DNA from: Clostridia bacterium | Lineage (GTDB): Bacteria; Bacillota; Clostridia; Acetivibrionales; JAFADI01 | Length of the DNA: 64,000 nucleotides | Assembly (NCBI GenBank): GCA_026417615.1 | Contig: JAOACY010000123.1 | Location: forward strand, 1 to 64,000 | Reading direction: 5' to 3' | In this document: positions 1 to 64,000 of the stretch, piece after piece | Layout: each line of letters opens with the position of its first letter | How positions within the stretch are numbered: position 1 is the first letter of the stretch | Program-made: the position numbers and the translations under genes | The notes under the pieces: model-generated | Databases searched by the model: none | The model's input: the letters and a program-made list of their open reading frames with translations, nothing else | What the model was told of the DNA's origin: nothing

Positions 1-35
1 TCCTCGCTCGCATCAATGTGACATCCTGTCACGTT

Positions 36-145
36 ATGCTCAAAATGCCATCCGTGGCATTTTGGCATCGGAATTACTGCAACTTCGGTGAGTGATTTAT
101 GCATCTTGCTTCAAGAAAAGCTGTTTTTGCAGTAGAATCAACTTA
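36..145. repeat. Dispersed intergenic repeat, copy 1 (second copy at ~37196-37305)
   Basis: ATGCTCAAAATGCCATCCGTG..CATTTTG..CGGAATTACTGCAAC..AGTGATTT..ATCTTGCTTCAAGAAAAGCTGTTTTT aligns colinearly, with one 1-nt gap, to 37196-37305; roughly 78% identity counted by eye. Contains hairpin AAAATGCCA-TCCG-TGGCATTTT. Confidence 0.8.
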
Positions 146-164
146 TGCATATCAACACAATTTA

Positions 165-1355
165 TCAAGTCCACAGATGTGAAATATATTGAGTATCTGG
201 TTCAGAAGGGAAATAGCCTGTTTCATATTCAAGAAGCATGAAATAGCCCAGAATACTCCATCCCCAGAAAGGGTTTAGTCCAAGTCCGTCACCTGTCTCG
301 GCATTATAGTATTCTCTAGTGTTATCATTTTTAAGAAGCATTTTTAAGGTTTTCTCAGCCAGTTCACCGGCAACTTTTTTAAAGCCATATTTAATTAATC
401 CATGGAAAACATAATAGTTAGATGGTATCCAACAAGTCCCCTTCCAGTTGCAGCAAGTTTCATAATCATATTTTTCCTGACGGTAGCCTGGTTCTAGCTT
501 AGACATGCTGGCAACAGGAAATTCAAGCCAGAATTCATCAGTATTTAAAAGATGCTCTTCTACAAGTCTTTTAGCCTGATTCTGTGTTGCAGCACCTACC
601 CATAACGGTGAAAAACCAGCTACAGTTTTACATTTTATAAATTGTCCAGTTCTCACATTAATATCGTAAAAAAAGCCATCCTTTTCATCCCAGAACACTT
701 CGCTTATTTTTTTCTTTAATTCATTTGACTGCGTTCTATAATAAACACAGTCACTGTCTTTTGAAATAGCTTCGGACAGTTTTGCCATAGCTTCATATTC
801 CCTTACAAGAAAAACAGCTAAGTCAACACCCTCACAAATATAAGAATCGATTGAGCCTCCTCTTTCATCCTGATTGTCCATACCCGAGTGATCAGCACTA
901 TTCCATACTGGTAAACCATTTTTATTGGAATCGTATTCCTCACTTAACCAATAATCCAGGTACCTTTTCATCTTTTCATAATAACCCTGCAAGAGCCATA
1001 ATGTTTCGCCGGTTTGCTTTAAAAACAACAAAGCCGTTTGTGCAATAAATGGTTTGAAATGCTGTCTATCTTTAGGCCATTTAACTCCTAATGTTCTTGA
1101 AATAAATCCGTTTTCTTTCTGACGGTCAAGAAAGCATTCAATGCCTGACTTGCAATACTCGCTTATTCCAAAGTATGAAAGTGCCAGATTCTCAAAATAC
1201 ATATCCCAGTCAAAAAGCTCTCCAAAGCTATACCCTGTAACACAATGACGACCTTCAACATTTTGTATGCCTTTCGACAGCAGGTTATGCAGATCTCGTT
1301 TTAAACGTTCGGAAACAAGCGGAAATAAATGTCCGTATATTTTTTGAGCGTTCAC
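165..1355 (-). CDS. Glycoside hydrolase, trehalase/GH63-like (alpha/alpha)6 barrel
   Basis: 396-aa ORF; motifs FGELFDWDMYFENL, PVWNSADHSGMDNQ, NWKGTCWIPSNYYVFHGL typical of six-hairpin MGH1/trehalase-like enzymes; sits in a carbohydrate locus. Confidence 0.7.
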   Translation of the reverse strand: MNAQKIYGHLFPLVSERLKRDLHNLLSKGIQNVEGRHCVTGYSFGELFDWDMYFENLALSYFGISEYCKSGIECFLDRQKENGFISRTLGVKWPKDRQHFKPFIAQTALLFLKQTGETLWLLQGYYEKMKRYLDYWLSEEYDSNKNGLPVWNSADHSGMDNQDERGGSIDSYICEGVDLAVFLVREYEAMAKLSEAISKDSDCVYYRTQSNELKKKISEVFWDEKDGFFYDINVRTGQFIKCKTVAGFSPLWVGAATQNQAKRLVEEHLLNTDEFWLEFPVASMSKLEPGYRQEKYDYETCCNWKGTCWIPSNYYVFHGLIKYGFKKVAGELAEKTLKMLLKNDNTREYYNAETGDGLGLNPFWGWSILGYFMLLEYETGYFPSEPDTQYISHLWT

Positions 1356-1450
1356 TGTAATCCTCCCTCTTATATTTGCTTGGAAATGTCTGAAATTAAA
1401 TAAGACCTTTTATGTGAAATTAATAATTCTTATTTAGACAATCAATTTTA

Positions 1451-1489
1451 TTGGTGCATGCTGATATATAATATAGCAACATGCACCAA
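1451..1489. terminator. Intergenic hairpin 3' of the beta-helix gene (weak terminator or mRNA-end structure)
   Basis: Inverted repeat TTGGTGCATG (1451-1460) / CATGCACCAA (1480-1489); followed on the minus strand by AATAAAATTGATT rather than a strong U tract. Confidence 0.5.
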
Positions 1490-1495
1490 CTTCAG

Positions 1496-4400
1496 CTATT
1501 GATAGGTTATATCGTCAATGGCATTGTCCCAACCGCTGCTGAAGGTTATTGTTATAGTTGCTCCAGGATTAGTCCAGTTTGTTGTGATTGTAACTGGAGA
1601 ACCTATTTGAGTCAAAGTTCCTGTTTTGTTTGTATTTACTCCATCACTAATAGTGTAATTAGTATTAGCTGTTCCTGTGCTTATTTTTATGCTTTTTAAA
1701 ACCTTCCCGGTCGGAAGTGTAAAGCTTCTTGAATTAACATTGGAACTGAAATACCCGCACTTTGTAAGCCCGTAATAATTTCCGCCGCCTTCCCAAAGCC
1801 CAGTGCCAAAATCAATACCGCTATGCACTCCGTTTACAGCTCCTCCGCTTGCGTCATCAAAGCTGTAAACTGTTGGCGTTGGTGGAGATGAGCTTGGATC
1901 AGCTATAGCAACCTGTGCTCTGTATTGGGGACTTACAACATAGTTCATGGTTAGCTTTTGTGGCTGTAGAACAATGCATACTGATTCAGTTCCTTCTGCT
2001 ATTCCGTCATTTACAAGACTAATCGGAAGAGTAATGCTACTTGTGTTGGCAGGAATCGTTATACTTCCATTCAAATTTGAATAATCTGTACTATTCGATG
2101 CACTGCCCTCAATTCTGTAATAAACTGTTAAAGCATTGGTCAGATTCCCTTTTCTACTGATAGTAAATGATGGATTCGTTGTTCCTTCAATTCCATATAA
2201 AACATTAGGCTTAATAGAAACTAAAGGAATATTAGTTGATGGGAAGGATATATTGGAGACATAATTATTTATCTCAAATCCCATGTTAGTCAAATCGGTA
2301 AGGCTAGTCATCCTTTTCCCGCCAAGATAAAGGTCATTAAAAACTACATCAGAAACATCATGGCTGCCAAGTTGGTCCGGAGGAGAACCTGTTATGCGTG
2401 ATCGTGAGAAATCGCCAAAATAACTGGTGCCTACTCCTGGAAGATCCCATCTCGCAAATTTAATATTATAAATTCTACCCTGTCCAGGACCAGGTTCACC
2501 GCCATCAATCCCATCGTATGTTGTCTCCATTCTGAACGCACTCAACTCCAAATTTTCAGCATTGATACCTTTTAGGTAGCTTTCATAAATGTTTGCCGTA
2601 TATTTATGCGTAAACATGTGATTTGCTACCATACTCTGGATTCCTGTAATGTTTTCATAATGAATTTTTCTCATGAATTGGGCATACTGCGCACCTATTT
2701 TAGTCATACATCCATTATGTGTATTCCATAAAACAGCATTTGAAATTGTTATATTTTCCATTGATTCTTGATATCCTGGAGCAAAACAATCATCAGTATT
2801 TTGAATAAAAAGGTCGTCAATATTTATGTCAGAACAGCCATCATTAGGATCAATTCCGTCCGTATTAGCATAATCTGCATCAGAAATAAATTTAACACCT
2901 GTAATATTTACACTCTGTGAATGTGCAATAAAGCAATTCATATTTCCGGGATCAAGAGCCATAACGTCTCTTACATTTATATTAGTGCTGCTTTCTATAA
3001 GAATAATTGGAGCATTGTTATAGTCAGGTGCATCATAACTGTCTTTCCGGAAATGCGAACCATTGGCAAACAAAATACCTCTTCCAGTCAAGCTAGCATT
3101 ATTCACATTTGTGAAATCAATCATTCCGACTCCACCATCAATCCTGGTAGTTGTTGCTCGAATCATGGCTCCTTGCTCCAGGTGCAGCCTGACATTACTT
3201 TTCATATAGATATGATCATTTATATTATATGTACCTGAAGGGACATAAACTGTACCGCCGCCTGCCGCATTAGCATCATTGATGGCTTGCTGAATTTGAG
3301 CTGTAACAAAGGATGACCCTGTATTGTCAATCCCTCTTGCTACAAGGTTTATTACACCTGCTCCACTAGAAGGAGGCTTATTGCTTTCTAAAGGATCCGC
3401 AATTATAATTAGCTTCTCAACCAACCCTTCTCCGCAATTAATACCAAACTTTCCGCCATAATGAAGAACAAATACTCCCGGTCTTGTTATTGAGAATGTC
3501 ATGGTGTTGCCGTTTACAGCAACAGGAACCTGATAGTTTTCAGGGCTTAATCTCCAGAATTTTGGTATGTTCTGTGTGCAATTTATTTGGATAGTTGCTC
3601 TGCCTGCAAAAGAAAATCTTGCAATTCCAGCTCTTCTTGTCACCTCCGAGGCTCCCCATCCGTAAGCTCTCTCGGTTTCATATTTAAAAACAGGTACTGC
3701 AGTTCCGTTTACTTGCATTGAATATTTACTGCTGGCTGTTAGTCCCGTTGGTAAAGCTGCAACCTGCACCAGATTGTTCTGGCTGCTGTTAATAACATTG
3801 AAACCCCATACATTTCCCTTGACAACAACACCAGAACGTATTTCATCAACTCTCCACCAATAAGTGGCATCTTTTGATACAGGCATAGTGTAGCTTGATC
3901 CTGTCTGTTCTCCCTTATACTCTTCCGATGATGTTCCTGCTGACCTAACCAAATCTTTGTCAGTCCCAACATAAATCCTATGTGCTGACGCACCCAGTCC
4001 CGCTGTCCATGAAAGTGTTATGTTTGAGGAAGATGGCCATGCAACATTTTCACCTGCGAAAGGAGTTGGTTGAGAGGCCTTATCTGGATCCTCTCCTCTG
4101 TAAATAGCTGCAATTTCATCCAGCGTTAATGCTTGCGAATATATCCTTACATCATCAATCAAGCCTGTATAGTTCCTTCCAGTATATGCCGAGTTTGCCC
4201 CTATAAAAATATTATTGCTGCTGGTCGTGCGAGTGCCTGTAACGGAAACCGATGATAATCTGCCGTCAATATAAATCCTCATTTCGCTTCCGTTATATAC
4301 ACCAACTATGTTATGCCATGCCCCATCTGAAACTCCCACATCCCATTGGTAATTACTGTTGCTTACCTTATTAGACAAGCCTCCCGCATAAAATTCTACG

Positions 4401-4840
4401 AAGTTAGAGGCCGAACTGCGTTGCAATCCCCAGTCATTGCCTTTTGTAAATATTGCTTCATTATCTTTATTAAACAATGCCTTGCGAACCCATACCGATA
4501 AGGAAAAGCTGCCTGTTCCTGATATCTTGGACGGATTTCCGCAATTAATATAACCGTTTCCGCTAAGCTTAAGCACAGAACCCCTGTCAGGATCGTTTAC
4601 AATAGAGGCTGTGCCGGAAACAGTTCCGTTAGCTGCCGAACCATTATTTGAGGTATCAGGTGTGGAATTGCTGCTTATGCTGTCCAGAGGCCAATGAGCA
4701 ATCAATGCCGAAGACGCAAAGACATTTGTTTTCACAATATCAAAAGGCAGATACTGTGATACAACAAATAACATGAATGAAAAGATTAGAATTAGTACTG
4801 ATACTTTTTTTTTGATACTTCTGAATTTGAATAAATTCAT
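1496..4840 (-). CDS. Secreted multidomain right-handed beta-helix glycoside hydrolase (GH28/GH49-like) with LamG, Calx-beta and C-terminal beta-sandwich modules
   Basis: 1114 aa; N-terminal hydrophobic signal; LamG-like segment (LIAHWPLDS..DNGYINCG..IDDVRIYSQALTLDEIAAIYRGE); beta-helix with GGGTVYVPSGTY, NTDGID, QNTDDCF; Calx-beta (EGTTNPSFTISRKG..DGIAEGTESVCIVL). Confidence 0.75.
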   Translation of the reverse strand: MNLFKFRSIKKKVSVLILIFSFMLFVVSQYLPFDIVKTNVFASSALIAHWPLDSISSNSTPDTSNNGSAANGTVSGTASIVNDPDRGSVLKLSGNGYINCGNPSKISGTGSFSLSVWVRKALFNKDNEAIFTKGNDWGLQRSSASNFVEFYAGGLSNKVSNSNYQWDVGVSDGAWHNIVGVYNGSEMRIYIDGRLSSVSVTGTRTTSSNNIFIGANSAYTGRNYTGLIDDVRIYSQALTLDEIAAIYRGEDPDKASQPTPFAGENVAWPSSSNITLSWTAGLGASAHRIYVGTDKDLVRSAGTSSEEYKGEQTGSSYTMPVSKDATYWWRVDEIRSGVVVKGNVWGFNVINSSQNNLVQVAALPTGLTASSKYSMQVNGTAVPVFKYETERAYGWGASEVTRRAGIARFSFAGRATIQINCTQNIPKFWRLSPENYQVPVAVNGNTMTFSITRPGVFVLHYGGKFGINCGEGLVEKLIIIADPLESNKPPSSGAGVINLVARGIDNTGSSFVTAQIQQAINDANAAGGGTVYVPSGTYNINDHIYMKSNVRLHLEQGAMIRATTTRIDGGVGMIDFTNVNNASLTGRGILFANGSHFRKDSYDAPDYNNAPIILIESSTNINVRDVMALDPGNMNCFIAHSQSVNITGVKFISDADYANTDGIDPNDGCSDINIDDLFIQNTDDCFAPGYQESMENITISNAVLWNTHNGCMTKIGAQYAQFMRKIHYENITGIQSMVANHMFTHKYTANIYESYLKGINAENLELSAFRMETTYDGIDGGEPGPGQGRIYNIKFARWDLPGVGTSYFGDFSRSRITGSPPDQLGSHDVSDVVFNDLYLGGKRMTSLTDLTNMGFEINNYVSNISFPSTNIPLVSIKPNVLYGIEGTTNPSFTISRKGNLTNALTVYYRIEGSASNSTDYSNLNGSITIPANTSSITLPISLVNDGIAEGTESVCIVLQPQKLTMNYVVSPQYRAQVAIADPSSSPPTPTVYSFDDASGGAVNGVHSGIDFGTGLWEGGGNYYGLTKCGYFSSNVNSRSFTLPTGKVLKSIKISTGTANTNYTISDGVNTNKTGTLTQIGSPVTITTNWTNPGATITITFSSGWDNAIDDITYQ

Positions 4841-4994
4841 AATACCACCCCTTCTTTTATTTTTTTATCTGGTATTACAAAGGATGTGACAATGATAAAT
4901 AGATATTATTTAAAATAATTATAGTAAATTCACTTAAAATACACACTGGAATTTATATATTTTTAGTGCATTATTTTTGTAATGTGTGGAATAA

Positions 4995-6071
4995 TTAAAT
5001 GCTTTCTTTTAAATGCTTTTCTAAAAATTCGAATGCTTTTTCTCCACACCATCTATGTCCACCCTCAAATATGTGATGTATCAAAGAATTTTCGCATCCA
5101 AGCAAGCGATAGGCCTTTCGAGTAATTTCTACCTGTTCTGACGCATTAACTGTTCCCCTATACCCATTCAGAGGGTCAACATTTCCGGTCTCAACTAGAA
5201 GCGGGCGCGGAGCAATCAACGCTCCTATATCACCCATATCAACCTGCTGCCAGAGACCAGGTACATAATTACAGGCACAATGGTCATTCTGGATTAAAAG
5301 AGAATCGCGGTATCCATAAAAATATCCGCTAACAACAGCGCAGACTATTCTCTCATCCAAAGCCGCAAGCCATAGAGTCTGCAATCCACCACCCGAAAGT
5401 CCTGCACAGCCAATTTTATTTGGATTACAATCAGCACGGGTTTGAACGTAGTCGACCAAACGCATAAGATCCCAAACCCATAAACCAGTCAGTGAGCGAC
5501 CTAGGCATATAGCCATATGATTGATCTGCCGGCAAGTACTGTTCATGTAATTAATATCTTCATCTCCCTGTCCAACCAATTCCCTTCGCTCACCAAAGCC
5601 ACGAGCATCGGGACAGAATACAATAAATCCGCGTTTAACCAATTCAAAAGCATAAGTATAATTATCGCGCTCCACGGCATGACGTACTGCAGGTATTTCC
5701 CAATGTACTGCTGTTGCAAGCTTACCCCCGCTGGCATGTCCGTGTGGTGTAATCATTACAGGTCTTTTTTCTTCTGCTTGCAAGCCATTGGGAATTAAAA
5801 CATAAAAAGGCATTTGAACACCGGGTTCAGTCCAGATAATCCATTTTTCACGAATGAAACCCTCGAATCTTTCTGATTTAATAAGAGACGGTTCAAGCTG
5901 ACAATGCTCCATAAGTTCTATTCCAGTAATCCTTAGAAGAACATCTCTTGTTTCCTTCTTCCATAATTCGTATTCAATTTTATTTGATGCTTTCAGTGCC
6001 TGTTTCCGAGCTTCCTGCTCAAAAATTTCCAACATTCGGTTTATTGATGTGTAATAATGCTCTACATGCAT
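4995..6071 (-). CDS. Alpha/beta hydrolase (acetyl-xylan esterase / dienelactone hydrolase-like)
   Basis: 358 aa; GFIVFCPDARGFGER, nucleophile motif CAGLSGGGLQT, late HIFEGGHRW histidine. Confidence 0.75.
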   Translation of the reverse strand: MHVEHYYTSINRMLEIFEQEARKQALKASNKIEYELWKKETRDVLLRITGIELMEHCQLEPSLIKSERFEGFIREKWIIWTEPGVQMPFYVLIPNGLQAEEKRPVMITPHGHASGGKLATAVHWEIPAVRHAVERDNYTYAFELVKRGFIVFCPDARGFGERRELVGQGDEDINYMNSTCRQINHMAICLGRSLTGLWVWDLMRLVDYVQTRADCNPNKIGCAGLSGGGLQTLWLAALDERIVCAVVSGYFYGYRDSLLIQNDHCACNYVPGLWQQVDMGDIGALIAPRPLLVETGNVDPLNGYRGTVNASEQVEITRKAYRLLGCENSLIHHIFEGGHRWCGEKAFEFLEKHLKESI

Positions 6072-6126
6072 AACTATATTCCTTTCTTAAGTTAATCCAC
6101 TAATATAGTAGTATTAAAATAACACT

Positions 6127-7464
6127 CTATTTCAAAAACGATTTTTTACATTTCTTTAGCATTTCAAGACTTGCGAGAGCTATCTTTTCTCCTGCTTCAG
6201 TTTCCAAATAGCTGTATGGCTTTATTTTACGAACCTCATAGCCACCTTGTTGAAAAGCTTCTGGTGTAGGTACATATCCGCATTCGCCGTTGGTCAATTC
6301 TGACACCATGGTATATTTGAATGGGGATTTTTCCTTTATTCTAATACCATATTCACAAAATAACTCTGCCGGGTTGGTTGAAACAGCAAATTGACCGCCC
6401 AGTGCAATTACCTGTAAAGGCAGCTCATATTGCTGAAGTGGCAAGTCCCCATACTTCTCTCGATTGATACGATATGCCAAAAAGAACTCCTCTCGGCTTT
6501 TGGCGCTGCTGCCTTCTTTCGGTCCAAAAGTATCATCCTCTTTCACATCATAATCCGAATAGGGGCGTTCCCATACTTTTAGTATTTCCCGTTCTACCCT
6601 TATAAAAGGAACTTTCAGAGACTCAAGCCTTCCCATTATTTCTATTGCAGTACCGGCCAGGCTAGTGCCTAGTTTCTTGTAATAATCAGGATTAAATCGT
6701 CGTGAATCCTTATGGTTAATCCAATTCGTGTTTCCACAGGCTCCCAGCAGGAAAATTACAACCATATCATCGCCATATACCTTATACAGGATATCCCTCA
6801 TTACTCCAACCATATCTGCGCTGATTGCATCCCCTGCTGCATTGTTATGGTTAGCAAAGTTGACAAGTATGGCAATCGTTTTTCCTTCCTCCCCCTCTAT
6901 AGAACATACTAGCATTTCATCATCAGCTACTCCGGAAGGCATACAATCTTTTAAGAAGTCCTGGTCTACCCAATTCATCACTATACTTCCGTCAGGCTTT
7001 TGCAATCTTCGATTAAAAACACAATTAGGGTTACGACCTTTCCCTGCACTGAGTTTGGCGGGACATTTGCGCTGTTGAGCCATACGCACAGCTGTAACAA
7101 TTTGCTTTATAAAATAATCTACATAGCATTTATCCACCTCTCCAAACACCTCTGGAATCGGCGAAAAAAGCAATGGTCCAGAGTGTGTATGCGTAGCTGC
7201 CACAAGAATATTTGAAGCAGGAATACCGCAAAATTCGGAAATATTTTGTGTTATTTTCATATAAATATTCTTGTCAGTTATGGAGCACACATCAACTGAA
7301 ATAATAGCTGCTTCGGTTTTTCCATCATCAACTACCAAAGCATGTGCATAGATTTTGTCGAGAATCCTGGCAGATCTTATAATTGAGTACGAACCAGCAA
7401 TGCATCCGCCTAATGGCGGAGTTATATCACATTTGTATGCACCTGACCTAATTATTTTATCCAT
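6127..7464 (-). CDS. Neutral/alkaline ceramidase N-terminal-domain-like hydrolase (paralogue 1)
   Basis: 445 aa; ITPPLGG, ATHTHSGP, NFANHNNAAG, GACGNTNWI, ELTNGECGYVPTPEAFQQGGYE. Confidence 0.7.
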   Translation of the reverse strand: MDKIIRSGAYKCDITPPLGGCIAGSYSIIRSARILDKIYAHALVVDDGKTEAAIISVDVCSITDKNIYMKITQNISEFCGIPASNILVAATHTHSGPLLFSPIPEVFGEVDKCYVDYFIKQIVTAVRMAQQRKCPAKLSAGKGRNPNCVFNRRLQKPDGSIVMNWVDQDFLKDCMPSGVADDEMLVCSIEGEEGKTIAILVNFANHNNAAGDAISADMVGVMRDILYKVYGDDMVVIFLLGACGNTNWINHKDSRRFNPDYYKKLGTSLAGTAIEIMGRLESLKVPFIRVEREILKVWERPYSDYDVKEDDTFGPKEGSSAKSREEFFLAYRINREKYGDLPLQQYELPLQVIALGGQFAVSTNPAELFCEYGIRIKEKSPFKYTMVSELTNGECGYVPTPEAFQQGGYEVRKIKPYSYLETEAGEKIALASLEMLKKCKKSFLK

Positions 7465-7478
7465 AGAAACCTCCCTCT

Positions 7479-8390
7479 TTACTTCTCTGAAGTACCATAT
7501 TTGTTTGTTGTGTGTGCAACTGCCAGATTACCAGCTATAATTAATGATACTCCTACAATTGAAACTGACGAAATGGGTTCTCCAATAAAAATTGCAATGA
7601 ATACTAAAGTAATAAATGGTGTTACAAATGAAAGCGCTGCGACTTTGGATGAAGAGGTTGTTTTCAATAAATGAAACCAAATAGCATAAGTCAGCAGAAT
7701 ATTGCTTATACAAAGCCATGCACAGCCTGTTAGGGCAAGCATTCCAGGAAAAACGAATTTTGAAAAAATTATCATTGCAAATAGATCCAGAAAAAAAGTT
7801 ACACCTGTATAAAAGAAGCAACTAATAAGTAAATCTTCTTTGTTAATTTTAGACATAATAGAAAAAACAGCCCATGATAAAGCAGCTCCTACAGCCATAA
7901 AATCTCCGCCTAAATCCGAAAAACGCAATCCTTCCATACGTCCACCTGTAATAACCAATATTACCCCTGTAAATCCAGTCAATATTGAAATCCATTTTTT
8001 TAAACAAATTTTCTCTCTTGAAAAAGGTAATGACAATAACACAATAAAAACAGGAAATAAATAATTGAGCATAGATGCTTCGATAGCAGGAATTCTTTCC
8101 AAAGCCAGCACATACAAAAAATAGTAAAAGAACTGAGGAAGTGCTAATAAAATTAGTTTGCTGCATCGCTTCCATCCCATGCTCGGAATAGCATACCACA
8201 TCTTTTTAACTATCATCACTATGCAAAGAACAATCATTGCAATCCCAAACATATAAAACTGCAGCTGAAAACTGTCCAAATCGTAGAGCACCAGCTTGGT
8301 CACCGCTGAAAATGAGCCCCAAAACAAAAGCAAGATTGTCATTAATACATATGTGTTTGAAAAAATACTCATAACAGGCTTCTTACCCAA
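7479..8390 (-). CDS. EamA/DMT-family transporter
   Basis: 303 aa, about 10 hydrophobic helices, duplicated EamA pattern (LLFWGSFSAVTKL.. ; ALSWAVFSIMSK..). Confidence 0.75.
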   Translation of the reverse strand: MGKKPVMSIFSNTYVLMTILLLFWGSFSAVTKLVLYDLDSFQLQFYMFGIAMIVLCIVMIVKKMWYAIPSMGWKRCSKLILLALPQFFYYFLYVLALERIPAIEASMLNYLFPVFIVLLSLPFSREKICLKKWISILTGFTGVILVITGGRMEGLRFSDLGGDFMAVGAALSWAVFSIMSKINKEDLLISCFFYTGVTFFLDLFAMIIFSKFVFPGMLALTGCAWLCISNILLTYAIWFHLLKTTSSSKVAALSFVTPFITLVFIAIFIGEPISSVSIVGVSLIIAGNLAVAHTTNKYGTSEK

Positions 8391-9160
8391 CCGCCGTCAA
8401 TGGCAAGGGATTGACCAGTCACATAAGAAGCTCTTTCAGAAGCTAGGAATGTTACAACATCTGCGAACTCCTTAGGGTCACCTATTCGTTTCATTGGTAT
8501 CTCCCCAGTCCACTTTTCAATAGCCTCTTTATAAGATATATTATCAATTTCCGTTGCCTTTTTTGCTAGGTAATCTAATCTCTGTGTCATCGTATAGCCA
8601 GGAAGCACGCAGTTTACTGTAATACCGCTGGTTGCAACCTCATTAGCTAAAGTGCGCGCAAATCCAGTTACAGATGCGCGTACACTGTTGGATAAAATCA
8701 GGTTTTCCACCGGTTGCTTAACAGCAATTGATGTAGAACATATAATTCTGCCCCATTTTCTTTCTTTCATTCCATGCAAAAAACCCTGAGTCAATGTCAC
8801 CACACTCATAAGTAACATACGGTAGCTTTGAGTCCACATGTCTGCTGTTGTTTCTTCAAATCTACAAGAAGGCGGACCACCAGTATTATTAAACAAAATA
8901 TCCACATGACCAAATCTCATGAGGGTTTCACGGACAACCCTTTCCAAATCAGCTGGCTTAGAAAAATCAGCTTGAACAGTAAATACCTCTACGTCACTTT
9001 CGTTGCGTATTTCAGATGAAACTCGATCTAACCCTTTTTGATCTCTAGCACTTAATATAACATTTACACCTTCTAATGCCAGACTTTTCGCTACAGCCTC
9101 TCCAAGCCCCGAGCTAGATCCTCCTACAAATGCTATTTTACCTTTTATTCCCAGATCCAT
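8369..9160 (-). CDS. SDR-family oxidoreductase
   Basis: 263 aa; GGSSSGLGEAVAKSLA nucleotide-binding motif, NNTGGPP, SNSVRASVTGFARTLANEVA, YVTGQSLAIDGGW. Confidence 0.8.
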   Translation of the reverse strand: MDLGIKGKIAFVGGSSSGLGEAVAKSLALEGVNVILSARDQKGLDRVSSEIRNESDVEVFTVQADFSKPADLERVVRETLMRFGHVDILFNNTGGPPSCRFEETTADMWTQSYRMLLMSVVTLTQGFLHGMKERKWGRIICSTSIAVKQPVENLILSNSVRASVTGFARTLANEVATSGITVNCVLPGYTMTQRLDYLAKKATEIDNISYKEAIEKWTGEIPMKRIGDPKEFADVVTFLASERASYVTGQSLAIDGGWVRSLL

Positions 9161-9192
9161 TCAAATTTCTCCTATAAGCTAATTAATCATTT

Positions 9193-9594
9193 TTATTTCT
9201 GCTTCAGATATAAGTCTGTTTTATTCAGCCAGTCCTGTCGCGGTGGACTGAAAATATCCACATCCAATGTATCTTCCACTGCTTGTGCCTTGTGAGGCAC
9301 ATTGCTTGGAATTATCAGCACATCTCCTGATTTTAATAATACTGGTTCACTATCCTCTTTCCCAAGCCAGAACAACGTTGCTCCTTCAAGAATATAAGTC
9401 AGCTGCTCATTCTCATGCTGATGAAACGGTACAATACAGCCTTTTTTAAGATAGACATGAGCAAGCATAATCCGTTCTCCTGTAATAATCCTCCTGTCCA
9501 GCATTGGATTTACTTTTTCAATTGGTACATCTTCCCATTTATATTTATAAGCACCCAATGGTAAAGGCATTAGAATTTCCTCCTGAATTTCCAT
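9193..9594 (-). CDS. Cupin-domain protein
   Basis: 133 aa; PFHQHENEQLTYILEG..LKSGDVLIIPSNVPHKA. Confidence 0.8.
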   Translation of the reverse strand: MEIQEEILMPLPLGAYKYKWEDVPIEKVNPMLDRRIITGERIMLAHVYLKKGCIVPFHQHENEQLTYILEGATLFWLGKEDSEPVLLKSGDVLIIPSNVPHKAQAVEDTLDVDIFSPPRQDWLNKTDLYLKQK

Positions 9595-9615
9595 TTTTTG
9601 ATTGAGTGTTTTTCT

Positions 9616-10608
9616 TTACAATGGCAGGGCCTTACCGCTCCTGGCTGACTCAATCTCAGTGAGCAGTATCTTAAGCGAACATAATGATTCCTGAGGTGTA
9701 ATAGTCTCTATTGGATTTCCGGTGCGAACACATTCTACAAAATATCTAATTTCATTGTATATTCCCCCGGCGTTCTTTAGATTAATATTAGATCCAATGT
9801 CCACAATCCCATGCAGCTCTGGTTTAAAAGCTTCACCAATTGCTGGATAGACCGTAACCACATTGTCGGTGAATTCTACAACTGCTTTATCAAACACAGC
9901 CTGATACCTCATAGAGAATGGTATTGGTCCTGCATACCATGCTCCTTCTCCTTCAATGACAACATCTCCATAAATGTAACGAGTACTAAGGTAACTATTG
10001 TTATTCTCAGGATCCTCATAACCGATACTATGCACTTCCTTTGGCATACCCATAAAATAGTTTATAAAATCTGTATCATGTATATGTAACTCAAAGGGGG
10101 CCTTCCCGCTCTTTTCAGAGGTATACCAGCCGCTCCCCCAAATTGGTGCCTGACAGATTCGATAAAAACGAGCATTTTTCAATTTACCATATGTTCCTTT
10201 ATTCTTTAGCTGAATTAAGTATTTATACTCAGGCATAAATCGAATAATTTGAGCAATCATGAAATGTACACCTGTATCCTTTGCCTTTGCAACCATCATT
10301 TCAGCATCTTCCATATTGTTGGCTATCGGTTTCTCACATAATGTATTTATGCCTGATTCCATGCACTGAATTGCTATATCCTTATGCATGTAAGAAGGCA
10401 CACAAATATCAACCATGTCTGGTTTTTCATGTTTCAACATGTCATCAACCGAATAATAAGCCTTGCAATTATGCTCTGACGCCATCTTGTCTGCCTTTTC
10501 CCTTACAACATCCACACAAGCCGAAACCTTAACATCATTCATAAGCTTGTATGCATCACTATGGGCTGTTGCGATTCCTCCGCATCCAATAATCACTGAT
10601 GAAAACAA
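9616..10608 (-). CDS. Gfo/Idh/MocA-family oxidoreductase
   Basis: 330 aa; VIIGCGGIATAHSDAY; PDMVDICVPSYMHKDIAI; GINTLCEKPIA. Confidence 0.85.
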   Translation of the reverse strand: MFSSVIIGCGGIATAHSDAYKLMNDVKVSACVDVVREKADKMASEHNCKAYYSVDDMLKHEKPDMVDICVPSYMHKDIAIQCMESGINTLCEKPIANNMEDAEMMVAKAKDTGVHFMIAQIIRFMPEYKYLIQLKNKGTYGKLKNARFYRICQAPIWGSGWYTSEKSGKAPFELHIHDTDFINYFMGMPKEVHSIGYEDPENNNSYLSTRYIYGDVVIEGEGAWYAGPIPFSMRYQAVFDKAVVEFTDNVVTVYPAIGEAFKPELHGIVDIGSNINLKNAGGIYNEIRYFVECVRTGNPIETITPQESLCSLKILLTEIESARSGKALPL

Positions 10609-10643
10609 TTCAAATTCCCCCTTATACTATTGTTTTATATAAG

Positions 10644-11489
10644 CTATATTAATTTTTCAAGCAGAGCTTTGGCATTTAGAATATCCTTAATCTGCTGTTC
10701 ACCGGAAATCTCCCGTTCTATGGTTATAGGACCGTCATATCCCATACTTTTCAGTTTTTTTATAAGTTCTGGAAAGTTTACCTTGCCTTCTCCTATTGGA
10801 ACTTCTAAACCAAGGTATTTACCGGTAGTTGGATAGAGAGCATCTTTTGCATGAACGCCACGGACGTATTTCCCAATAACATCCAGTGCGTCAACTGGGT
10901 TAGCTTTCCCATATAATATTAGATTTGCCGGATCAAGATTAACTCCCAAATTGTCAAGTTCAACATCTTCAAATAAACGCAGAAGCACTACCGGTGTTTC
11001 CTGCCCGGTTTCAAACAGGAAGTGCTGTCCGTTTCGCTTACAGTAGCTTGCCAGATATCTGATTGTAGAAACAAGTCCCTTGTATTTTACATCGTTTGGG
11101 TCTTCTGGAACAAACCCCACATGTGTAATAAGGTTTTCTACTCCAATCATCTTCGCAAAATCCGATCCCATCAACAGCATCTTCAGCCTGTCATTTCTGT
11201 ATGCTTCGGGTACTAAGCCAAGTGTAAGCGGTCCCTCGTAGAAATTCCATACCGCAGGTCCATCCCAACCACACCAGAAGGAAGTAATATCAATTCCAAC
11301 ATTTTTACTGGATGCTAACACAGTATCTGCAACCTTACTATTTAGCATGCTTCTGTTCCAACAATTCAACTGACAGGTGTGTATACCCATATCCTTAACC
11401 TTTTGAAATTCCTGCTCTATAGATTTGACAGGATGATGAACACCCGCATGTTCATGTTCTGACATATTTATTAATACACCAAGCCTCAT
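10644..11489 (-). CDS. Sugar phosphate isomerase/epimerase (xylose-isomerase-like TIM barrel)
   Basis: 281 aa; ENLITHVGFVPEDP, FLFETGQE, NLGVNLDPANLILYG, VRGVHAKD, PITIEREISGEQQ. Confidence 0.8.
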   Translation of the reverse strand: MRLGVLINMSEHEHAGVHHPVKSIEQEFQKVKDMGIHTCQLNCWNRSMLNSKVADTVLASSKNVGIDITSFWCGWDGPAVWNFYEGPLTLGLVPEAYRNDRLKMLLMGSDFAKMIGVENLITHVGFVPEDPNDVKYKGLVSTIRYLASYCKRNGQHFLFETGQETPVVLLRLFEDVELDNLGVNLDPANLILYGKANPVDALDVIGKYVRGVHAKDALYPTTGKYLGLEVPIGEGKVNFPELIKKLKSMGYDGPITIEREISGEQQIKDILNAKALLEKLI

Positions 11490-11539
11490 AAATATTCCCC
11501 TATTCGTTTTTTTTATAATTGCTCATTGTTAATCATATT

Positions 11540-12832
11540 TCATACATTTTCTTTGAGTTTTGCTAACTGCATCTTATGGATTTCAGTTACTCTTTCTCCA
11601 GTTCCCTTTATAAACCAAGATGCCCTAGGTTCATAGCCGCCCTCTTCCCAAGCATACTCAGTTGGCAAATAACCGGCCCAGCCATTCGCCAGTTCACAAA
11701 CTAATGTAAACTTAAATGGCGAATTTCGTTTAATTTCTAAAGCAAAGTCACAAAAATATTCTGAAGGATTAGCTGTGATGGCTATATCACTACCAATTCG
11801 AAGTGCATTTACACGAAATTCAAATTCACCTCCTTCACGGGTTATTGGATTATCTTCGGTTTTATCTATTGCAAAAAACTCTTTTGTGGTCATCTGGCTG
11901 CCAAAAGTCCCATCTTCACACAAATCGTAATCATTTTTTTCTCTTCGAGTAAGCATAAGCGTTTCAGATATATAATCTATATCATCCACATTTATACTTT
12001 CCATTTTTCCAATTACATTTTGAATTGTTTTAAAAATACTATCCGAAAACCTTTCCAGCTTTTGGTAAGAATCATCGTTTTTCGCATCATGCTTAGAAGC
12101 ATCAATCCAGTTTTCATTACCACAGGCGCCTATTAAAAATATCGGTACAAGCTGCTCTCCATAAGCCTTAATTAATTTGCGGTTAACATGCCCTGATTGA
12201 TCCGGGCTAATAACGCCTGACAAAATATTATTATGATTTCCAAAATTCCATATAATTGAAATAAGACGTTTGTGAACATCTTCAAAACATATAGCCAGTA
12301 ACTCTGGGTCTGTTATCCCACTAAAATCACAACTATCTGCATTCTCATCATACATGAAATTCATCAAAATCCTGCCATCCGGGCGTTTAAGCCTTCGATT
12401 GAAAACTAATTCTTTATTCTCGCCTCTACCTGCGTAAACAGCTGACACCAACTGTTTCCTTTGCAAAGCTTGAATTACTGCTGTTACAACCTGACGGCAG
12501 TAATATTGGGTATATAGATCCTGCTTGTTTTTATCCAACCACTGAAAGGCATGTGTATGGGTTGCATGCAGAGAAATCCCTTCCTTGGGAATTCCGGTCA
12601 ATTGGCTGATTTCGCTTATAATCTCTAACGCTATGTTAACAGGAATTACACAGATATCAGTTGATATGATAACTGCTTGTTTTTTACCATCATCCAGAAC
12701 CAGTACGTTTGCGTACATAGGAGATTCAACTTTATACTCAAGCAGATTTGACTTTCCCTCATGTACTTCACCCGTACCTGCCGGAGGAGTAATTTCACAT
12801 CTATACACACCTGCTAATATATTTTTGCCCAT
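11540..12832 (-). CDS. Neutral/alkaline ceramidase N-terminal-domain-like hydrolase (paralogue 2)
   Basis: 430 aa; shares with 6127-7464: ITPPAGTG, HATHTHAF, WNFGNHNN, GACGNENWID, ELANGWAGYLPTEYAWEEGGYEP. Confidence 0.7.
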   Translation of the reverse strand: MGKNILAGVYRCEITPPAGTGEVHEGKSNLLEYKVESPMYANVLVLDDGKKQAVIISTDICVIPVNIALEIISEISQLTGIPKEGISLHATHTHAFQWLDKNKQDLYTQYYCRQVVTAVIQALQRKQLVSAVYAGRGENKELVFNRRLKRPDGRILMNFMYDENADSCDFSGITDPELLAICFEDVHKRLISIIWNFGNHNNILSGVISPDQSGHVNRKLIKAYGEQLVPIFLIGACGNENWIDASKHDAKNDDSYQKLERFSDSIFKTIQNVIGKMESINVDDIDYISETLMLTRREKNDYDLCEDGTFGSQMTTKEFFAIDKTEDNPITREGGEFEFRVNALRIGSDIAITANPSEYFCDFALEIKRNSPFKFTLVCELANGWAGYLPTEYAWEEGGYEPRASWFIKGTGERVTEIHKMQLAKLKENV

Positions 12833-12912
12833 AACGAAACCTCACATTTAATAAGAATGTTCATTATTATTAATTTTTATTTCAGCTTTTCAAAAACTCA
12901 TAATATTAGACC

Positions 12913-14496
12913 CTATTTGTTCTCAATATACTCAAAATAATCAAAGTCGGCATATTTCCTTTCTCCTGAAAAATCCTGACAGCATACACCAACAAATGCG
13001 CCTGTAAAACCAAAGCTTTCCTTACAGCTTTCATCGGAAAGAATTCCTGCGTCCAGAATCGGGCCTATGGCAGTCCAGCTTTCTCCATCTACAGAGTAAT
13101 AGAATTGAAGGATATCATAGGTTACAGTAACTTTAAGATATATTCTCTTTATTCCATTTAATGAAACATCGGTTTTAAGTGGATAGCTGACATTGAAATT
13201 ATGACATTGAATTATGCCCAGGCATTTACCCAGAATTTCATTATGGGTTACTCTAAGATAAATGTAGTTTTCAGTATTATAATAACAAACCAGTCCAGCC
13301 ATTTGCTTAAATGAATCAGGTTCAAATTCTACACAAGTGGATGCAGTGTAATTAAAGGATTGCTGACGTCTTGCAACAAGGCTCTGACAGAAAAGAGAAT
13401 TTAAGGATTCACGTCCCTTTAGTCTCAAATAACCACTTCTTTCTTTTAAGGACATCATATCTTCGCCCAAGGGTATTCTCAATGTCTGAAATTGAATGCT
13501 GAGAGTCTCATTATCAAAATCATCACGTTCATGCTCTTTTTCCTGTATAAATTCAGCAAGTTCTGGTGCTTCAACCTCTATGAGAGGTTTATTGCCACCG
13601 CATTCAAGCTGCAGCCAGTTATCCTTAGTCCAAATCATTTTCTGTATGCTGGTTTCTCTGCCCAAAATGCACTTTCCATTTCTAGGCATAGGCCTGGAGC
13701 AAAGGTGTACCATATAGACCTGTCCGTCAGGAGTTTCAACAAAGTCAGCATGACCTGCCTTTTGCATAGCATAGGTAGGTTCTAATTTTGTTGTAATAAT
13801 TGGGTTGTTTGGAGCAACTTCATAAGGTCCAAAAAGAGAAGTAGATCGTGCAAGTGTAACACAATGATAATTTTCTGTTCCACCTTCGGCGGTTATGAGG
13901 TAATAATAACCATTGCATTTATAAAGATGAGGCCCCTCAGTTAATCCAGCTTCAGTTCCGTTAAAAATATTGTAGACAGGTCCTGAAAGCTTCTTTTCTT
14001 GTTCTGAATATTCCTGAAGTATAATGCCGCCAAACCAATCTTTACCTTTTTCTTTGTCACAGGACATTCCAACAAGCCATTTCCTGCCATCGTTATCATG
14101 AAAAAGTGATTGGTCAAATCCTCTGCTATTCAAATATACAGGTTCGGACCAATCGCCAAGAATATCCTGGGTTGTTACAAGATAATTATAAACGTCCATG
14201 TATCCACCCTTAATATTTTTCACATCAGAGTAAACTAAATAATAGGTGCCGTTATAATAAGAAAGACATGGAGCCCATACTCCTAATGAATCTGGGTTGC
14301 CACGCATGTCCAGCTGTGTAAGTCTATTTAATGGGCGTGTGACTAGTTTCCAGTTAACTAAGTCCCTGGAATGATGAATCTGAACGCCAGGATACCATTG
14401 AAAGGTAGATGTCGCAATGTAATAGTCATTTTCAACTCTGATAATAGAAGGATCCGGGTTGAAACCTTTTAGAATGGGGTTAATTATTTTTTTCAT
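12913..14496 (-). CDS. GH43-family glycosidase (beta-xylosidase/arabinofuranosidase-like) with C-terminal beta-sandwich
   Basis: 527 aa; NPILKGFNPDPSIIRVENDYYIATSTFQWYPGVQIHHSRDLVNW; LTEGPHLYKCNGYYYLITAEGGT. Confidence 0.9.
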   Translation of the reverse strand: MKKIINPILKGFNPDPSIIRVENDYYIATSTFQWYPGVQIHHSRDLVNWKLVTRPLNRLTQLDMRGNPDSLGVWAPCLSYYNGTYYLVYSDVKNIKGGYMDVYNYLVTTQDILGDWSEPVYLNSRGFDQSLFHDNDGRKWLVGMSCDKEKGKDWFGGIILQEYSEQEKKLSGPVYNIFNGTEAGLTEGPHLYKCNGYYYLITAEGGTENYHCVTLARSTSLFGPYEVAPNNPIITTKLEPTYAMQKAGHADFVETPDGQVYMVHLCSRPMPRNGKCILGRETSIQKMIWTKDNWLQLECGGNKPLIEVEAPELAEFIQEKEHERDDFDNETLSIQFQTLRIPLGEDMMSLKERSGYLRLKGRESLNSLFCQSLVARRQQSFNYTASTCVEFEPDSFKQMAGLVCYYNTENYIYLRVTHNEILGKCLGIIQCHNFNVSYPLKTDVSLNGIKRIYLKVTVTYDILQFYYSVDGESWTAIGPILDAGILSDESCKESFGFTGAFVGVCCQDFSGERKYADFDYFEYIENK

Positions 14497-14668
14497 GTAA
14501 ACTCCTTATATTTATAGTTTGTATAAATTTCGATAAACATGGCTGCTATTTAATATTATCTTTCTGCTTAGTTCCAGAACGTAGCATTGATAATTGCCTG
14601 CTATTGAACAGTTCACTTCAAGCAGTGTAGCCATGAATTTAAGATACCGTGCTCAATTATTACGGACA

Positions 14669-14712
14669 CTATTTGGGAACAGGCTATAATTATCCAGCCT
14701 GTTCCCAAATAG
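14669..14712. other. Perfect 17-bp inverted repeat (RNA hairpin) between the solute-binding protein gene and GH43
   Basis: CTATTTGGGAACAGGCT (14669-14685), 10-nt loop, AGCCTGTTCCCAAATAG (14696-14712); no U tract on either strand. Confidence 0.85.
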
Positions 14713-14806
14713 CTTGTAATTCAACCTTCAGGATTGAATGTTCTTGTCCTTTATACCGTTTTTGTTTCAAAAGTAGTCTGGCAAAACTACACAGGAAAAC
14801 TTTAGC

Positions 14807-16426
14807 TTATTTATATTGCTGATACTTAGTAGTCCAGTATTTTTCTAATTTTTCAAGGCCGCCACTTTCACATGTGCTTAAAAACTCGTTATATATTTTC
14901 ATACACTCTGATTCGTCTTTAGCAAGGATCATCTTAGGATAGTATGTTTGTGCGTGTGTTATTAACCTTGCAAGTATGGCTCCTTCATCAGTGTTACCGG
15001 GGGGATCCATTCTGCCAAGGAATACCTCGTAATTAAATTTGTCTGCGTATTTGCTTTTCCAGTCATTCTTTATTTCTTTTGAAATAATTACATCATCCGT
15101 CCAATATGCTCTCAGTGAATAATATGCGTCTGCAAACCACATATAAGCAGAAATGCCCGTTTCATTCAACAGATTTGCATCAGCTTCAACTTTCTTTATC
15201 CATTCGGTTGACCTTACTGGCCATCCATTTGAGTCCAAGGTATAGCATTTGCCTTCCGGACCATATGAATTATCTGCTTTACCTTTAGGACTTTCACACC
15301 ATTCAATAAATTTCATAATTCTTTCAGGCTTTGCTACTTTTGAAGAGATAAACGTTGCTGTCCAACCTGAATCAGCTTTCGTAGCTTTTGCATCAGCAAA
15401 ATATGGAAGATAGTCATACTTCTTCGATCCATCTTTGGGAACTGGGTTCCAATATTCAAGTTTCGCCGAAAATACAGCTGCATTTCCATCACGATATTTA
15501 GTTTTCTTTATTTCCTCTGAGTCAATAAATGAACCATTATCAATAAGGCCATTAACGTAGAGTTTATTCATAAATTTGATATACTCTTGGAATTTTGAAC
15601 CTCTGATAGAGGAAACAACCTTATCATTAATAACTTCATATTTTCCAAGCCCAAACTGAGTCATCATAAAATAATTTGCTTGATACTCAGAAAGCTTAAA
15701 TAAACTATCCTCCATAATTGAAGGTCCAAAATAATATGGTTTAATCTTTGGATACTTTTCTTTTATGGACATTAATGCTTTAAAAAAGTTTTCCGGAGAA
15801 GTCATATCTGGTTTGCCAATAGCCTCATAAATATCTGATCGTATTAAGTGAACATTGGTTGATGTATCTATTTTGCTAAACCCCTCTTGTTCTTGAACCC
15901 ATTTTGTTTTAATGAAGTTTGAGAAATAATAGTTTTTCCCGTCATTCCATTTGTGATATTGGAAGTACTCGGGTTCAACATATTTTCTGATATCTGGCGC
16001 AAATTCATCAATGAGTTTGCCAATATCCTGAACATAACCCCCTTCAATCAAGCTGCCAACTGCTGGACTTGAACAGTCTACAGTTATTAAATCCGGAATC
16101 TGATTAGATGAAAGCATGATTTGAAGAGTTTCTGTGGCTCCCTGCGGAGGTTTTGATGTCTTAACTATACAATTTGTTTTTTCCAGGAGATATTTGCCAT
16201 ACTCCTTTTCTTCCAATTTTTCACCGTTCCACCAATCGAAATCCACATAATGAGTAAATTCATAGGGTGTACTAGTATCAATTGTACTTTCGGAAGCTAC
16301 TGTTTTTTGTGGTGCACTAGTGGTAGGTTCAGTCTCATTTGCTTTCTTGCCGCAGCCAGCGAACACTGTAACTGTTATCATTACTGCTAACAGCAATGAC
16401 AAGATAATGTTTTGTTTCTTTTTCAT
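14807..16426 (-). CDS. Extracellular sugar-binding lipoprotein of an ABC importer
   Basis: 539 aa; lipobox VTVFAGCGKK; SBP-like body. Confidence 0.85.
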   Translation of the reverse strand: MKKKQNIILSLLLAVMITVTVFAGCGKKANETEPTTSAPQKTVASESTIDTSTPYEFTHYVDFDWWNGEKLEEKEYGKYLLEKTNCIVKTSKPPQGATETLQIMLSSNQIPDLITVDCSSPAVGSLIEGGYVQDIGKLIDEFAPDIRKYVEPEYFQYHKWNDGKNYYFSNFIKTKWVQEQEGFSKIDTSTNVHLIRSDIYEAIGKPDMTSPENFFKALMSIKEKYPKIKPYYFGPSIMEDSLFKLSEYQANYFMMTQFGLGKYEVINDKVVSSIRGSKFQEYIKFMNKLYVNGLIDNGSFIDSEEIKKTKYRDGNAAVFSAKLEYWNPVPKDGSKKYDYLPYFADAKATKADSGWTATFISSKVAKPERIMKFIEWCESPKGKADNSYGPEGKCYTLDSNGWPVRSTEWIKKVEADANLLNETGISAYMWFADAYYSLRAYWTDDVIISKEIKNDWKSKYADKFNYEVFLGRMDPPGNTDEGAILARLITHAQTYYPKMILAKDESECMKIYNEFLSTCESGGLEKLEKYWTTKYQQYK

Positions 16427-16621
16427 GGTATCCTCCTTAAAATTTATTAAATTTTCTCGAAAACTTCAAAGGCCTTCGAGGTATATGTTATGGAGCATAA
16501 TTTTTTACGCCCCTAACATTCTAAAAATAATTTCTTGAAAGTTTCATGAATAAATTCAATATCCATTTTTAGTACATTCAACTAGCCTTATCTTTGTAGT
16601 TCGAATACTTTTCTTTCTATT

Positions 16622-17527
16622 CTATTCTTTAACTGAGCCTAGCATCATACCCTTAATAAAAAACTTTTGAAGCATTGGATAAACAAGTGCAATAGGTAAT
16701 ATAGAAACAAACATCGTAGCATATTTTATTGAATTGAAAACTTCTATACCTGCACTATTCAAGCCTAGCATTTTTCGAACCATCTCAGCTCCTTGAGCTT
16801 GAGAAATTATCTTGAAAAGAATTACCGGCAGAGTGTATAAATCCTCTCTTCCAACAATAAAGTATGTTGGATAAAAGAAGTCATTCCAATGAGCTACTCC
16901 ATTAAAAAGTGAAACTGTTGCTATTATCGGTGCAGAAAGCGGGATGAATATTTTAATAAATATATAAAAATCTCCTGCACCGTCTATTTTAGCCGATTCT
17001 TCTAAAGCCTCCGGGATGTCCATAAAAAAGTTAATAAATAAAATTGCATTAAACACCGAAAAAAGCATCGGTACTATATATACTAAAAAATTACTCAACA
17101 GATTTAGATTCTTTAACACCATATAGAAGGGTATAATCCCCCCCGAAAAATACATAGTGATAATATTGAACCTTAAATAAAATTTTCTAAAAACCAAATA
17201 TTTCTTAGACAGCGGATAAGCAACCATTGCGGTGAAAAAAACAGATGTCACTGTACCTAAAATAGTTCTCATAACCGACATCATAAGAGCTGAATATAGC
17301 CTGGTTTGAGAAAATATTGATTTGAAACTATCAAATGAAATTTTTCTAGGGATTATATACACATAGCCATTATCTCTAATGTCTGATGGAAGGTTAAGTG
17401 CATATATGAGTGTATAGTATAATGGATATAGTGTTAGCAAAATAGTTAAAAAGGTTATAGTTATTGATATCAGCTTAACAAACTTATCTTCAAAAGTATT
17501 TTTAGCAAATATCCCAATGTATCTCAT
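16622..17527 (-). CDS. Carbohydrate ABC transporter permease (YtcP/MalG-type)
   Basis: 301 aa; EESAKIDGAGDFYIFIKIFIPLSAPIIA EAA motif. Confidence 0.9.
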   Translation of the reverse strand: MRYIGIFAKNTFEDKFVKLISITITFLTILLTLYPLYYTLIYALNLPSDIRDNGYVYIIPRKISFDSFKSIFSQTRLYSALMMSVMRTILGTVTSVFFTAMVAYPLSKKYLVFRKFYLRFNIITMYFSGGIIPFYMVLKNLNLLSNFLVYIVPMLFSVFNAILFINFFMDIPEALEESAKIDGAGDFYIFIKIFIPLSAPIIATVSLFNGVAHWNDFFYPTYFIVGREDLYTLPVILFKIISQAQGAEMVRKMLGLNSAGIEVFNSIKYATMFVSILPIALVYPMLQKFFIKGMMLGSVKE

Positions 17528-17556
17528 ATTAATCCTCTCAAATTTAGTATTAAATA

Positions 17557-18537
17557 TTAATAAATACTTGTACCGTTTATTTTTTTAGAAATATAATTTG
17601 TTCCTGTAAAAAGGACAAGCGAAACAACAGATAGCACAATGCCCACTGCAGCCGCAAAAGAAAGTCTCCCTAACTGTAGTCCTAACCTTACAACATATGT
17701 ATCTAACACCAAAGAATAATCATAATTCATAACATTGCTAAATAACAATGATTGGGTAAAATTGGTGCCATTCATACCTCCTGCAACCAACCCCCCCATA
17801 CTCAATATAAACACAATAGCCATAGTGTTTTTTAGATAAGGTAAAGTAATAAACAATATACGCTTAATTCTACCTGCGCCATCAATTAATGCTGCTTCGT
17901 AAACCTCTATTGATATCCCTGCAATTGATGCTAAATAAATAACCGACCACCATCCCGTTGATTTCCACGCATCAATTATCGCCATAAGAACCCAAAAAGA
18001 CTGTTTCTCCTGCAAAAAAGCATAAGGCTTAGTTATAATGTGCATTTTGGCAAGTATAACATTAACCAATCCATCATCAGACAACCATATTTGGAATATA
18101 CCTGCTATAACAACCCAAGCAATGAAATGAGGTAACAAGCTTGCCGTTTGTACTATTTTCTTATAGAATCCATTTCTGAGTTCATTTAGAATTATTGCGA
18201 AAAAAATTGGTATAGGAAAGGTTATGACAAGCTTAATCAAACTCATCACTAAACTGTTTCTAAAAGCTCTCCAAAACAATAAATCTTTTCCTAATGCTAT
18301 AAAGTGTTTTAACCCAACAAATTCGCTTCCTAAAAATCCTTTAAATGGTTTAAAATCCTGAAAACCCATAATCATTCCTATCATAGGTAAATAATTGAAT
18401 AAAATCAAAAAAATAATTCCGGGTAATAGCATAAGATGTAGCTGCTTCTGTTCCTTAATTCGTTTAAAGATAAGCATTTTATTACCATTATCAACCAATG
18501 TTTTTTTCAAAGTTTTATTAAACATACTACGCTCCAA
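17557..18537 (-). CDS. Carbohydrate ABC transporter permease (LplB/MalF-type)
   Basis: 326 aa; YEAALIDGAGRIKRILFITLPYLKNTMAI EAA motif. Confidence 0.9.
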   Translation of the reverse strand: MERSMFNKTLKKTLVDNGNKMLIFKRIKEQKQLHLMLLPGIIFLILFNYLPMIGMIMGFQDFKPFKGFLGSEFVGLKHFIALGKDLLFWRAFRNSLVMSLIKLVITFPIPIFFAIILNELRNGFYKKIVQTASLLPHFIAWVVIAGIFQIWLSDDGLVNVILAKMHIITKPYAFLQEKQSFWVLMAIIDAWKSTGWWSVIYLASIAGISIEVYEAALIDGAGRIKRILFITLPYLKNTMAIVFILSMGGLVAGGMNGTNFTQSLLFSNVMNYDYSLVLDTYVVRLGLQLGRLSFAAAVGIVLSVVSLVLFTGTNYISKKINGTSIY

Positions 18538-18979
18538 ATTTATGAATTTTTGATTATTGTTACATGTGGACTACAAATCCACAAAAGTCATACATACAAA
18601 TAAACTTTTATATATTAAAAGTATTTTTGCCTCAAACTTGTAATATTCAATGTTTTCAAAGAACATTTTTGTCACCATACTATTATCTGTCTCTTGAAAT
18701 AAGAGCAAAATTATTGTAAAATCACCATTATAAGATTGCAAATAATTAGTATGCTCAAAATTATGTTTGGTAAAATAATAAGTTAACAACTCATAGTATT
18801 AAATTACTTATTGATATATTAGCATCGGATTTATAACTTTTCGATGGAATCATTTTAGATTTAGTGTATTTTTTTTGCTACCATACAAAAATAACTTAAA
18901 ATATTTTATTTGTATATCCATAATGCACATGTTTGAAAAGTTTTAAAGGTAAATATTATACTATATAAAAAAGATTTCG

Positions 18980-20794
18980 GTGATTATCTTGTTAAAAAAC
19001 TTTGATAAATTTAGATTAAACTATACAACAAAACTTATGCTGTCTAATTTACTTTTACTGGCATTGCCAGTATTTGTTCTTTTTTCTTATTTGTATTCAA
19101 ATTCTGTAAAAGCTATTGAAATTCAACAATCCTCAAGTCTTATGAATGAAGTTATTACAGCAAAAGCTCAAATTGAAAAGGAATTATCATCATTAGAGGA
19201 AAAAGCTTATGAAATATGCTCCAATCCAATTCTCGTTAATTATTTCAATAATCTTAAAATTAGCGATTTTGAAAGCATTCAAACTGCAAAGACTTATATT
19301 AATCCTTTAATTGCCTGGACATCAACATGGGAAGCAGGCAAGTTAAAATTTCGATTTTTTACGAATAACATCAAAATACCTGAATCAGATAATATTTACC
19401 ACTTTCAAGACTATACATCAACTATTTGGTTTAAAGAAATGGTTGCGTCTTCTCTTATTAATCCCAAATATGTAATATTAGATAATTCAAGAAAATTAAA
19501 ATTCATGCAAGCACCTGATAATGCTGACATTAAATATACCATATCAATCTTTATGCCTTTTCCTTCAAATATTTCAGAATCAGCAAACACATATATCGAA
19601 CTTTATTTTAAACCTGAAGCGTTATTTGACAGTGCTGCTGCAAAAGCAGTTTTTCAAAAAGGTATGTTTCTTGTTCTGACTAATGATGAGAAAATTTTAT
19701 ATTCGACTAAAAAAAATATGGAAAGTCTTTTGAAAGATGCTAAAAAATCTTTGAAAAGAACAAATTATTCAAACAATTACTTTTATCATGAAAAAACTCA
19801 TTATAATATTTATTCTGCTGAAATACCTAAATTAAACTGTATAATTGCAGGAATTATACCTCAATCAGAATTAATGAAGGATGTGAGAAGAACAAAAACG
19901 ATTTTTATTTTTGAATTTTCATTAGGAATTATTCTCCTGATTTTTTTCTCTTTTTATATATCAAGTGCGCTTACAAAAAAAGTAAAAAAACTTGTAAAGA
20001 TAATGAGGCTTGTCCAGAAGGGTGATCTTAATCAAAAAATAGAATTAAAAGGAAACGATGAATTTACTGAACTTGGTAATGATTTTAATATTATGATTTC
20101 AAAAATCAGACAATTAATTAATGAGGTTTATAAGGCAGAAATTCTTCAGAAAGAAGCTATATATAAATCTCTTCAAAGCCAAATAAATCCTCACTTTTTA
20201 TATAACACTTTAGAAACAATAAAAATGATGGCAGAAATAAATAAAAATAGAGATATATCTGACGCATTGACCTGCCTGGGTATGATGCTAAGATATAATT
20301 TAAAAACCGAAGAACACTTTGTACCATTAAAAAATGAACTAGACCAAATACAATATTATTGCGCTTTAGAAAATCTTATGTTGAACAATAGACTTTCTCT
20401 AAATATATCTTGTCCCGAAAGTTTATATAGCAAAATTATCATCAAGCTTGTAATCCAGCCATTGGTTGAAAATGCAATTATTCATGGTTTCGATAATTAT
20501 AGCGGACCTTGCATTATCGATCTTATAATAAAAGAAAGCTCAAATACTTTGGTAATAATAATTAAAAATAATGGCATACCTATACATAAAGAAAAAGCTA
20601 TTCAACTTATGGATTGGATTTCAGGCAAAATACCCCCAAAAGATATGCCTGTAAAAGGTTTCGGTGTGGGCTTGAGAAACGTTCATGAAAGAATTGTAAA
20701 TAAGTATGGTTCATCATATGGAATTATTTCAATAAATAACCAAGAAGACTATACATGTTTTACTCTATACCTTCCCCTTATTGATGTTATATAG
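18980..20794 (+). CDS. YesM-type sensor histidine kinase (GTG start)
   Basis: 604 aa; HAMP-like region, LQSQINPHFLYNTLETI, GFGVGLRNVHERI. Confidence 0.9.
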   Translation: MIILLKNFDKFRLNYTTKLMLSNLLLLALPVFVLFSYLYSNSVKAIEIQQSSSLMNEVITAKAQIEKELSSLEEKAYEICSNPILVNYFNNLKISDFESIQTAKTYINPLIAWTSTWEAGKLKFRFFTNNIKIPESDNIYHFQDYTSTIWFKEMVASSLINPKYVILDNSRKLKFMQAPDNADIKYTISIFMPFPSNISESANTYIELYFKPEALFDSAAAKAVFQKGMFLVLTNDEKILYSTKKNMESLLKDAKKSLKRTNYSNNYFYHEKTHYNIYSAEIPKLNCIIAGIIPQSELMKDVRRTKTIFIFEFSLGIILLIFFSFYISSALTKKVKKLVKIMRLVQKGDLNQKIELKGNDEFTELGNDFNIMISKIRQLINEVYKAEILQKEAIYKSLQSQINPHFLYNTLETIKMMAEINKNRDISDALTCLGMMLRYNLKTEEHFVPLKNELDQIQYYCALENLMLNNRLSLNISCPESLYSKIIIKLVIQPLVENAIIHGFDNYSGPCIIDLIIKESSNTLVIIIKNNGIPIHKEKAIQLMDWISGKIPPKDMPVKGFGVGLRNVHERIVNKYGSSYGIISINNQEDYTCFTLYLPLIDVI

Positions 20795-20843
20795 ATGAAG
20801 GCTAGTGTAATGATTTATATGGTCTATATAGAGGGTGGAATTT

Positions 20844-22412
20844 ATGGTCAGGATATTGATAGTAGATGATGAGGATATTATAAGAAGAGGACTTATTTCA
20901 ATGCTGAAAGACATTGTAATTGAAAAAATAGAATTTTTGCAGGCTGAAAATGGAAGGGCTGCGCTTGATATTATTCAAGGTAATTTTCCGGATATAATAA
21001 TAACAGATATTAAAATGCCTTATATGGATGGCTTACAGTTTATTGAAAGAATAAGGTCAATAGGATGTATCTCAAGAATAATAATTATCTCTGGTTTTGG
21101 TGAGTTTGATTATGCCAAAAAAGCAATTACATTAGATGTAGATGATTATTTACTTAAGCCTGTTCATAGAGAAAAGCTTCAACTTGCAATAACAAAGTCT
21201 ATTTCGCTAATAAAATCAAAGGACTCCCAGCCTCTTATAGATAAGCAGATATATATTCTTAATCAGACCATTGAAGAACTTAACAGAAAAAAACTCTTTA
21301 ACTTTATGAATGGTATTAATACCGATAAAATTGAACTTGAACATATAATAAAGATGCTTTCCGAGTACTCCGTTACAGATTATTTTTTTGTTTTAATTGT
21401 TGATTGCTTGAATTCTTTAGATATATCACGCAATAACGTTGAAAGAGAAATAATATCATTATTTGAAAACGAAACTAGAAAATACTTGCACGTTATGACA
21501 TTAGAAACACAACTAATATTTTTAAATGCAATAAAAGATGAATCAACCATTCAAATAATAATGAATGATATCCAATCGCTTCAAAGCTCTTTACTTAATC
21601 ATAAAATTTCTGTAGCAATAGGAATGAGTGACTTTAAGATTGGAATTGAATCATTACAAAGACTTTATTCTCAAGCTAAGATATGTATAAGACAGAAGCT
21701 TGTTGGTGGGCAAGATGTTTTCAAATACTCCGAGATAAGCAAAAGAAAAGCTCATATAACCTTTTCTGAAGAAATCTGGTCAAAAATAGATGTTGCTCTA
21801 GAAGTAGAGGATAAATTTATGCTTGATAAATATATATCCGAACTGCTTTATCAATTCCTTATTCAGAAAAATTTTTTGGTTAAGCAGATTGAGGATGCTA
21901 TGTTTACTTTTATTGTTAAAAAATTATCTGAAATTACTGAATATAATACTGATAACGAAATTGTTTCATCTTGTCTGCATAACTTTAAAAATGATATTAT
22001 TTCATGTAAAAAAGTTGAAGATTTAAAAATAGCTTTTTTGAAATCATTAAATCATTATATCGAAATTAATAAAAACTATCGCTCAAACAACAATAATAAA
22101 AAGATAATATATATTGTTCAAGAATATATAAAAAAACATTATTCAAAAAATTTAAGCCTTGACGTGCTGGCAAATTATGTATGTATGAACAGTGCCTATT
22201 TTAGTTCATTATTCAAGCGAGAAACAGGTCAAACGCTTACAAACTACATTATGGATGTTCGTTTGAACAAAGCAATAGAGTTATTAAAAGATCCAATCAA
22301 CAAAATTTATGAAATTGCTGAAAAAGTTGGTTTTGATGATGATAAATATTTCAGCAAAGTATTCAAAAAGAAATTTGGAGTTACTCCGTCAGAATTCAGA
22401 GAAAAATCATGA
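20844..22412 (+). CDS. YesN-type response regulator with AraC HTH domain
   Basis: MVRILIVDDEDIIRRGL..DIIITDIKMPYMDG; C-terminal AraC HTH (YFSSLFKRETGQTLTNYI..KYFSKVFKKKFGVTPSEFR). Start moved to 20844 because the tracked GTG at 20835 lies in the RBS (GAGGGTGG). Confidence 0.9.
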   Translation: MVRILIVDDEDIIRRGLISMLKDIVIEKIEFLQAENGRAALDIIQGNFPDIIITDIKMPYMDGLQFIERIRSIGCISRIIIISGFGEFDYAKKAITLDVDDYLLKPVHREKLQLAITKSISLIKSKDSQPLIDKQIYILNQTIEELNRKKLFNFMNGINTDKIELEHIIKMLSEYSVTDYFFVLIVDCLNSLDISRNNVEREIISLFENETRKYLHVMTLETQLIFLNAIKDESTIQIIMNDIQSLQSSLLNHKISVAIGMSDFKIGIESLQRLYSQAKICIRQKLVGGQDVFKYSEISKRKAHITFSEEIWSKIDVALEVEDKFMLDKYISELLYQFLIQKNFLVKQIEDAMFTFIVKKLSEITEYNTDNEIVSSCLHNFKNDIISCKKVEDLKIAFLKSLNHYIEINKNYRSNNNNKKIIYIVQEYIKKHYSKNLSLDVLANYVCMNSAYFSSLFKRETGQTLTNYIMDVRLNKAIELLKDPINKIYEIAEKVGFDDDKYFSKVFKKKFGVTPSEFREKS

Positions 22413-22830
22413 ATGATATCAGTTTGTGGAAATTTTGGATAATTGTACGAACTGACAATGATTAATAATTAAACCATAATTCAATTAATTTTTCATTGCC
22501 ATTTTATTATACATCCTGTTATATTAAATACGAAAATAGCTTACATTGAGAAAGTTATTGGGAAAATGCAATTTTACCCACCCGTAAACAATACCTCTAA
22601 GGAAAGTAAATTTATGCTCCAACCCTTAAAGGCATTTACATAAAATTCATCTTTGCGATGCTGTTAAAATGTCTTAAAATAATAACTTTTCTCCTCAATG
22701 CAAGCTATTTATCGTAAACTACACAGAACTTCATTTTTAAATAAAGACTGCTCTAAAGCTTTTGTTCTTGATTACATTTTTTTACATTGGTCCTCAATCA
22801 GAAATTTATTTGCATAAACTTTTTTATGCT

Positions 22831-24180
<1,350 letters not shown>

Positions 24181-24263
24181 TTACATAACAAGCATGTCAG
24201 GAGCATTTGTTAATGTCCAAAGTATATTTTAACCATTTTCCTGAAGTTAAAACAAAAAAAATA

Positions 24264-24281
24264 AGCCTGTTTGTCCAGGCT
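24264..24281 (-). terminator. Rho-independent terminator after gpmI
   Basis: Minus strand AGCCTGGACAAACAGGCT followed by TATTTTTTTTG. Confidence 0.75.
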
Positions 24282-24303
24282 ATTTATCAATAATAAAATC
24301 TGT

Positions 24304-25833
24304 TTACTTCACCAGCAATGACTCTCCAGTCATTTCAGCCGGTTTTTCAATGCCCATTATATCCAGCATCGTAGGTGCGAGGTCAGCCAGACGCCCATCC
24401 TTCAGCTTCATGCCTCCAAGGCCCACGCCGATTAAGGGTACGGGGTTTGTCGTATGGGCGGTGAAAGGGCCTCCCGTTTCAGGATCTATCATTTGCTCCG
24501 AGTTTCCATGGTCAGCTGTAATCAATGCTACGCCGCCCTGAGCTTCTATAGCTGCCACAACCTTTCCAACGCATGCATCAACAGCCTCCACAGCCGCCCT
24601 TGCCGCATCCATAATGCCTGTATGCCCAACCATGTCAGGGTTTGCAAAGTTTAAGATTATTACGTCATATTGCTTTGATTCAATTCTCCTTACAGCTTCC
24701 TCCGCCACCTCATAAGCGCTCATTTCAGGCTTCAGATCGTAGGTGGCCACCTTGGGCGAGGGTATCAGCGCCCTGTCTTCCCCTTCATAGACTGCTTCTA
24801 TACCACCATTGAAGAAGAAGGTAACATGAGCATATTTTTCTGTTTCAGCTATTCTTAGCTGCTTGTACCCTAATCTGCTAATGTATTCCCCAAAAGTATT
24901 TGTCAAGCTTTCAGGCTTGAATGCAACTGTCACATTGGGCATTGTCTTGTCATACTGAGTCATGCAAACAAAGTGCACAGGAAAATACTTTCTTTCAAAT
25001 CCGTCAAACTCCGGGTCAACGAAGGTTCTGGTTATTTCTCTTGCCCTGTCCGGCCTGAAATTAAAGAATATGACGGAATCACCTTCTCCTATTGTTGCAA
25101 CAGGCTTGCCATTTTCAACAATAACCGTGGGCTTTACAAACTCATCAAAGACTTCAGCCTCATATGAATCAGCCACAGCCTTAATCGGATCCTCTGCTTC
25201 AAGGCCTTTGCCCGATACCATTGCGTCATAAGCCTGCTGAACTCTTTCCCACCTCTTGTCGCGATCCATCGCATAGTATCTTCCCATAACGGAAGCAATC
25301 TTTCCAACGCCGATTTCCTTGAGCTTGGCAACAAGCTCTTCTGTATAACCCTTGGCGCTATCCGGAGGAACATCTCTGCCGTCATAGAAGCAGTGTATGA
25401 ATACATCCTCCAACCCCTGCCTTTTAGCAAGCTCAAGCAATGCATAGAGGTGTGTGTTATGGCTGTGCACTCCTCCGTCTGAAAGAAGTCCGAAAAGGTG
25501 AAGCCTTGAATTGTTCTTCCTGCAATTTTCGATTGCGTCAAGGAATTCCTTCTTTTCGAAGAAATCGCCGTCTTCTACGGATTTGGTTATCCTTGTCAGT
25601 TCCTGGTATACAATTCTCCCTGCCCCAATATTTGTATGCCCGACTTCAGAGTTGCCCATCTGACCCCTCGGAAGGCCGACATCCATGCCGCTGGTGCGAA
25701 TGGTTGCAGTTGGGTTTTGAGCCGCAAGTCTGTCAAGGTTGGGCTTATTTGCTGCTTTTATGGCGTTTCCTTCAACTGCAGGGTTATTGCCGTAACCATC
25801 TAAAATGATCAGTGCTACCAATTTATTCTTCAT
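24304..25833 (-). CDS. gpmI: 2,3-bisphosphoglycerate-independent phosphoglycerate mutase
   Basis: [63 protein letters not shown]. Confidence 0.97.
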
Positions 25834-25856
25834 ATATTACACTCTCTTTCTTAAAT

Positions 25857-25886
25857 AAAAGGGCAACCCAAAGGATTGCCCTTTTT
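25857..25886 (-). terminator. Terminator between pgk-tpi and gpmI
   Basis: Minus strand AAAGGGCAA..TTGCCCTTTT stem (AAAAAGGGCAATCCTTTGGGTTGCCCTTTTATTT). Confidence 0.7.
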
Positions 25887-25899
25887 AATTTTTATGCGA

Positions 25900-27855
25900 T
25901 TATGCGTCGTATTTGCAAATCTTTTCAAAATCATCAAGCTTGAGGCTGGCACCGCCGACAAGGCCTCCGTCAATATCGGACATGTTGAAGAGCTCTCCCG
26001 CATTGGCAGCCGTTACACTTCCGCCATACTGAATTCTGGTGCAGACGGAAACTTCTTCGCCGAAAAGCTCTTTGACAGTTTCCCTGATAATTGCACATAC
26101 TTCGTTAGCTTGCTCATTTGTGGCAGTTTTGCCTGTTCCGATTGCCCAGATAGGCTCGTAGGCAATCACCACATTCTTAACCTGTTCAGCAGTCATGCCC
26201 TGAAGGGCAATTTTAACCTGGTATCTTACCAGATCTGCAGTTACACCCTGTTCTCTTTGGGTTAGTGACTCACCTACACATATTATTGGAGTCATTCCGT
26301 ATTTTAATACCGCAAGGGCTCTCTTGTTGACAGTTTCATCAGTCTCACCGAAATACTGCCTTCTTTCAGAGTGTCCTATGATAACATAGTTAACCCCAAG
26401 TTCTGCAAGCATAGGACCTGAAACCTCACCGGTGAAGGCTCCTTTTTCCTCCCAGTGCATGTTCTGAGCTGCAACCTTTATATTGGAACCCTTTACGGCT
26501 TCAACCACAGCAGGAATGCAAACAAAAGGAACAGCGACTACAACTTCAGCGTCTGCATCCGCCACCCTCGCTTTAAGCGCTTCAACAAACTCTGCGGCTT
26601 CCTTTGGAGTCTTATTCATCTTCCAGTTTCCGGCGGCAATTTTCTTTCTTGGGTTTTTGTCCATAAGTACAGCTATTCCGGGAAGTATTTTGCCTTCAAG
26701 GAATTCCAGCGATGCTCCTCCGCCTGTTGAAATATGAGTGATTTTGTCCGCAAAGCCAAGCTGTTCTAAAGCGGCAGCGGAGTCACCGCCACCAACTATT
26801 GAAATGGCTCCGGATTCTGCAACGGCTCTTGCTATTTCCTTGGTGCCTGTGGCAAAATTGGGGAATTCAAACACTCCCATCGGTCCGTTCCACACTATTG
26901 TCTTTGCTTTCTTAATTTCCTTTGAGAACTTTTCTATAGTAAGCGATCCTATATCCATGCCCATCCAGCCGTCAGGCATATCATCCGAAGGCACATACTT
27001 GTGTTCGGTTTCATTCTTGAATTCCAGGCCTACTATACTTCCAATGGGAAGCATAAGGTTTACGCCCTTCTTTTCGGCCTTTTCCATCAAGCTCCTGGCA
27101 AGATTGAGCTTGTCGTCCTCACAGATTGAATTTCCTATTTTATAGCCTTTGGCCTTCAGGAATGTATAAGCCATTCCACCGCCGATAATCAGTGTATCTA
27201 CTTTATCGATGAGGTTTTCAATAACGGATATTTTGTCTGAAACCTTTGCGCCTCCAAGAATAGCCACAAAAGGTCTTTCAGGATTAGCAAGCGCCTTGCC
27301 CATGAATTCAAGCTCTTTCTGGATTAGGTATCCGCTTACCGCGGGAAGGTAATCAGCAAGACCTGCTGTAGAAGCATGTGCTCTGTGCGCTGTGCCGAAA
27401 GCGTCATTTACATATATTTCCGCAAGGCTTGCAAGCTCCTTTGTGAATGCGGGATCGTTCTTTTCCTCCTCCTTATGGAACCTTACATTTTCAAGCATGA
27501 GCACCTGGCCTTCCTCGAGGGCTGCTGCCTTGGCCTTTGCATCTTCACCTATAACATCTTCAGCCATTATGACTTCCTGCCCCAAAAGCTCGCTCAATCT
27601 TTTCGCCGCCGGCTTCATGCTGTACTTTTCTTCAAAGCCGTTTTTAGGTCTTCCCAGGTGGGAAACCAGTATGGTCTTCGCACCTTGGCTTACAAGGTAC
27701 TTGATAGTGGGAAGGGCACCGACTATTCTCTTATCGTCTGTTATGTTTCTGTCAGCATCCAATGGAACATTGAAGTCTACCCTCACAATAACCTTTTTGC
27801 CTTTTACATCAATATCTTCGATGGTCTTTTTGTTCAGCATTTTCATTGTTTTCAC
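25900..27855 (-). CDS. pgk-tpi: Bifunctional phosphoglycerate kinase / triosephosphate isomerase fusion
   Basis: 651 aa single frame; [45 protein letters not shown], then [53 protein letters not shown]. Junction Met at 26664. Confidence 0.95.
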
Positions 27856-28027
27856 GCTCCTACAAAATATTAAATATGTCTAAGATTTTAACACTATCAT
27901 AATTGCGCCAATTTAGTTTATCACAGTACAGGAAACACTATGTAATCTATCCAAATTTGCGCCTCGTTAACCGTAACTATTTTACATCTTTTTTCCTAGT
28001 TTTTCAATAGTCAGTCCCAAAAATAAA

Positions 28028-28049
28028 AGCCTGGTACGAATACCAGGCT
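28028..28049 (-). terminator. Terminator after gap
   Basis: Minus strand AGCCTGGTATTCGTACCAGGCTTTTATTTTT. Confidence 0.8.
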
Positions 28050-28069
28050 CTTGTTTTAAATTCGTATGC

Positions 28070-29140
<1,071 letters not shown>

Positions 29141-29270
29141 TTATTTTCTGCATATTTTCAATAGTTATGAGAAAATTCATTAAATTTTTAACAAAGTAAT
29201 GCGGTTAAGGATTATTCCAGCTTAGAAACTGACATTGCAAGCTGAATAAAACAAACCCAGGCAAGGCATT

Positions 29271-30182
29271 TCAGCCTAAGCTTATTATATACTTATTGAC
29301 CAGCTTTGCAGGATGATAGGAAAGCTTTGCCTTGCGCAACCCTTCAACTCCCATATCCTCTTCTCTGTTGATGTACTTAGTGTCTGCCCAGGCGTTTTCA
29401 CAAAACTGCTGGTTAATAAGAGTATACAGTCCGTCAATACTGGCGTTTGCCTTCTCCAAAAGGATTACCGCCGTGTCCTTGTTAAGCATTTCGCCTACGG
29501 TATAAGCCTCCGGCCTGCCATCCACATAAATTATCGCGCCCGTGCACCCAAGTCTTTCATAGTTATGCAGAAGGTCGTCCGCCGCACACTTTTCAAAATA
29601 CAGTCCCCTATGCTTGTTGCTGCTTCTTTTGGCATACCATTCATTCGATATCCTCAAACAATCCTCAAGATTATCGGGAGTTATTGCAGCATACTCGTAA
29701 TGATGCTCCCTTTTGAATTTATTTATATGATTCCTTTTACCGTCGTATTTTTTACCTGCCAGCTTTATAAGGTCCTGTGTCAAATAAACATAATCGCTGT
29801 TCCTTCTGTCAAAAACTATAGCCTTCTCTGATTTGACATAATTCCTAAAAAGCTGCAGCCGATCCTCCTCAACTCGCCTGAACTGAAATTTCCAGCCGTT
29901 TTTTGCAAAGTATCTTCCAAGAGCCTCCACCGCACCTTTAAAATCATCCTCGTTTATCTCCCCCATGGGCATGAAGCAGAAAGGCTCATCCTTTTCAGGC
30001 ACTGCGACAACACACAGAAGCCCGTTTATTATTGCATATCTGGATCTGAAATAATGCCTCCACATGTAGACATTTGTAAAACTGAGATCAGACGCCTGAG
30101 GCTGGAATTTTTCAAGGTACTTGTCAAAAACCTCTTTATCGTCAACACTGACTTCAACAAAATCCAGAATATCCTCCTCCAA
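29271..30182 (-). CDS. DUF2156 / GNAT-like phosphatidylglycerol-lysyltransferase-related protein
   Basis: 303 aa; QASDLSFTNVYMWRHYFRSRYAI, GKKYDGKRNHINKFKREH, YINREEDMGVEGLRKAKLSYHPAKLVNKY. Confidence 0.75.
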   Translation of the reverse strand: MEEDILDFVEVSVDDKEVFDKYLEKFQPQASDLSFTNVYMWRHYFRSRYAIINGLLCVVAVPEKDEPFCFMPMGEINEDDFKGAVEALGRYFAKNGWKFQFRRVEEDRLQLFRNYVKSEKAIVFDRRNSDYVYLTQDLIKLAGKKYDGKRNHINKFKREHHYEYAAITPDNLEDCLRISNEWYAKRSSNKHRGLYFEKCAADDLLHNYERLGCTGAIIYVDGRPEAYTVGEMLNKDTAVILLEKANASIDGLYTLINQQFCENAWADTKYINREEDMGVEGLRKAKLSYHPAKLVNKYIISLG

Positions 30183-30185
30183 TGC

Positions 30186-31316
30186 TTATTTTTCTTTTAT
30201 TTGGAGCATTCCCTTTCCGATTATGGCAATAAGAAATTCAGCGGCCTTTGCCATATCCTCTATTTTTATCTGTTCATTCACGCTGTGCACCTTATCCATT
30301 CCTATGCTGACATCTACAGCTTGTATTCCATTTCCGTTCACAATATTTGTATCACTTCCTCCTCCCGTAGCCTCAAGCCTCAGTTCAATTCCTGAAGCTT
30401 CGGAAGCCTTCTTGAGTATACCTATGATTTCATCATTCTCTCCTATTTTGAAAGCAGGGTACATCAATTCGGATTTGAACTCCACACTGCCCCCGAATTT
30501 TTCCGCTGCCTGCTCCAGACATTGCTTCATATGCTGAGTCTGGGCTTCAAGCTTTTTCTCGTCAAGGCTCCTTGCCTCAGCCTTTAATTCCACCCTGCCG
30601 CATACTATATTTGTAGCGTGCCCTCCACTGATAATGCCTATGTTTGCAGTTGTCTCGGCGTCAATTCTGCCAAGCTTCATCATTGAAATGGCATAAGCGG
30701 CTATCTGTATCGCGCTAATGCCTTTTTCCGGCTCAATGCCTGCATGAGCGGACTTTCCATTCACTGCCGCATCAATCTTGTTTTGCGACGGAGCTTTGAC
30801 GGCAACTGTGCCGATAGGGCCTCCATTATCCATTATAAAGGCAAATTTTGCATATATCCTGCCATAGTCAAGATTTTTTGAGCCAAGGAGCCCAACTTCC
30901 TCTCCCATTGTAAATACAATCTGGATATCCCCGTGGTCAATTTTGTCTTCCTTTAAAACCCGCAGTGTCTCAAGTATGCATTCAACGCCTGCAAGATCAT
31001 CTCCGCCAAGCACCGTTGTTCTATCAGTTCTGATATATTCTCCGTCAACAACCGGTTTTTTTCCTGTTCCAGGCACTACAGTATCCATATGAGCCATAAG
31101 CAAAACCGCGGGAACATCCATGTTTCCCTTGACTGTACATATGATGTTGCCGCAATTGCCGCCTGCCTTTGTTCCGGCATCATCCTCAAAGGCTTCATAG
31201 CCCATGGCCTCAAGCTTGGATTTAAGGACTTGCGCCATCTGCTTCTCATTCAGGCTGAGGCTGTCGATCTTCACGAGTTCAATGAACTCCTCCGCCATTC
31301 TTTCCCTGTTAACCAT
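30186..31316 (-). CDS. M20-family peptidase (PepT-like)
   Basis: LLMAHMDTVVPGTGKKP, VLGGDDLAGVECILE, FTMGEEVGLLGSK. Confidence 0.88.
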   Translation of the reverse strand: MVNRERMAEEFIELVKIDSLSLNEKQMAQVLKSKLEAMGYEAFEDDAGTKAGGNCGNIICTVKGNMDVPAVLLMAHMDTVVPGTGKKPVVDGEYIRTDRTTVLGGDDLAGVECILETLRVLKEDKIDHGDIQIVFTMGEEVGLLGSKNLDYGRIYAKFAFIMDNGGPIGTVAVKAPSQNKIDAAVNGKSAHAGIEPEKGISAIQIAAYAISMMKLGRIDAETTANIGIISGGHATNIVCGRVELKAEARSLDEKKLEAQTQHMKQCLEQAAEKFGGSVEFKSELMYPAFKIGENDEIIGILKKASEASGIELRLEATGGGSDTNIVNGNGIQAVDVSIGMDKVHSVNEQIKIEDMAKAAEFLIAIIGKGMLQIKEK

Positions 31317-31332
31317 ATATTACCTCCTTTGT

Positions 31333-31827
31333 TCACCAATCGTACCTGGTAAGCCTGCCTTCTTCAATCAGCCCCTTAAACTCATGCTGCCTCAGGCATT
31401 CAAAGAGAATAACCGCAACTGAATTTGAAAGGTTTAAGGATCTGATGCTCTCTTTCATCGGAATCCTGATGCACCATTCCTTGTTCTCCCTTAGCAATTC
31501 TTCGGGAAGGCCGGCTGTTTCCTTGCCGAAAACCAGAAAGCATCCTTCCGGATATTTAATGTCAGTATATGCCTTTGGAGCTTTGGTAGTTGCGAAAAAA
31601 AAATGCTTGTCAAAATAAGCTTCTCTTAGCTTGGCGAAGCTGTCATGGTAATGAACGTCCACATCGGCCCAGTAGTCCAGACCGGCTCTTTTGAGATACC
31701 TGTCATCAACAGAAAAGCCCAAAGGCTTCACAAGATGAAGCGTGCTTCCCGTAGCCGCGCATGTTCTTGCTATGTTACCGGTGTTCTGCGGTATTTCTGG
31801 TTCCACAAGCACTATATTAAAAGACAA
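31333..31827 (-). CDS. trmL: tRNA (cytidine(34)-2'-O)-methyltransferase
   Basis: FNIVLVEPEIPQNTGNIARTCAATG..LVFGKETAGLPEELL..IRSLNLSNSVAVILFECLRQ. TTG start at 31827 proposed, as GGAGGG lies 6-7 nt upstream. Confidence 0.85.
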   Translation of the reverse strand: MSFNIVLVEPEIPQNTGNIARTCAATGSTLHLVKPLGFSVDDRYLKRAGLDYWADVDVHYHDSFAKLREAYFDKHFFFATTKAPKAYTDIKYPEGCFLVFGKETAGLPEELLRENKEWCIRIPMKESIRSLNLSNSVAVILFECLRQHEFKGLIEEGRLTRYDW

Positions 31828-31888
31828 ATCTATCCCTCCAGGCACAATATATAATATACCAATAAATTGTTTTTTTTAACACGCAAAA

Positions 31889-31914
31889 AAGTGGCTATTT
31901 TACAGCCACTTACA
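31889..31914 (-). terminator. Terminator after cheX
   Basis: Minus strand AAGTGGCTGTAAAATAGCCACTTTTTT. Confidence 0.75.
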
Positions 31915-31942
31915 GGTCATAACCATCAAGGTTGGTTCAGCT

Positions 31943-32410
31943 TTATCCGTCTACAACGGAAACGTCTATCTCAATTACGTCTGTATCATTCAAATGCAGA
32001 GGTATGCAAATAGTCTTCATTTTATTTGGAGTAATAACCATATTCTCTCCCATAAGCAAAGACGGAGGAGTAATTTCAATGCCTATTCCCTTGTTGTATA
32101 AAATAGTGGCGGTATTGCCAAGGATCATATTAGTAAGCTCTGATATGGCACTCTTGGCAATTTCGTCCAATTCCGTCACCGGCATGCCGTACATCATGCT
32201 TGATGCGACTTTTAAAGCTACAGGAGTGCTCATGGCAAAAACAACCTGACCTCTTATCTTACCGGTCAGTCCAATTATTATTACGATAGAGTCGCTCTTG
32301 TACGGGGCATTTTTCAAATATACGTTCCCAAGCTTTGCATCGATTCCAGCACCGTTTTTAAGAACTGTCTGGCTTGCTTCAATAAATGGATTTATGTACT
32401 CAACGTTCAT
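31943..32410 (-). CDS. cheX: CheX-family chemotaxis phosphatase-like protein
   Basis: 155 aa; INPFIEASQTVLKNG, DEIAKSAISELTNMILGNTATIL, ITPPSLLMG. Confidence 0.85.
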   Translation of the reverse strand: MNVEYINPFIEASQTVLKNGAGIDAKLGNVYLKNAPYKSDSIVIIIGLTGKIRGQVVFAMSTPVALKVASSMMYGMPVTELDEIAKSAISELTNMILGNTATILYNKGIGIEITPPSLLMGENMVITPNKMKTICIPLHLNDTDVIEIDVSVVDG

Positions 32411-32533
32411 GCACCGCTTCCCTCCTTAAATAATCATCTTTTGTCGATATAAATTTATTAAATTTTAATCTTTTTCACTCCTATTAAATGCTATTAATAT
32501 TAATTCTATAAATACGACAAAAATCCTTCTTTA

Positions 32534-32564
32534 TTTTATTATTTTTCGCATTAAGGTAATAATA
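32534..32564 (+). promoter_or_regulatory. Candidate sigma-F-type promoter upstream of splB
   Basis: -10 GGTAATAATA (32555-32564) fits GGNRANAHTR fully; -35 TTTTA (32534-32538) fits GYWTA 4/5 with a 16-nt spacer. Confidence 0.4.
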
Positions 32565-32610
32565 CTTATAACAAAATATAAATTCATATATTGGAGGACA
32601 TTTTTAAATT

Positions 32611-33639
32611 ATGAAGCTTTTTAAGCCTGAGATTGTATTTTTTGAGCCTTCTTCCCTGAAATATCCATTAGGCCAGGAGCTGCGCATGCGCTTTGAAAAA
32701 GAGGGAATACCAATAATAACGACGCCTGCTCATAATGTATCACGCTCAATCCCGGGTAATGACGAAAAGCAGAAATATGCCCGAGCAAAAAAAACCCTGG
32801 TTGTCGCCACAAAGAAAAGCATGAAGCTTGATGTGTGCAAGCCATCTGCAGACTTTGAGTTCTCCCTTGCCACAAACTGTCCGGGTAACTGCGAATACTG
32901 CTATCTTCAGGCAACTCAAGGATATAAACCTTACTTAAGAACCTATGTGAACCTTGAGGACATATTTAATACCATAAAACGACATATAAACAAAGAGGAG
33001 AACAGCGTTACAGTCTTTGAAGCAGCCAGCAGCGGTGACCCTCTGGCTCTTGAGCATCTTACCGGAAGCCTAGGCAAAACAATTGAATTTTTTGGCGCTC
33101 TGCATAATGCCAGATTGAGAGTCGTGACCAAGTTTGATAATGTAGATTCCCTGCTGGACCTTAACCATAAAGGTCACACCCGTTTCAGGGTCAGTATAAA
33201 CTCAAGATATGTCATAAACTCCTTCGAACATAATACAGCATCCTTTGAAGAACGGATCGTGGCAGCGTCAAAGCTCTCAAAAGCAGGTTATCCCATTGGA
33301 TTCATTGTGGCGCCCATCATGATATATAAAGGTTGGAAGGAAGAATATAAGGAGTTGTTTGACCGGCTGAAGCATAGTATAGATATAACAATATCCCCTG
33401 AACCGGTAACCTTTGAATTGATTCAACACAGGTTCACACCTTCCGCCAAGAAATTCATTCTACAGAGGTTTCCGGGAACAAAGCTTGACATGGATGAAGA
33501 AAACCGTCAGCTAAAGTGGGGTAAATTCGGCAGATTCAAATATGTTTATCCCAAGGAGACAGCCGAAGACATCAAGCAATATATGTCAGGACTGGTCAGG
33601 GACAGCATGCCGTCCGCACAAATATCCTATTTTACATAA
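32611..33639 (+). CDS. splB: Spore photoproduct lyase
   Basis: 342 aa; radical SAM CPGNCEYCYLQ; MKLFKPEIVFFEPSSLKYPLG, PEPVTFELIQHRFTPSAKKFI. Confidence 0.95.
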   Translation: MKLFKPEIVFFEPSSLKYPLGQELRMRFEKEGIPIITTPAHNVSRSIPGNDEKQKYARAKKTLVVATKKSMKLDVCKPSADFEFSLATNCPGNCEYCYLQATQGYKPYLRTYVNLEDIFNTIKRHINKEENSVTVFEAASSGDPLALEHLTGSLGKTIEFFGALHNARLRVVTKFDNVDSLLDLNHKGHTRFRVSINSRYVINSFEHNTASFEERIVAASKLSKAGYPIGFIVAPIMIYKGWKEEYKELFDRLKHSIDITISPEPVTFELIQHRFTPSAKKFILQRFPGTKLDMDEENRQLKWGKFGRFKYVYPKETAEDIKQYMSGLVRDSMPSAQISYFT

Positions 33640-33645
33640 ATTAAT

Positions 33646-34200
33646 TCAGCTGCTCCTTTTAAGCACCTCTTTAAGCGCCATGGTAGTTATGGGGGCACCT
33701 TTTGAAATTTCATCCATAAAATCCATTTTGCCCGGATCACCTATGCCTACAATTGTCAAATCTTTTTTACCCTTTAAGATGCTTAAGGTATCTCCGCAAA
33801 TCACATCGGCATGCGTTTCCACTCCGTATTTGTCTACCGCTTTGTCAACAATTCTTCCATCCTGCGTAATGGAGCAGGAAACCTTAAGCCCGTTGCAATC
33901 CTCTCCATTTGACGACACGGCAACCACACCTAAAACATCCAGGCTTTCATCCTTGAGAATGAAGGACATGGCCTCCTCGCCCTTGCCAACTCCTTTGACA
34001 CCCCTGTCGTCCACCATCACCACAACAGGGTCATTATGCGCCTTTTTAACCAGGTTTACAATCTCTTCACCTGTCAATCGGGTAGGGTTGCCGGCAGATG
34101 CAGAAATACAGCGGCCGCCAATATTGGCAGCCGCTATTTCAACAGCTTTCCGGGCAACCTTGTCACCATCGGTCACAAGGATTACTTTTCTTTTTTCCAT
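33646..34200 (-). CDS. spoVAE: Stage V sporulation protein AE, AEa-type
   Basis: 184 aa; VILVTDGDKVARKAVEIAAANIGGRCISASAGNPT; adjacent to the other spoVA genes. Confidence 0.85.
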   Translation of the reverse strand: MEKRKVILVTDGDKVARKAVEIAAANIGGRCISASAGNPTRLTGEEIVNLVKKAHNDPVVVMVDDRGVKGVGKGEEAMSFILKDESLDVLGVVAVSSNGEDCNGLKVSCSITQDGRIVDKAVDKYGVETHADVICGDTLSILKGKKDLTIVGIGDPGKMDFMDEISKGAPITTMALKEVLKRSS

Positions 34201-34227
34201 GCATACTCCTCCATTTTCATAAATATA

Positions 34228-34599
34228 TCAGCTTTTTGGCTTTGGCTTGAAAGCCACCGAAACCAGATACCCAAAGAATACGGCAGCGGTTATCCCGCCT
34301 GCTGTCGCCTTCACACCTCCTGTGAAGGCCCCTAAAAGCCCATACTGTTCCACATCCTTGAAAGCGCCCTTTGCCAGGCTGTACCCAAAGCCTGTCAACG
34401 GCACCGTCGCACCCGCTCCGCCAATATCAACCAGCCTTTGGTATATTCCCAAGGCAGTGAGAACCACTCCTGAGGTCACGAATAAAACAAGAATCCTGGC
34501 TGGTGTTAATTTTGTCCTGTCAATAAGTATCTGACCTATGGCGCAAATTATACCTCCGGTAATAAATGCGCTCAAAATCGAAACAAAAATATTATTCAA
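34228..34599 (-). CDS. spoVAE: Stage V sporulation protein AE, AEb-type
   Basis: 123 aa membrane protein; AFITGGIICAIGQILID, GGAGATVPLTGFGYSLAKGAF. Confidence 0.9.
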   Translation of the reverse strand: MNNIFVSILSAFITGGIICAIGQILIDRTKLTPARILVLFVTSGVVLTALGIYQRLVDIGGAGATVPLTGFGYSLAKGAFKDVEQYGLLGAFTGGVKATAGGITAAVFFGYLVSVAFKPKPKS

Positions 34600-34653
34600 G
34601 GTATCAATATACTCCTTTCCGAGCTTAAATCATATTTTACGTTTAGGAGTTCC

Positions 34654-35670
34654 CTATATTCTGATAGATACCGCATGGGCTATGCAGGGTATGGATTCTC
34701 CCTGCTGTGTGCTCGTTGGACTGAGAAGGGCACCGGTTGCAACAAACAGCACATTTTTCAGCTCTCCTTTTTGCATTTTCTGATATATAAAGCCTGCCAG
34801 CACAACAGCGGAGCATCCGCAGCCGCTTCCGCCGCAGTGAATGTCCTGACGTTCCATGTCAAAAATCATTGCGCCGCAATCATTGTACCTGTCAGATATT
34901 TCAAGCCCCTGCCTGCGCAACAGCTCATCACATATATTTTTCCCAAGCCTGCCAAGATCCCCTGTTATTATCAGGTCATAGCTTTCAGGAGCAATGCCGG
35001 TGTCATAAAAGTGCCCGATGATTGTATCTGCGGCTGCCGGAGCCATTGCGGAGCCCATATTGTTCGCATCCTTGATTCCCATATCAATAATTTTGCCGGT
35101 AGTCACATGAGTAATACAGGGCCCCGTACCTTTATTTGAAAGCATTACGCATCCTGACCCTGTTACTGTCCATTGTGATGTGGGCGGTCTTTGGCTTCCC
35201 AGCTCAAGCGGAAATCTGAATTGCTTTTCCGCAGCGCAAAAATGACTGGAGGTAAGGCATGCAACATTGTCTGCAAAGCCCCCGTCAATAATCATGCTGC
35301 CTAAGCTCATTGATTCCGCCATCGTTGAGCACGCTCCGAATACTCCGAAAAAAGGGATCATAGACTCCCTTAATCCGAAATTTGATGCAATGCACTGGTT
35401 TAACAAATCTCCGGCAATCACATAATCAACTTCTCCTGTGCTCATTCCCGCTTTGTTCAGTGCCTTTGCGAAGGTTTCTCTCTGCAGCTTGCTCTCAGCC
35501 TTTTCCCAGGACTTTTCGCCCCACAGCTCATCCTCAATAATCTCGTCAAAATAGTGCCTTAGGGGGCCCTGCCCTTCCTTAGGGCCTACAATGCCGGCTG
35601 CCGAAACTATCCTGACGGGATTTTGAATTTTAATAGTTTGCCTGCCGATTCTTTTCTCTGCCATTTTCAA
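34654..35670 (-). CDS. spoVAD: Stage V sporulation protein AD
   Basis: 338 aa thiolase-like fold; FFGVFGACSTMAESMSLG, ICDELLRRQGLEISDRYNDCGAMIFD, DIHCGGSGCGCSA. Confidence 0.95.
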   Translation of the reverse strand: MKMAEKRIGRQTIKIQNPVRIVSAAGIVGPKEGQGPLRHYFDEIIEDELWGEKSWEKAESKLQRETFAKALNKAGMSTGEVDYVIAGDLLNQCIASNFGLRESMIPFFGVFGACSTMAESMSLGSMIIDGGFADNVACLTSSHFCAAEKQFRFPLELGSQRPPTSQWTVTGSGCVMLSNKGTGPCITHVTTGKIIDMGIKDANNMGSAMAPAAADTIIGHFYDTGIAPESYDLIITGDLGRLGKNICDELLRRQGLEISDRYNDCGAMIFDMERQDIHCGGSGCGCSAVVLAGFIYQKMQKGELKNVLFVATGALLSPTSTQQGESIPCIAHAVSIRI

Positions 35671-36113
35671 AACCTCAATAAGTAATAGATTATACCTGCA
35701 ATTACTGATGCTGAAATCCCATAAACCAATACCGGCCCCGCAATTACAAACATCCTGGCCCCAACGCCGGTGATAAAGCCCTCGCTCCTAAATTCCATCG
35801 CAGGAGAAACAATGGAATTTGCAAAACCCGTGATAGGAACAATTGAACCGGCACCGGCAAAACGTCCGATTTCATCATAAATATTAAGGCCTGTGAATAA
35901 TGCGCCTACACATACAAGTATCAATGCCGTGAGGTTTGCTGCATTCTCCGCGGGAACACCTCTTGCTTTCAGCCAATTTGTAATAAGCTGACCGCCCGCA
36001 CAGATGACGCCTCCCACAAGAAATGCCCTCAAAATGTTTTTCATTACTTTTGATTTTGGAGCTTTTTGCTCAACATATCTGACATATTCGTCTTTTGTAA
36101 ATATTGCTTTCAT
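35667..36113 (-). CDS. spoVAC: Stage V sporulation protein AC
   Basis: 148 aa; KNILRAFLVGGVICAGGQLITNWL, GAGSIVPITGFANSIVSPAMEFRSEG. Confidence 0.95.
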   Translation of the reverse strand: MKAIFTKDEYVRYVEQKAPKSKVMKNILRAFLVGGVICAGGQLITNWLKARGVPAENAANLTALILVCVGALFTGLNIYDEIGRFAGAGSIVPITGFANSIVSPAMEFRSEGFITGVGARMFVIAGPVLVYGISASVIAGIIYYLLRF

Positions 36114-36274
36114 TATGCCTCCTGTTCAACAGTGTGTTTACATACAAATACACCTCGGTATGGAACCTTGGTTCCATTGGGTTTTGCCATCAAAACCCAA
36201 AAAAAGCTCGTGATAATAAGAAGACTTATTATAATAAGGATTAAAAGCCTGTATCTTTTTAATTCAAAAGTCAT
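36113..36274 (-). CDS. Small single-TM protein (53 aa) translationally coupled to spoVAC
   Basis: MTFELKRYRLLILIIISLLIITSFFWVLMAKPNGTKVPYRGVFVCKHTVEQEA; RBS AGAGGTG upstream; stop overlaps the spoVAC start as TAATG. Tracked ORF start (36316, TTG) judged too long. Confidence 0.75.
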   Translation of the reverse strand: MTFELKRYRLLILIIISLLIITSFFWVLMAKPNGTKVPYRGVFVCKHTVEQEA

Positions 36275-36341
36275 TTTAAACACCTCTTGATATTTGAACA
36301 ATCGCTTTTGTGCCAATTTTAAATATTTGTCTCAACATTTA

Positions 36342-36371
36342 TAGTATTGGAAAAATAAAAAAACAATATGC
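36342..36371 (-). promoter_or_regulatory. Candidate sigma-G promoter for the small ORF-spoVAC-AD-AE operon
   Basis: Minus strand GCATA-N18-AATACTA: -35 matches GMATR fully; -10 matches CATWHTA 6/7; -35 lies within the sigF terminator hairpin. Confidence 0.6.
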
Positions 36372-36393
36372 TGGAATTTAAAACATATTGTTT
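36361..36393 (-). terminator. Terminator after sigF
   Basis: Minus strand AAACAATATG..CATATTGTTTTTTTATTTTT; 10-bp arms at 36361-36370 and 36384-36393. Confidence 0.8.
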
Positions 36394-36400
36394 GCATTTC

Positions 36401-37141
36401 TTAGTTATTTGAGATTTTCTGTCTTATTTCCTCAAGTATTTTTTTCTCTATCCTGGAAACCTGAACCTGTGATATCCCTAGCATTTTGGCAATTTGCACC
36501 TGTGTTTTTTCCTTGAAGTACCTCAGCACTATAATCTGCTTTTCCCGGGGTTTTAATGTGTCAAGTATCTGTTTCAGTGCAATTTTATCAATTATATCGA
36601 CCTCATTGCTCACACTTTCCCCGTTTATCCTGTCTATAAGCAGGATTGGCGAGCTGTCACCCTCCTTTATTGTGTTGAAAAGAGATTCGGGGGAGCTTGA
36701 GGCCTCTTGTGCCATAACAAGCTCTTCAGGAGATATATTCAGCCTTTGGGCCATCTCGCCTACAGTTGGTTCACGCCCGAGCTCCTTGCTCATAACCTCT
36801 TTTGTGACCCTGGCCTTATTGGAGGTTTCCTTCAGTGATCTGCTTACCTTAATAATGCCGTCATCCCTGATAAACCTCTTTATTTCTCCGATAATCATAG
36901 GTACGGCGTAAGTTGAGAATCTAACTCCGAAGGATGCGTCAAATTTGTTTATGGATTTCATTAGTCCTATACAGCCTATTTGAAAAAGATCGTCGTTTTC
37001 ATACCCTCTGTTTTGAAACCTCTTTACAATGCTCCATACCAGCCCGACATTTCTTTCCACCATTAAAGCCTGGGCTTGCTTGTCACCCTTCTTTGCTTTT
37101 TGTATAAGTTCAAGCACTTCATCCTCTGCATGTTCATTCAT
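36401..37141 (-). CDS. sigF: RNA polymerase sporulation sigma factor SigF (SpoIIAC)
   Basis: 246 aa; ENDDLFQIGCIGLMKSINKFD, RFSTYAVPMIIGEIKRFIRDDG, follows spoIIAA-AB. Confidence 0.93.
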   Translation of the reverse strand: MNEHAEDEVLELIQKAKKGDKQAQALMVERNVGLVWSIVKRFQNRGYENDDLFQIGCIGLMKSINKFDASFGVRFSTYAVPMIIGEIKRFIRDDGIIKVSRSLKETSNKARVTKEVMSKELGREPTVGEMAQRLNISPEELVMAQEASSSPESLFNTIKEGDSSPILLIDRINGESVSNEVDIIDKIALKQILDTLKPREKQIIVLRYFKEKTQVQIAKMLGISQVQVSRIEKKILEEIRQKISNN

Positions 37142-37195
37142 ATAATATCCTGTGCCTTTCCTTAATAAACATTAATGTTTTTGATTGCTTATGTG

Positions 37196-37305
37196 ATGCT
37201 CAAAATGCCTTCCGTGCGTTTTGACGCCGGAATTGCTGCAACGCAGGCAAGTGATTTTTGAATCTTGTTTCAAGAAAAACTGTTTTTAAGCCAAAATCAC
37301 TTTAA
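37196..37305. repeat. Dispersed intergenic repeat, copy 2, between spoIIAB and sigF
   Basis: ATGCTCAAAATGCCTTCCGTGCGTTTTGACGCCGGAATTGCTGCAAC..AGTGATTTTTGAATCTTGTTTCAAGAAAAACTGTTTTT; aligns to 36-145; also internal AAGTGATTTT/AAAATCACTT inverted repeat. Confidence 0.8.
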
Positions 37306-37318
37306 TAATCAAAATAAC

Positions 37319-37789
37319 TTATTTAATCAACGATTTAAATGTCTTGAACATATATACCGTTGTCCCCTCACCCGGTTTAGAAGTTACCTCAACAATATCC
37401 ATAAAGCTTTCCATAACAGTAAATCCCATGCCGGACCTGTCCATGTCAGGCTTTGATGTGTAAAGAGGCTGTCTTGCAAGCTCTATATCTTCTATTCCAA
37501 CTCCATCATCACTTATGATAATTTCCACAGCATCGCAAAAAAGCTTGCAATGCATTCTTATTAACCCCTGCGAATTTTCATATCCATGGATGACCGCATT
37601 TGTGACAGCCTCCGATACAGCTGTCTTGACATCCGCCAGCTCCTCAAGGGTTGGATCTATCTGCGATACAAATGCCGCTGCAACTACCCTGGCGAAGGCC
37701 TCATTGCTTGACTTGCTAAGGAATTCGAGTTTTATTTCATTTATAGGCTGCATATATGTACTCCCCTCACATATTTTTAAGTGCCTCAT
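37319..37789 (-). CDS. spoIIAB: Anti-sigma F factor SpoIIAB
   Basis: GHKL kinase; VKTAVSEAVTNAVIHGYEN, ISDDGVGIEDIELARQPLYTSKPDMDRSGMGFTVMESFMD. Confidence 0.95.
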   Translation of the reverse strand: MRHLKICEGSTYMQPINEIKLEFLSKSSNEAFARVVAAAFVSQIDPTLEELADVKTAVSEAVTNAVIHGYENSQGLIRMHCKLFCDAVEIIISDDGVGIEDIELARQPLYTSKPDMDRSGMGFTVMESFMDIVEVTSKPGEGTTVYMFKTFKSLIK

Positions 37790-38111
37790 CTATGGTTTCA
37801 TAGGCAGGAACAATTTTCAAAAGGCCTGACATTTCAAATATCCGCCTTGACTGGTCGCTCAAACCCACTAAAGAAGCTTTCCCGCCCAGCTTTTGGATAT
37901 TCTTGTATCTTCCCATAATAATGCCTATTCCGGAGCTGTCCATGAAACTCATTTTGGAAAGGTCAAATATAATGTTCTTATTCGACGCCTTAACCAGCTC
38001 AGCATCAAGTTTCTGTCTTATATAGTCCGCAGAATGATGATCCAATTCTCCAACTACTCCTGCAATCAATGTGTTTCCTTTGCTGGTAAATTTTATTTGC
38101 AAATAAATCAC
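37767..38111 (-). CDS. spoIIAA: Anti-anti-sigma factor SpoIIAA
   Basis: STAS domain; IIFDLSKMSFMDSSGIGIIMGRYKNI. Confidence 0.95.
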   Translation of the reverse strand: MIYLQIKFTSKGNTLIAGVVGELDHHSADYIRQKLDAELVKASNKNIIFDLSKMSFMDSSGIGIIMGRYKNIQKLGGKASLVGLSDQSRRIFEMSGLLKIVPAYETIDEALKNM

Positions 38112-38160
38112 CCCATGTGAAAATTGAAGTTTTGTTTTTATACTCTCTATTTATTATTCA

Positions 38161-38187
38161 ATTCTCCTAATATTTTGAAAATCCTTC
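38161..38187 (-). promoter_or_regulatory. Candidate sigma-H promoter of the spoIIA operon
   Basis: Minus strand GAAGGATTT-N11-GGAGAAT fits RNAGGAWWW-N11/12-RNNGAAT completely, 50 nt upstream of spoIIAA; sigma-H control of spoIIA is established in Bacillus. Confidence 0.75.
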
Positions 38188-38242
38188 TAATTATTTTGTA
38201 AGCTTTTGAAACAATATAAAAAAAAATCCCTATAAAACGACA

Positions 38243-38265
38243 AGAGCCTGACCATAAGTCAAGCC
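38243..38265 (-). terminator. Terminator after ptsH
   Basis: Minus strand GGGCTTGACTTATGGTCAGGCTC, then TTGTCGTTTTATAGGGATTTTTTT. Confidence 0.55.
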
Positions 38266-38271
38266 CATTTT

Positions 38272-38559
38272 TTATTCAGCTTTTTGATTTAATCCCTGCT
38301 CTCCAAATCCTGATGTTATAAGATCAATCAACTCTTTAACGGCCATCTGCTCATCTTCGCCCTCGGCACCTATTGTAATTATGGAACCCATTGAAGCGGC
38401 AAGCGACATTAAACCCATTATGCTCTTAGCGTTAACCCTTTTATCATCCTTTTCAATCCAGACATTTGAAGTGAATTTCCCGGCAGTTTGAACAAATAAA
38501 GCAGCAGGCCTCGCATGAAGTCCCGTTGGGTTAGACACCTCAACAGTCTTTTCAACCAT
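38272..38559 (-). CDS. ptsH: HPr phosphocarrier protein
   Basis: 95 aa; GLHARPAALFV (His15) and VNAKSIMGLMSLA (Ser46). Confidence 0.92.
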   Translation of the reverse strand: MVEKTVEVSNPTGLHARPAALFVQTAGKFTSNVWIEKDDKRVNAKSIMGLMSLAASMGSIITIGAEGEDEQMAVKELIDLITSGFGEQGLNQKAE

Positions 38560-38565
38560 TCAAAA

Positions 38566-39516
38566 CTACCCCCTCAAGTTTCTTGCCTTTTCGGCAATGC
38601 TGTCCAGCTTGCGCAGCCTGTGATTGACTCCTGATTTCCCAAGAGGCGGGTTAAGCATTTCTCCAAGCTCTGTAAGGCTTGAATCAATGAACCTCAATCT
38701 AAGCTCCGCTATCTCTCTCAAATTTTTTGGTATATTCTCAAAGCCGATATGGTCTTTTATAAATTTAATGTTATCAACCTGTCTGATAGAAGCATTAACT
38801 GTCTTCTCGAGGTTTGCAGTCTCACAGTTGACTATCCTGTTCACATTGTTCCGCATCCCCTTCAGTATTCTTACATTCTCAAGCTCCAGCAATGCAGAAT
38901 GGGCACCGATAATATTCAGAAAGTCCACTATGTTCTCACCCTCTTTAAGATAGCAAACAAAATTTCCCTTTCTGCTGATTACTTTTGCATTCAGCTTAAA
39001 GCCGTTAATAAGCGTACTCAGTTCTTCCGCCAGCTCTTTGCTGTGGGTTGATATCTCCAGATGATAAGTCTTCTCCGGGTCACTGATGGAGCCTCCTGCA
39101 AGAAATGCTCCCCTTAAAAATGCCTTCCTGCAGCAAAGCTTTTTTGACAGTTTTTTGAAATAAGGCATGTACATAATAGTACTTCCCTTATCAACAGCAA
39201 TCCCCATGGTTTCCAGAATAACTCCGCAATTCATAGAGGCATTCAAACCCAAAACGTAGGATGTATGCCTCTTTAGCTTTCTGCTTTTTCTTATTATAAC
39301 CTCAGGGAAAATATTATAAAGTCTTTTAATTATAGAGAATACTTTGCGCGCAAAAGCCGCATTCTCTGTTGTGATTCTGACGCTGCAGTCATTTTTCCGA
39401 TTAAATCTGACTACACCGCTTACTGTTATTACTGCTGCCAGTTCCGAAAACATACAGCAGACATCTCTGTTTTCAATTCTGCACAGTTCACTTTTTACTG
39501 TTGATGAAAAAGACAA
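38566..39516 (-). CDS. whiA: WhiA sporulation regulator-like DNA-binding protein
   Basis: 316 aa; [59 protein letters not shown]. Confidence 0.95.
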
Positions 39517-39572
39517 ATTTCACACCCTGTCCAACAGTATTATTGTATTATTTCAAAAATCCCATATAAAAC

Positions 39573-41564
39573 TTATACCATAAAACTATATTTGTTGTAA
39601 ATAGCAGATTCCACATCCTCGGTATACGCCCTCAATATTTCGGCCACACTCCAGGCCTGCGCAAAACATCCTCTTGGCACATGGGGCTCATCACCATCAA
39701 ATATTTCCGAAATTGACCCTACACAAGCATCCCTCAAATGATCCCTGAAAGGTTCGATAAACCTTAGAGCTTTCAGCCTGGCTTGTCTCGTGCCTCCATT
39801 GACTCTCACAAAAGCAGTGATAAAATGCCCCAGAGGCCAGGTCCATACCGTACCTTGATGGTATGCGCCATCACGTCTGTGCTGGTCTCCAAAGTATGTC
39901 CCTATATAGTTGGCAGACCTTTTTGAAAGGCTTCTTAACCCATATGCGGTATAAAGCTCCTTCCACACCCTTGTCACAACCTTTTTTGCCATATCTCCCG
40001 CCAACACGGGATAAGACAAGCTGACAGCGAGTATCTGATTGGGCCTTACGCTGGAGTCCTTGAAATCCTCTGTTATTACATCATAAAGGCACTGTCTGTC
40101 ATAATTCCAGAAGCTTTTTACAAAGGACTCCCTTACTCTCTCGGCAAGCTCTTCATATCTTTCACAATGTTTTCCCATCTTTTTGGCAATATCCGCAAAA
40201 ACCTTGAGCGCATTGTACCAAAGAGCATTAATCTCCACCGCCTTGCCGTGCCGCGGCGTAACAACCCAGCTTCCAACCTTTGCATCCATCCATGTAAGCT
40301 GTGTACCTTCATCACCTGCAGCAATAAGATAGTCCTCGTCCATTTTGATTTTATAGAGAGTACCGTTGATATATGAATTAATAATATGTGTCAAGGTCTC
40401 ATAAAGCTTCTCGAAAACAAATTCTGAGTCACCGGTGTATGCCAGGTACTTGTTTACAGCCTCGAAATACCATAGCGATGCATCCACCGAGTTGTACGGC
40501 GGCTCATCTCCTCCGTCGGGAAATACATTGGGAAGCAACCCATATTTTTCATATTTAGAGAATGTATAAAGAATCTCCCGCGCGTCTTCATACCGTCTGG
40601 TAGCCAAAGTCAGACCAGTAAGTGCAATCATGGAATCCCTGCCCCAGTCAGTAAACCACGGATAGCCTGCTATTATGGTTTTAGCCCCTGTGGAAGCCCT
40701 CTTGACGATAAAATTATCCGATGCCAAAACCAGCTTGCGTGCAAAATCATCCTTATAACCTGCCTTTTTAAGCAAACCGTTGAGCCTTTCAATTTCCAGC
40801 CTGACAAGTTCACTTCCGTTTCTTTTCTCAAAATCCTTTTCTATTGTTGCTGTAACAGTAATTTCCTTTTCTTCTCCCGGCTTGACTTCCACCTCGAAAT
40901 ATCCCGGTATGAAATGGTCCTCCGTAGACTGCAAGCCCCGTTCACGTTCAATTGCATAGTCCATATTAAGAAAATACCTGTCGTCCTTTCTTACAAAGGC
41001 ACCTTCGCTGCAGTTTATTTTAATGTTTATATCCAGGTTGTATGGTTTTATAGCTACTCCCTGGCCGTTTGGAATCTGATCGAAGATCATGTGCTGCCTG
41101 CTGGAATTAAAATGGTAATCACGGAAATTCACAAGGGGAGTAAGCCTTAGAATGCTGCTGCCGGAACCATTGATTATATTATATATTACAGCGGTCGTGT
41201 TTTGTCCGTAAACCATGCACACTTTCTTTTCTATAAAAACATCCTCAATGCTGTAAATAAAGGTCGGAAGAGGGTTCATTACAAAACGCTGCTGGTACCT
41301 GAAGCCCTCCATCGTAAAGTCCGGTGTTTGAAAAGAATAAAAGTTATGAGTCACACCATTTATAATAATACTTTCATCAATCTTGGAAAGAATGAGATGC
41401 CTGCCCACAGGCGGGTTGAGTGACGCTACGAGCAAACCATGGTAACGCCTTGTGTTCGCTCCGATAACAGTTGATGAAGCAAATCCCCCGATGCCGTTGG
41501 TCAAAAGCCACTCTTTTTCGATACCCCTGTCATAACTGCGCCAGTGCGATTTGCCAAATTCCAT
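39573..41564 (-). CDS. Glycogen debranching enzyme / amylo-alpha-1,6-glucosidase-like
   Basis: 663 aa; EWLLTNGIGGFASSTVIGANTRRYHGLLVAS; AGYPWFTDWGRDSMIALTGL; AYHQGTVWTWPLGHFI. Strong RBS AGGAGG 6 nt before ATG 41564. Confidence 0.9.
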   Translation of the reverse strand: MEFGKSHWRSYDRGIEKEWLLTNGIGGFASSTVIGANTRRYHGLLVASLNPPVGRHLILSKIDESIIINGVTHNFYSFQTPDFTMEGFRYQQRFVMNPLPTFIYSIEDVFIEKKVCMVYGQNTTAVIYNIINGSGSSILRLTPLVNFRDYHFNSSRQHMIFDQIPNGQGVAIKPYNLDINIKINCSEGAFVRKDDRYFLNMDYAIERERGLQSTEDHFIPGYFEVEVKPGEEKEITVTATIEKDFEKRNGSELVRLEIERLNGLLKKAGYKDDFARKLVLASDNFIVKRASTGAKTIIAGYPWFTDWGRDSMIALTGLTLATRRYEDAREILYTFSKYEKYGLLPNVFPDGGDEPPYNSVDASLWYFEAVNKYLAYTGDSEFVFEKLYETLTHIINSYINGTLYKIKMDEDYLIAAGDEGTQLTWMDAKVGSWVVTPRHGKAVEINALWYNALKVFADIAKKMGKHCERYEELAERVRESFVKSFWNYDRQCLYDVITEDFKDSSVRPNQILAVSLSYPVLAGDMAKKVVTRVWKELYTAYGLRSLSKRSANYIGTYFGDQHRRDGAYHQGTVWTWPLGHFITAFVRVNGGTRQARLKALRFIEPFRDHLRDACVGSISEIFDGDEPHVPRGCFAQAWSVAEILRAYTEDVESAIYNKYSFMV

Positions 41565-42619
41565 GAAATTCCTCCTATCTTCATTACAGCTTCCGCCAGC
41601 TTTTTTGGGTCATGTCTGATAAAATTATTTTTTATGCTTACAAAATCTCCGCAAATAACCTTAATTCCTGTATCGTGGAGTTTATCGGCATCTATTTCCA
41701 CAGCTTTAGCCCCATCCTCCAGGTACTTTCTGTTTATTTCAGGCGGAATTTCTGAAGCATTGGCCAGACAGTAATCAATTATACCTTTGCATGAATGCTT
41801 CTCGATTGCCTTTATATGTTCAGAAAGAGTATAGTTTTCAGTCTCACCAGGCTGGGTCATTATATTGCATACATATACCTTTATTGCTCTTGAGCTTTTT
41901 ATTGCCTCAAACACATTATTTACAAGCAGGTTTGGAATTATGCTTGTATATAGGCTGCCCGGACCTAATACTATAATATCCGCTTCTTCAATAGCGTTCA
42001 CCGCCTCATCGAGAGGCTTGGCATTTTGAGGCTCCATATACACTCTTTTTATACGGCCGGGATGAAATGCATTGTGCCTCCCGATATTGGATTCACCGCA
42101 AACGACATACCCATCTTCTAGCTCTGCAAAGAGTCTTACATCTTCAAGAGTAACTGGCAAAACTCTTCCCGTTACTGCCAGCACATCACTCATTCGCCGT
42201 ACTGCTTCTTCAAAACTGGAAGATATTCCATCCATAGCGGCAAGAAAAAGATTTCCGAAGCTTTGTCCCTTGAGCATTCCTTCATTGAATCTGTATTGCA
42301 TAAGCTGCTCCATTATCGGCTCCGTATTAGCCAGGGCTACAATACAGTTTCTTATGTCGCCGGGAGGCGGCATGCCAAGATCCTGCCTTAAAACTCCGGA
42401 GCCACCCCCGTCATCTGCGACTGTTACTACTGCCGTAATATTTGAACTATAAGCTTTAAGCCCCCTTAGCATTGATGACAAACCAGTTCCGCCGCCAATT
42501 GCAACAATTTTAGGTCCGTTCAGCAGATGTTTTTTTTGTTTGAGCTCATTATTGTTCTTCCTGTTCCAAGGCTTTGCTATGGAGAAAATACAACGGCTCA
42601 ACAAATCGTATGCGCCCAT
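41501..42619 (-). CDS. yvcK: Gluconeogenesis factor YvcK (CofD-like)
   Basis: 372 aa; KIVAIGGGTGLSSMLRGLK, ITAVVTVADDGGGSGVLRQDLGMPPPGDIRNCIVALA. Confidence 0.95.
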   Translation of the reverse strand: MGAYDLLSRCIFSIAKPWNRKNNNELKQKKHLLNGPKIVAIGGGTGLSSMLRGLKAYSSNITAVVTVADDGGGSGVLRQDLGMPPPGDIRNCIVALANTEPIMEQLMQYRFNEGMLKGQSFGNLFLAAMDGISSSFEEAVRRMSDVLAVTGRVLPVTLEDVRLFAELEDGYVVCGESNIGRHNAFHPGRIKRVYMEPQNAKPLDEAVNAIEEADIIVLGPGSLYTSIIPNLLVNNVFEAIKSSRAIKVYVCNIMTQPGETENYTLSEHIKAIEKHSCKGIIDYCLANASEIPPEINRKYLEDGAKAVEIDADKLHDTGIKVICGDFVSIKNNFIRHDPKKLAEAVMKIGGISWNLANRTGAVMTGVSKKSGF

Positions 42620-42623
42620 CGCT

Positions 42624-43499
42624 TTAAAGCTTCACTCCTTTGTTGTCCTTGTCGATATCTCTGTGGTCAACAATGACTCTATGCTGCTTGCTTGCAAGAG
42701 TTGTATAGATGCTTTCTGCTATCACTACAGATCTATGCTTCCCTCCGGTACAGCCAATGCCTATAACCAGCTGGTTTTTTCCCTCCTTGATATAATGAGG
42801 GATTAAAAACAGCAGCATGTCGTTAAGCTTTTCTAAAAAGGTTTTAGTTTCTTCGAACTTCATGACATAGTCCCTCACCGTTTCATTTTTGCCTGTCAGC
42901 TTCCTCATGGAATCAATATAATAAGGGTTGGGCAGGAACCTTACATCAAAAACAAGGTCACAGTCAATCGGAATGCCGTATTTGAATCCAAAAGATATTA
43001 CGCTTATTATCAGCCCCTCAAAAACCTTTCCCTCAACAAATATCTGAGTTATCTGCTCCTTAAGGAGTTTTGGCGTAAGATTTGAGGTATCTATTATATG
43101 ATTGGCCTTTTTTCTTATATCTTCCAGAATCCTGCGTTCTTCCTTTATACCTCTAAGGAGCCTTCCCTCGGGCGCCAAAGGGTGAGAGCGCCTGCTCTCC
43201 TTGAATCTTTTTATGAGCACCTGGTCTGAGGCATCAAGAAACAGTATTTCATAAGACATGCCCAGCTCCTTGACCTTTTCCAGTGCGGGAAACAGCTCCT
43301 GTAAAAGCCCCCCTCCTCTGATATCTATTACCAGCGCAATTTTATCCATTTTTTCTCCGCCTCTTAAGCAGATTTCAGCAAATTTGGGAATAAGCTCGGG
43401 CGGAAGATTATCAACACAAAAAAAGCCCAGATCTTCCATGTATTTTATTGTCTGGCTTTTACCTGCGCCTGAAATTCCTGTTATTATAACAAGCCTCAT
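42624..43499 (-). CDS. rapZ: RapZ/YvcJ nucleotide-binding protein
   Basis: [51 protein letters not shown]. Confidence 0.95.
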
Positions 43500-43512
43500 T
43501 TGTACACCCCTT

Positions 43513-44436
43513 TTATATTTCTCCTACTATCCTCACTTCTGTTTCCAAATCCACTCCAAATTTAGCTTTTACAGATTCCTTAATATGGGCAATCAGCCTT
43601 AAAACATCATCGGCTGTTGCATCGCCTGTGTTGACAATAAAGCCGCAGTGCATTGCTGACACTTCAGCCCCGCCTATCCTAAATCCCTTCAGGCCGCAGT
43701 CTTCAATCAGCTTGCCTGCGAAATAGCCCTGGGGACGTTTGAACACGCTGCCTGCGCTTGGCATATGGAGCGGCTGCTTGTCTTTCCTTCTTTTGTTCAG
43801 GTCATCCATTAACGCCTTAATATCCTTCCTGTTCCCTTCCTTCAGCATCATTCTTGACTTCAGAACTATACCTCCGGACTTTTGAATAAAGCTGGTTCTG
43901 TACCCGAAGCAATGCTCTGAGCCCCTTACGGTTTTAATCTCGCCTTCTGGATCCATATAATCAGTCTCAATTACCACGTCCTTCATCTCTCCAATATATG
44001 CTCCGGCATTCATGGTTACGGCTCCGCCCAACGTGCCAGGTATTCCCGAGGCAAATTCCAGTCCAGCAAGGTTATGCTCCATCGCTGCCTTGGATACTTC
44101 GGACAAAAGCGTGCCCGCTTTCGCCTCAAGCATATTTCCGGTTACTCTGCAGCCTTTGAAATTATCAAACAGCTTTACAACAACTCCCCTTATTCCTTTA
44201 TCCCTGACTATCAGGTTTGATCCGTTACCCATAACAAAGCAAGGTACGCATTCAGCCCTTAAAAGCTTTACAATCTTGCCCAGCTGCTCCTCATCCCGGG
44301 GCATAACCATAATATCAGCAGGGCCTCCAAGCTTGAAGGAGGTATGGTGCTTTAAGAGTTCATCCGTCCTAATGTTTTCAGCACCTGCAATATCTCTCAG
44401 CAAACCTTCAATATGCTTATCAATCAAATAAGTCAT
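43513..44436 (-). CDS. murB: UDP-N-acetylenolpyruvoylglucosamine reductase
   Basis: [50 protein letters not shown]. Confidence 0.95.
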
Positions 44437-44500
44437 CTCCTGATAAAATATATAATATTATATTATACTACTTCTTACTTTATTTTTTGCCTTTGATTTC

Positions 44501-45226
44501 TTATTTCCTTTTTATCCTCTCCGCCCTTTCCTTAAGGTAGGCTTCAAATTTCTGCGAAGATGTATTCAGAACCAGCTCTTCAGGTACCTGGACCTCCTCA
44601 AGAAGCTTTATCACATTGTCAAACTTCCCAACATCAAAGCTTATATGAGCATCACTGCCGCAAATGATTCTTACGCCGTAAACCTTGCAAAGCTCGGCAA
44701 ACCTTCTGCAATTTGCCTCGCTTCCGGTTCTTATCTTGAAGGAATGGTTATTTATCTCTATAAGCTTATTGTACTCCCTGGCAGTTTTCACAACTTCTTC
44801 GATGTCCAGCTGATATTGAGGATTTCCCGGGTGTGCTATGGCATCGATATAAGGATTCTTTAAAACCTCGATTGCGGCACGGGTATGCTCTTCAGATGAT
44901 GCCGGCTCAAGACAAATATCATGGAAGCTTGCCAGAACAAATTCCAGTCGGGAAAGATATTCTTCGGGCAAGTCTACATTGCCATCATAATCGATGATAT
45001 TCGCCTCTGCTCCCTTAATTATCCTCACTCCGTACAATTCGGAAGGAATTACCCGCTGATTCACGAAGTGGTATAGAAATGGAGCACCCTTCAATGCCGG
45101 TCCATGATCTGTCAACGCCATCATCTCTATGCCATTTAACGGCGCCTCTTTTGCCATCTCCTGTATGGTGCTGTAAGCATGTCCGCTTGATATGGTGTGT
45201 GTATGTGTGTCTACTACAATTTTCAA
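44501..45226 (-). CDS. PHP-domain phosphatase (YcdX-like)
   Basis: VVDTHTHTISSGHAYSTIQEMAKEA; IAHPGNPQYQ; ICGSDAHISFDVG. Confidence 0.9.
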   Translation of the reverse strand: MKIVVDTHTHTISSGHAYSTIQEMAKEAPLNGIEMMALTDHGPALKGAPFLYHFVNQRVIPSELYGVRIIKGAEANIIDYDGNVDLPEEYLSRLEFVLASFHDICLEPASSEEHTRAAIEVLKNPYIDAIAHPGNPQYQLDIEEVVKTAREYNKLIEINNHSFKIRTGSEANCRRFAELCKVYGVRIICGSDAHISFDVGKFDNVIKLLEEVQVPEELVLNTSSQKFEAYLKERAERIKRK

Positions 45227-45241
45227 AATAATTACCTCCTA

Positions 45242-46183
45242 CTAGGCATTTTCTTTACCCGCATTATTGTTTATTTCTCCCAAAACCCTGTCATTGAGAA
45301 CCCTTGCCGCATTATAGCCCATCTTCTTCTGCCTGTTGTTCATTGCCGCGACCTCAACTATAATGGCTAGGTTTCTTCCAGGCCTTACGGGAATATTGAG
45401 AGAAGGAATTTTTATACCGAGAATATCCGTATATTCTTCCACAAGGCCAAGTCTGTCATAGCTTTTTTTCTCATCCCAGAGCTCAAGGTTGATGACCAGG
45501 TTTATATTCTCGGTCATTTTTACGGAACCTACTCCATAAAGGTTCTTGACATCAAGAATACCGATGCCTCTTATTTCCATAAAGTGCCTGATAATGTCCG
45601 GAGCTGTTCCGACAAGGGTTTTATCAGATACCTTTCTCAGCTCCACCACATCATCCGCAACAAGCCTGTGCCCTCTCTTAACCAGCTCAAGAGCCGTTTC
45701 ACTCTTGCCTACTCCGCTTTCTCCCAGAATCAGTATGCCTTCCCCGTATACTTCAACAAGAACTCCATGCCTTGAAATTCTCGGCGCCAGTTGGACATTA
45801 AGGTACCTTATCAGTCCGCTCATGAACCTTGAGGTTATATCATCGGTTTTCAGCACCGGTATTGAATGCTTCTCAGATACCTCAATCATTTCAGGAAATA
45901 TTTCAAGTCCTCTTGCTACCACCATACATGGAAAGCCGCATTCGAAAAATTTATCAAGCCTTTTGTACCTCTCCTCCGAGCCAATACTTTCAAGGTAGGC
46001 AGTCTCCCCTTTTCCCACTATTTGAACCCTGTCTGTTCCAAAGTACTCAAAATATCCGGCAAACTGCAAGCCCGGCCTGTTAACGTCCGCGGTTGTAACA
46101 AGCTTTTCATCCAGCTTCTTGCAGCCGGAAACCTCCTCAAGCTGGAATTCTTCTATCAATTCCCTAATAGTAACCGAAAACAT
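45242..46183 (-). CDS. hprK: HPr kinase/phosphorylase
   Basis: GILILGESGVGKSETALELVKRGHRLVADDVVELR; EIRGIGILDVKNLYG. Confidence 0.96.
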   Translation of the reverse strand: MFSVTIRELIEEFQLEEVSGCKKLDEKLVTTADVNRPGLQFAGYFEYFGTDRVQIVGKGETAYLESIGSEERYKRLDKFFECGFPCMVVARGLEIFPEMIEVSEKHSIPVLKTDDITSRFMSGLIRYLNVQLAPRISRHGVLVEVYGEGILILGESGVGKSETALELVKRGHRLVADDVVELRKVSDKTLVGTAPDIIRHFMEIRGIGILDVKNLYGVGSVKMTENINLVINLELWDEKKSYDRLGLVEEYTDILGIKIPSLNIPVRPGRNLAIIVEVAAMNNRQKKMGYNAARVLNDRVLGEINNNAGKENA

Positions 46184-46258
46184 TCCTATTCCTCCAAATG
46201 AATTTTTTTGGGAAAGACTTTATAAGGATTCATTATACACTATAATTGTTAAAAAATA

Positions 46259-46287
46259 AACCTCACAAAGGTAAACTTTGTGAGGTT
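46259..46287 (-). terminator. Terminator downstream of hppA
   Basis: Minus strand AACCTCACAAAGTTTACCTTTGTGAGGTTTATTTTTTAAC. Confidence 0.8.
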
Positions 46288-46407
46288 GTAATCTTATGGT
46301 TGCTTTGAGACAATTCCTTAACAAACAGGCACATTCCACAGCAAAGTATACCGCCGAAAGCAGCGGTGTGTCCCTGTCCCTTGTTCAAGGAGCATCTCCT
46401 TTGGATA

Positions 46408-48504
46408 TCAGAACAAGTGGTAATTCAGCACTAACGATGCAAATACTATTGATACCATTGAAAGAAGCTTAATCAATATATTTATGGAAGGACCTGAAGT
46501 ATCCTTGAATGGGTCTCCCACTGTGTCACCGACAACAGCTGCCTTGTGGTTGTCGGAACCCTTGCCGCTGAAGTTTCCGGCTTCAATGTATTTCTTGGCA
46601 TTATCCCATGCTCCCCCGGAGTTTGCCATCATGATTGCAAGAACAAAACCTGATACGGTAGCGCCCGCAAGCATTCCGGCAACACCGTTCACTCCAAGAA
46701 CCAGTCCTACTGCAACCGGAGCAATGATGGCTGTCAATGCAGGCGCAATCATTTCCTTCTGTGCGCCGCGTGTACAAATGTCCACGCAGGTAGCGTAGTC
46801 GGGTTCGGCTTTCCCTTCCATAAGGCCTTTGATTTCCTTAAACTGTCTTCTGACTTCTATAACAATGCTCTGGGCTGCTCTTCCTACAGCTTCCATTGTG
46901 AGGGCCGCAAAGAGGAAGGGAAGCATTCCGCCGATAAACAATCCTATAAGAACCGTTGGATTTAAGAGCGAAAGATCAAATTTGAAGCTCTCGCCTGCAA
47001 TATGTTTAACTTCTTCAGTATAAGCCGCTATAAGAGCCAGTGCGGTCAATGCCGCAGATCCTATAGCAAAGCCCTTGCCTGTAGCAGCTGTTGTATTTCC
47101 CAGTGAATCAAGCGCATCTGTACGCTTTCTAACTTCTGGCTCCAAGTGTGACATTTCTGCAATGCCTCCTGCATTATCCGCAACAGGGCCGTAAGCATCA
47201 GTGGCAAGTGTTATGCCAAGCGTGCTCAGCATGCCTACCGCAGAAATTCCTACGCCATACAAGCCAAGGCTGAAGCTTGCAGCGCCGCCAGCCAGGTAAT
47301 AGCTGGCAAGCACAGCGGCGCCAACAATTATTACAGGAACAGCTGTTGAGAACATTCCAAGAGATATGCCTCCGATTATTATTGTTGCAGGTCCTGTTAC
47401 TGATGTGCCAGCAAGCTTCTGTGTAGGCTTATAGGTATCGGAAGTAAAGTATTCCGTAAAGAAGCCTATAAGGTTGCCGGCTACAAGACCGCTTATTATT
47501 GCCCAGAATACTCCGGGGTGCTTGCCCTGGAAGACTGCATCAACAAGGAAGTAAGAAACAATTGCTATAATTATTGAGCTTGAATATACACCTCTGCGAA
47601 GAGCTGCAAGCAAAACCTTCTGTTCTGCCTTTTCTCCGGAGCGTACGAAGAAGGTGCCTATTATGGAAGCTAAAACGCCTACGGCCGCCATAGTCATAGG
47701 AATTGTAACTCCGTTAATGCCAAGGCCTGCCGCAACAGCAAGGGCACTTGTCGAAACTATTGAGCCTACATATGATTCATAGAGGTCAGCTCCCATGCCT
47801 GCTACGTCGCCCACATTGTCACCGACGTTGTCTGCAATAACTGCGGGATTTCTCGGGTCATCCTCAGGAATTCCGGCTTCAACCTTGCCAACAAGGTCAG
47901 CGCCGACGTCAGCAGCCTTCGTAAAGATACCTCCCCCGACACGGGCAAAGAGAGCCATTGAGCTTGCGCCCATTCCAAAGGTCAGCATTGCGCTTGTAAT
48001 TTTCTGAATCTTGTCGGCGTCGGCAAGATCCCTGAAAAACCAGTTGAGGAAATAGAACCATGTGCTTAAGTCAAGCAGTCCAAGGCCAACAACCACAAGG
48101 CCCATAACCGCACCGCTTGAAAACGCAACCCTCAACCCGCTGTTCAAGCTGGTTCTTGATGCATTTGCAGTTCTGGAGTTTGCAGCGGTGGCAATCTTCA
48201 TGCCTATAAAGCCTGACAGGCCTGAGAAAAATCCTCCCGTTAAGAACGCAAAAGGAACAAAGTAAGTAAGATAGCCCATAAAAGCCATTATTGTAAGAAT
48301 TACAACCATTACTGCAAAAAACATCGCAACACCTGTGTACTGTCTCTTCAGGTATGCATTAGCTCCTGCGCGGACAGCAGCAGCAATTTTCGCCATAAGC
48401 TCAGTGCCTTCGCTCTGCTTCAATACGGTATACGCAAGGTAACCTGCAAAAAGCAACGCCACAACGGAGCCTATGGGAGCCAAGAGCAATAAACTGTTAC
48501 CCAT
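46408..48504 (-). CDS. hppA: Membrane-bound proton/sodium-translocating pyrophosphatase
   Basis: ~16 TM; TKAADVGADLVGKVEAGIPEDDPRNPAVIADNVGDNVGDVAGMGADLYESY; GDTVGDPFKDTSGPSINILIKL. Start moved to MGNSLLLLAP (48504). Confidence 0.96.
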   Translation of the reverse strand: MGNSLLLLAPIGSVVALLFAGYLAYTVLKQSEGTELMAKIAAAVRAGANAYLKRQYTGVAMFFAVMVVILTIMAFMGYLTYFVPFAFLTGGFFSGLSGFIGMKIATAANSRTANASRTSLNSGLRVAFSSGAVMGLVVVGLGLLDLSTWFYFLNWFFRDLADADKIQKITSAMLTFGMGASSMALFARVGGGIFTKAADVGADLVGKVEAGIPEDDPRNPAVIADNVGDNVGDVAGMGADLYESYVGSIVSTSALAVAAGLGINGVTIPMTMAAVGVLASIIGTFFVRSGEKAEQKVLLAALRRGVYSSSIIIAIVSYFLVDAVFQGKHPGVFWAIISGLVAGNLIGFFTEYFTSDTYKPTQKLAGTSVTGPATIIIGGISLGMFSTAVPVIIVGAAVLASYYLAGGAASFSLGLYGVGISAVGMLSTLGITLATDAYGPVADNAGGIAEMSHLEPEVRKRTDALDSLGNTTAATGKGFAIGSAALTALALIAAYTEEVKHIAGESFKFDLSLLNPTVLIGLFIGGMLPFLFAALTMEAVGRAAQSIVIEVRRQFKEIKGLMEGKAEPDYATCVDICTRGAQKEMIAPALTAIIAPVAVGLVLGVNGVAGMLAGATVSGFVLAIMMANSGGAWDNAKKYIEAGNFSGKGSDNHKAAVVGDTVGDPFKDTSGPSINILIKLLSMVSIVFASLVLNYHLF

Positions 48505-48798
48505 AATCAAACAACCCCTTACCATTTTGTAATAAATTTGACCCAAAATCTATGTCTATACTTTTCAAACCGGATTTATGCTTTTCTGCAGGTTGTCCAA
48601 AAAAATAGCAAAGAGCCGTATGTACTATATTAACTGACATGAAAAGCACGCTTCCGGTAAAAGCGGTAATAAAAGAAACACAAGCATTTTTCAACACTTT
48701 TTGCATTATATAAAGCGTTGAAAATAGCAAACCAAATAACACCAATGAATATTATAGTACCCATATTCGTAATATGCAATACGAAAAAATAAAAAAAC

Positions 48799-48814
48799 CA
48801 GTGCTTTCGCACTG
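48799..48814. terminator. Terminator after tRNA-Gly(TCC)
   Basis: CAGTGC-TTTC-GCACTG flanked by A7 on the left and T8 on the right; minus strand ...GCACTGGTTTTTTTATTTTTTC. Confidence 0.8.
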
Positions 48815-48821
48815 TTTTTTT

Positions 48822-48895
48822 TGGAGCGGGTGATGGGAATCGAACCCACGCAATCAGCTTGGAAGGCTGATGTTCTACCATTGAACTACACCCGC
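48822..48895 (-). tRNA. tRNA-Gly (TCC anticodon), CCA encoded
   Basis: GCGGGTGTAGTTCAATGGTAGAACATCAGCCTTCCAAGCTGATTGCGTGGGTTCGATTCCCATCACCCGCTCCA folds as a cloverleaf. Confidence 0.95.
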
Positions 48896-48904
48896 AGATA
48901 CAGC

Positions 48905-48964
48905 AGAAACTAGAACCCAGATGCCAGAAACCATATTTTTCCCTTCTAGTCTCTAGTCTCTTAT
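48905..48964. repeat. Degenerate heptamer tandem array and inverted repeat between the two tRNA-Gly genes
   Basis: AGAAACT-AGAACCC-AGATGCC-AGAAACC (48905-48932) and TTCTAGT-CTCTAGT-CTCTTAT (48944-48964); AGAAACTAGAA pairs with TTCTAGTCTCT. Confidence 0.75.
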
Positions 48965-48975
48965 ATCAGCCTTTT

Positions 48976-49050
48976 TGGAGCGGGTTACGAGATTTGAACT
49001 CGCGACTTTCACCTTGGCAAGGTGACACTCTACCGCTGAGTTAAACCCGC
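48976..49050 (-). tRNA. tRNA-Gly (GCC anticodon), CCA encoded
   Basis: GCGGGTTTAACTCAGCGGTAGAGTGTCACCTTGCCAAGGTGAAAGTCGCGAGTTCAAATCTCGTAACCCGCTCCA. Confidence 0.95.
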
Positions 49051-49149
49051 ATTTTTCAGGTGCATTTGATATTATAAACTCTATTGCACCTTGTGTCAAG
49101 GTCTTATTTATGGAAATTTCATGGACAACTGCCAAAATACAGCTTGACT

Positions 49150-49629
49150 TTATACATGCATGATTTTTGCTTCCATTATGCCTTCTTTTATCTCCACGAT
49201 AGCATAGGATTCTCCGGTTTCTCCCCTGGAATCGCTTATGCTGCCCGGATTTAAAATCAGATAGTTTTCTGCTCTTATCAGCTCGGAAATATGAGTGTGT
49301 CCGAACATAAGAATATCAGCCTCAGTCTCAATAGCCTTCCTGTGAAGCTTTTCGTAGTCCCACTTGACGGAATAGCGGTGGCCATGGGTTATGAATATCC
49401 TCTTGCCTTCATACTCCAGCAGCTTTTCAGAGGGTACGTCCCCTATCATGAAATCACTGTTGCCGTATATGTATTCAACCGGTATATGCGGAAACTCCGA
49501 CGCAATCTTCTGAGCATCCCTGAAATAATCCCCAAGGTGTATTATAAGATCTATATCATTATGCTTTCTTACTACTTCCTCCGCTTTATCCGTCTCGCCA
49601 TGAGTATCACTAATTACAAGTATTTTCAT
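49150..49629 (-). CDS. YfcE/MJ0936-family metallophosphoesterase
   Basis: ILVISDTHGETDKAEEV, IIHLGDYFRDA, YGNSDF, FITHGHRYSVK, FGHTHISE, ILNPGSISDSRG. Confidence 0.92.
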   Translation of the reverse strand: MKILVISDTHGETDKAEEVVRKHNDIDLIIHLGDYFRDAQKIASEFPHIPVEYIYGNSDFMIGDVPSEKLLEYEGKRIFITHGHRYSVKWDYEKLHRKAIETEADILMFGHTHISELIRAENYLILNPGSISDSRGETGESYAIVEIKEGIMEAKIMHV

Positions 49630-49667
49630 AATTAACCCCCGAACATTGTCAATCTAAAATAGTTGTA

Positions 49668-50267
49668 TTAAAATAATTGTTCTGCTTTAAGTTTTTCGAC
49701 CATTAGCTTTAAAGCTTTTCCCCTGTGACTTATCCTGTTTTTAACCGCTGCTTCCATCTGAGCCACTGTCATATCATATTCAGGTATATAAAACAATGGG
49801 TCATAACCAAAACCATTGCTTCCCAAAGGCTCAAAGCCTATGTATCCTTCACATACGCCTCTTACTGTAAAATACGCAGAATGAGGAATAATGACTGCTA
49901 TGACGCAAACAAACCTTGCGGTCCGCTTTTCAAAGGGTACTCCCTCCAAGCTTCTTAAAAGCTTATCATTCCTCTCCCGGGCTGTGGCACCCTCCCCCGC
50001 ATATCTTGCGGAGTATATTCCGGGCCCTCCGTTCAGCCAATCCACTTCAAGCCCTGAATCATCAGCCATCACCAGTTCGCCTGTTTTAGCAAAAACGGCT
50101 CTTGCTTTGATTAAGGCATTTTCTTCAAAGCTGCTTCCCGTCTCGTCAACATCTTCATATATGCCTGCGTCTTCCATGGAAATAACATTAAAAGGAAAAC
50201 CATTTAAAATTTCTTTTATCTCAATAAGCTTGCCCTTATTCTTTGTTGCCGCTATAAATTTCCTCAT
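49668..50267 (-). CDS. rdgB: RdgB/HAM1-family non-canonical purine NTP pyrophosphatase
   Basis: FIAATKNKGKLIEIKEIL, SFEENALIKARA, VMADDSGLEVDWLNGGPGIYSARYAG, GFGYDPLFYIPEYDMTVAQM. Confidence 0.95.
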   Translation of the reverse strand: MRKFIAATKNKGKLIEIKEILNGFPFNVISMEDAGIYEDVDETGSSFEENALIKARAVFAKTGELVMADDSGLEVDWLNGGPGIYSARYAGEGATARERNDKLLRSLEGVPFEKRTARFVCVIAVIIPHSAYFTVRGVCEGYIGFEPLGSNGFGYDPLFYIPEYDMTVAQMEAAVKNRISHRGKALKLMVEKLKAEQLF

Positions 50268-50308
50268 CCTTCTTTATACCCCCAATTTAAATTTCCGCCG
50301 CCAAAGCT

Positions 50309-51394
50309 TCAGTCAATCGGATTTATCTCCCTGGGTATTTTCAAGTCCTTGCTTATATCAGTGCCCTCTGTAAGGTAATCGGATTTACCTTCAATCTTGA
50401 GCCTTACACTTTCAATACCGCTTATCTGCCTCATGGAGTAGAGCAGCTGCTTTACAATACTGTCCTCCGCTGCATTCCCGCCATAATTCCTGATCTCACC
50501 GCTGAAATCAAGTATGATGGTTTTGCCCGAAATACTGCTCCCTAAAAGCTTTGTGCCAGCTGGGAGCGCCGAAAACAATTTATCGCCTGTTTGCTGCCTG
50601 GCAAGCAGCTCAACAATTTTCCCCGGAATGTCCTTATCATTCAAAGCCCCAACCTGGGCAGACACCGGAAGGACATATGAATGATTGTGATTGACAACCT
50701 TTATGAGGTAAACATCAAGCTTGGCTGAACCAGTTTCAACATTGAGCCTTGGAGCGTTTACCAGTATGTTTTTCCTGTTCAGAACTCCGGATATGTCTGT
50801 TCCGAACTTCAGTCTGCCCGGATTATGTCCGTTTACCAAGATTCTTACCCCGTTTATGGTCCTGAATTCGGTAAGGGTATATACCACTGAACAAATAATT
50901 CTTCTTTCTGACGCTTCATCCTTATAGCCCAGCAGCTTGCTGTCAAAATCAATATATGCCACACCCTCTCTGATGGTTATTCCCAATATCTGCGTTCCCT
51001 TCGGCAGAACAGGAAAGAGTCCGTAATAGGCCAGTTCCTCCCTGTTCAGGCTATTGTCGGCAAGTCCGCTCACAGCAGCTCTGGCAATACCTTCCTGCTT
51101 CTCCGCCGTCCTGCTCACAGGTATTAAAAAGCCTTCCCTGTCCTGATAGTATATTGTCACAAATAATGCGCCCTTATCCTCAAAAGACCTTGTTTCACTG
51201 ACCGGAGCTTTGCTTTCGGACGCCTGCGCGCCGGAAATTCCCGCCTTTGTACTTACATCGCCTTGCGTCTGAATTTTCGGGAGAGGTTCAACACTTTTCA
51301 TGATTGTGTCGCCGGAACTGCGTTTTGCAGGCATTGAACAGCCTGATGCTACAAGCAGACTGAAAATCAGTGTCAAACATATACACTTCTTCAT
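50309..51394 (-). CDS. GerMN-domain lipoprotein (two GerMN repeats)
   Basis: Lipobox LLVASGCSMP; two segments of the pattern LFPVLPKGTQILGITIREGVAYIDFDSKLLG / LFSALPAGTKLLGSSISGKTIILDFSGEI. Confidence 0.85.
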   Translation of the reverse strand: MKKCICLTLIFSLLVASGCSMPAKRSSGDTIMKSVEPLPKIQTQGDVSTKAGISGAQASESKAPVSETRSFEDKGALFVTIYYQDREGFLIPVSRTAEKQEGIARAAVSGLADNSLNREELAYYGLFPVLPKGTQILGITIREGVAYIDFDSKLLGYKDEASERRIICSVVYTLTEFRTINGVRILVNGHNPGRLKFGTDISGVLNRKNILVNAPRLNVETGSAKLDVYLIKVVNHNHSYVLPVSAQVGALNDKDIPGKIVELLARQQTGDKLFSALPAGTKLLGSSISGKTIILDFSGEIRNYGGNAAEDSIVKQLLYSMRQISGIESVRLKIEGKSDYLTEGTDISKDLKIPREINPID

Positions 51395-51487
51395 AATTCT
51401 TCTCCTTACAGCTTTTTACTGTAAGTATTGACAAAACGGAAGAAGTTTAGTATTTCCCATACATATAATGCTACCATACATTATACA

Positions 51488-51526
51488 GAAAAAAAATCAA
51501 AGAAATTTATAAATTCCTTTGATTTT
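51488..51526 (-). terminator. Terminator after the amidase gene
   Basis: Minus strand AAATCAAAG..CTTTGATTTTTTTTC. Confidence 0.75.
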
Positions 51527-51546
51527 TTTGTACATATTAGATAATT

Positions 51547-53637
51547 TCACTTTATTTCTGTCAATGCCTGTAAAACAGCCTGGCAAAGTGCTTCGGCAGC
51601 ATTTTGCCTGAATTCCTCCTTCAATAGGTTTTCACGGTCCCGGCTGTTGGTCATGAAGCCTATCTCAGCCAGCGCGGACGGCATTGCTGTAGCTTTCAGC
51701 ACTACCAGCTTGGGCCTTTCAATTATTTTTCTGTCTGTAGTCCCAAGTCTGGCAAGCAGGCTGTCTTGTATCAGCTGTGCAAATCTCTTGCCGTTTAAGC
51801 CGGAGCTTTCTTTTGAAGGAGGGAAGTACAATGTCATAGTCCCTCCGTAATTGGGATCGGCAATGGCATTGTTGTGTATGCTTAAAAACAGCGATGCGTT
51901 AAGATTGTTTGCGATGTATGCCCTTTCATACAGCCCGACAAAGCTGTCGTCTTCCCGGGTCATATAGGTTTTTATATTTTTCTCCTTCAGCAGCTGGTTC
52001 AACCTTTTTGCGATGTCAAGGTTCAGTTCCTTCTCAGTAATTCCTCCGTACATGGCGCCGGGATCCCTGCCTCCATGCCCCGGGTCTATAACAACCAGTC
52101 TGTCGCTTTTAGCTGCAGGCTTTAATATAGTTATGGCAGTGTCGTCAACATCATACCTCGTTATGACCTCAAAGAAAAATTTGTCCTTGGCATTGAAAAC
52201 TATGCTTGTTTCCTTGCTTTCCGGATCCTCCAGTATTTCTATGGATTCGAGATAAGAATCGTTTATTTGCATTACTCCTGTTCCAATATCCGCTATTTCC
52301 GCAGGGAAGGTAATGGTGTATTGCTTCCCGCTTGAGCTGAACTTTTCCTTATAGAGCTTCTTAAGCTCCTCTCCCCCCTCCGTCAGCTCAACGCCGCCTA
52401 ATGTCAGGTATACTCTGTCCCCGTTGTTTCCGTAAAAAACATTTCTGTAAGTAGGCGTTTCAACATAAATCTCCAGCTTTCCTTTCTTCTCGACCACCTT
52501 ATACTGAGGCTGGCCATTTACGTCAAGCACAATTCTTAATGAGTCGCTGCCCTTCTGCGCATATCTTACAGACTTTACCAGCGAGCCGCTGTAATCCAGC
52601 TTGTACTCCTTTTTGTCAGTCAAAGCATTGCCGGGAATATCCAGCACAATCCTGTCCGGCCCCGACAGCCTGAAAACATTATAGCCCTTGTAATTATCGA
52701 GGTTGATGCTTATCCTGTCGCCGCTTCCTTCAGACGTACACTCAATATTCACTTTACCGTTAACAATGGCAATGTTTTCAGCCGAATCCGCATCTTTTTC
52801 ATCTGGTGTTGCCGAGCCCGGGCTGTTGTCTCCTCTGTCTTGGGCAGGTTCTTTTATGCTGTCAAAGGCCAAAATCAGCTGGCCCGGTTTTTCCTCCACA
52901 TTGTAATTCATAGCCGAAGTCATATCCAGAACAACTCTTGCGGTTGTCTCATCAAATTGAGCATACCTTATTGATTCAAGCTGCTTTCCGTTAACCTCTA
53001 TCCTTTTTTTGGCCGAAACGATCGTGTTTGGTATATCAACAACTATCCTGTCAGGGCTGGCAAGCTTGAAAATATTATAATTTTCGTAATTATCCGCTGA
53101 AATCACAACCTGATCGTTTCCGCCTGTTTTTAAAGCCGAAACTCCTTTTAAAATATTTTTAACATTTTCCTTTTTATTGTCTATCGTAACCATATCCTTG
53201 TCAGGATACCATCCCACAACCATGTTGAGCTGTTCGCCTACAAAGCGCACAGGAATCATCGTTCGGTTATTGATAATTTTTGCCGGTGTATCCAGCTTTA
53301 CTGTTTTGTTATTAACCTTTGCATTGGTATCGTTTATCTTAAGCTCAACCTTGGTATTGTTCAGCGATATCTGCACCTTTGAATTTTTAGCATCCCAGTT
53401 CACACTGGCACCCAGCTTTTCAAATACTGCCCTGGCAGGCACAAGCGTGCGGCTGTTCAGTATAATAGGAGGTATATCTGTGGATATAGTCTGATTGTTC
53501 ACCTTAAGCGTGATTAATTTACCTGCGTACTTATGTACCTTGCCGTCGTAATTAAGAAGAAGAGTCTGAGCAAAAGCTTGCTCGGAAAACGACAAAAACA
53601 AAGCTATTGAAAGTATTATTGATATTATTTTTTTCAT
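51547..53637 (-). CDS. N-acetylmuramoyl-L-alanine amidase with copper-amine-oxidase-N-like and AMIN domains
   Basis: 696 aa; signal peptide; NSRTLVPARAVFEKLGASVNWD; two AMIN repeats (DRIVVDIPNT.. / DRIVLDIPGN..); VVIDPGHGGRDPGAMYGGITEKELNLDIAKRL, SLFLSIHNNA. Confidence 0.93.
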   Translation of the reverse strand: MKKIISIILSIALFLSFSEQAFAQTLLLNYDGKVHKYAGKLITLKVNNQTISTDIPPIILNSRTLVPARAVFEKLGASVNWDAKNSKVQISLNNTKVELKINDTNAKVNNKTVKLDTPAKIINNRTMIPVRFVGEQLNMVVGWYPDKDMVTIDNKKENVKNILKGVSALKTGGNDQVVISADNYENYNIFKLASPDRIVVDIPNTIVSAKKRIEVNGKQLESIRYAQFDETTARVVLDMTSAMNYNVEEKPGQLILAFDSIKEPAQDRGDNSPGSATPDEKDADSAENIAIVNGKVNIECTSEGSGDRISINLDNYKGYNVFRLSGPDRIVLDIPGNALTDKKEYKLDYSGSLVKSVRYAQKGSDSLRIVLDVNGQPQYKVVEKKGKLEIYVETPTYRNVFYGNNGDRVYLTLGGVELTEGGEELKKLYKEKFSSSGKQYTITFPAEIADIGTGVMQINDSYLESIEILEDPESKETSIVFNAKDKFFFEVITRYDVDDTAITILKPAAKSDRLVVIDPGHGGRDPGAMYGGITEKELNLDIAKRLNQLLKEKNIKTYMTREDDSFVGLYERAYIANNLNASLFLSIHNNAIADPNYGGTMTLYFPPSKESSGLNGKRFAQLIQDSLLARLGTTDRKIIERPKLVVLKATAMPSALAEIGFMTNSRDRENLLKEEFRQNAAEALCQAVLQALTEIK

Positions 53638-53797
53638 AACGGCTACCCCTTTAAAGCTTGTCCTTTGTATAAATATCTGATCATGCTTTTTTCTGCAAAA
53701 AAAATAATTCCAATATATATTTCGACAGAGTAGCTATTATTTCCTGTATTTTTTGTTGAATTTACCGTTTTGTAATTGAATTGTAATCTCTGAGAAA

Positions 53798-54022
53798 TTA
53801 TTTTCTGAACCTGAGAACATTCAATAAAATTGTAAGTATTATACTAATGACAATGCTTGAAACCACAGGAAAGTAAAATACAAAATTATTTTTTCTGTAA
53901 AAAACATCGCCCGGCAACCTTCCAATACCTATTTTGCCTCCAAACATCAAGAAAGCACCTGCCGCAGCAAGCAAAAGCCCCAAAACAACCAAAGTCCTGC
54001 CGAAAGACTGGAAGAAGTCCAT
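53798..54022 (-). CDS. DUF2905-family small membrane protein
   Basis: 74 aa; GKIGIGRLPGDVFYRKNNFVFYFPVVSSIVISIILT. Confidence 0.85.
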   Translation of the reverse strand: MDFFQSFGRTLVVLGLLLAAAGAFLMFGGKIGIGRLPGDVFYRKNNFVFYFPVVSSIVISIILTILLNVLRFRK

Positions 54023-54025
54023 TTT

Positions 54026-54598
54026 TCAATCCTCCTTAAGTTTGCTTAATTGCTTTATTATTTTTTCCTTATACTCCGATTGCTCCAACGAAACAATGCA
54101 TCCGCAGTATTTTTGCCGGTACAGCCCCAGATCTTTTGCCTGCTGCTGCCCTTCCCTGAAACCGGGCCTGAAATCCCTGCAGTAGAATTCAACACCGTGT
54201 TTTTGCGAAAACTTCTCTCCCAGCTCCTTGATTAAATCATGGTTTTGGTAGGGGCTTACCAGCAGTGTTGTTGAAAAGGCGTCAAAACCGTTTTCCTTTG
54301 CATATGAGGCAGCTCTGTCAAGCCTTAAGCCGTAGCACATCCCGCAGCGCTGCTCCTGCCCATGCTCAAAGCTTTCCCAGGTACTCTGCCTGAAATCATC
54401 GATATAATCCATATCAAGTCCCTTTATTTCTGCCAATCTTTTGACATTTTCCCTCCTTCTTTCAAATTCCTCTCTAGGGTGAATGTTAGGATTGAAATAC
54501 AAGCCTTTTATATCAATTTTATCCTCCTGCAGCACACTTACCGGATACACCGCGCAAGGGCCGCAGCAAACATGCAATAAAAGCTTCATGGCCGTCAC
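54026..54598 (-). CDS. queH: Epoxyqueuosine reductase QueH
   Basis: LLLHVCCGPCAVYPV; NPNIHPREEFERR; CGMCYGLRLDRAA; YCGCIVSL. Confidence 0.92.
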   Translation of the reverse strand: MTAMKLLLHVCCGPCAVYPVSVLQEDKIDIKGLYFNPNIHPREEFERRRENVKRLAEIKGLDMDYIDDFRQSTWESFEHGQEQRCGMCYGLRLDRAASYAKENGFDAFSTTLLVSPYQNHDLIKELGEKFSQKHGVEFYCRDFRPGFREGQQQAKDLGLYRQKYCGCIVSLEQSEYKEKIIKQLSKLKED

Positions 54599-54616
54599 CT
54601 CGTTTTAAATACTATT

Positions 54617-55501
54617 TTATGAAAACCGGCTTCGGTAGCTGCATTTCCGGCACAAGCCCTCAACCGCCACTCTCCTTGAGAAGCCTTCATAAATATGCTT
54701 TGCCCGTTCACCCTCGATTATGCTTGCCAAATCCTTCTCCAGAATATTTCCAAGGGCAATTGCTCCCTCCCCGTCCAGACAGCAGGGCACTACCGTACCG
54801 TCCACCAGTATGGCTATCTGATCCCTGAGGCCATAGCAAAAGCCGCTTGAGCCAAGCTCCTCTGCGCCTATATCCGGCCATTCAAAGGGTTCTGCTATGT
54901 GAAGGAACACCTTTTCATCCATCTTGATGCCTCTTATATGGGAAGGCTCTTCAACGATAGGCGCTTCAAGCCCAAACTCTTTTGCAATCTCATCAAGGAT
55001 ATGCCTGTTTTGTCCCTTTGCTTTTGAATTCCACAGACGGAGGGCTATGTTCAATTCACGCTGTTTTTTAGCATCGGAAATAAATAAAAAAATGTCCCTC
55101 AAATATCCATCCAATGTTTTTGAGAATTCTTTTGACTCAAAGCTGTGGAGGGAGAAATTGACCTGTCTTAATGCAGGGCTTGATATTAGAACTTTTCCCA
55201 TCTTGCCGATAAGAGTTCCATTGGTTGTAATGTTGACCCTCAAGCCATGCCTTGCTGCAAGCTCCAGAAATCCTCCCAGCTCCGGATGCAGCAGGGGCTC
55301 CCCCTTTACATGAAAATACAGGTACTCAGAGCAGCCCCTTATTTTTGCAAGTATTTCCTCAAACACCTCCGCAGGCATCATTCCCGGTGAACGCTTTGAT
55401 TTTGGGCAAAAGGCGCAGGATAGATTGCATATGTTTGTGATTTCAATGTAAATTTTCTTGAACTTTCTCATAGTCAATCCATCTCTTGTCTCACGGCTCA
55501 T
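54617..55501 (-). CDS. Radical SAM/SPASM-type protein of unknown function
   Basis: [17 protein letters not shown] (CxxxCxxC); C-terminal Cys residues FCYG, VPCCLDG, LCRKC. Confidence 0.85.
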
Positions 55502-56486
55502 ACCTCAGCCCGAAGTGCTCATAGGCAAGCTTTGTGGCCATTCTTCCCCTGGGAGTTTTGTTTATGAAGCCCAGCTGCAGCAGATAGGGCTCGTACACAT
55601 CCTCTATTGTTTCCGTTTCCTCTCCGATTGATGCGGCAAGGGTTTCCAGTCCGACAGGCCCTCCGGCGAATTTATCTATAATAGTCATCAGCATGTTTCT
55701 GTCAACACCGTCCAGGCCAATTGCATCTATCTCAAGAGCATCAAGTGCCATATTGGCTACCTCCAGGCTTATAAAGCCCCGGGCCTTGACCTGGGCGAAG
55801 TCCCTTACCCTTTTCAAAAGCCTGTTTGCTATACGCGGAGTACCTCTCGCACGCCTTGCCAGCTCGGCCGCGCCCTCTTCTTCAATCCCTATATTCAGGA
55901 TGCCCGCCGAACGCTTGACTATTTGCTTAAGCTCATCAGGAGCGTACATTTCCAGCCTGTTTATAACCCCGAACCTGTCCCTTAAGGGTGAAGTAAGGAG
56001 CCCCGCCCTTGTGGTGGCCCCTATCAGGGTGAATTTTGGCAGGTCAAGCCTTATAGATCTAGCGCTGGGCCCTTTTCCTATTATAATATCCAGTGCGTAG
56101 TCTTCCATTGCAGGGTACAGAACCTCCTCAACGCTCCTGTTCATCCTGTGTATCTCGTCTATAAACAGCACATCGTAAGGCCCCAGGTTTGTAAGAATCG
56201 CAGCAAGATCGCCCGGTTTTTCAATTGCAGGCCCTGAGGTTATTCTTATATTGACACCGAGCTCTGAAGCGATAATGCTTGCAAGAGTAGTCTTGCCAAG
56301 TCCTGGCGGCCCGTAGAGGAGAACATGGTCAAGGGCTTCCTTCCTCTGCTTTGCTGCTTCTATAAAAACCGTCAGGTTTTCCTTAACCTTGTTCTGTCCG
56401 ATGTATTCACTAAGCCTTCTGGGCCTTAAGCTTGATTCGTCATAGTCCTCCTGCTTGAGCTCACACCCTGTCAATCTTTCTTCCAT
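55491..56486 (-). CDS. ruvB: Holliday junction helicase RuvB
   Basis: [47 protein letters not shown]. Confidence 0.97.
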
Positions 56487-56510
56487 TGCCTTTTATCCTC
56501 CGATTTGTAC

Positions 56511-57116
56511 TTATCTCGCCAGACCTTTTAAAGCGCTTTTTATCACAGACTCCAGGTCCATATCCTCCGAATATACAGCCGAAACTGCCCTGCTTGCTTC
56601 TAATGCAGTATATCCCAGCACCATCAAAGCGCTTATCGCTTCCGAAGCCCTTGAGCCGGCCCTGTCCACCGCAGCCTTCTCTTCTTTGAAGCTGTCTGTT
56701 GCAGCAAGCTGTTCCTTTTTAATCTTGTCCTTCAGCTCAAGTATTATTCTCTGCGCCATCTTGGTCCCTATACCCTGAGCCTTGGTAAGGGTCTTTGCAT
56801 CATCCGTTATCACAGCAAGTCCGAATTTGGAAGGCGAAACTGCCGAAAGGAGGGAAACAGCAGCTTTAGGGCCAACTCCCGACACGCTGATAAGCAGCTC
56901 GAACATTCCCAGCTCCTCTTGAGTCATAAAGCCATAGAGATTCATTATGTCCTCTCTTACATAGAGATGAGTGAATAATTTCACCTCGCTGCCAATCTGG
57001 CCGATGGACTCAATTGTTGAAAGCGCGGTATTTATTTTGTAGCCAACGCCGTTTGCTTCCACTACCACAAAATCGTTATACTTGTACTCAAGCTTACCTT
57101 TTATATATGCAAACAT
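56511..57116 (-). CDS. ruvA: Holliday junction protein RuvA
   Basis: MFAYIKGKLEYKYNDFVVVEANGVGYKI; GVGPKAAVSLLS; start moved from 57200 to 57116 to match the family N-terminus. Confidence 0.95.
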   Translation of the reverse strand: MFAYIKGKLEYKYNDFVVVEANGVGYKINTALSTIESIGQIGSEVKLFTHLYVREDIMNLYGFMTQEELGMFELLISVSGVGPKAAVSLLSAVSPSKFGLAVITDDAKTLTKAQGIGTKMAQRIILELKDKIKKEQLAATDSFKEEKAAVDRAGSRASEAISALMVLGYTALEASRAVSAVYSEDMDLESVIKSALKGLAR

Positions 57117-57129
57117 AGTATTTCCTCCT

Positions 57130-57615
57130 CTAAACAATTCTCCCCAGCTTGTGGGAGTGTCCGTGGCAAATAGCCACCGCCAAAGCATCCGCTGCATCAT
57201 CAGGCTTTGGCGTTGCCTGAAGATTCAGTATAACCTTTACCATATGCTGTATTTGTGCTTTTTCCGCTCTTCCGTAGCCTACCACTGACTGCTTCACCTG
57301 AAGAGGCGTATATTCAAAAACTTCCTTTCCGGATTTTGCCGCGGTAAGCAGTGCTACACCTCTTCCATGACCTACATTAAGGGCTGTCCTGGTATTTTTA
57401 TTGAAAAAAAGCTCCTCTATGGATATAGCATCGGGATTGTGCCTTTTAATCAATTCCTCAAGACCCTCTCCCACAGTTAGCAGTCTCCTGGCCAGCGGAA
57501 GTGAAGCCTCTGTAGTGATAACCCCGTAATCCAGAACCGAAAATTTGTTCCCCTCATATTTTACTACACCATAGCCTGTAATTGCAAATCCCGGGTCAAT
57601 ACCCATTATTATCAT
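57130..57615 (-). CDS. ruvC: Crossover junction endodeoxyribonuclease RuvC
   Basis: [51 protein letters not shown]. Confidence 0.97.
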
Positions 57616-57714
57616 TTGTACCCTCCAAAAAATAACTGCACCGGCCTTGAATATTTACCTGCCTTAATATATTCTCTTTATGGAACCCAAAGTTCAAGGA
57701 ATAAGTATTTCAGG

Positions 57715-57761
57715 TTGCATATTTATGCATTTTAATGTATAATAACCAATAATTATTATAC
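57715..57761 (+). promoter_or_regulatory. Candidate argGH promoter with two overlapping palindromes (possible ArgR operators)
   Basis: TTGCAT (57715) -N17- TATAAT (57738-57743); palindrome TGCATATTTATGCA (57716-57729); inverted repeat GTATAATAA-N7-TTATTATAC (57737-57761). Confidence 0.5.
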
Positions 57762-57809
57762 TGCATGAAACCCATAACCATTTTATCATATTAAAGGAGG
57801 AAATTACAT

Positions 57810-59027
57810 ATGAGCCAAAAGGAAAAAGTAGTACTAGCATATTCAGGTGGGCTGGACACCTCCATAATCATACCCTGGCTTAAGGAGAACTATGACTTTG
57901 AGGTAATAGCAATGGCAGCGGACGTCGGTCAGGGAGAAGAGCTTGCCCCTCTTAAAGAAAAAGCAATTAAAACAGGTGCCAGTAAAATATACATAGAAGA
58001 CATGAAGGAAGAATTCATCACGGATTTCATATATCCAACCTTAAAGGCAGGAGCTGTCTATGAAGGAAAGTATCTTCTCGGCACCTCCTTCGCACGTCCC
58101 ATAATAGCAAAAAGAATGATTGAAATAGCCGAAAAGGAAGGCGCCACAGCAGTTGCCCACGGCGCTACCGGCAAGGGCAACGACCAGGTTAGGTTCGAGC
58201 TTACGGTAAAAGCCCTGGCACCCCATCTTAAGATAATTGCTCCATGGAGAATATGGGATATCAAATCAAGGGAAGATGCCATTGATTATGCTCAGGCCAG
58301 AAATATACCCATTCCTGTGTCAAAGAAGGATAACTACAGCATGGACAGGAACCTGTGGCACTTGAGCCATGAGGGTCAGGATCTTGAAAGCCCTTGGAAC
58401 GAGCCTTGTTATGACAAGCTGCTGAAGCTTATGGTTCCCCCGGAAAAAGCTCCTGACAAGGCAACATATGTTGAGCTTTATTTTGAAAAGGGAATACCCA
58501 AAAAGGTTGATGGGGTCGAATACAACCCTGTGCAGCTGATTGAGGTTCTTAACAAGCTGGGCGGCGAAAACGGCGTAGGTATTGTGGATATGGTTGAAAA
58601 CAGGCTGGTGGGCATGAAATCCAGGGGTGTGTACGAGACTCCGGGAGGAACAATCCTCTATGCCGCCCACAGGGAGCTTGAGCTCTTGTGCCTTGACAGG
58701 GACACTCTCCACTACAAGGATATAGTTGCCCAGAGATTTGCCGAGCTGGTTTACTTCGGGCAGTGGTACACTCCATTGAGAGAAGCGCTGTCAGCTTTCG
58801 TAGACAGTACTCAGGAAACAGTCACGGGAACAGTTAGGATGAAGCTGTATAAAGGAAACTGCATGCCCGCAGGAGCGAAGTCGGAGTACTCCCTCTACAG
58901 CGAAGAGCTGTCCACCTTCGGGCGTGATGCCGTGTACAACCAGAAGGACGCGGAAGGCTTCATAAATCTGTTCGGTCTTCCTATAAAGGTGCGTTCCCTC
59001 ATGATGAAAAACAAGAAGCAGGGGTAA
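57810..59027 (+). CDS. argG: Argininosuccinate synthase
   Basis: [46 protein letters not shown]. Confidence 0.97.
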
Positions 59028-59032
59028 AGCAA

Positions 59033-60415
59033 ATGAAACTTTGGGGTGGAAGATTCCAAAAGAACACAGACAAGCTGGTTGATGACTTCAATTCTTCAAT
59101 CAGCTTTGACAGCCGCATGTACAGGCAGGACATATTAGGGAGCGCAGCGCATGCCAAAATGCTTGGCAAATGCGGCATAATACCGGCTGAGGATTCCGAG
59201 CTTATTCAAAAGACTCTGCTTGAAATATTGGAAGACATTGAAAAAGGCCAGGTGGAGTTTGAGACGGATGCGGAAGACATCCATATGAATATAGAAAAAA
59301 TCCTCATTTCCAGAATCGGGGATGCAGGCAAAAAGCTGCATACGGGAAGAAGCAGGAATGACCAGGTGGCTCTCGACATCAGGATGTACCTGAAGGAAGA
59401 AATCCTTGCCATTCGTCAAATGCTTATTTCTCTCGAAGAAACACTCCTTGATCTGGCAGAGAATAATCTTGACACAATATTGCCTGGATACACTCATCTT
59501 CAGAGGGCTCAGCCCATATCCTTCGCCCACCATATGATGGCTTACTTCCAGATGGTAAGAAGGGATATTGAAAGGCTTAACGACTGCTACAAAAGGACAA
59601 ACATCATGCCGCTTGGTTCAGGCGCCCTTGCGGGAACCACTTATCCGCTGGACAGGCAAATGGTTGCATTGGAGCTGGGCTTTGATGCCATCACCGAAAA
59701 CAGCCTTGACGCAGTAAGCGACAGGGATTTTGCAATAGAGCTGTCCTCCTGCCTCTCAATAGTCATGATGCATTTGAGCAGGTTCAGTGAAGAACTCATC
59801 CTCTGGTCTTCGCATGAATTCGGGTTTGTCGAAATGGATGATGCTTACAGTACAGGGAGCAGCATCATGCCGCAAAAGAAGAACCCCGATGTGGCTGAGC
59901 TTGTGCGTGGCAAAACCGGGCGGGTTTACGGGAGCCTTATGACCCTGCTCACAATAATGAAATCCTTGCCGCTTGCGTACAACAAAGACATGCAGGAGGA
60001 CAAGGAAGCCATATTTGATGCCGTTGACACCGTAAAGATGTGCCTTCCGGTGTTCACGAGAATGCTTGCCGCAATGAAGCTCCGCAAGCAGAATATGTAC
60101 AGGGCGGCTCAAGGCGGCTTTACCAATGCCACGGATATAGCTGATTATCTGGTTAAAAAGGGCATGCCCTTCAGAAGCGCCCACGAAGTAATCGGCAAAA
60201 TGGTAATGTACTGCATTCAAAACAACAAAGCTATAGATGAGCTCTCCATGGATGAGTTCAAAGGCTTCTCGGAGATAATAGAAGAAGATGTCTACAGGGA
60301 GATAAGCCTTGAAAAATGCGTTTCAGGCAGGAAAATTCCCGGAGGGCCTGCCGCCGAAAGCGTGCTCCGGTCCATACAGACGGGAAGACAGTTCTTAAAT
60401 GGGCTTAATAGATAG
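59033..60415 (+). CDS. argH: Argininosuccinate lyase
   Basis: [43 protein letters not shown]. Confidence 0.97.
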
Positions 60416-60418
60416 TTT

Positions 60419-60447
60419 TAAAGGCAGTTCGCTATGAACTGCCTTTT
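60419..60447 (+). terminator. Terminator after argH
   Basis: AAAGGCAGTTC-GCTAT-GAACTGCCTTTTGATTTGATTTTT. Confidence 0.8.
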
Positions 60448-60457
60448 GATTTGATTT

Positions 60458-60646
60458 TTATTCTATAACTCCCATAATCCCAGGCCTTACATATACCTGT
60501 ACGTTTAACCGTTTCGACCTGATGTCGATATTGATTGCAGATATCTCAATCCCCTTGTTTTCCAAAGTTTTCTTCAAATCATTCCTTATACAGTCTGCCA
60601 GCTCTTTATATGTGTCATTCTGTAAATGCCGTTTTAAAAAGAACAT
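60458..60646 (-). CDS. Conserved-looking small hypothetical protein (62 aa)
   Basis: MFFLKRHLQNDTYKELADCIRNDLKKTLENKGIEISAINIDIRSKRLNVQVYVRPGIMGVIE; RBS GGGGGGTATATAATG; start moved from 60703. Confidence 0.6.
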   Translation of the reverse strand: MFFLKRHLQNDTYKELADCIRNDLKKTLENKGIEISAINIDIRSKRLNVQVYVRPGIMGVIE

Positions 60647-60798
60647 TATATACCCCCCAGAGCTTCTTTTAAAACATGGTACACTATTTCCATTATTTTG
60701 CATATTATTTCCAGCTCCAGAGCGGAAAATCTCCCCTTTTGCTCACACAAAAAACAACCCCCTGCCAGTATTTTACCGGAAGGGGGTCTTTTAGCTTC

Positions 60799-61116
60799 TC
60801 AACCAAGCTTTACTTTTTTGTCAAGAGCTTTTCCCAAGCTATACCAGGAGTCCCTGAGCTTGAATCTCATTTCCTCGTCAAGCGTCCTTTCGATGACGTC
60901 ATTTAAGTTCCTTCTAGCTTGTATAAACTCAACCATGTTGAACTCAGGCTTTTCAAGCAGGGCTTCAATCTCGGAAATCCACTCCATTATGTGGTCTGCG
61001 CTTTCATAGTCATTTGGCACCTTCTTTTTCAGGTGAGCAACAACAAGCTTGACCGCTCTGCGTTTTACGTCAATATCCGTCTGTGTCTTTTTTTGAATAC
61101 CCTTAGCCATTTGCAT
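60799..61116 (-). CDS. Hypothetical protein (~105 aa, predicted helical)
   Basis: Full-length ORF, charged and helical (DVKRRAVKLVVAHLKKKVPNDYESADHIMEWISEIEALLEK); no family recognised. Confidence 0.65.
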   Translation of the reverse strand: MQMAKGIQKKTQTDIDVKRRAVKLVVAHLKKKVPNDYESADHIMEWISEIEALLEKPEFNMVEFIQARRNLNDVIERTLDEEMRFKLRDSWYSLGKALDKKVKLG

Positions 61117-61264
61117 TCACTCCCCAGTTAATAATTTTAAGATAACGTATCTAAGGATAAAGATGTGTGACCAATGGCCACACATCCCGATAAAATGTAT
61201 TAAACAAAAATCTTACCTGTATAGAATATTATAACATAAATTCATAAAAATATCTATCTTTTTG

Positions 61265-61301
61265 GTACAGAAAAATCCCCCTGCCAGCGGCCGGCAAGGG
61301 G
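61265..61301 (-). terminator. Terminator after the polysaccharide deacetylase gene
   Basis: Minus strand AATCCCCTTGCCGGCCGCTGGCAGGGGGATTTTTCTG. Confidence 0.7.
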
Positions 61302-61321
61302 ATTCACATGCCATTCCTTTA

Positions 61322-62446
61322 TTAGTAGGTCACAAGTCTTTTCCCCTTTAATTTCCCCTGATCCACAGTAGCTTCATTAGACTTCGGGACAGTGACAGTA
61401 TCCGGATTTCCGTCGCTTACGTACTGTTCGCTTCTGGAAAGCTTTTCAACCCACCAGGCCAGATCGCAATCCACAGGCTTTATACCGGAGGCTCTTACCC
61501 TTGCTGTCTTCAAGGGATTAAAGCTTTTGCTCACAGGTGATGCGGCGGGATTCGCCCCAACCAGCATTATGGCCATATTATCATATTTTATACCCTCAAA
61601 CTCTCCCTTGTGGACATATTCCTGCAACTCCTTGGATGCCTGTCCGAAGGGAAGGGCCAAGGATGTCATTGTATAGTCGGGAATGAGCTCAAGCATTGCT
61701 TTCTGGTTCTTCCCTACTTCACGCTGTATCTCTTGCGCGCTCTTTGCCTTTGGAAGGCTGATGTGGGAATAGGTGTGATTTCCTATCTCAAAACCCTTAT
61801 CAACAAGGTATTTAAGCCTTTCTGAAATTGTCCCCTTGCCCTCAAAGGTTTTTAAGCCCAGATTCACATAAAAAGTGCCTTTCAGGCCGAAATCGGGGTG
61901 AGCTTTATTAAATTCCTCCATGATGCCTACAGCCGACTGCTTGTTTGCAACAAGCCGCCCATTTTCTTCAACAAGATTGAACTGCCCGGCTGTTCCGTCA
62001 TCAAAGGTAAACATCATAGGTATGCACCCAGCGGGAACATTTATATTGTTGCTTAGATAATCGTTCACATTTATTAGCCTGTAGCCCTTTTCATAGAGCT
62101 TAGGCAAAAGCTTTCTGAAATCATCGAAGGTGGTTGTGTATTCCTTGTCACCTGATTTATACTCGTCAATAAAGTTGTGAAACATAACCACCATTATGCT
62201 GCCTGCCTCATTTGGCTTAACCTGGCTTACATCAATATGGGCAGCAGACCCCTGCTTTTTCACCTCATTTTCAGCCTGTGTTGCTTCAGGCTTTGATTCA
62301 GAAGCTTTTTGGCTTTGTGTCTGAGACGGCTCTGAAGCTTCCCCTTTTGTGCTTTTTTCAATAAAATTCAACGATTTATCACAAGCTGATATAAAAAGCA
62401 TTGCTGAAATCGCTACCGGCAATACGGCTTTAAAAAATCTCGTCAT
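61322..62446 (-). CDS. Polysaccharide deacetylase-family lipoprotein
   Basis: MTRFFKAVLPVAISAMLFISACDKS lipobox; MFTFDDGTAGQ; GFEIGNHTYSHISLPKA; start moved from 62515. Confidence 0.85.
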   Translation of the reverse strand: MTRFFKAVLPVAISAMLFISACDKSLNFIEKSTKGEASEPSQTQSQKASESKPEATQAENEVKKQGSAAHIDVSQVKPNEAGSIMVVMFHNFIDEYKSGDKEYTTTFDDFRKLLPKLYEKGYRLINVNDYLSNNINVPAGCIPMMFTFDDGTAGQFNLVEENGRLVANKQSAVGIMEEFNKAHPDFGLKGTFYVNLGLKTFEGKGTISERLKYLVDKGFEIGNHTYSHISLPKAKSAQEIQREVGKNQKAMLELIPDYTMTSLALPFGQASKELQEYVHKGEFEGIKYDNMAIMLVGANPAASPVSKSFNPLKTARVRASGIKPVDCDLAWWVEKLSRSEQYVSDGNPDTVTVPKSNEATVDQGKLKGKRLVTY

Positions 62447-62492
62447 GTGAATTCCAACTCCGCATAAATATTGCACCTCCTGGCACAACAGC

Positions 62493-62534
62493 TTAAAGAG
62501 GTACTCCCGGAGCATATGGGAGATACCTCTTTAA
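62493..62534. other. Inverted repeat upstream of the deacetylase gene
   Basis: TTAAAGAGGTACTCCC / GGGAG(A)TACCTCTTTAA; no U tract. Confidence 0.75.
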
Positions 62535-62734
62535 AAATCAGGAAGTGGTCACGCAAACTGCTTGGTGACAATTTTGACGTGCCATTTATCTAAAGAGGTG
62601 ATTGAAATAAACGCCTTACGGCTTTACAAATTTGCCGCCGCAATATAATTATATTATAAACCAATCGCATCATCAATTGAAATTTGTTCCTTGCCAAAAA
62701 CCATTCCCGCAAACTTCGGATGGCAAAAAATTAT

Positions 62735-62782
62735 CAAACCTCTTTGCAAAAACCTCCCTGAGGGTTTTTGCAAAGAGGTTTG
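62735..62782 (-). terminator. Perfect 20-bp hairpin, terminator of ahcY
   Basis: CAAACCTCTTTGCAAAAACC-TCCCTGAG-GGTTTTTGCAAAGAGGTTTG; minus strand continues ATAATTTTTTGCC. Confidence 0.85.
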
Positions 62783-62798
62783 CGGGTTCTCAGAACCA

Positions 62799-64000
62799 TT
62801 AATATTTATAATGCTCAGGCTTATACGGCCCGTCAACATCGACTCCGATATACTCCGCCTGCTCTTTTGTAAGCCTCGTAAGCTTTGCTCCTATTTTTTC
62901 AAGGTGCAGCCTCGCCACCTCTTCGTCCAGCTTCTTTGGCAAAATGTAAACCTTCGGCTCATAGACATCCTTGTTCTTCCACAAGTCAATTTGCGCAAGA
63001 GTCTGATTTGAGAAGCTGTTTGACATTACAAACGAGGGGTGGCCTGTGGCGCAGCCGAGATTTACGAGCCTTCCTTCCGCAAGCAGGAATATTTCATGCC
63101 CCTCGGGGAATATATATTTGTCTACCTGAGGCTTGATGTTGACCTTTTTTATTCCCGGATAGCTGTTGAGCCTCGATACCTGGATTTCATTGTCAAAGTG
63201 GCCTATATTGCAGACAATGGCTTGATCCTTCATCTTTATCATATGCTCCAGGGTTATAATATCCCTGTTGCCTGTTGTGGTTACATAAATATCGCCAATT
63301 CCCAATGTGTCCTCCACAGTCTTCACTTCATACCCGGCCATTGCCGCCTGCAATGCACATATGGGATCGATTTCAGTTACGATGACCCTTGCCCCAAGAC
63401 CCTGCAAGGACTGCGCGGAACCCTTGCCTACATCCCCGTAGCCGCATACCACTGCGACTTTTCCGGCTATCATTACGTCGGTTGCCCTTTTTATGCCGTC
63501 AACCAGTGATTCCCTGCAGCCATAGAGGTTGTCAAACTTTGACTTTGTTACGGAGTCGTTGACGTTAATAGCGGGAACCAGAAGCTCTCCCCTTTCAACC
63601 ATCTGATAGAGCCTGTGAACTCCCGTAGTGGTTTCTTCGGAAACGCCTTTCCATTCCTTCACTACCTTGTGCCATCTTTGGTTATCCTTTTTAAGGCTCT
63701 CTTTCAGCAAACTGTTTATTATCTGAAGCTCGTGGTTGTCGGTAGGCTCGTCAAGAATTGAAGGATCCTTTTCCGCCTTGTATCCCCTGTGTATCAGAAG
63801 CGTCGCATCCCCGCCGTCGTCAACAACAAGCTGAGGCCCTAGCCCGCCCGGGAATGTAAGCATCTGCTCGGTGCACCACCAGTATTCCTCAAGGGTTTCG
63901 CCCTTCCACGCAAATACCGGAATGCCTGCTTTTGCAATGGCTGCGGCAGCATGATCCTGAGTTGAAAAAATATTGCAGCTGGCCCACCTGACGTCAGCCC
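62799..64000 (-). CDS. ahcY: Adenosylhomocysteinase, N-terminus beyond window edge
   Basis: [40 protein letters not shown]; the frame stays open to 64000 ([45 protein letters not shown]). Confidence 0.95.

Follow-up and report, generated by a model that had tools for sequence, protein, structure and literature searches.

The two noncoding repeats in the analysed stretch of DNA from a Clostridia bacterium (64,000 nucleotides, hereafter the window) are remnants of a small mobile DNA element, which with near certainty is a non-autonomous DNA transposon (MITE) of 205 bp. Judging by its match to Rfam, the interior of the element is very likely related to TwoAYGGAY (RF01731), an orphan RNA family known since 2010 (PMC2864571) and suspected to bind the regulator CsrA. 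The whole reading that we favour, and consider somewhat more probable than not, is that of a MITE with a TwoAYGGAY-related, RNA-constrained interior predicted to scatter binding modules for CsrA.

The repeats in the window

The source genome is a draft of 2.46 Mb in 127 contigs, about 84% complete, and the window starts at base 1 of its contig (C18). The relevant features, in window coordinates, are as follows.

1–140, minus strand (the RNA-family strand): copy 1, element positions 66–205 of the 205-bp MITE, left side cut by the contig start
18–32, minus strand: hairpin 1 of copy 1, GTGACA TCC TGTCAC with minus-strand loop GGA, seen in the sequence and covarying over 30 copies (helix 9)
41–64, minus strand: hairpin 2 of copy 1, CAAAATGCCA TCCG TGGCATTTTG, minus-strand loop ACGGAT, CsrA-like ANGGAN
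115–140, no strand assigned: right terminal inverted repeat (TIR) of copy 1, GAAAAGCTGTTTTTGCAGTAGAATCA, 22/26 match to the consensus left TIR
about 37193–37299, minus strand: copy 2, element positions about 98–205, an old, diverged, left-truncated remnant between spoIIAB and sigF
37201–37223, minus strand: hairpin 2 of copy 2, which lacks one base and has the loop ACGGAA on its minus strand, from sequence and alignment
36401–37141, minus strand: gene for a sporulation sigma factor, identified as sigF from its place in the operon (Pfam sigma-70 regions 2, 3 and 4)
37319–37789, minus strand: spoIIAB-like anti-sigma kinase gene (Pfam HATPase_c_2)

The two stretches do align, as the first-pass annotation had noticed by eye: with copy 2 as query, BLASTN on the genome recovers copy 1 (82% identity, E 1.4e-20), and the element consensus finds both in the window. 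Copy 1 agrees with the consensus at 98.6% of its 140 bp, with a match to the TIR pattern at C18:123-140, and copy 2 is 83% identical over 96 bp (37193–37287, E 1e-22). The repeat unit of about 105 bp proposed at that stage was only the right half of the element. The suspicion that copy 1 continues past the window edge was correct, as element positions 1–65 are missing there at contig base 1, and the GTGACA-TCC-TGTCAC hairpin regarded as an extra of copy 1 turns out to be a regular part of the element, hairpin 1, which copy 2 has lost together with the left arm. The closure of copy 2 by AAGTGATTTT/AAAATCACTT is indeed perfect in its pairing, yet partly a coincidence: AAGTGATTTT is interior arm sequence, the partner of which in full copies sits in the left arm lost from copy 2, while AAAATCACTT spans the right end of the element. 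The change from GCATTTTG to GCGTTTTG, put forward as a compensated one, gives G.U on the plus strand only and reads as an A.C mismatch on the RNA-family strand, and therefore provides no evidence for compensation, which is genuinely present across the 30 full copies.

Copy 2 is situated inside the spoIIAA-spoIIAB-sigF operon (window 37142–37318) with its GGA strand in the mRNA sense, and the sequence ahead of the sigF start, GGCACAGGATATT on the minus strand, contains a GGA too. A contact of CsrA with sigF translation at this site would be pure speculation.

A 205-bp element with terminal inverted repeats and target duplications

A consensus made by hand from aligned matches in the source genome was used in the later searches. 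Intact copies measure 205 bp and are bounded by imperfect 26-bp TIRs (22/26 identical) with the core GATTC...GAATC. Exact target-site duplications of 6–7 bp flank 12 of the 30 full copies tested, compared to 0.9% and 0.6% when the left flank of one copy is paired with the right flank of another (about 1% expected); the core boundary was chosen after inspection of the flanks, and the control uses the identical boundary. Allowing up to two mismatches, the TIR pattern occurs at 174 ends in the genome, about 87 pairs, and the reversed pattern at 1. At least 40 copies were scored, and the TIR ends point to roughly 90 elements. The genome-wide BLASTN search suggested by the first-pass annotation does uncover further copies, and the MITE half of its guess, "MITE/REP-like or structured-RNA family", holds through TIRs, target-site duplications and copy number. 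Many contigs start or end within a copy, as expected because repeats break assembly.

Shorter derivatives of 181, about 107, 87, 82 and 55 bp keep both ends and have arisen by internal deletion, and hairpin-tip deletions are also seen. According to simple ORF calls, nearly all copies in the source genome are intergenic and show no orientation bias with respect to neighbouring genes (20:20 on the left, 21:14 on the right); a gene-sense bias as a sign of mRNA function was thus looked for and not found. The element is too short to hold a transposase gene, and a search by shared TIRs found no transposase or autonomous partner with the same ends in the 84% complete draft or in the complete genome G093. 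Known phages and plasmids gave no match to the consensus. One copy (L018) has inverted instead of direct flanks (AAATGT...ACATTT), and a copy in another genome (L270 in G072) is similarly extended.

Relation to the TwoAYGGAY RNA family

The full-length element is predicted to form a long stem that carries two hairpins at its apex. Full copies match RF01731 on the minus strand with 39.7–42.8 bits, just under the gathering score of 43 bits, so that a permissive threshold was needed for them, and two further copies exceed it with 46.8 and 46.2 bits; scores of 47.8 and 53.3 are reached by relatives from the same order. At the gathering cut-off neither window copy is flagged: copy 1, with its 3' end cut off, reaches 34.6 bits on the minus strand (E 5e-4), and copy 2 alone has no Rfam match. 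The structured-RNA half of the earlier guess is upheld by this relation to a curated family. Copies explained by an Rfam family had also been named as an outcome that would overturn it, which applies in part, but Rfam gives no mobility for that family.

On the TwoAYGGAY strand, the loop of hairpin 2 is ANGGAN in the full copies (A in 28/30, GGA in 30/30, both N highly variable). The loop of hairpin 1 is one base short, ACA[G/C]GA with G in 21 and C in 9 of 30 copies, and contains GGA in at most 20/30. Instead of two AYGGAY loops, only half of this feature is present, and the interior is therefore called TwoAYGGAY-related and not a strict member. The CGA in place of GGA in hairpin 1 (ACACGA, 9/30 copies, e.g. 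L051, L057 and L059) recurs in several other genomes (L233, L238, L259, L262), a pattern that points to an alternative, tolerated kind of loop and not to decay.

Constraint on the fold and competing explanations

Over the 30 full copies of the source genome, 15 pairs have changes at both positions, compared with 7.2 in shuffles (0/500), and 50 cells compare with 16, figures that are both inflated by the relatedness of the copies. Of the 15 compensated pairs, seven belong to the TIR helix, which a process at the DNA level, for example templated correction of the palindrome, would explain equally well. With Watson-Crick-only structures predicted from both strands and mismatches counted on the TwoAYGGAY strand, G.U exceeds A.C by 143:86 over eleven genomes (p = 2e-4), by 66:33 at inner pairs and by 107:75 among singletons of the eleven genomes (p = 0.02), p-values that are indicative, as copies within one genome are related. 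The singletons of the source genome alone show no G.U excess (17:16). These data support a constrained fold, with an RNA-like asymmetry between the strands when the eleven genomes are pooled, and make an RNA-level constraint probable for the TwoAYGGAY family, not for every copy.

The same observations bear on the view that the element is a MITE only, that Rfam has modelled one branch of a palindrome and that the interior serves DNA events (cruciform formation, transposase binding) or nothing, with covariation as the product of templated correction of quasi-palindromes. Compensation within the TIR helix, where an RNA function is unexpected, speaks for this view, as do the missing gene-sense bias and the source-genome singletons. 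However, templated correction should erase the internal-loop mismatches, which are kept in all copies, and neither the pooled G.U excess on one strand, also at the inner pairs, nor a loop with an invariant GGA between free N positions fits; we regard a MITE without RNA constraint as rather unlikely. Recombination, without transposition, of a structured-RNA gene or cis-regulator of the chromosome as the source of the copies would agree with the Rfam type of RF01731, Cis-reg, with the RF01731 match and with the structural covariation, but is contradicted by the exact target duplications, found together with TIRs in two genomes. Random orientation and varied neighbours also speak against it, as does the discovery paper, which lists TwoAYGGAY as probably not cis-regulatory (PMC2864571); it appears very improbable. 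Even less credence is given to a REP-like palindrome or another single-strand element moved by a HUH transposase, which the hairpin-rich, intergenic nature and the hairpin-tip deletions bring to mind, but which the target duplications contradict, TIRs being present too. HUH transposition is not known to create target duplications or to need TIRs.

For the favoured MITE with an RNA-constrained interior, movement would rely on a transposase acting in trans; the almost constant length of the duplications makes one of the DDE type probable. If copies are transcribed, whether by read-through of nearby genes or through their own promoter, the RNA would form the long stem and the two apical hairpins, which could bind CsrA. 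Modules for CsrA binding would in this way be spread genome-wide by the element, and may titrate CsrA, regulate neighbours or serve the element.

The predicted CsrA connection

TwoAYGGAY has been predicted earlier to bind or sequester CsrA (PMC4333381), the sites of which have a GGA core (PMC7652899). Hairpin 2, a candidate ligand, would more probably than not bind CsrA; its loop, with GGA in 30/30 copies and both N variable, fits CsrA recognition. In CsrA-binding RNAs such sites usually come in pairs, and hairpin 1, one base short in its loop, has GGA in at most 20/30. The stems of the element are long and stable, whereas selected CsrA ligands have short stems (PMC7652899).

The source genome encodes csrA (PF02599, E 1.4e-22), next to fliW, which was recognised by eye. 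Ignoring phylogeny, csrA is present in 32 of 37 carriers of RF01731 and in 95 of 355 other genomes (p = 1e-12), and in all 25 genera with RF01731. Flagellin, used as control, co-occurs equally strongly with RF01731 (p = 1e-12), and the discordant genomes, with RF01731 in 1/5 csrA-only and 2/16 flagellin-only genomes, are too few to decide. This control weakens co-occurrence with csrA as proof of CsrA binding, as it is inseparable from motility; the association is compatible with CsrA binding.

TwoAYGGAY elements across Clostridia

RF01731 is found in 37 of 392 sampled Clostridia genomes and 25 of 223 genera, dispersed and usually in multiple copies per carrier genome (up to 7 scored, copy numbers being at least those scored). 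Sixty copies were retrieved and ten multi-copy genomes aligned. In most of these, the Rfam core is centred within a longer palindrome, which is imperfect and has genome-specific ends; divergence leaves the ends undefinable in G004 and in some of the copies from G137 and G251. Target duplications were examined in the source genome and G093. In the latter, a complete genome in a single contig, elements of 107–614 bp share common TIRs and many carry 8–11-bp duplications, e.g. ATGGAATGG, ATCATATAA and GTACATAAAA. The larger G093 elements of 320–614 bp (L286–L292) possess an additional hairpin arm (AGGCTTGACATATATACC...) and look as if palindromic elements were nested in each other, and two relatives in G013 (L066, L067) have extra side hairpins in both palindrome arms.

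The transposon-borne nature of TwoAYGGAY appears new: the Rfam description does not give the family as mobile, and the literature searched, which covered the main text of the discovery paper, contained no link of TwoAYGGAY to MITEs or mobility. It is a tentative possibility, held at less than even confidence, that TwoAYGGAY is generally transposon-borne, with several MITE lineages that differ in ends and duplication lengths around one CsrA-ligand core, and that in motile Clostridia transposition keeps dispersing and renewing CsrA-binding modules, which would act as a sponge for CsrA across the genome or belong to a selfish, CsrA-exploiting element.

Significance and comparison with known systems

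Mobile elements appear to contain, as their interior, what is listed as an orphan RNA family, Cis-reg in Rfam, and these results suggest that an "RNA gene" family has really spread through genomes as transposons. A mobile-element origin, if true, would explain copies in unrelated contexts and makes the predicted CsrA sequestration in Clostridia directly testable. More generally, motif-discovery pipelines can take covarying palindromic MITEs for RNA genes, and covariation alone cannot tell selection on RNA from the correction of palindromes, a question that the G.U versus A.C strand test is one way to address.

The hairpin AAAATGCCATCCGTGGCATTTT is an exact 22-mer that recurs many times in some Gammaproteobacteria genomes, and in the metagenome-assembled genomes CAR2_bin_11 and RHO3_bin_19 (L129–L164) a different palindromic repeat begins with the identical hairpin; some copies are solitary hairpins of about 50 bp (L152, L160, L161). 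These repeats were rejected as the same element, being different palindromes with no RF01731 match that share the GGA hairpin type instead.

Bacterial MITEs such as QMITE1 and QMITE2 of Coxiella, which have been reported to give rise to sRNAs (PMC10969869), resemble the element in being short, non-coding, mostly intergenic and present in high copy number, with TIRs, target duplications and strong secondary structure. No parent transposase is known for the present element, and a conserved RNA-family core is here common to elements with differing ends and duplication lengths across genera. With RF01731 (clan CL00106, which includes RsmY) the element shares the strand, two adjacent apical hairpins and the long imperfect stem, but its hairpin 1 loop is shorter, ACA[G/C]GA and not AYGGAY, and its ends are marked by TIRs and target duplications, features absent from the family description. 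CsrB, RsmY and relatives present GGA in hairpin loops, with many CsrA sites per RNA. The element is like these CsrA-sequestering sRNAs in its GGA-loop hairpins, but combines one canonical and one degenerate putative site per copy with roughly 90 copies dispersed over the genome.
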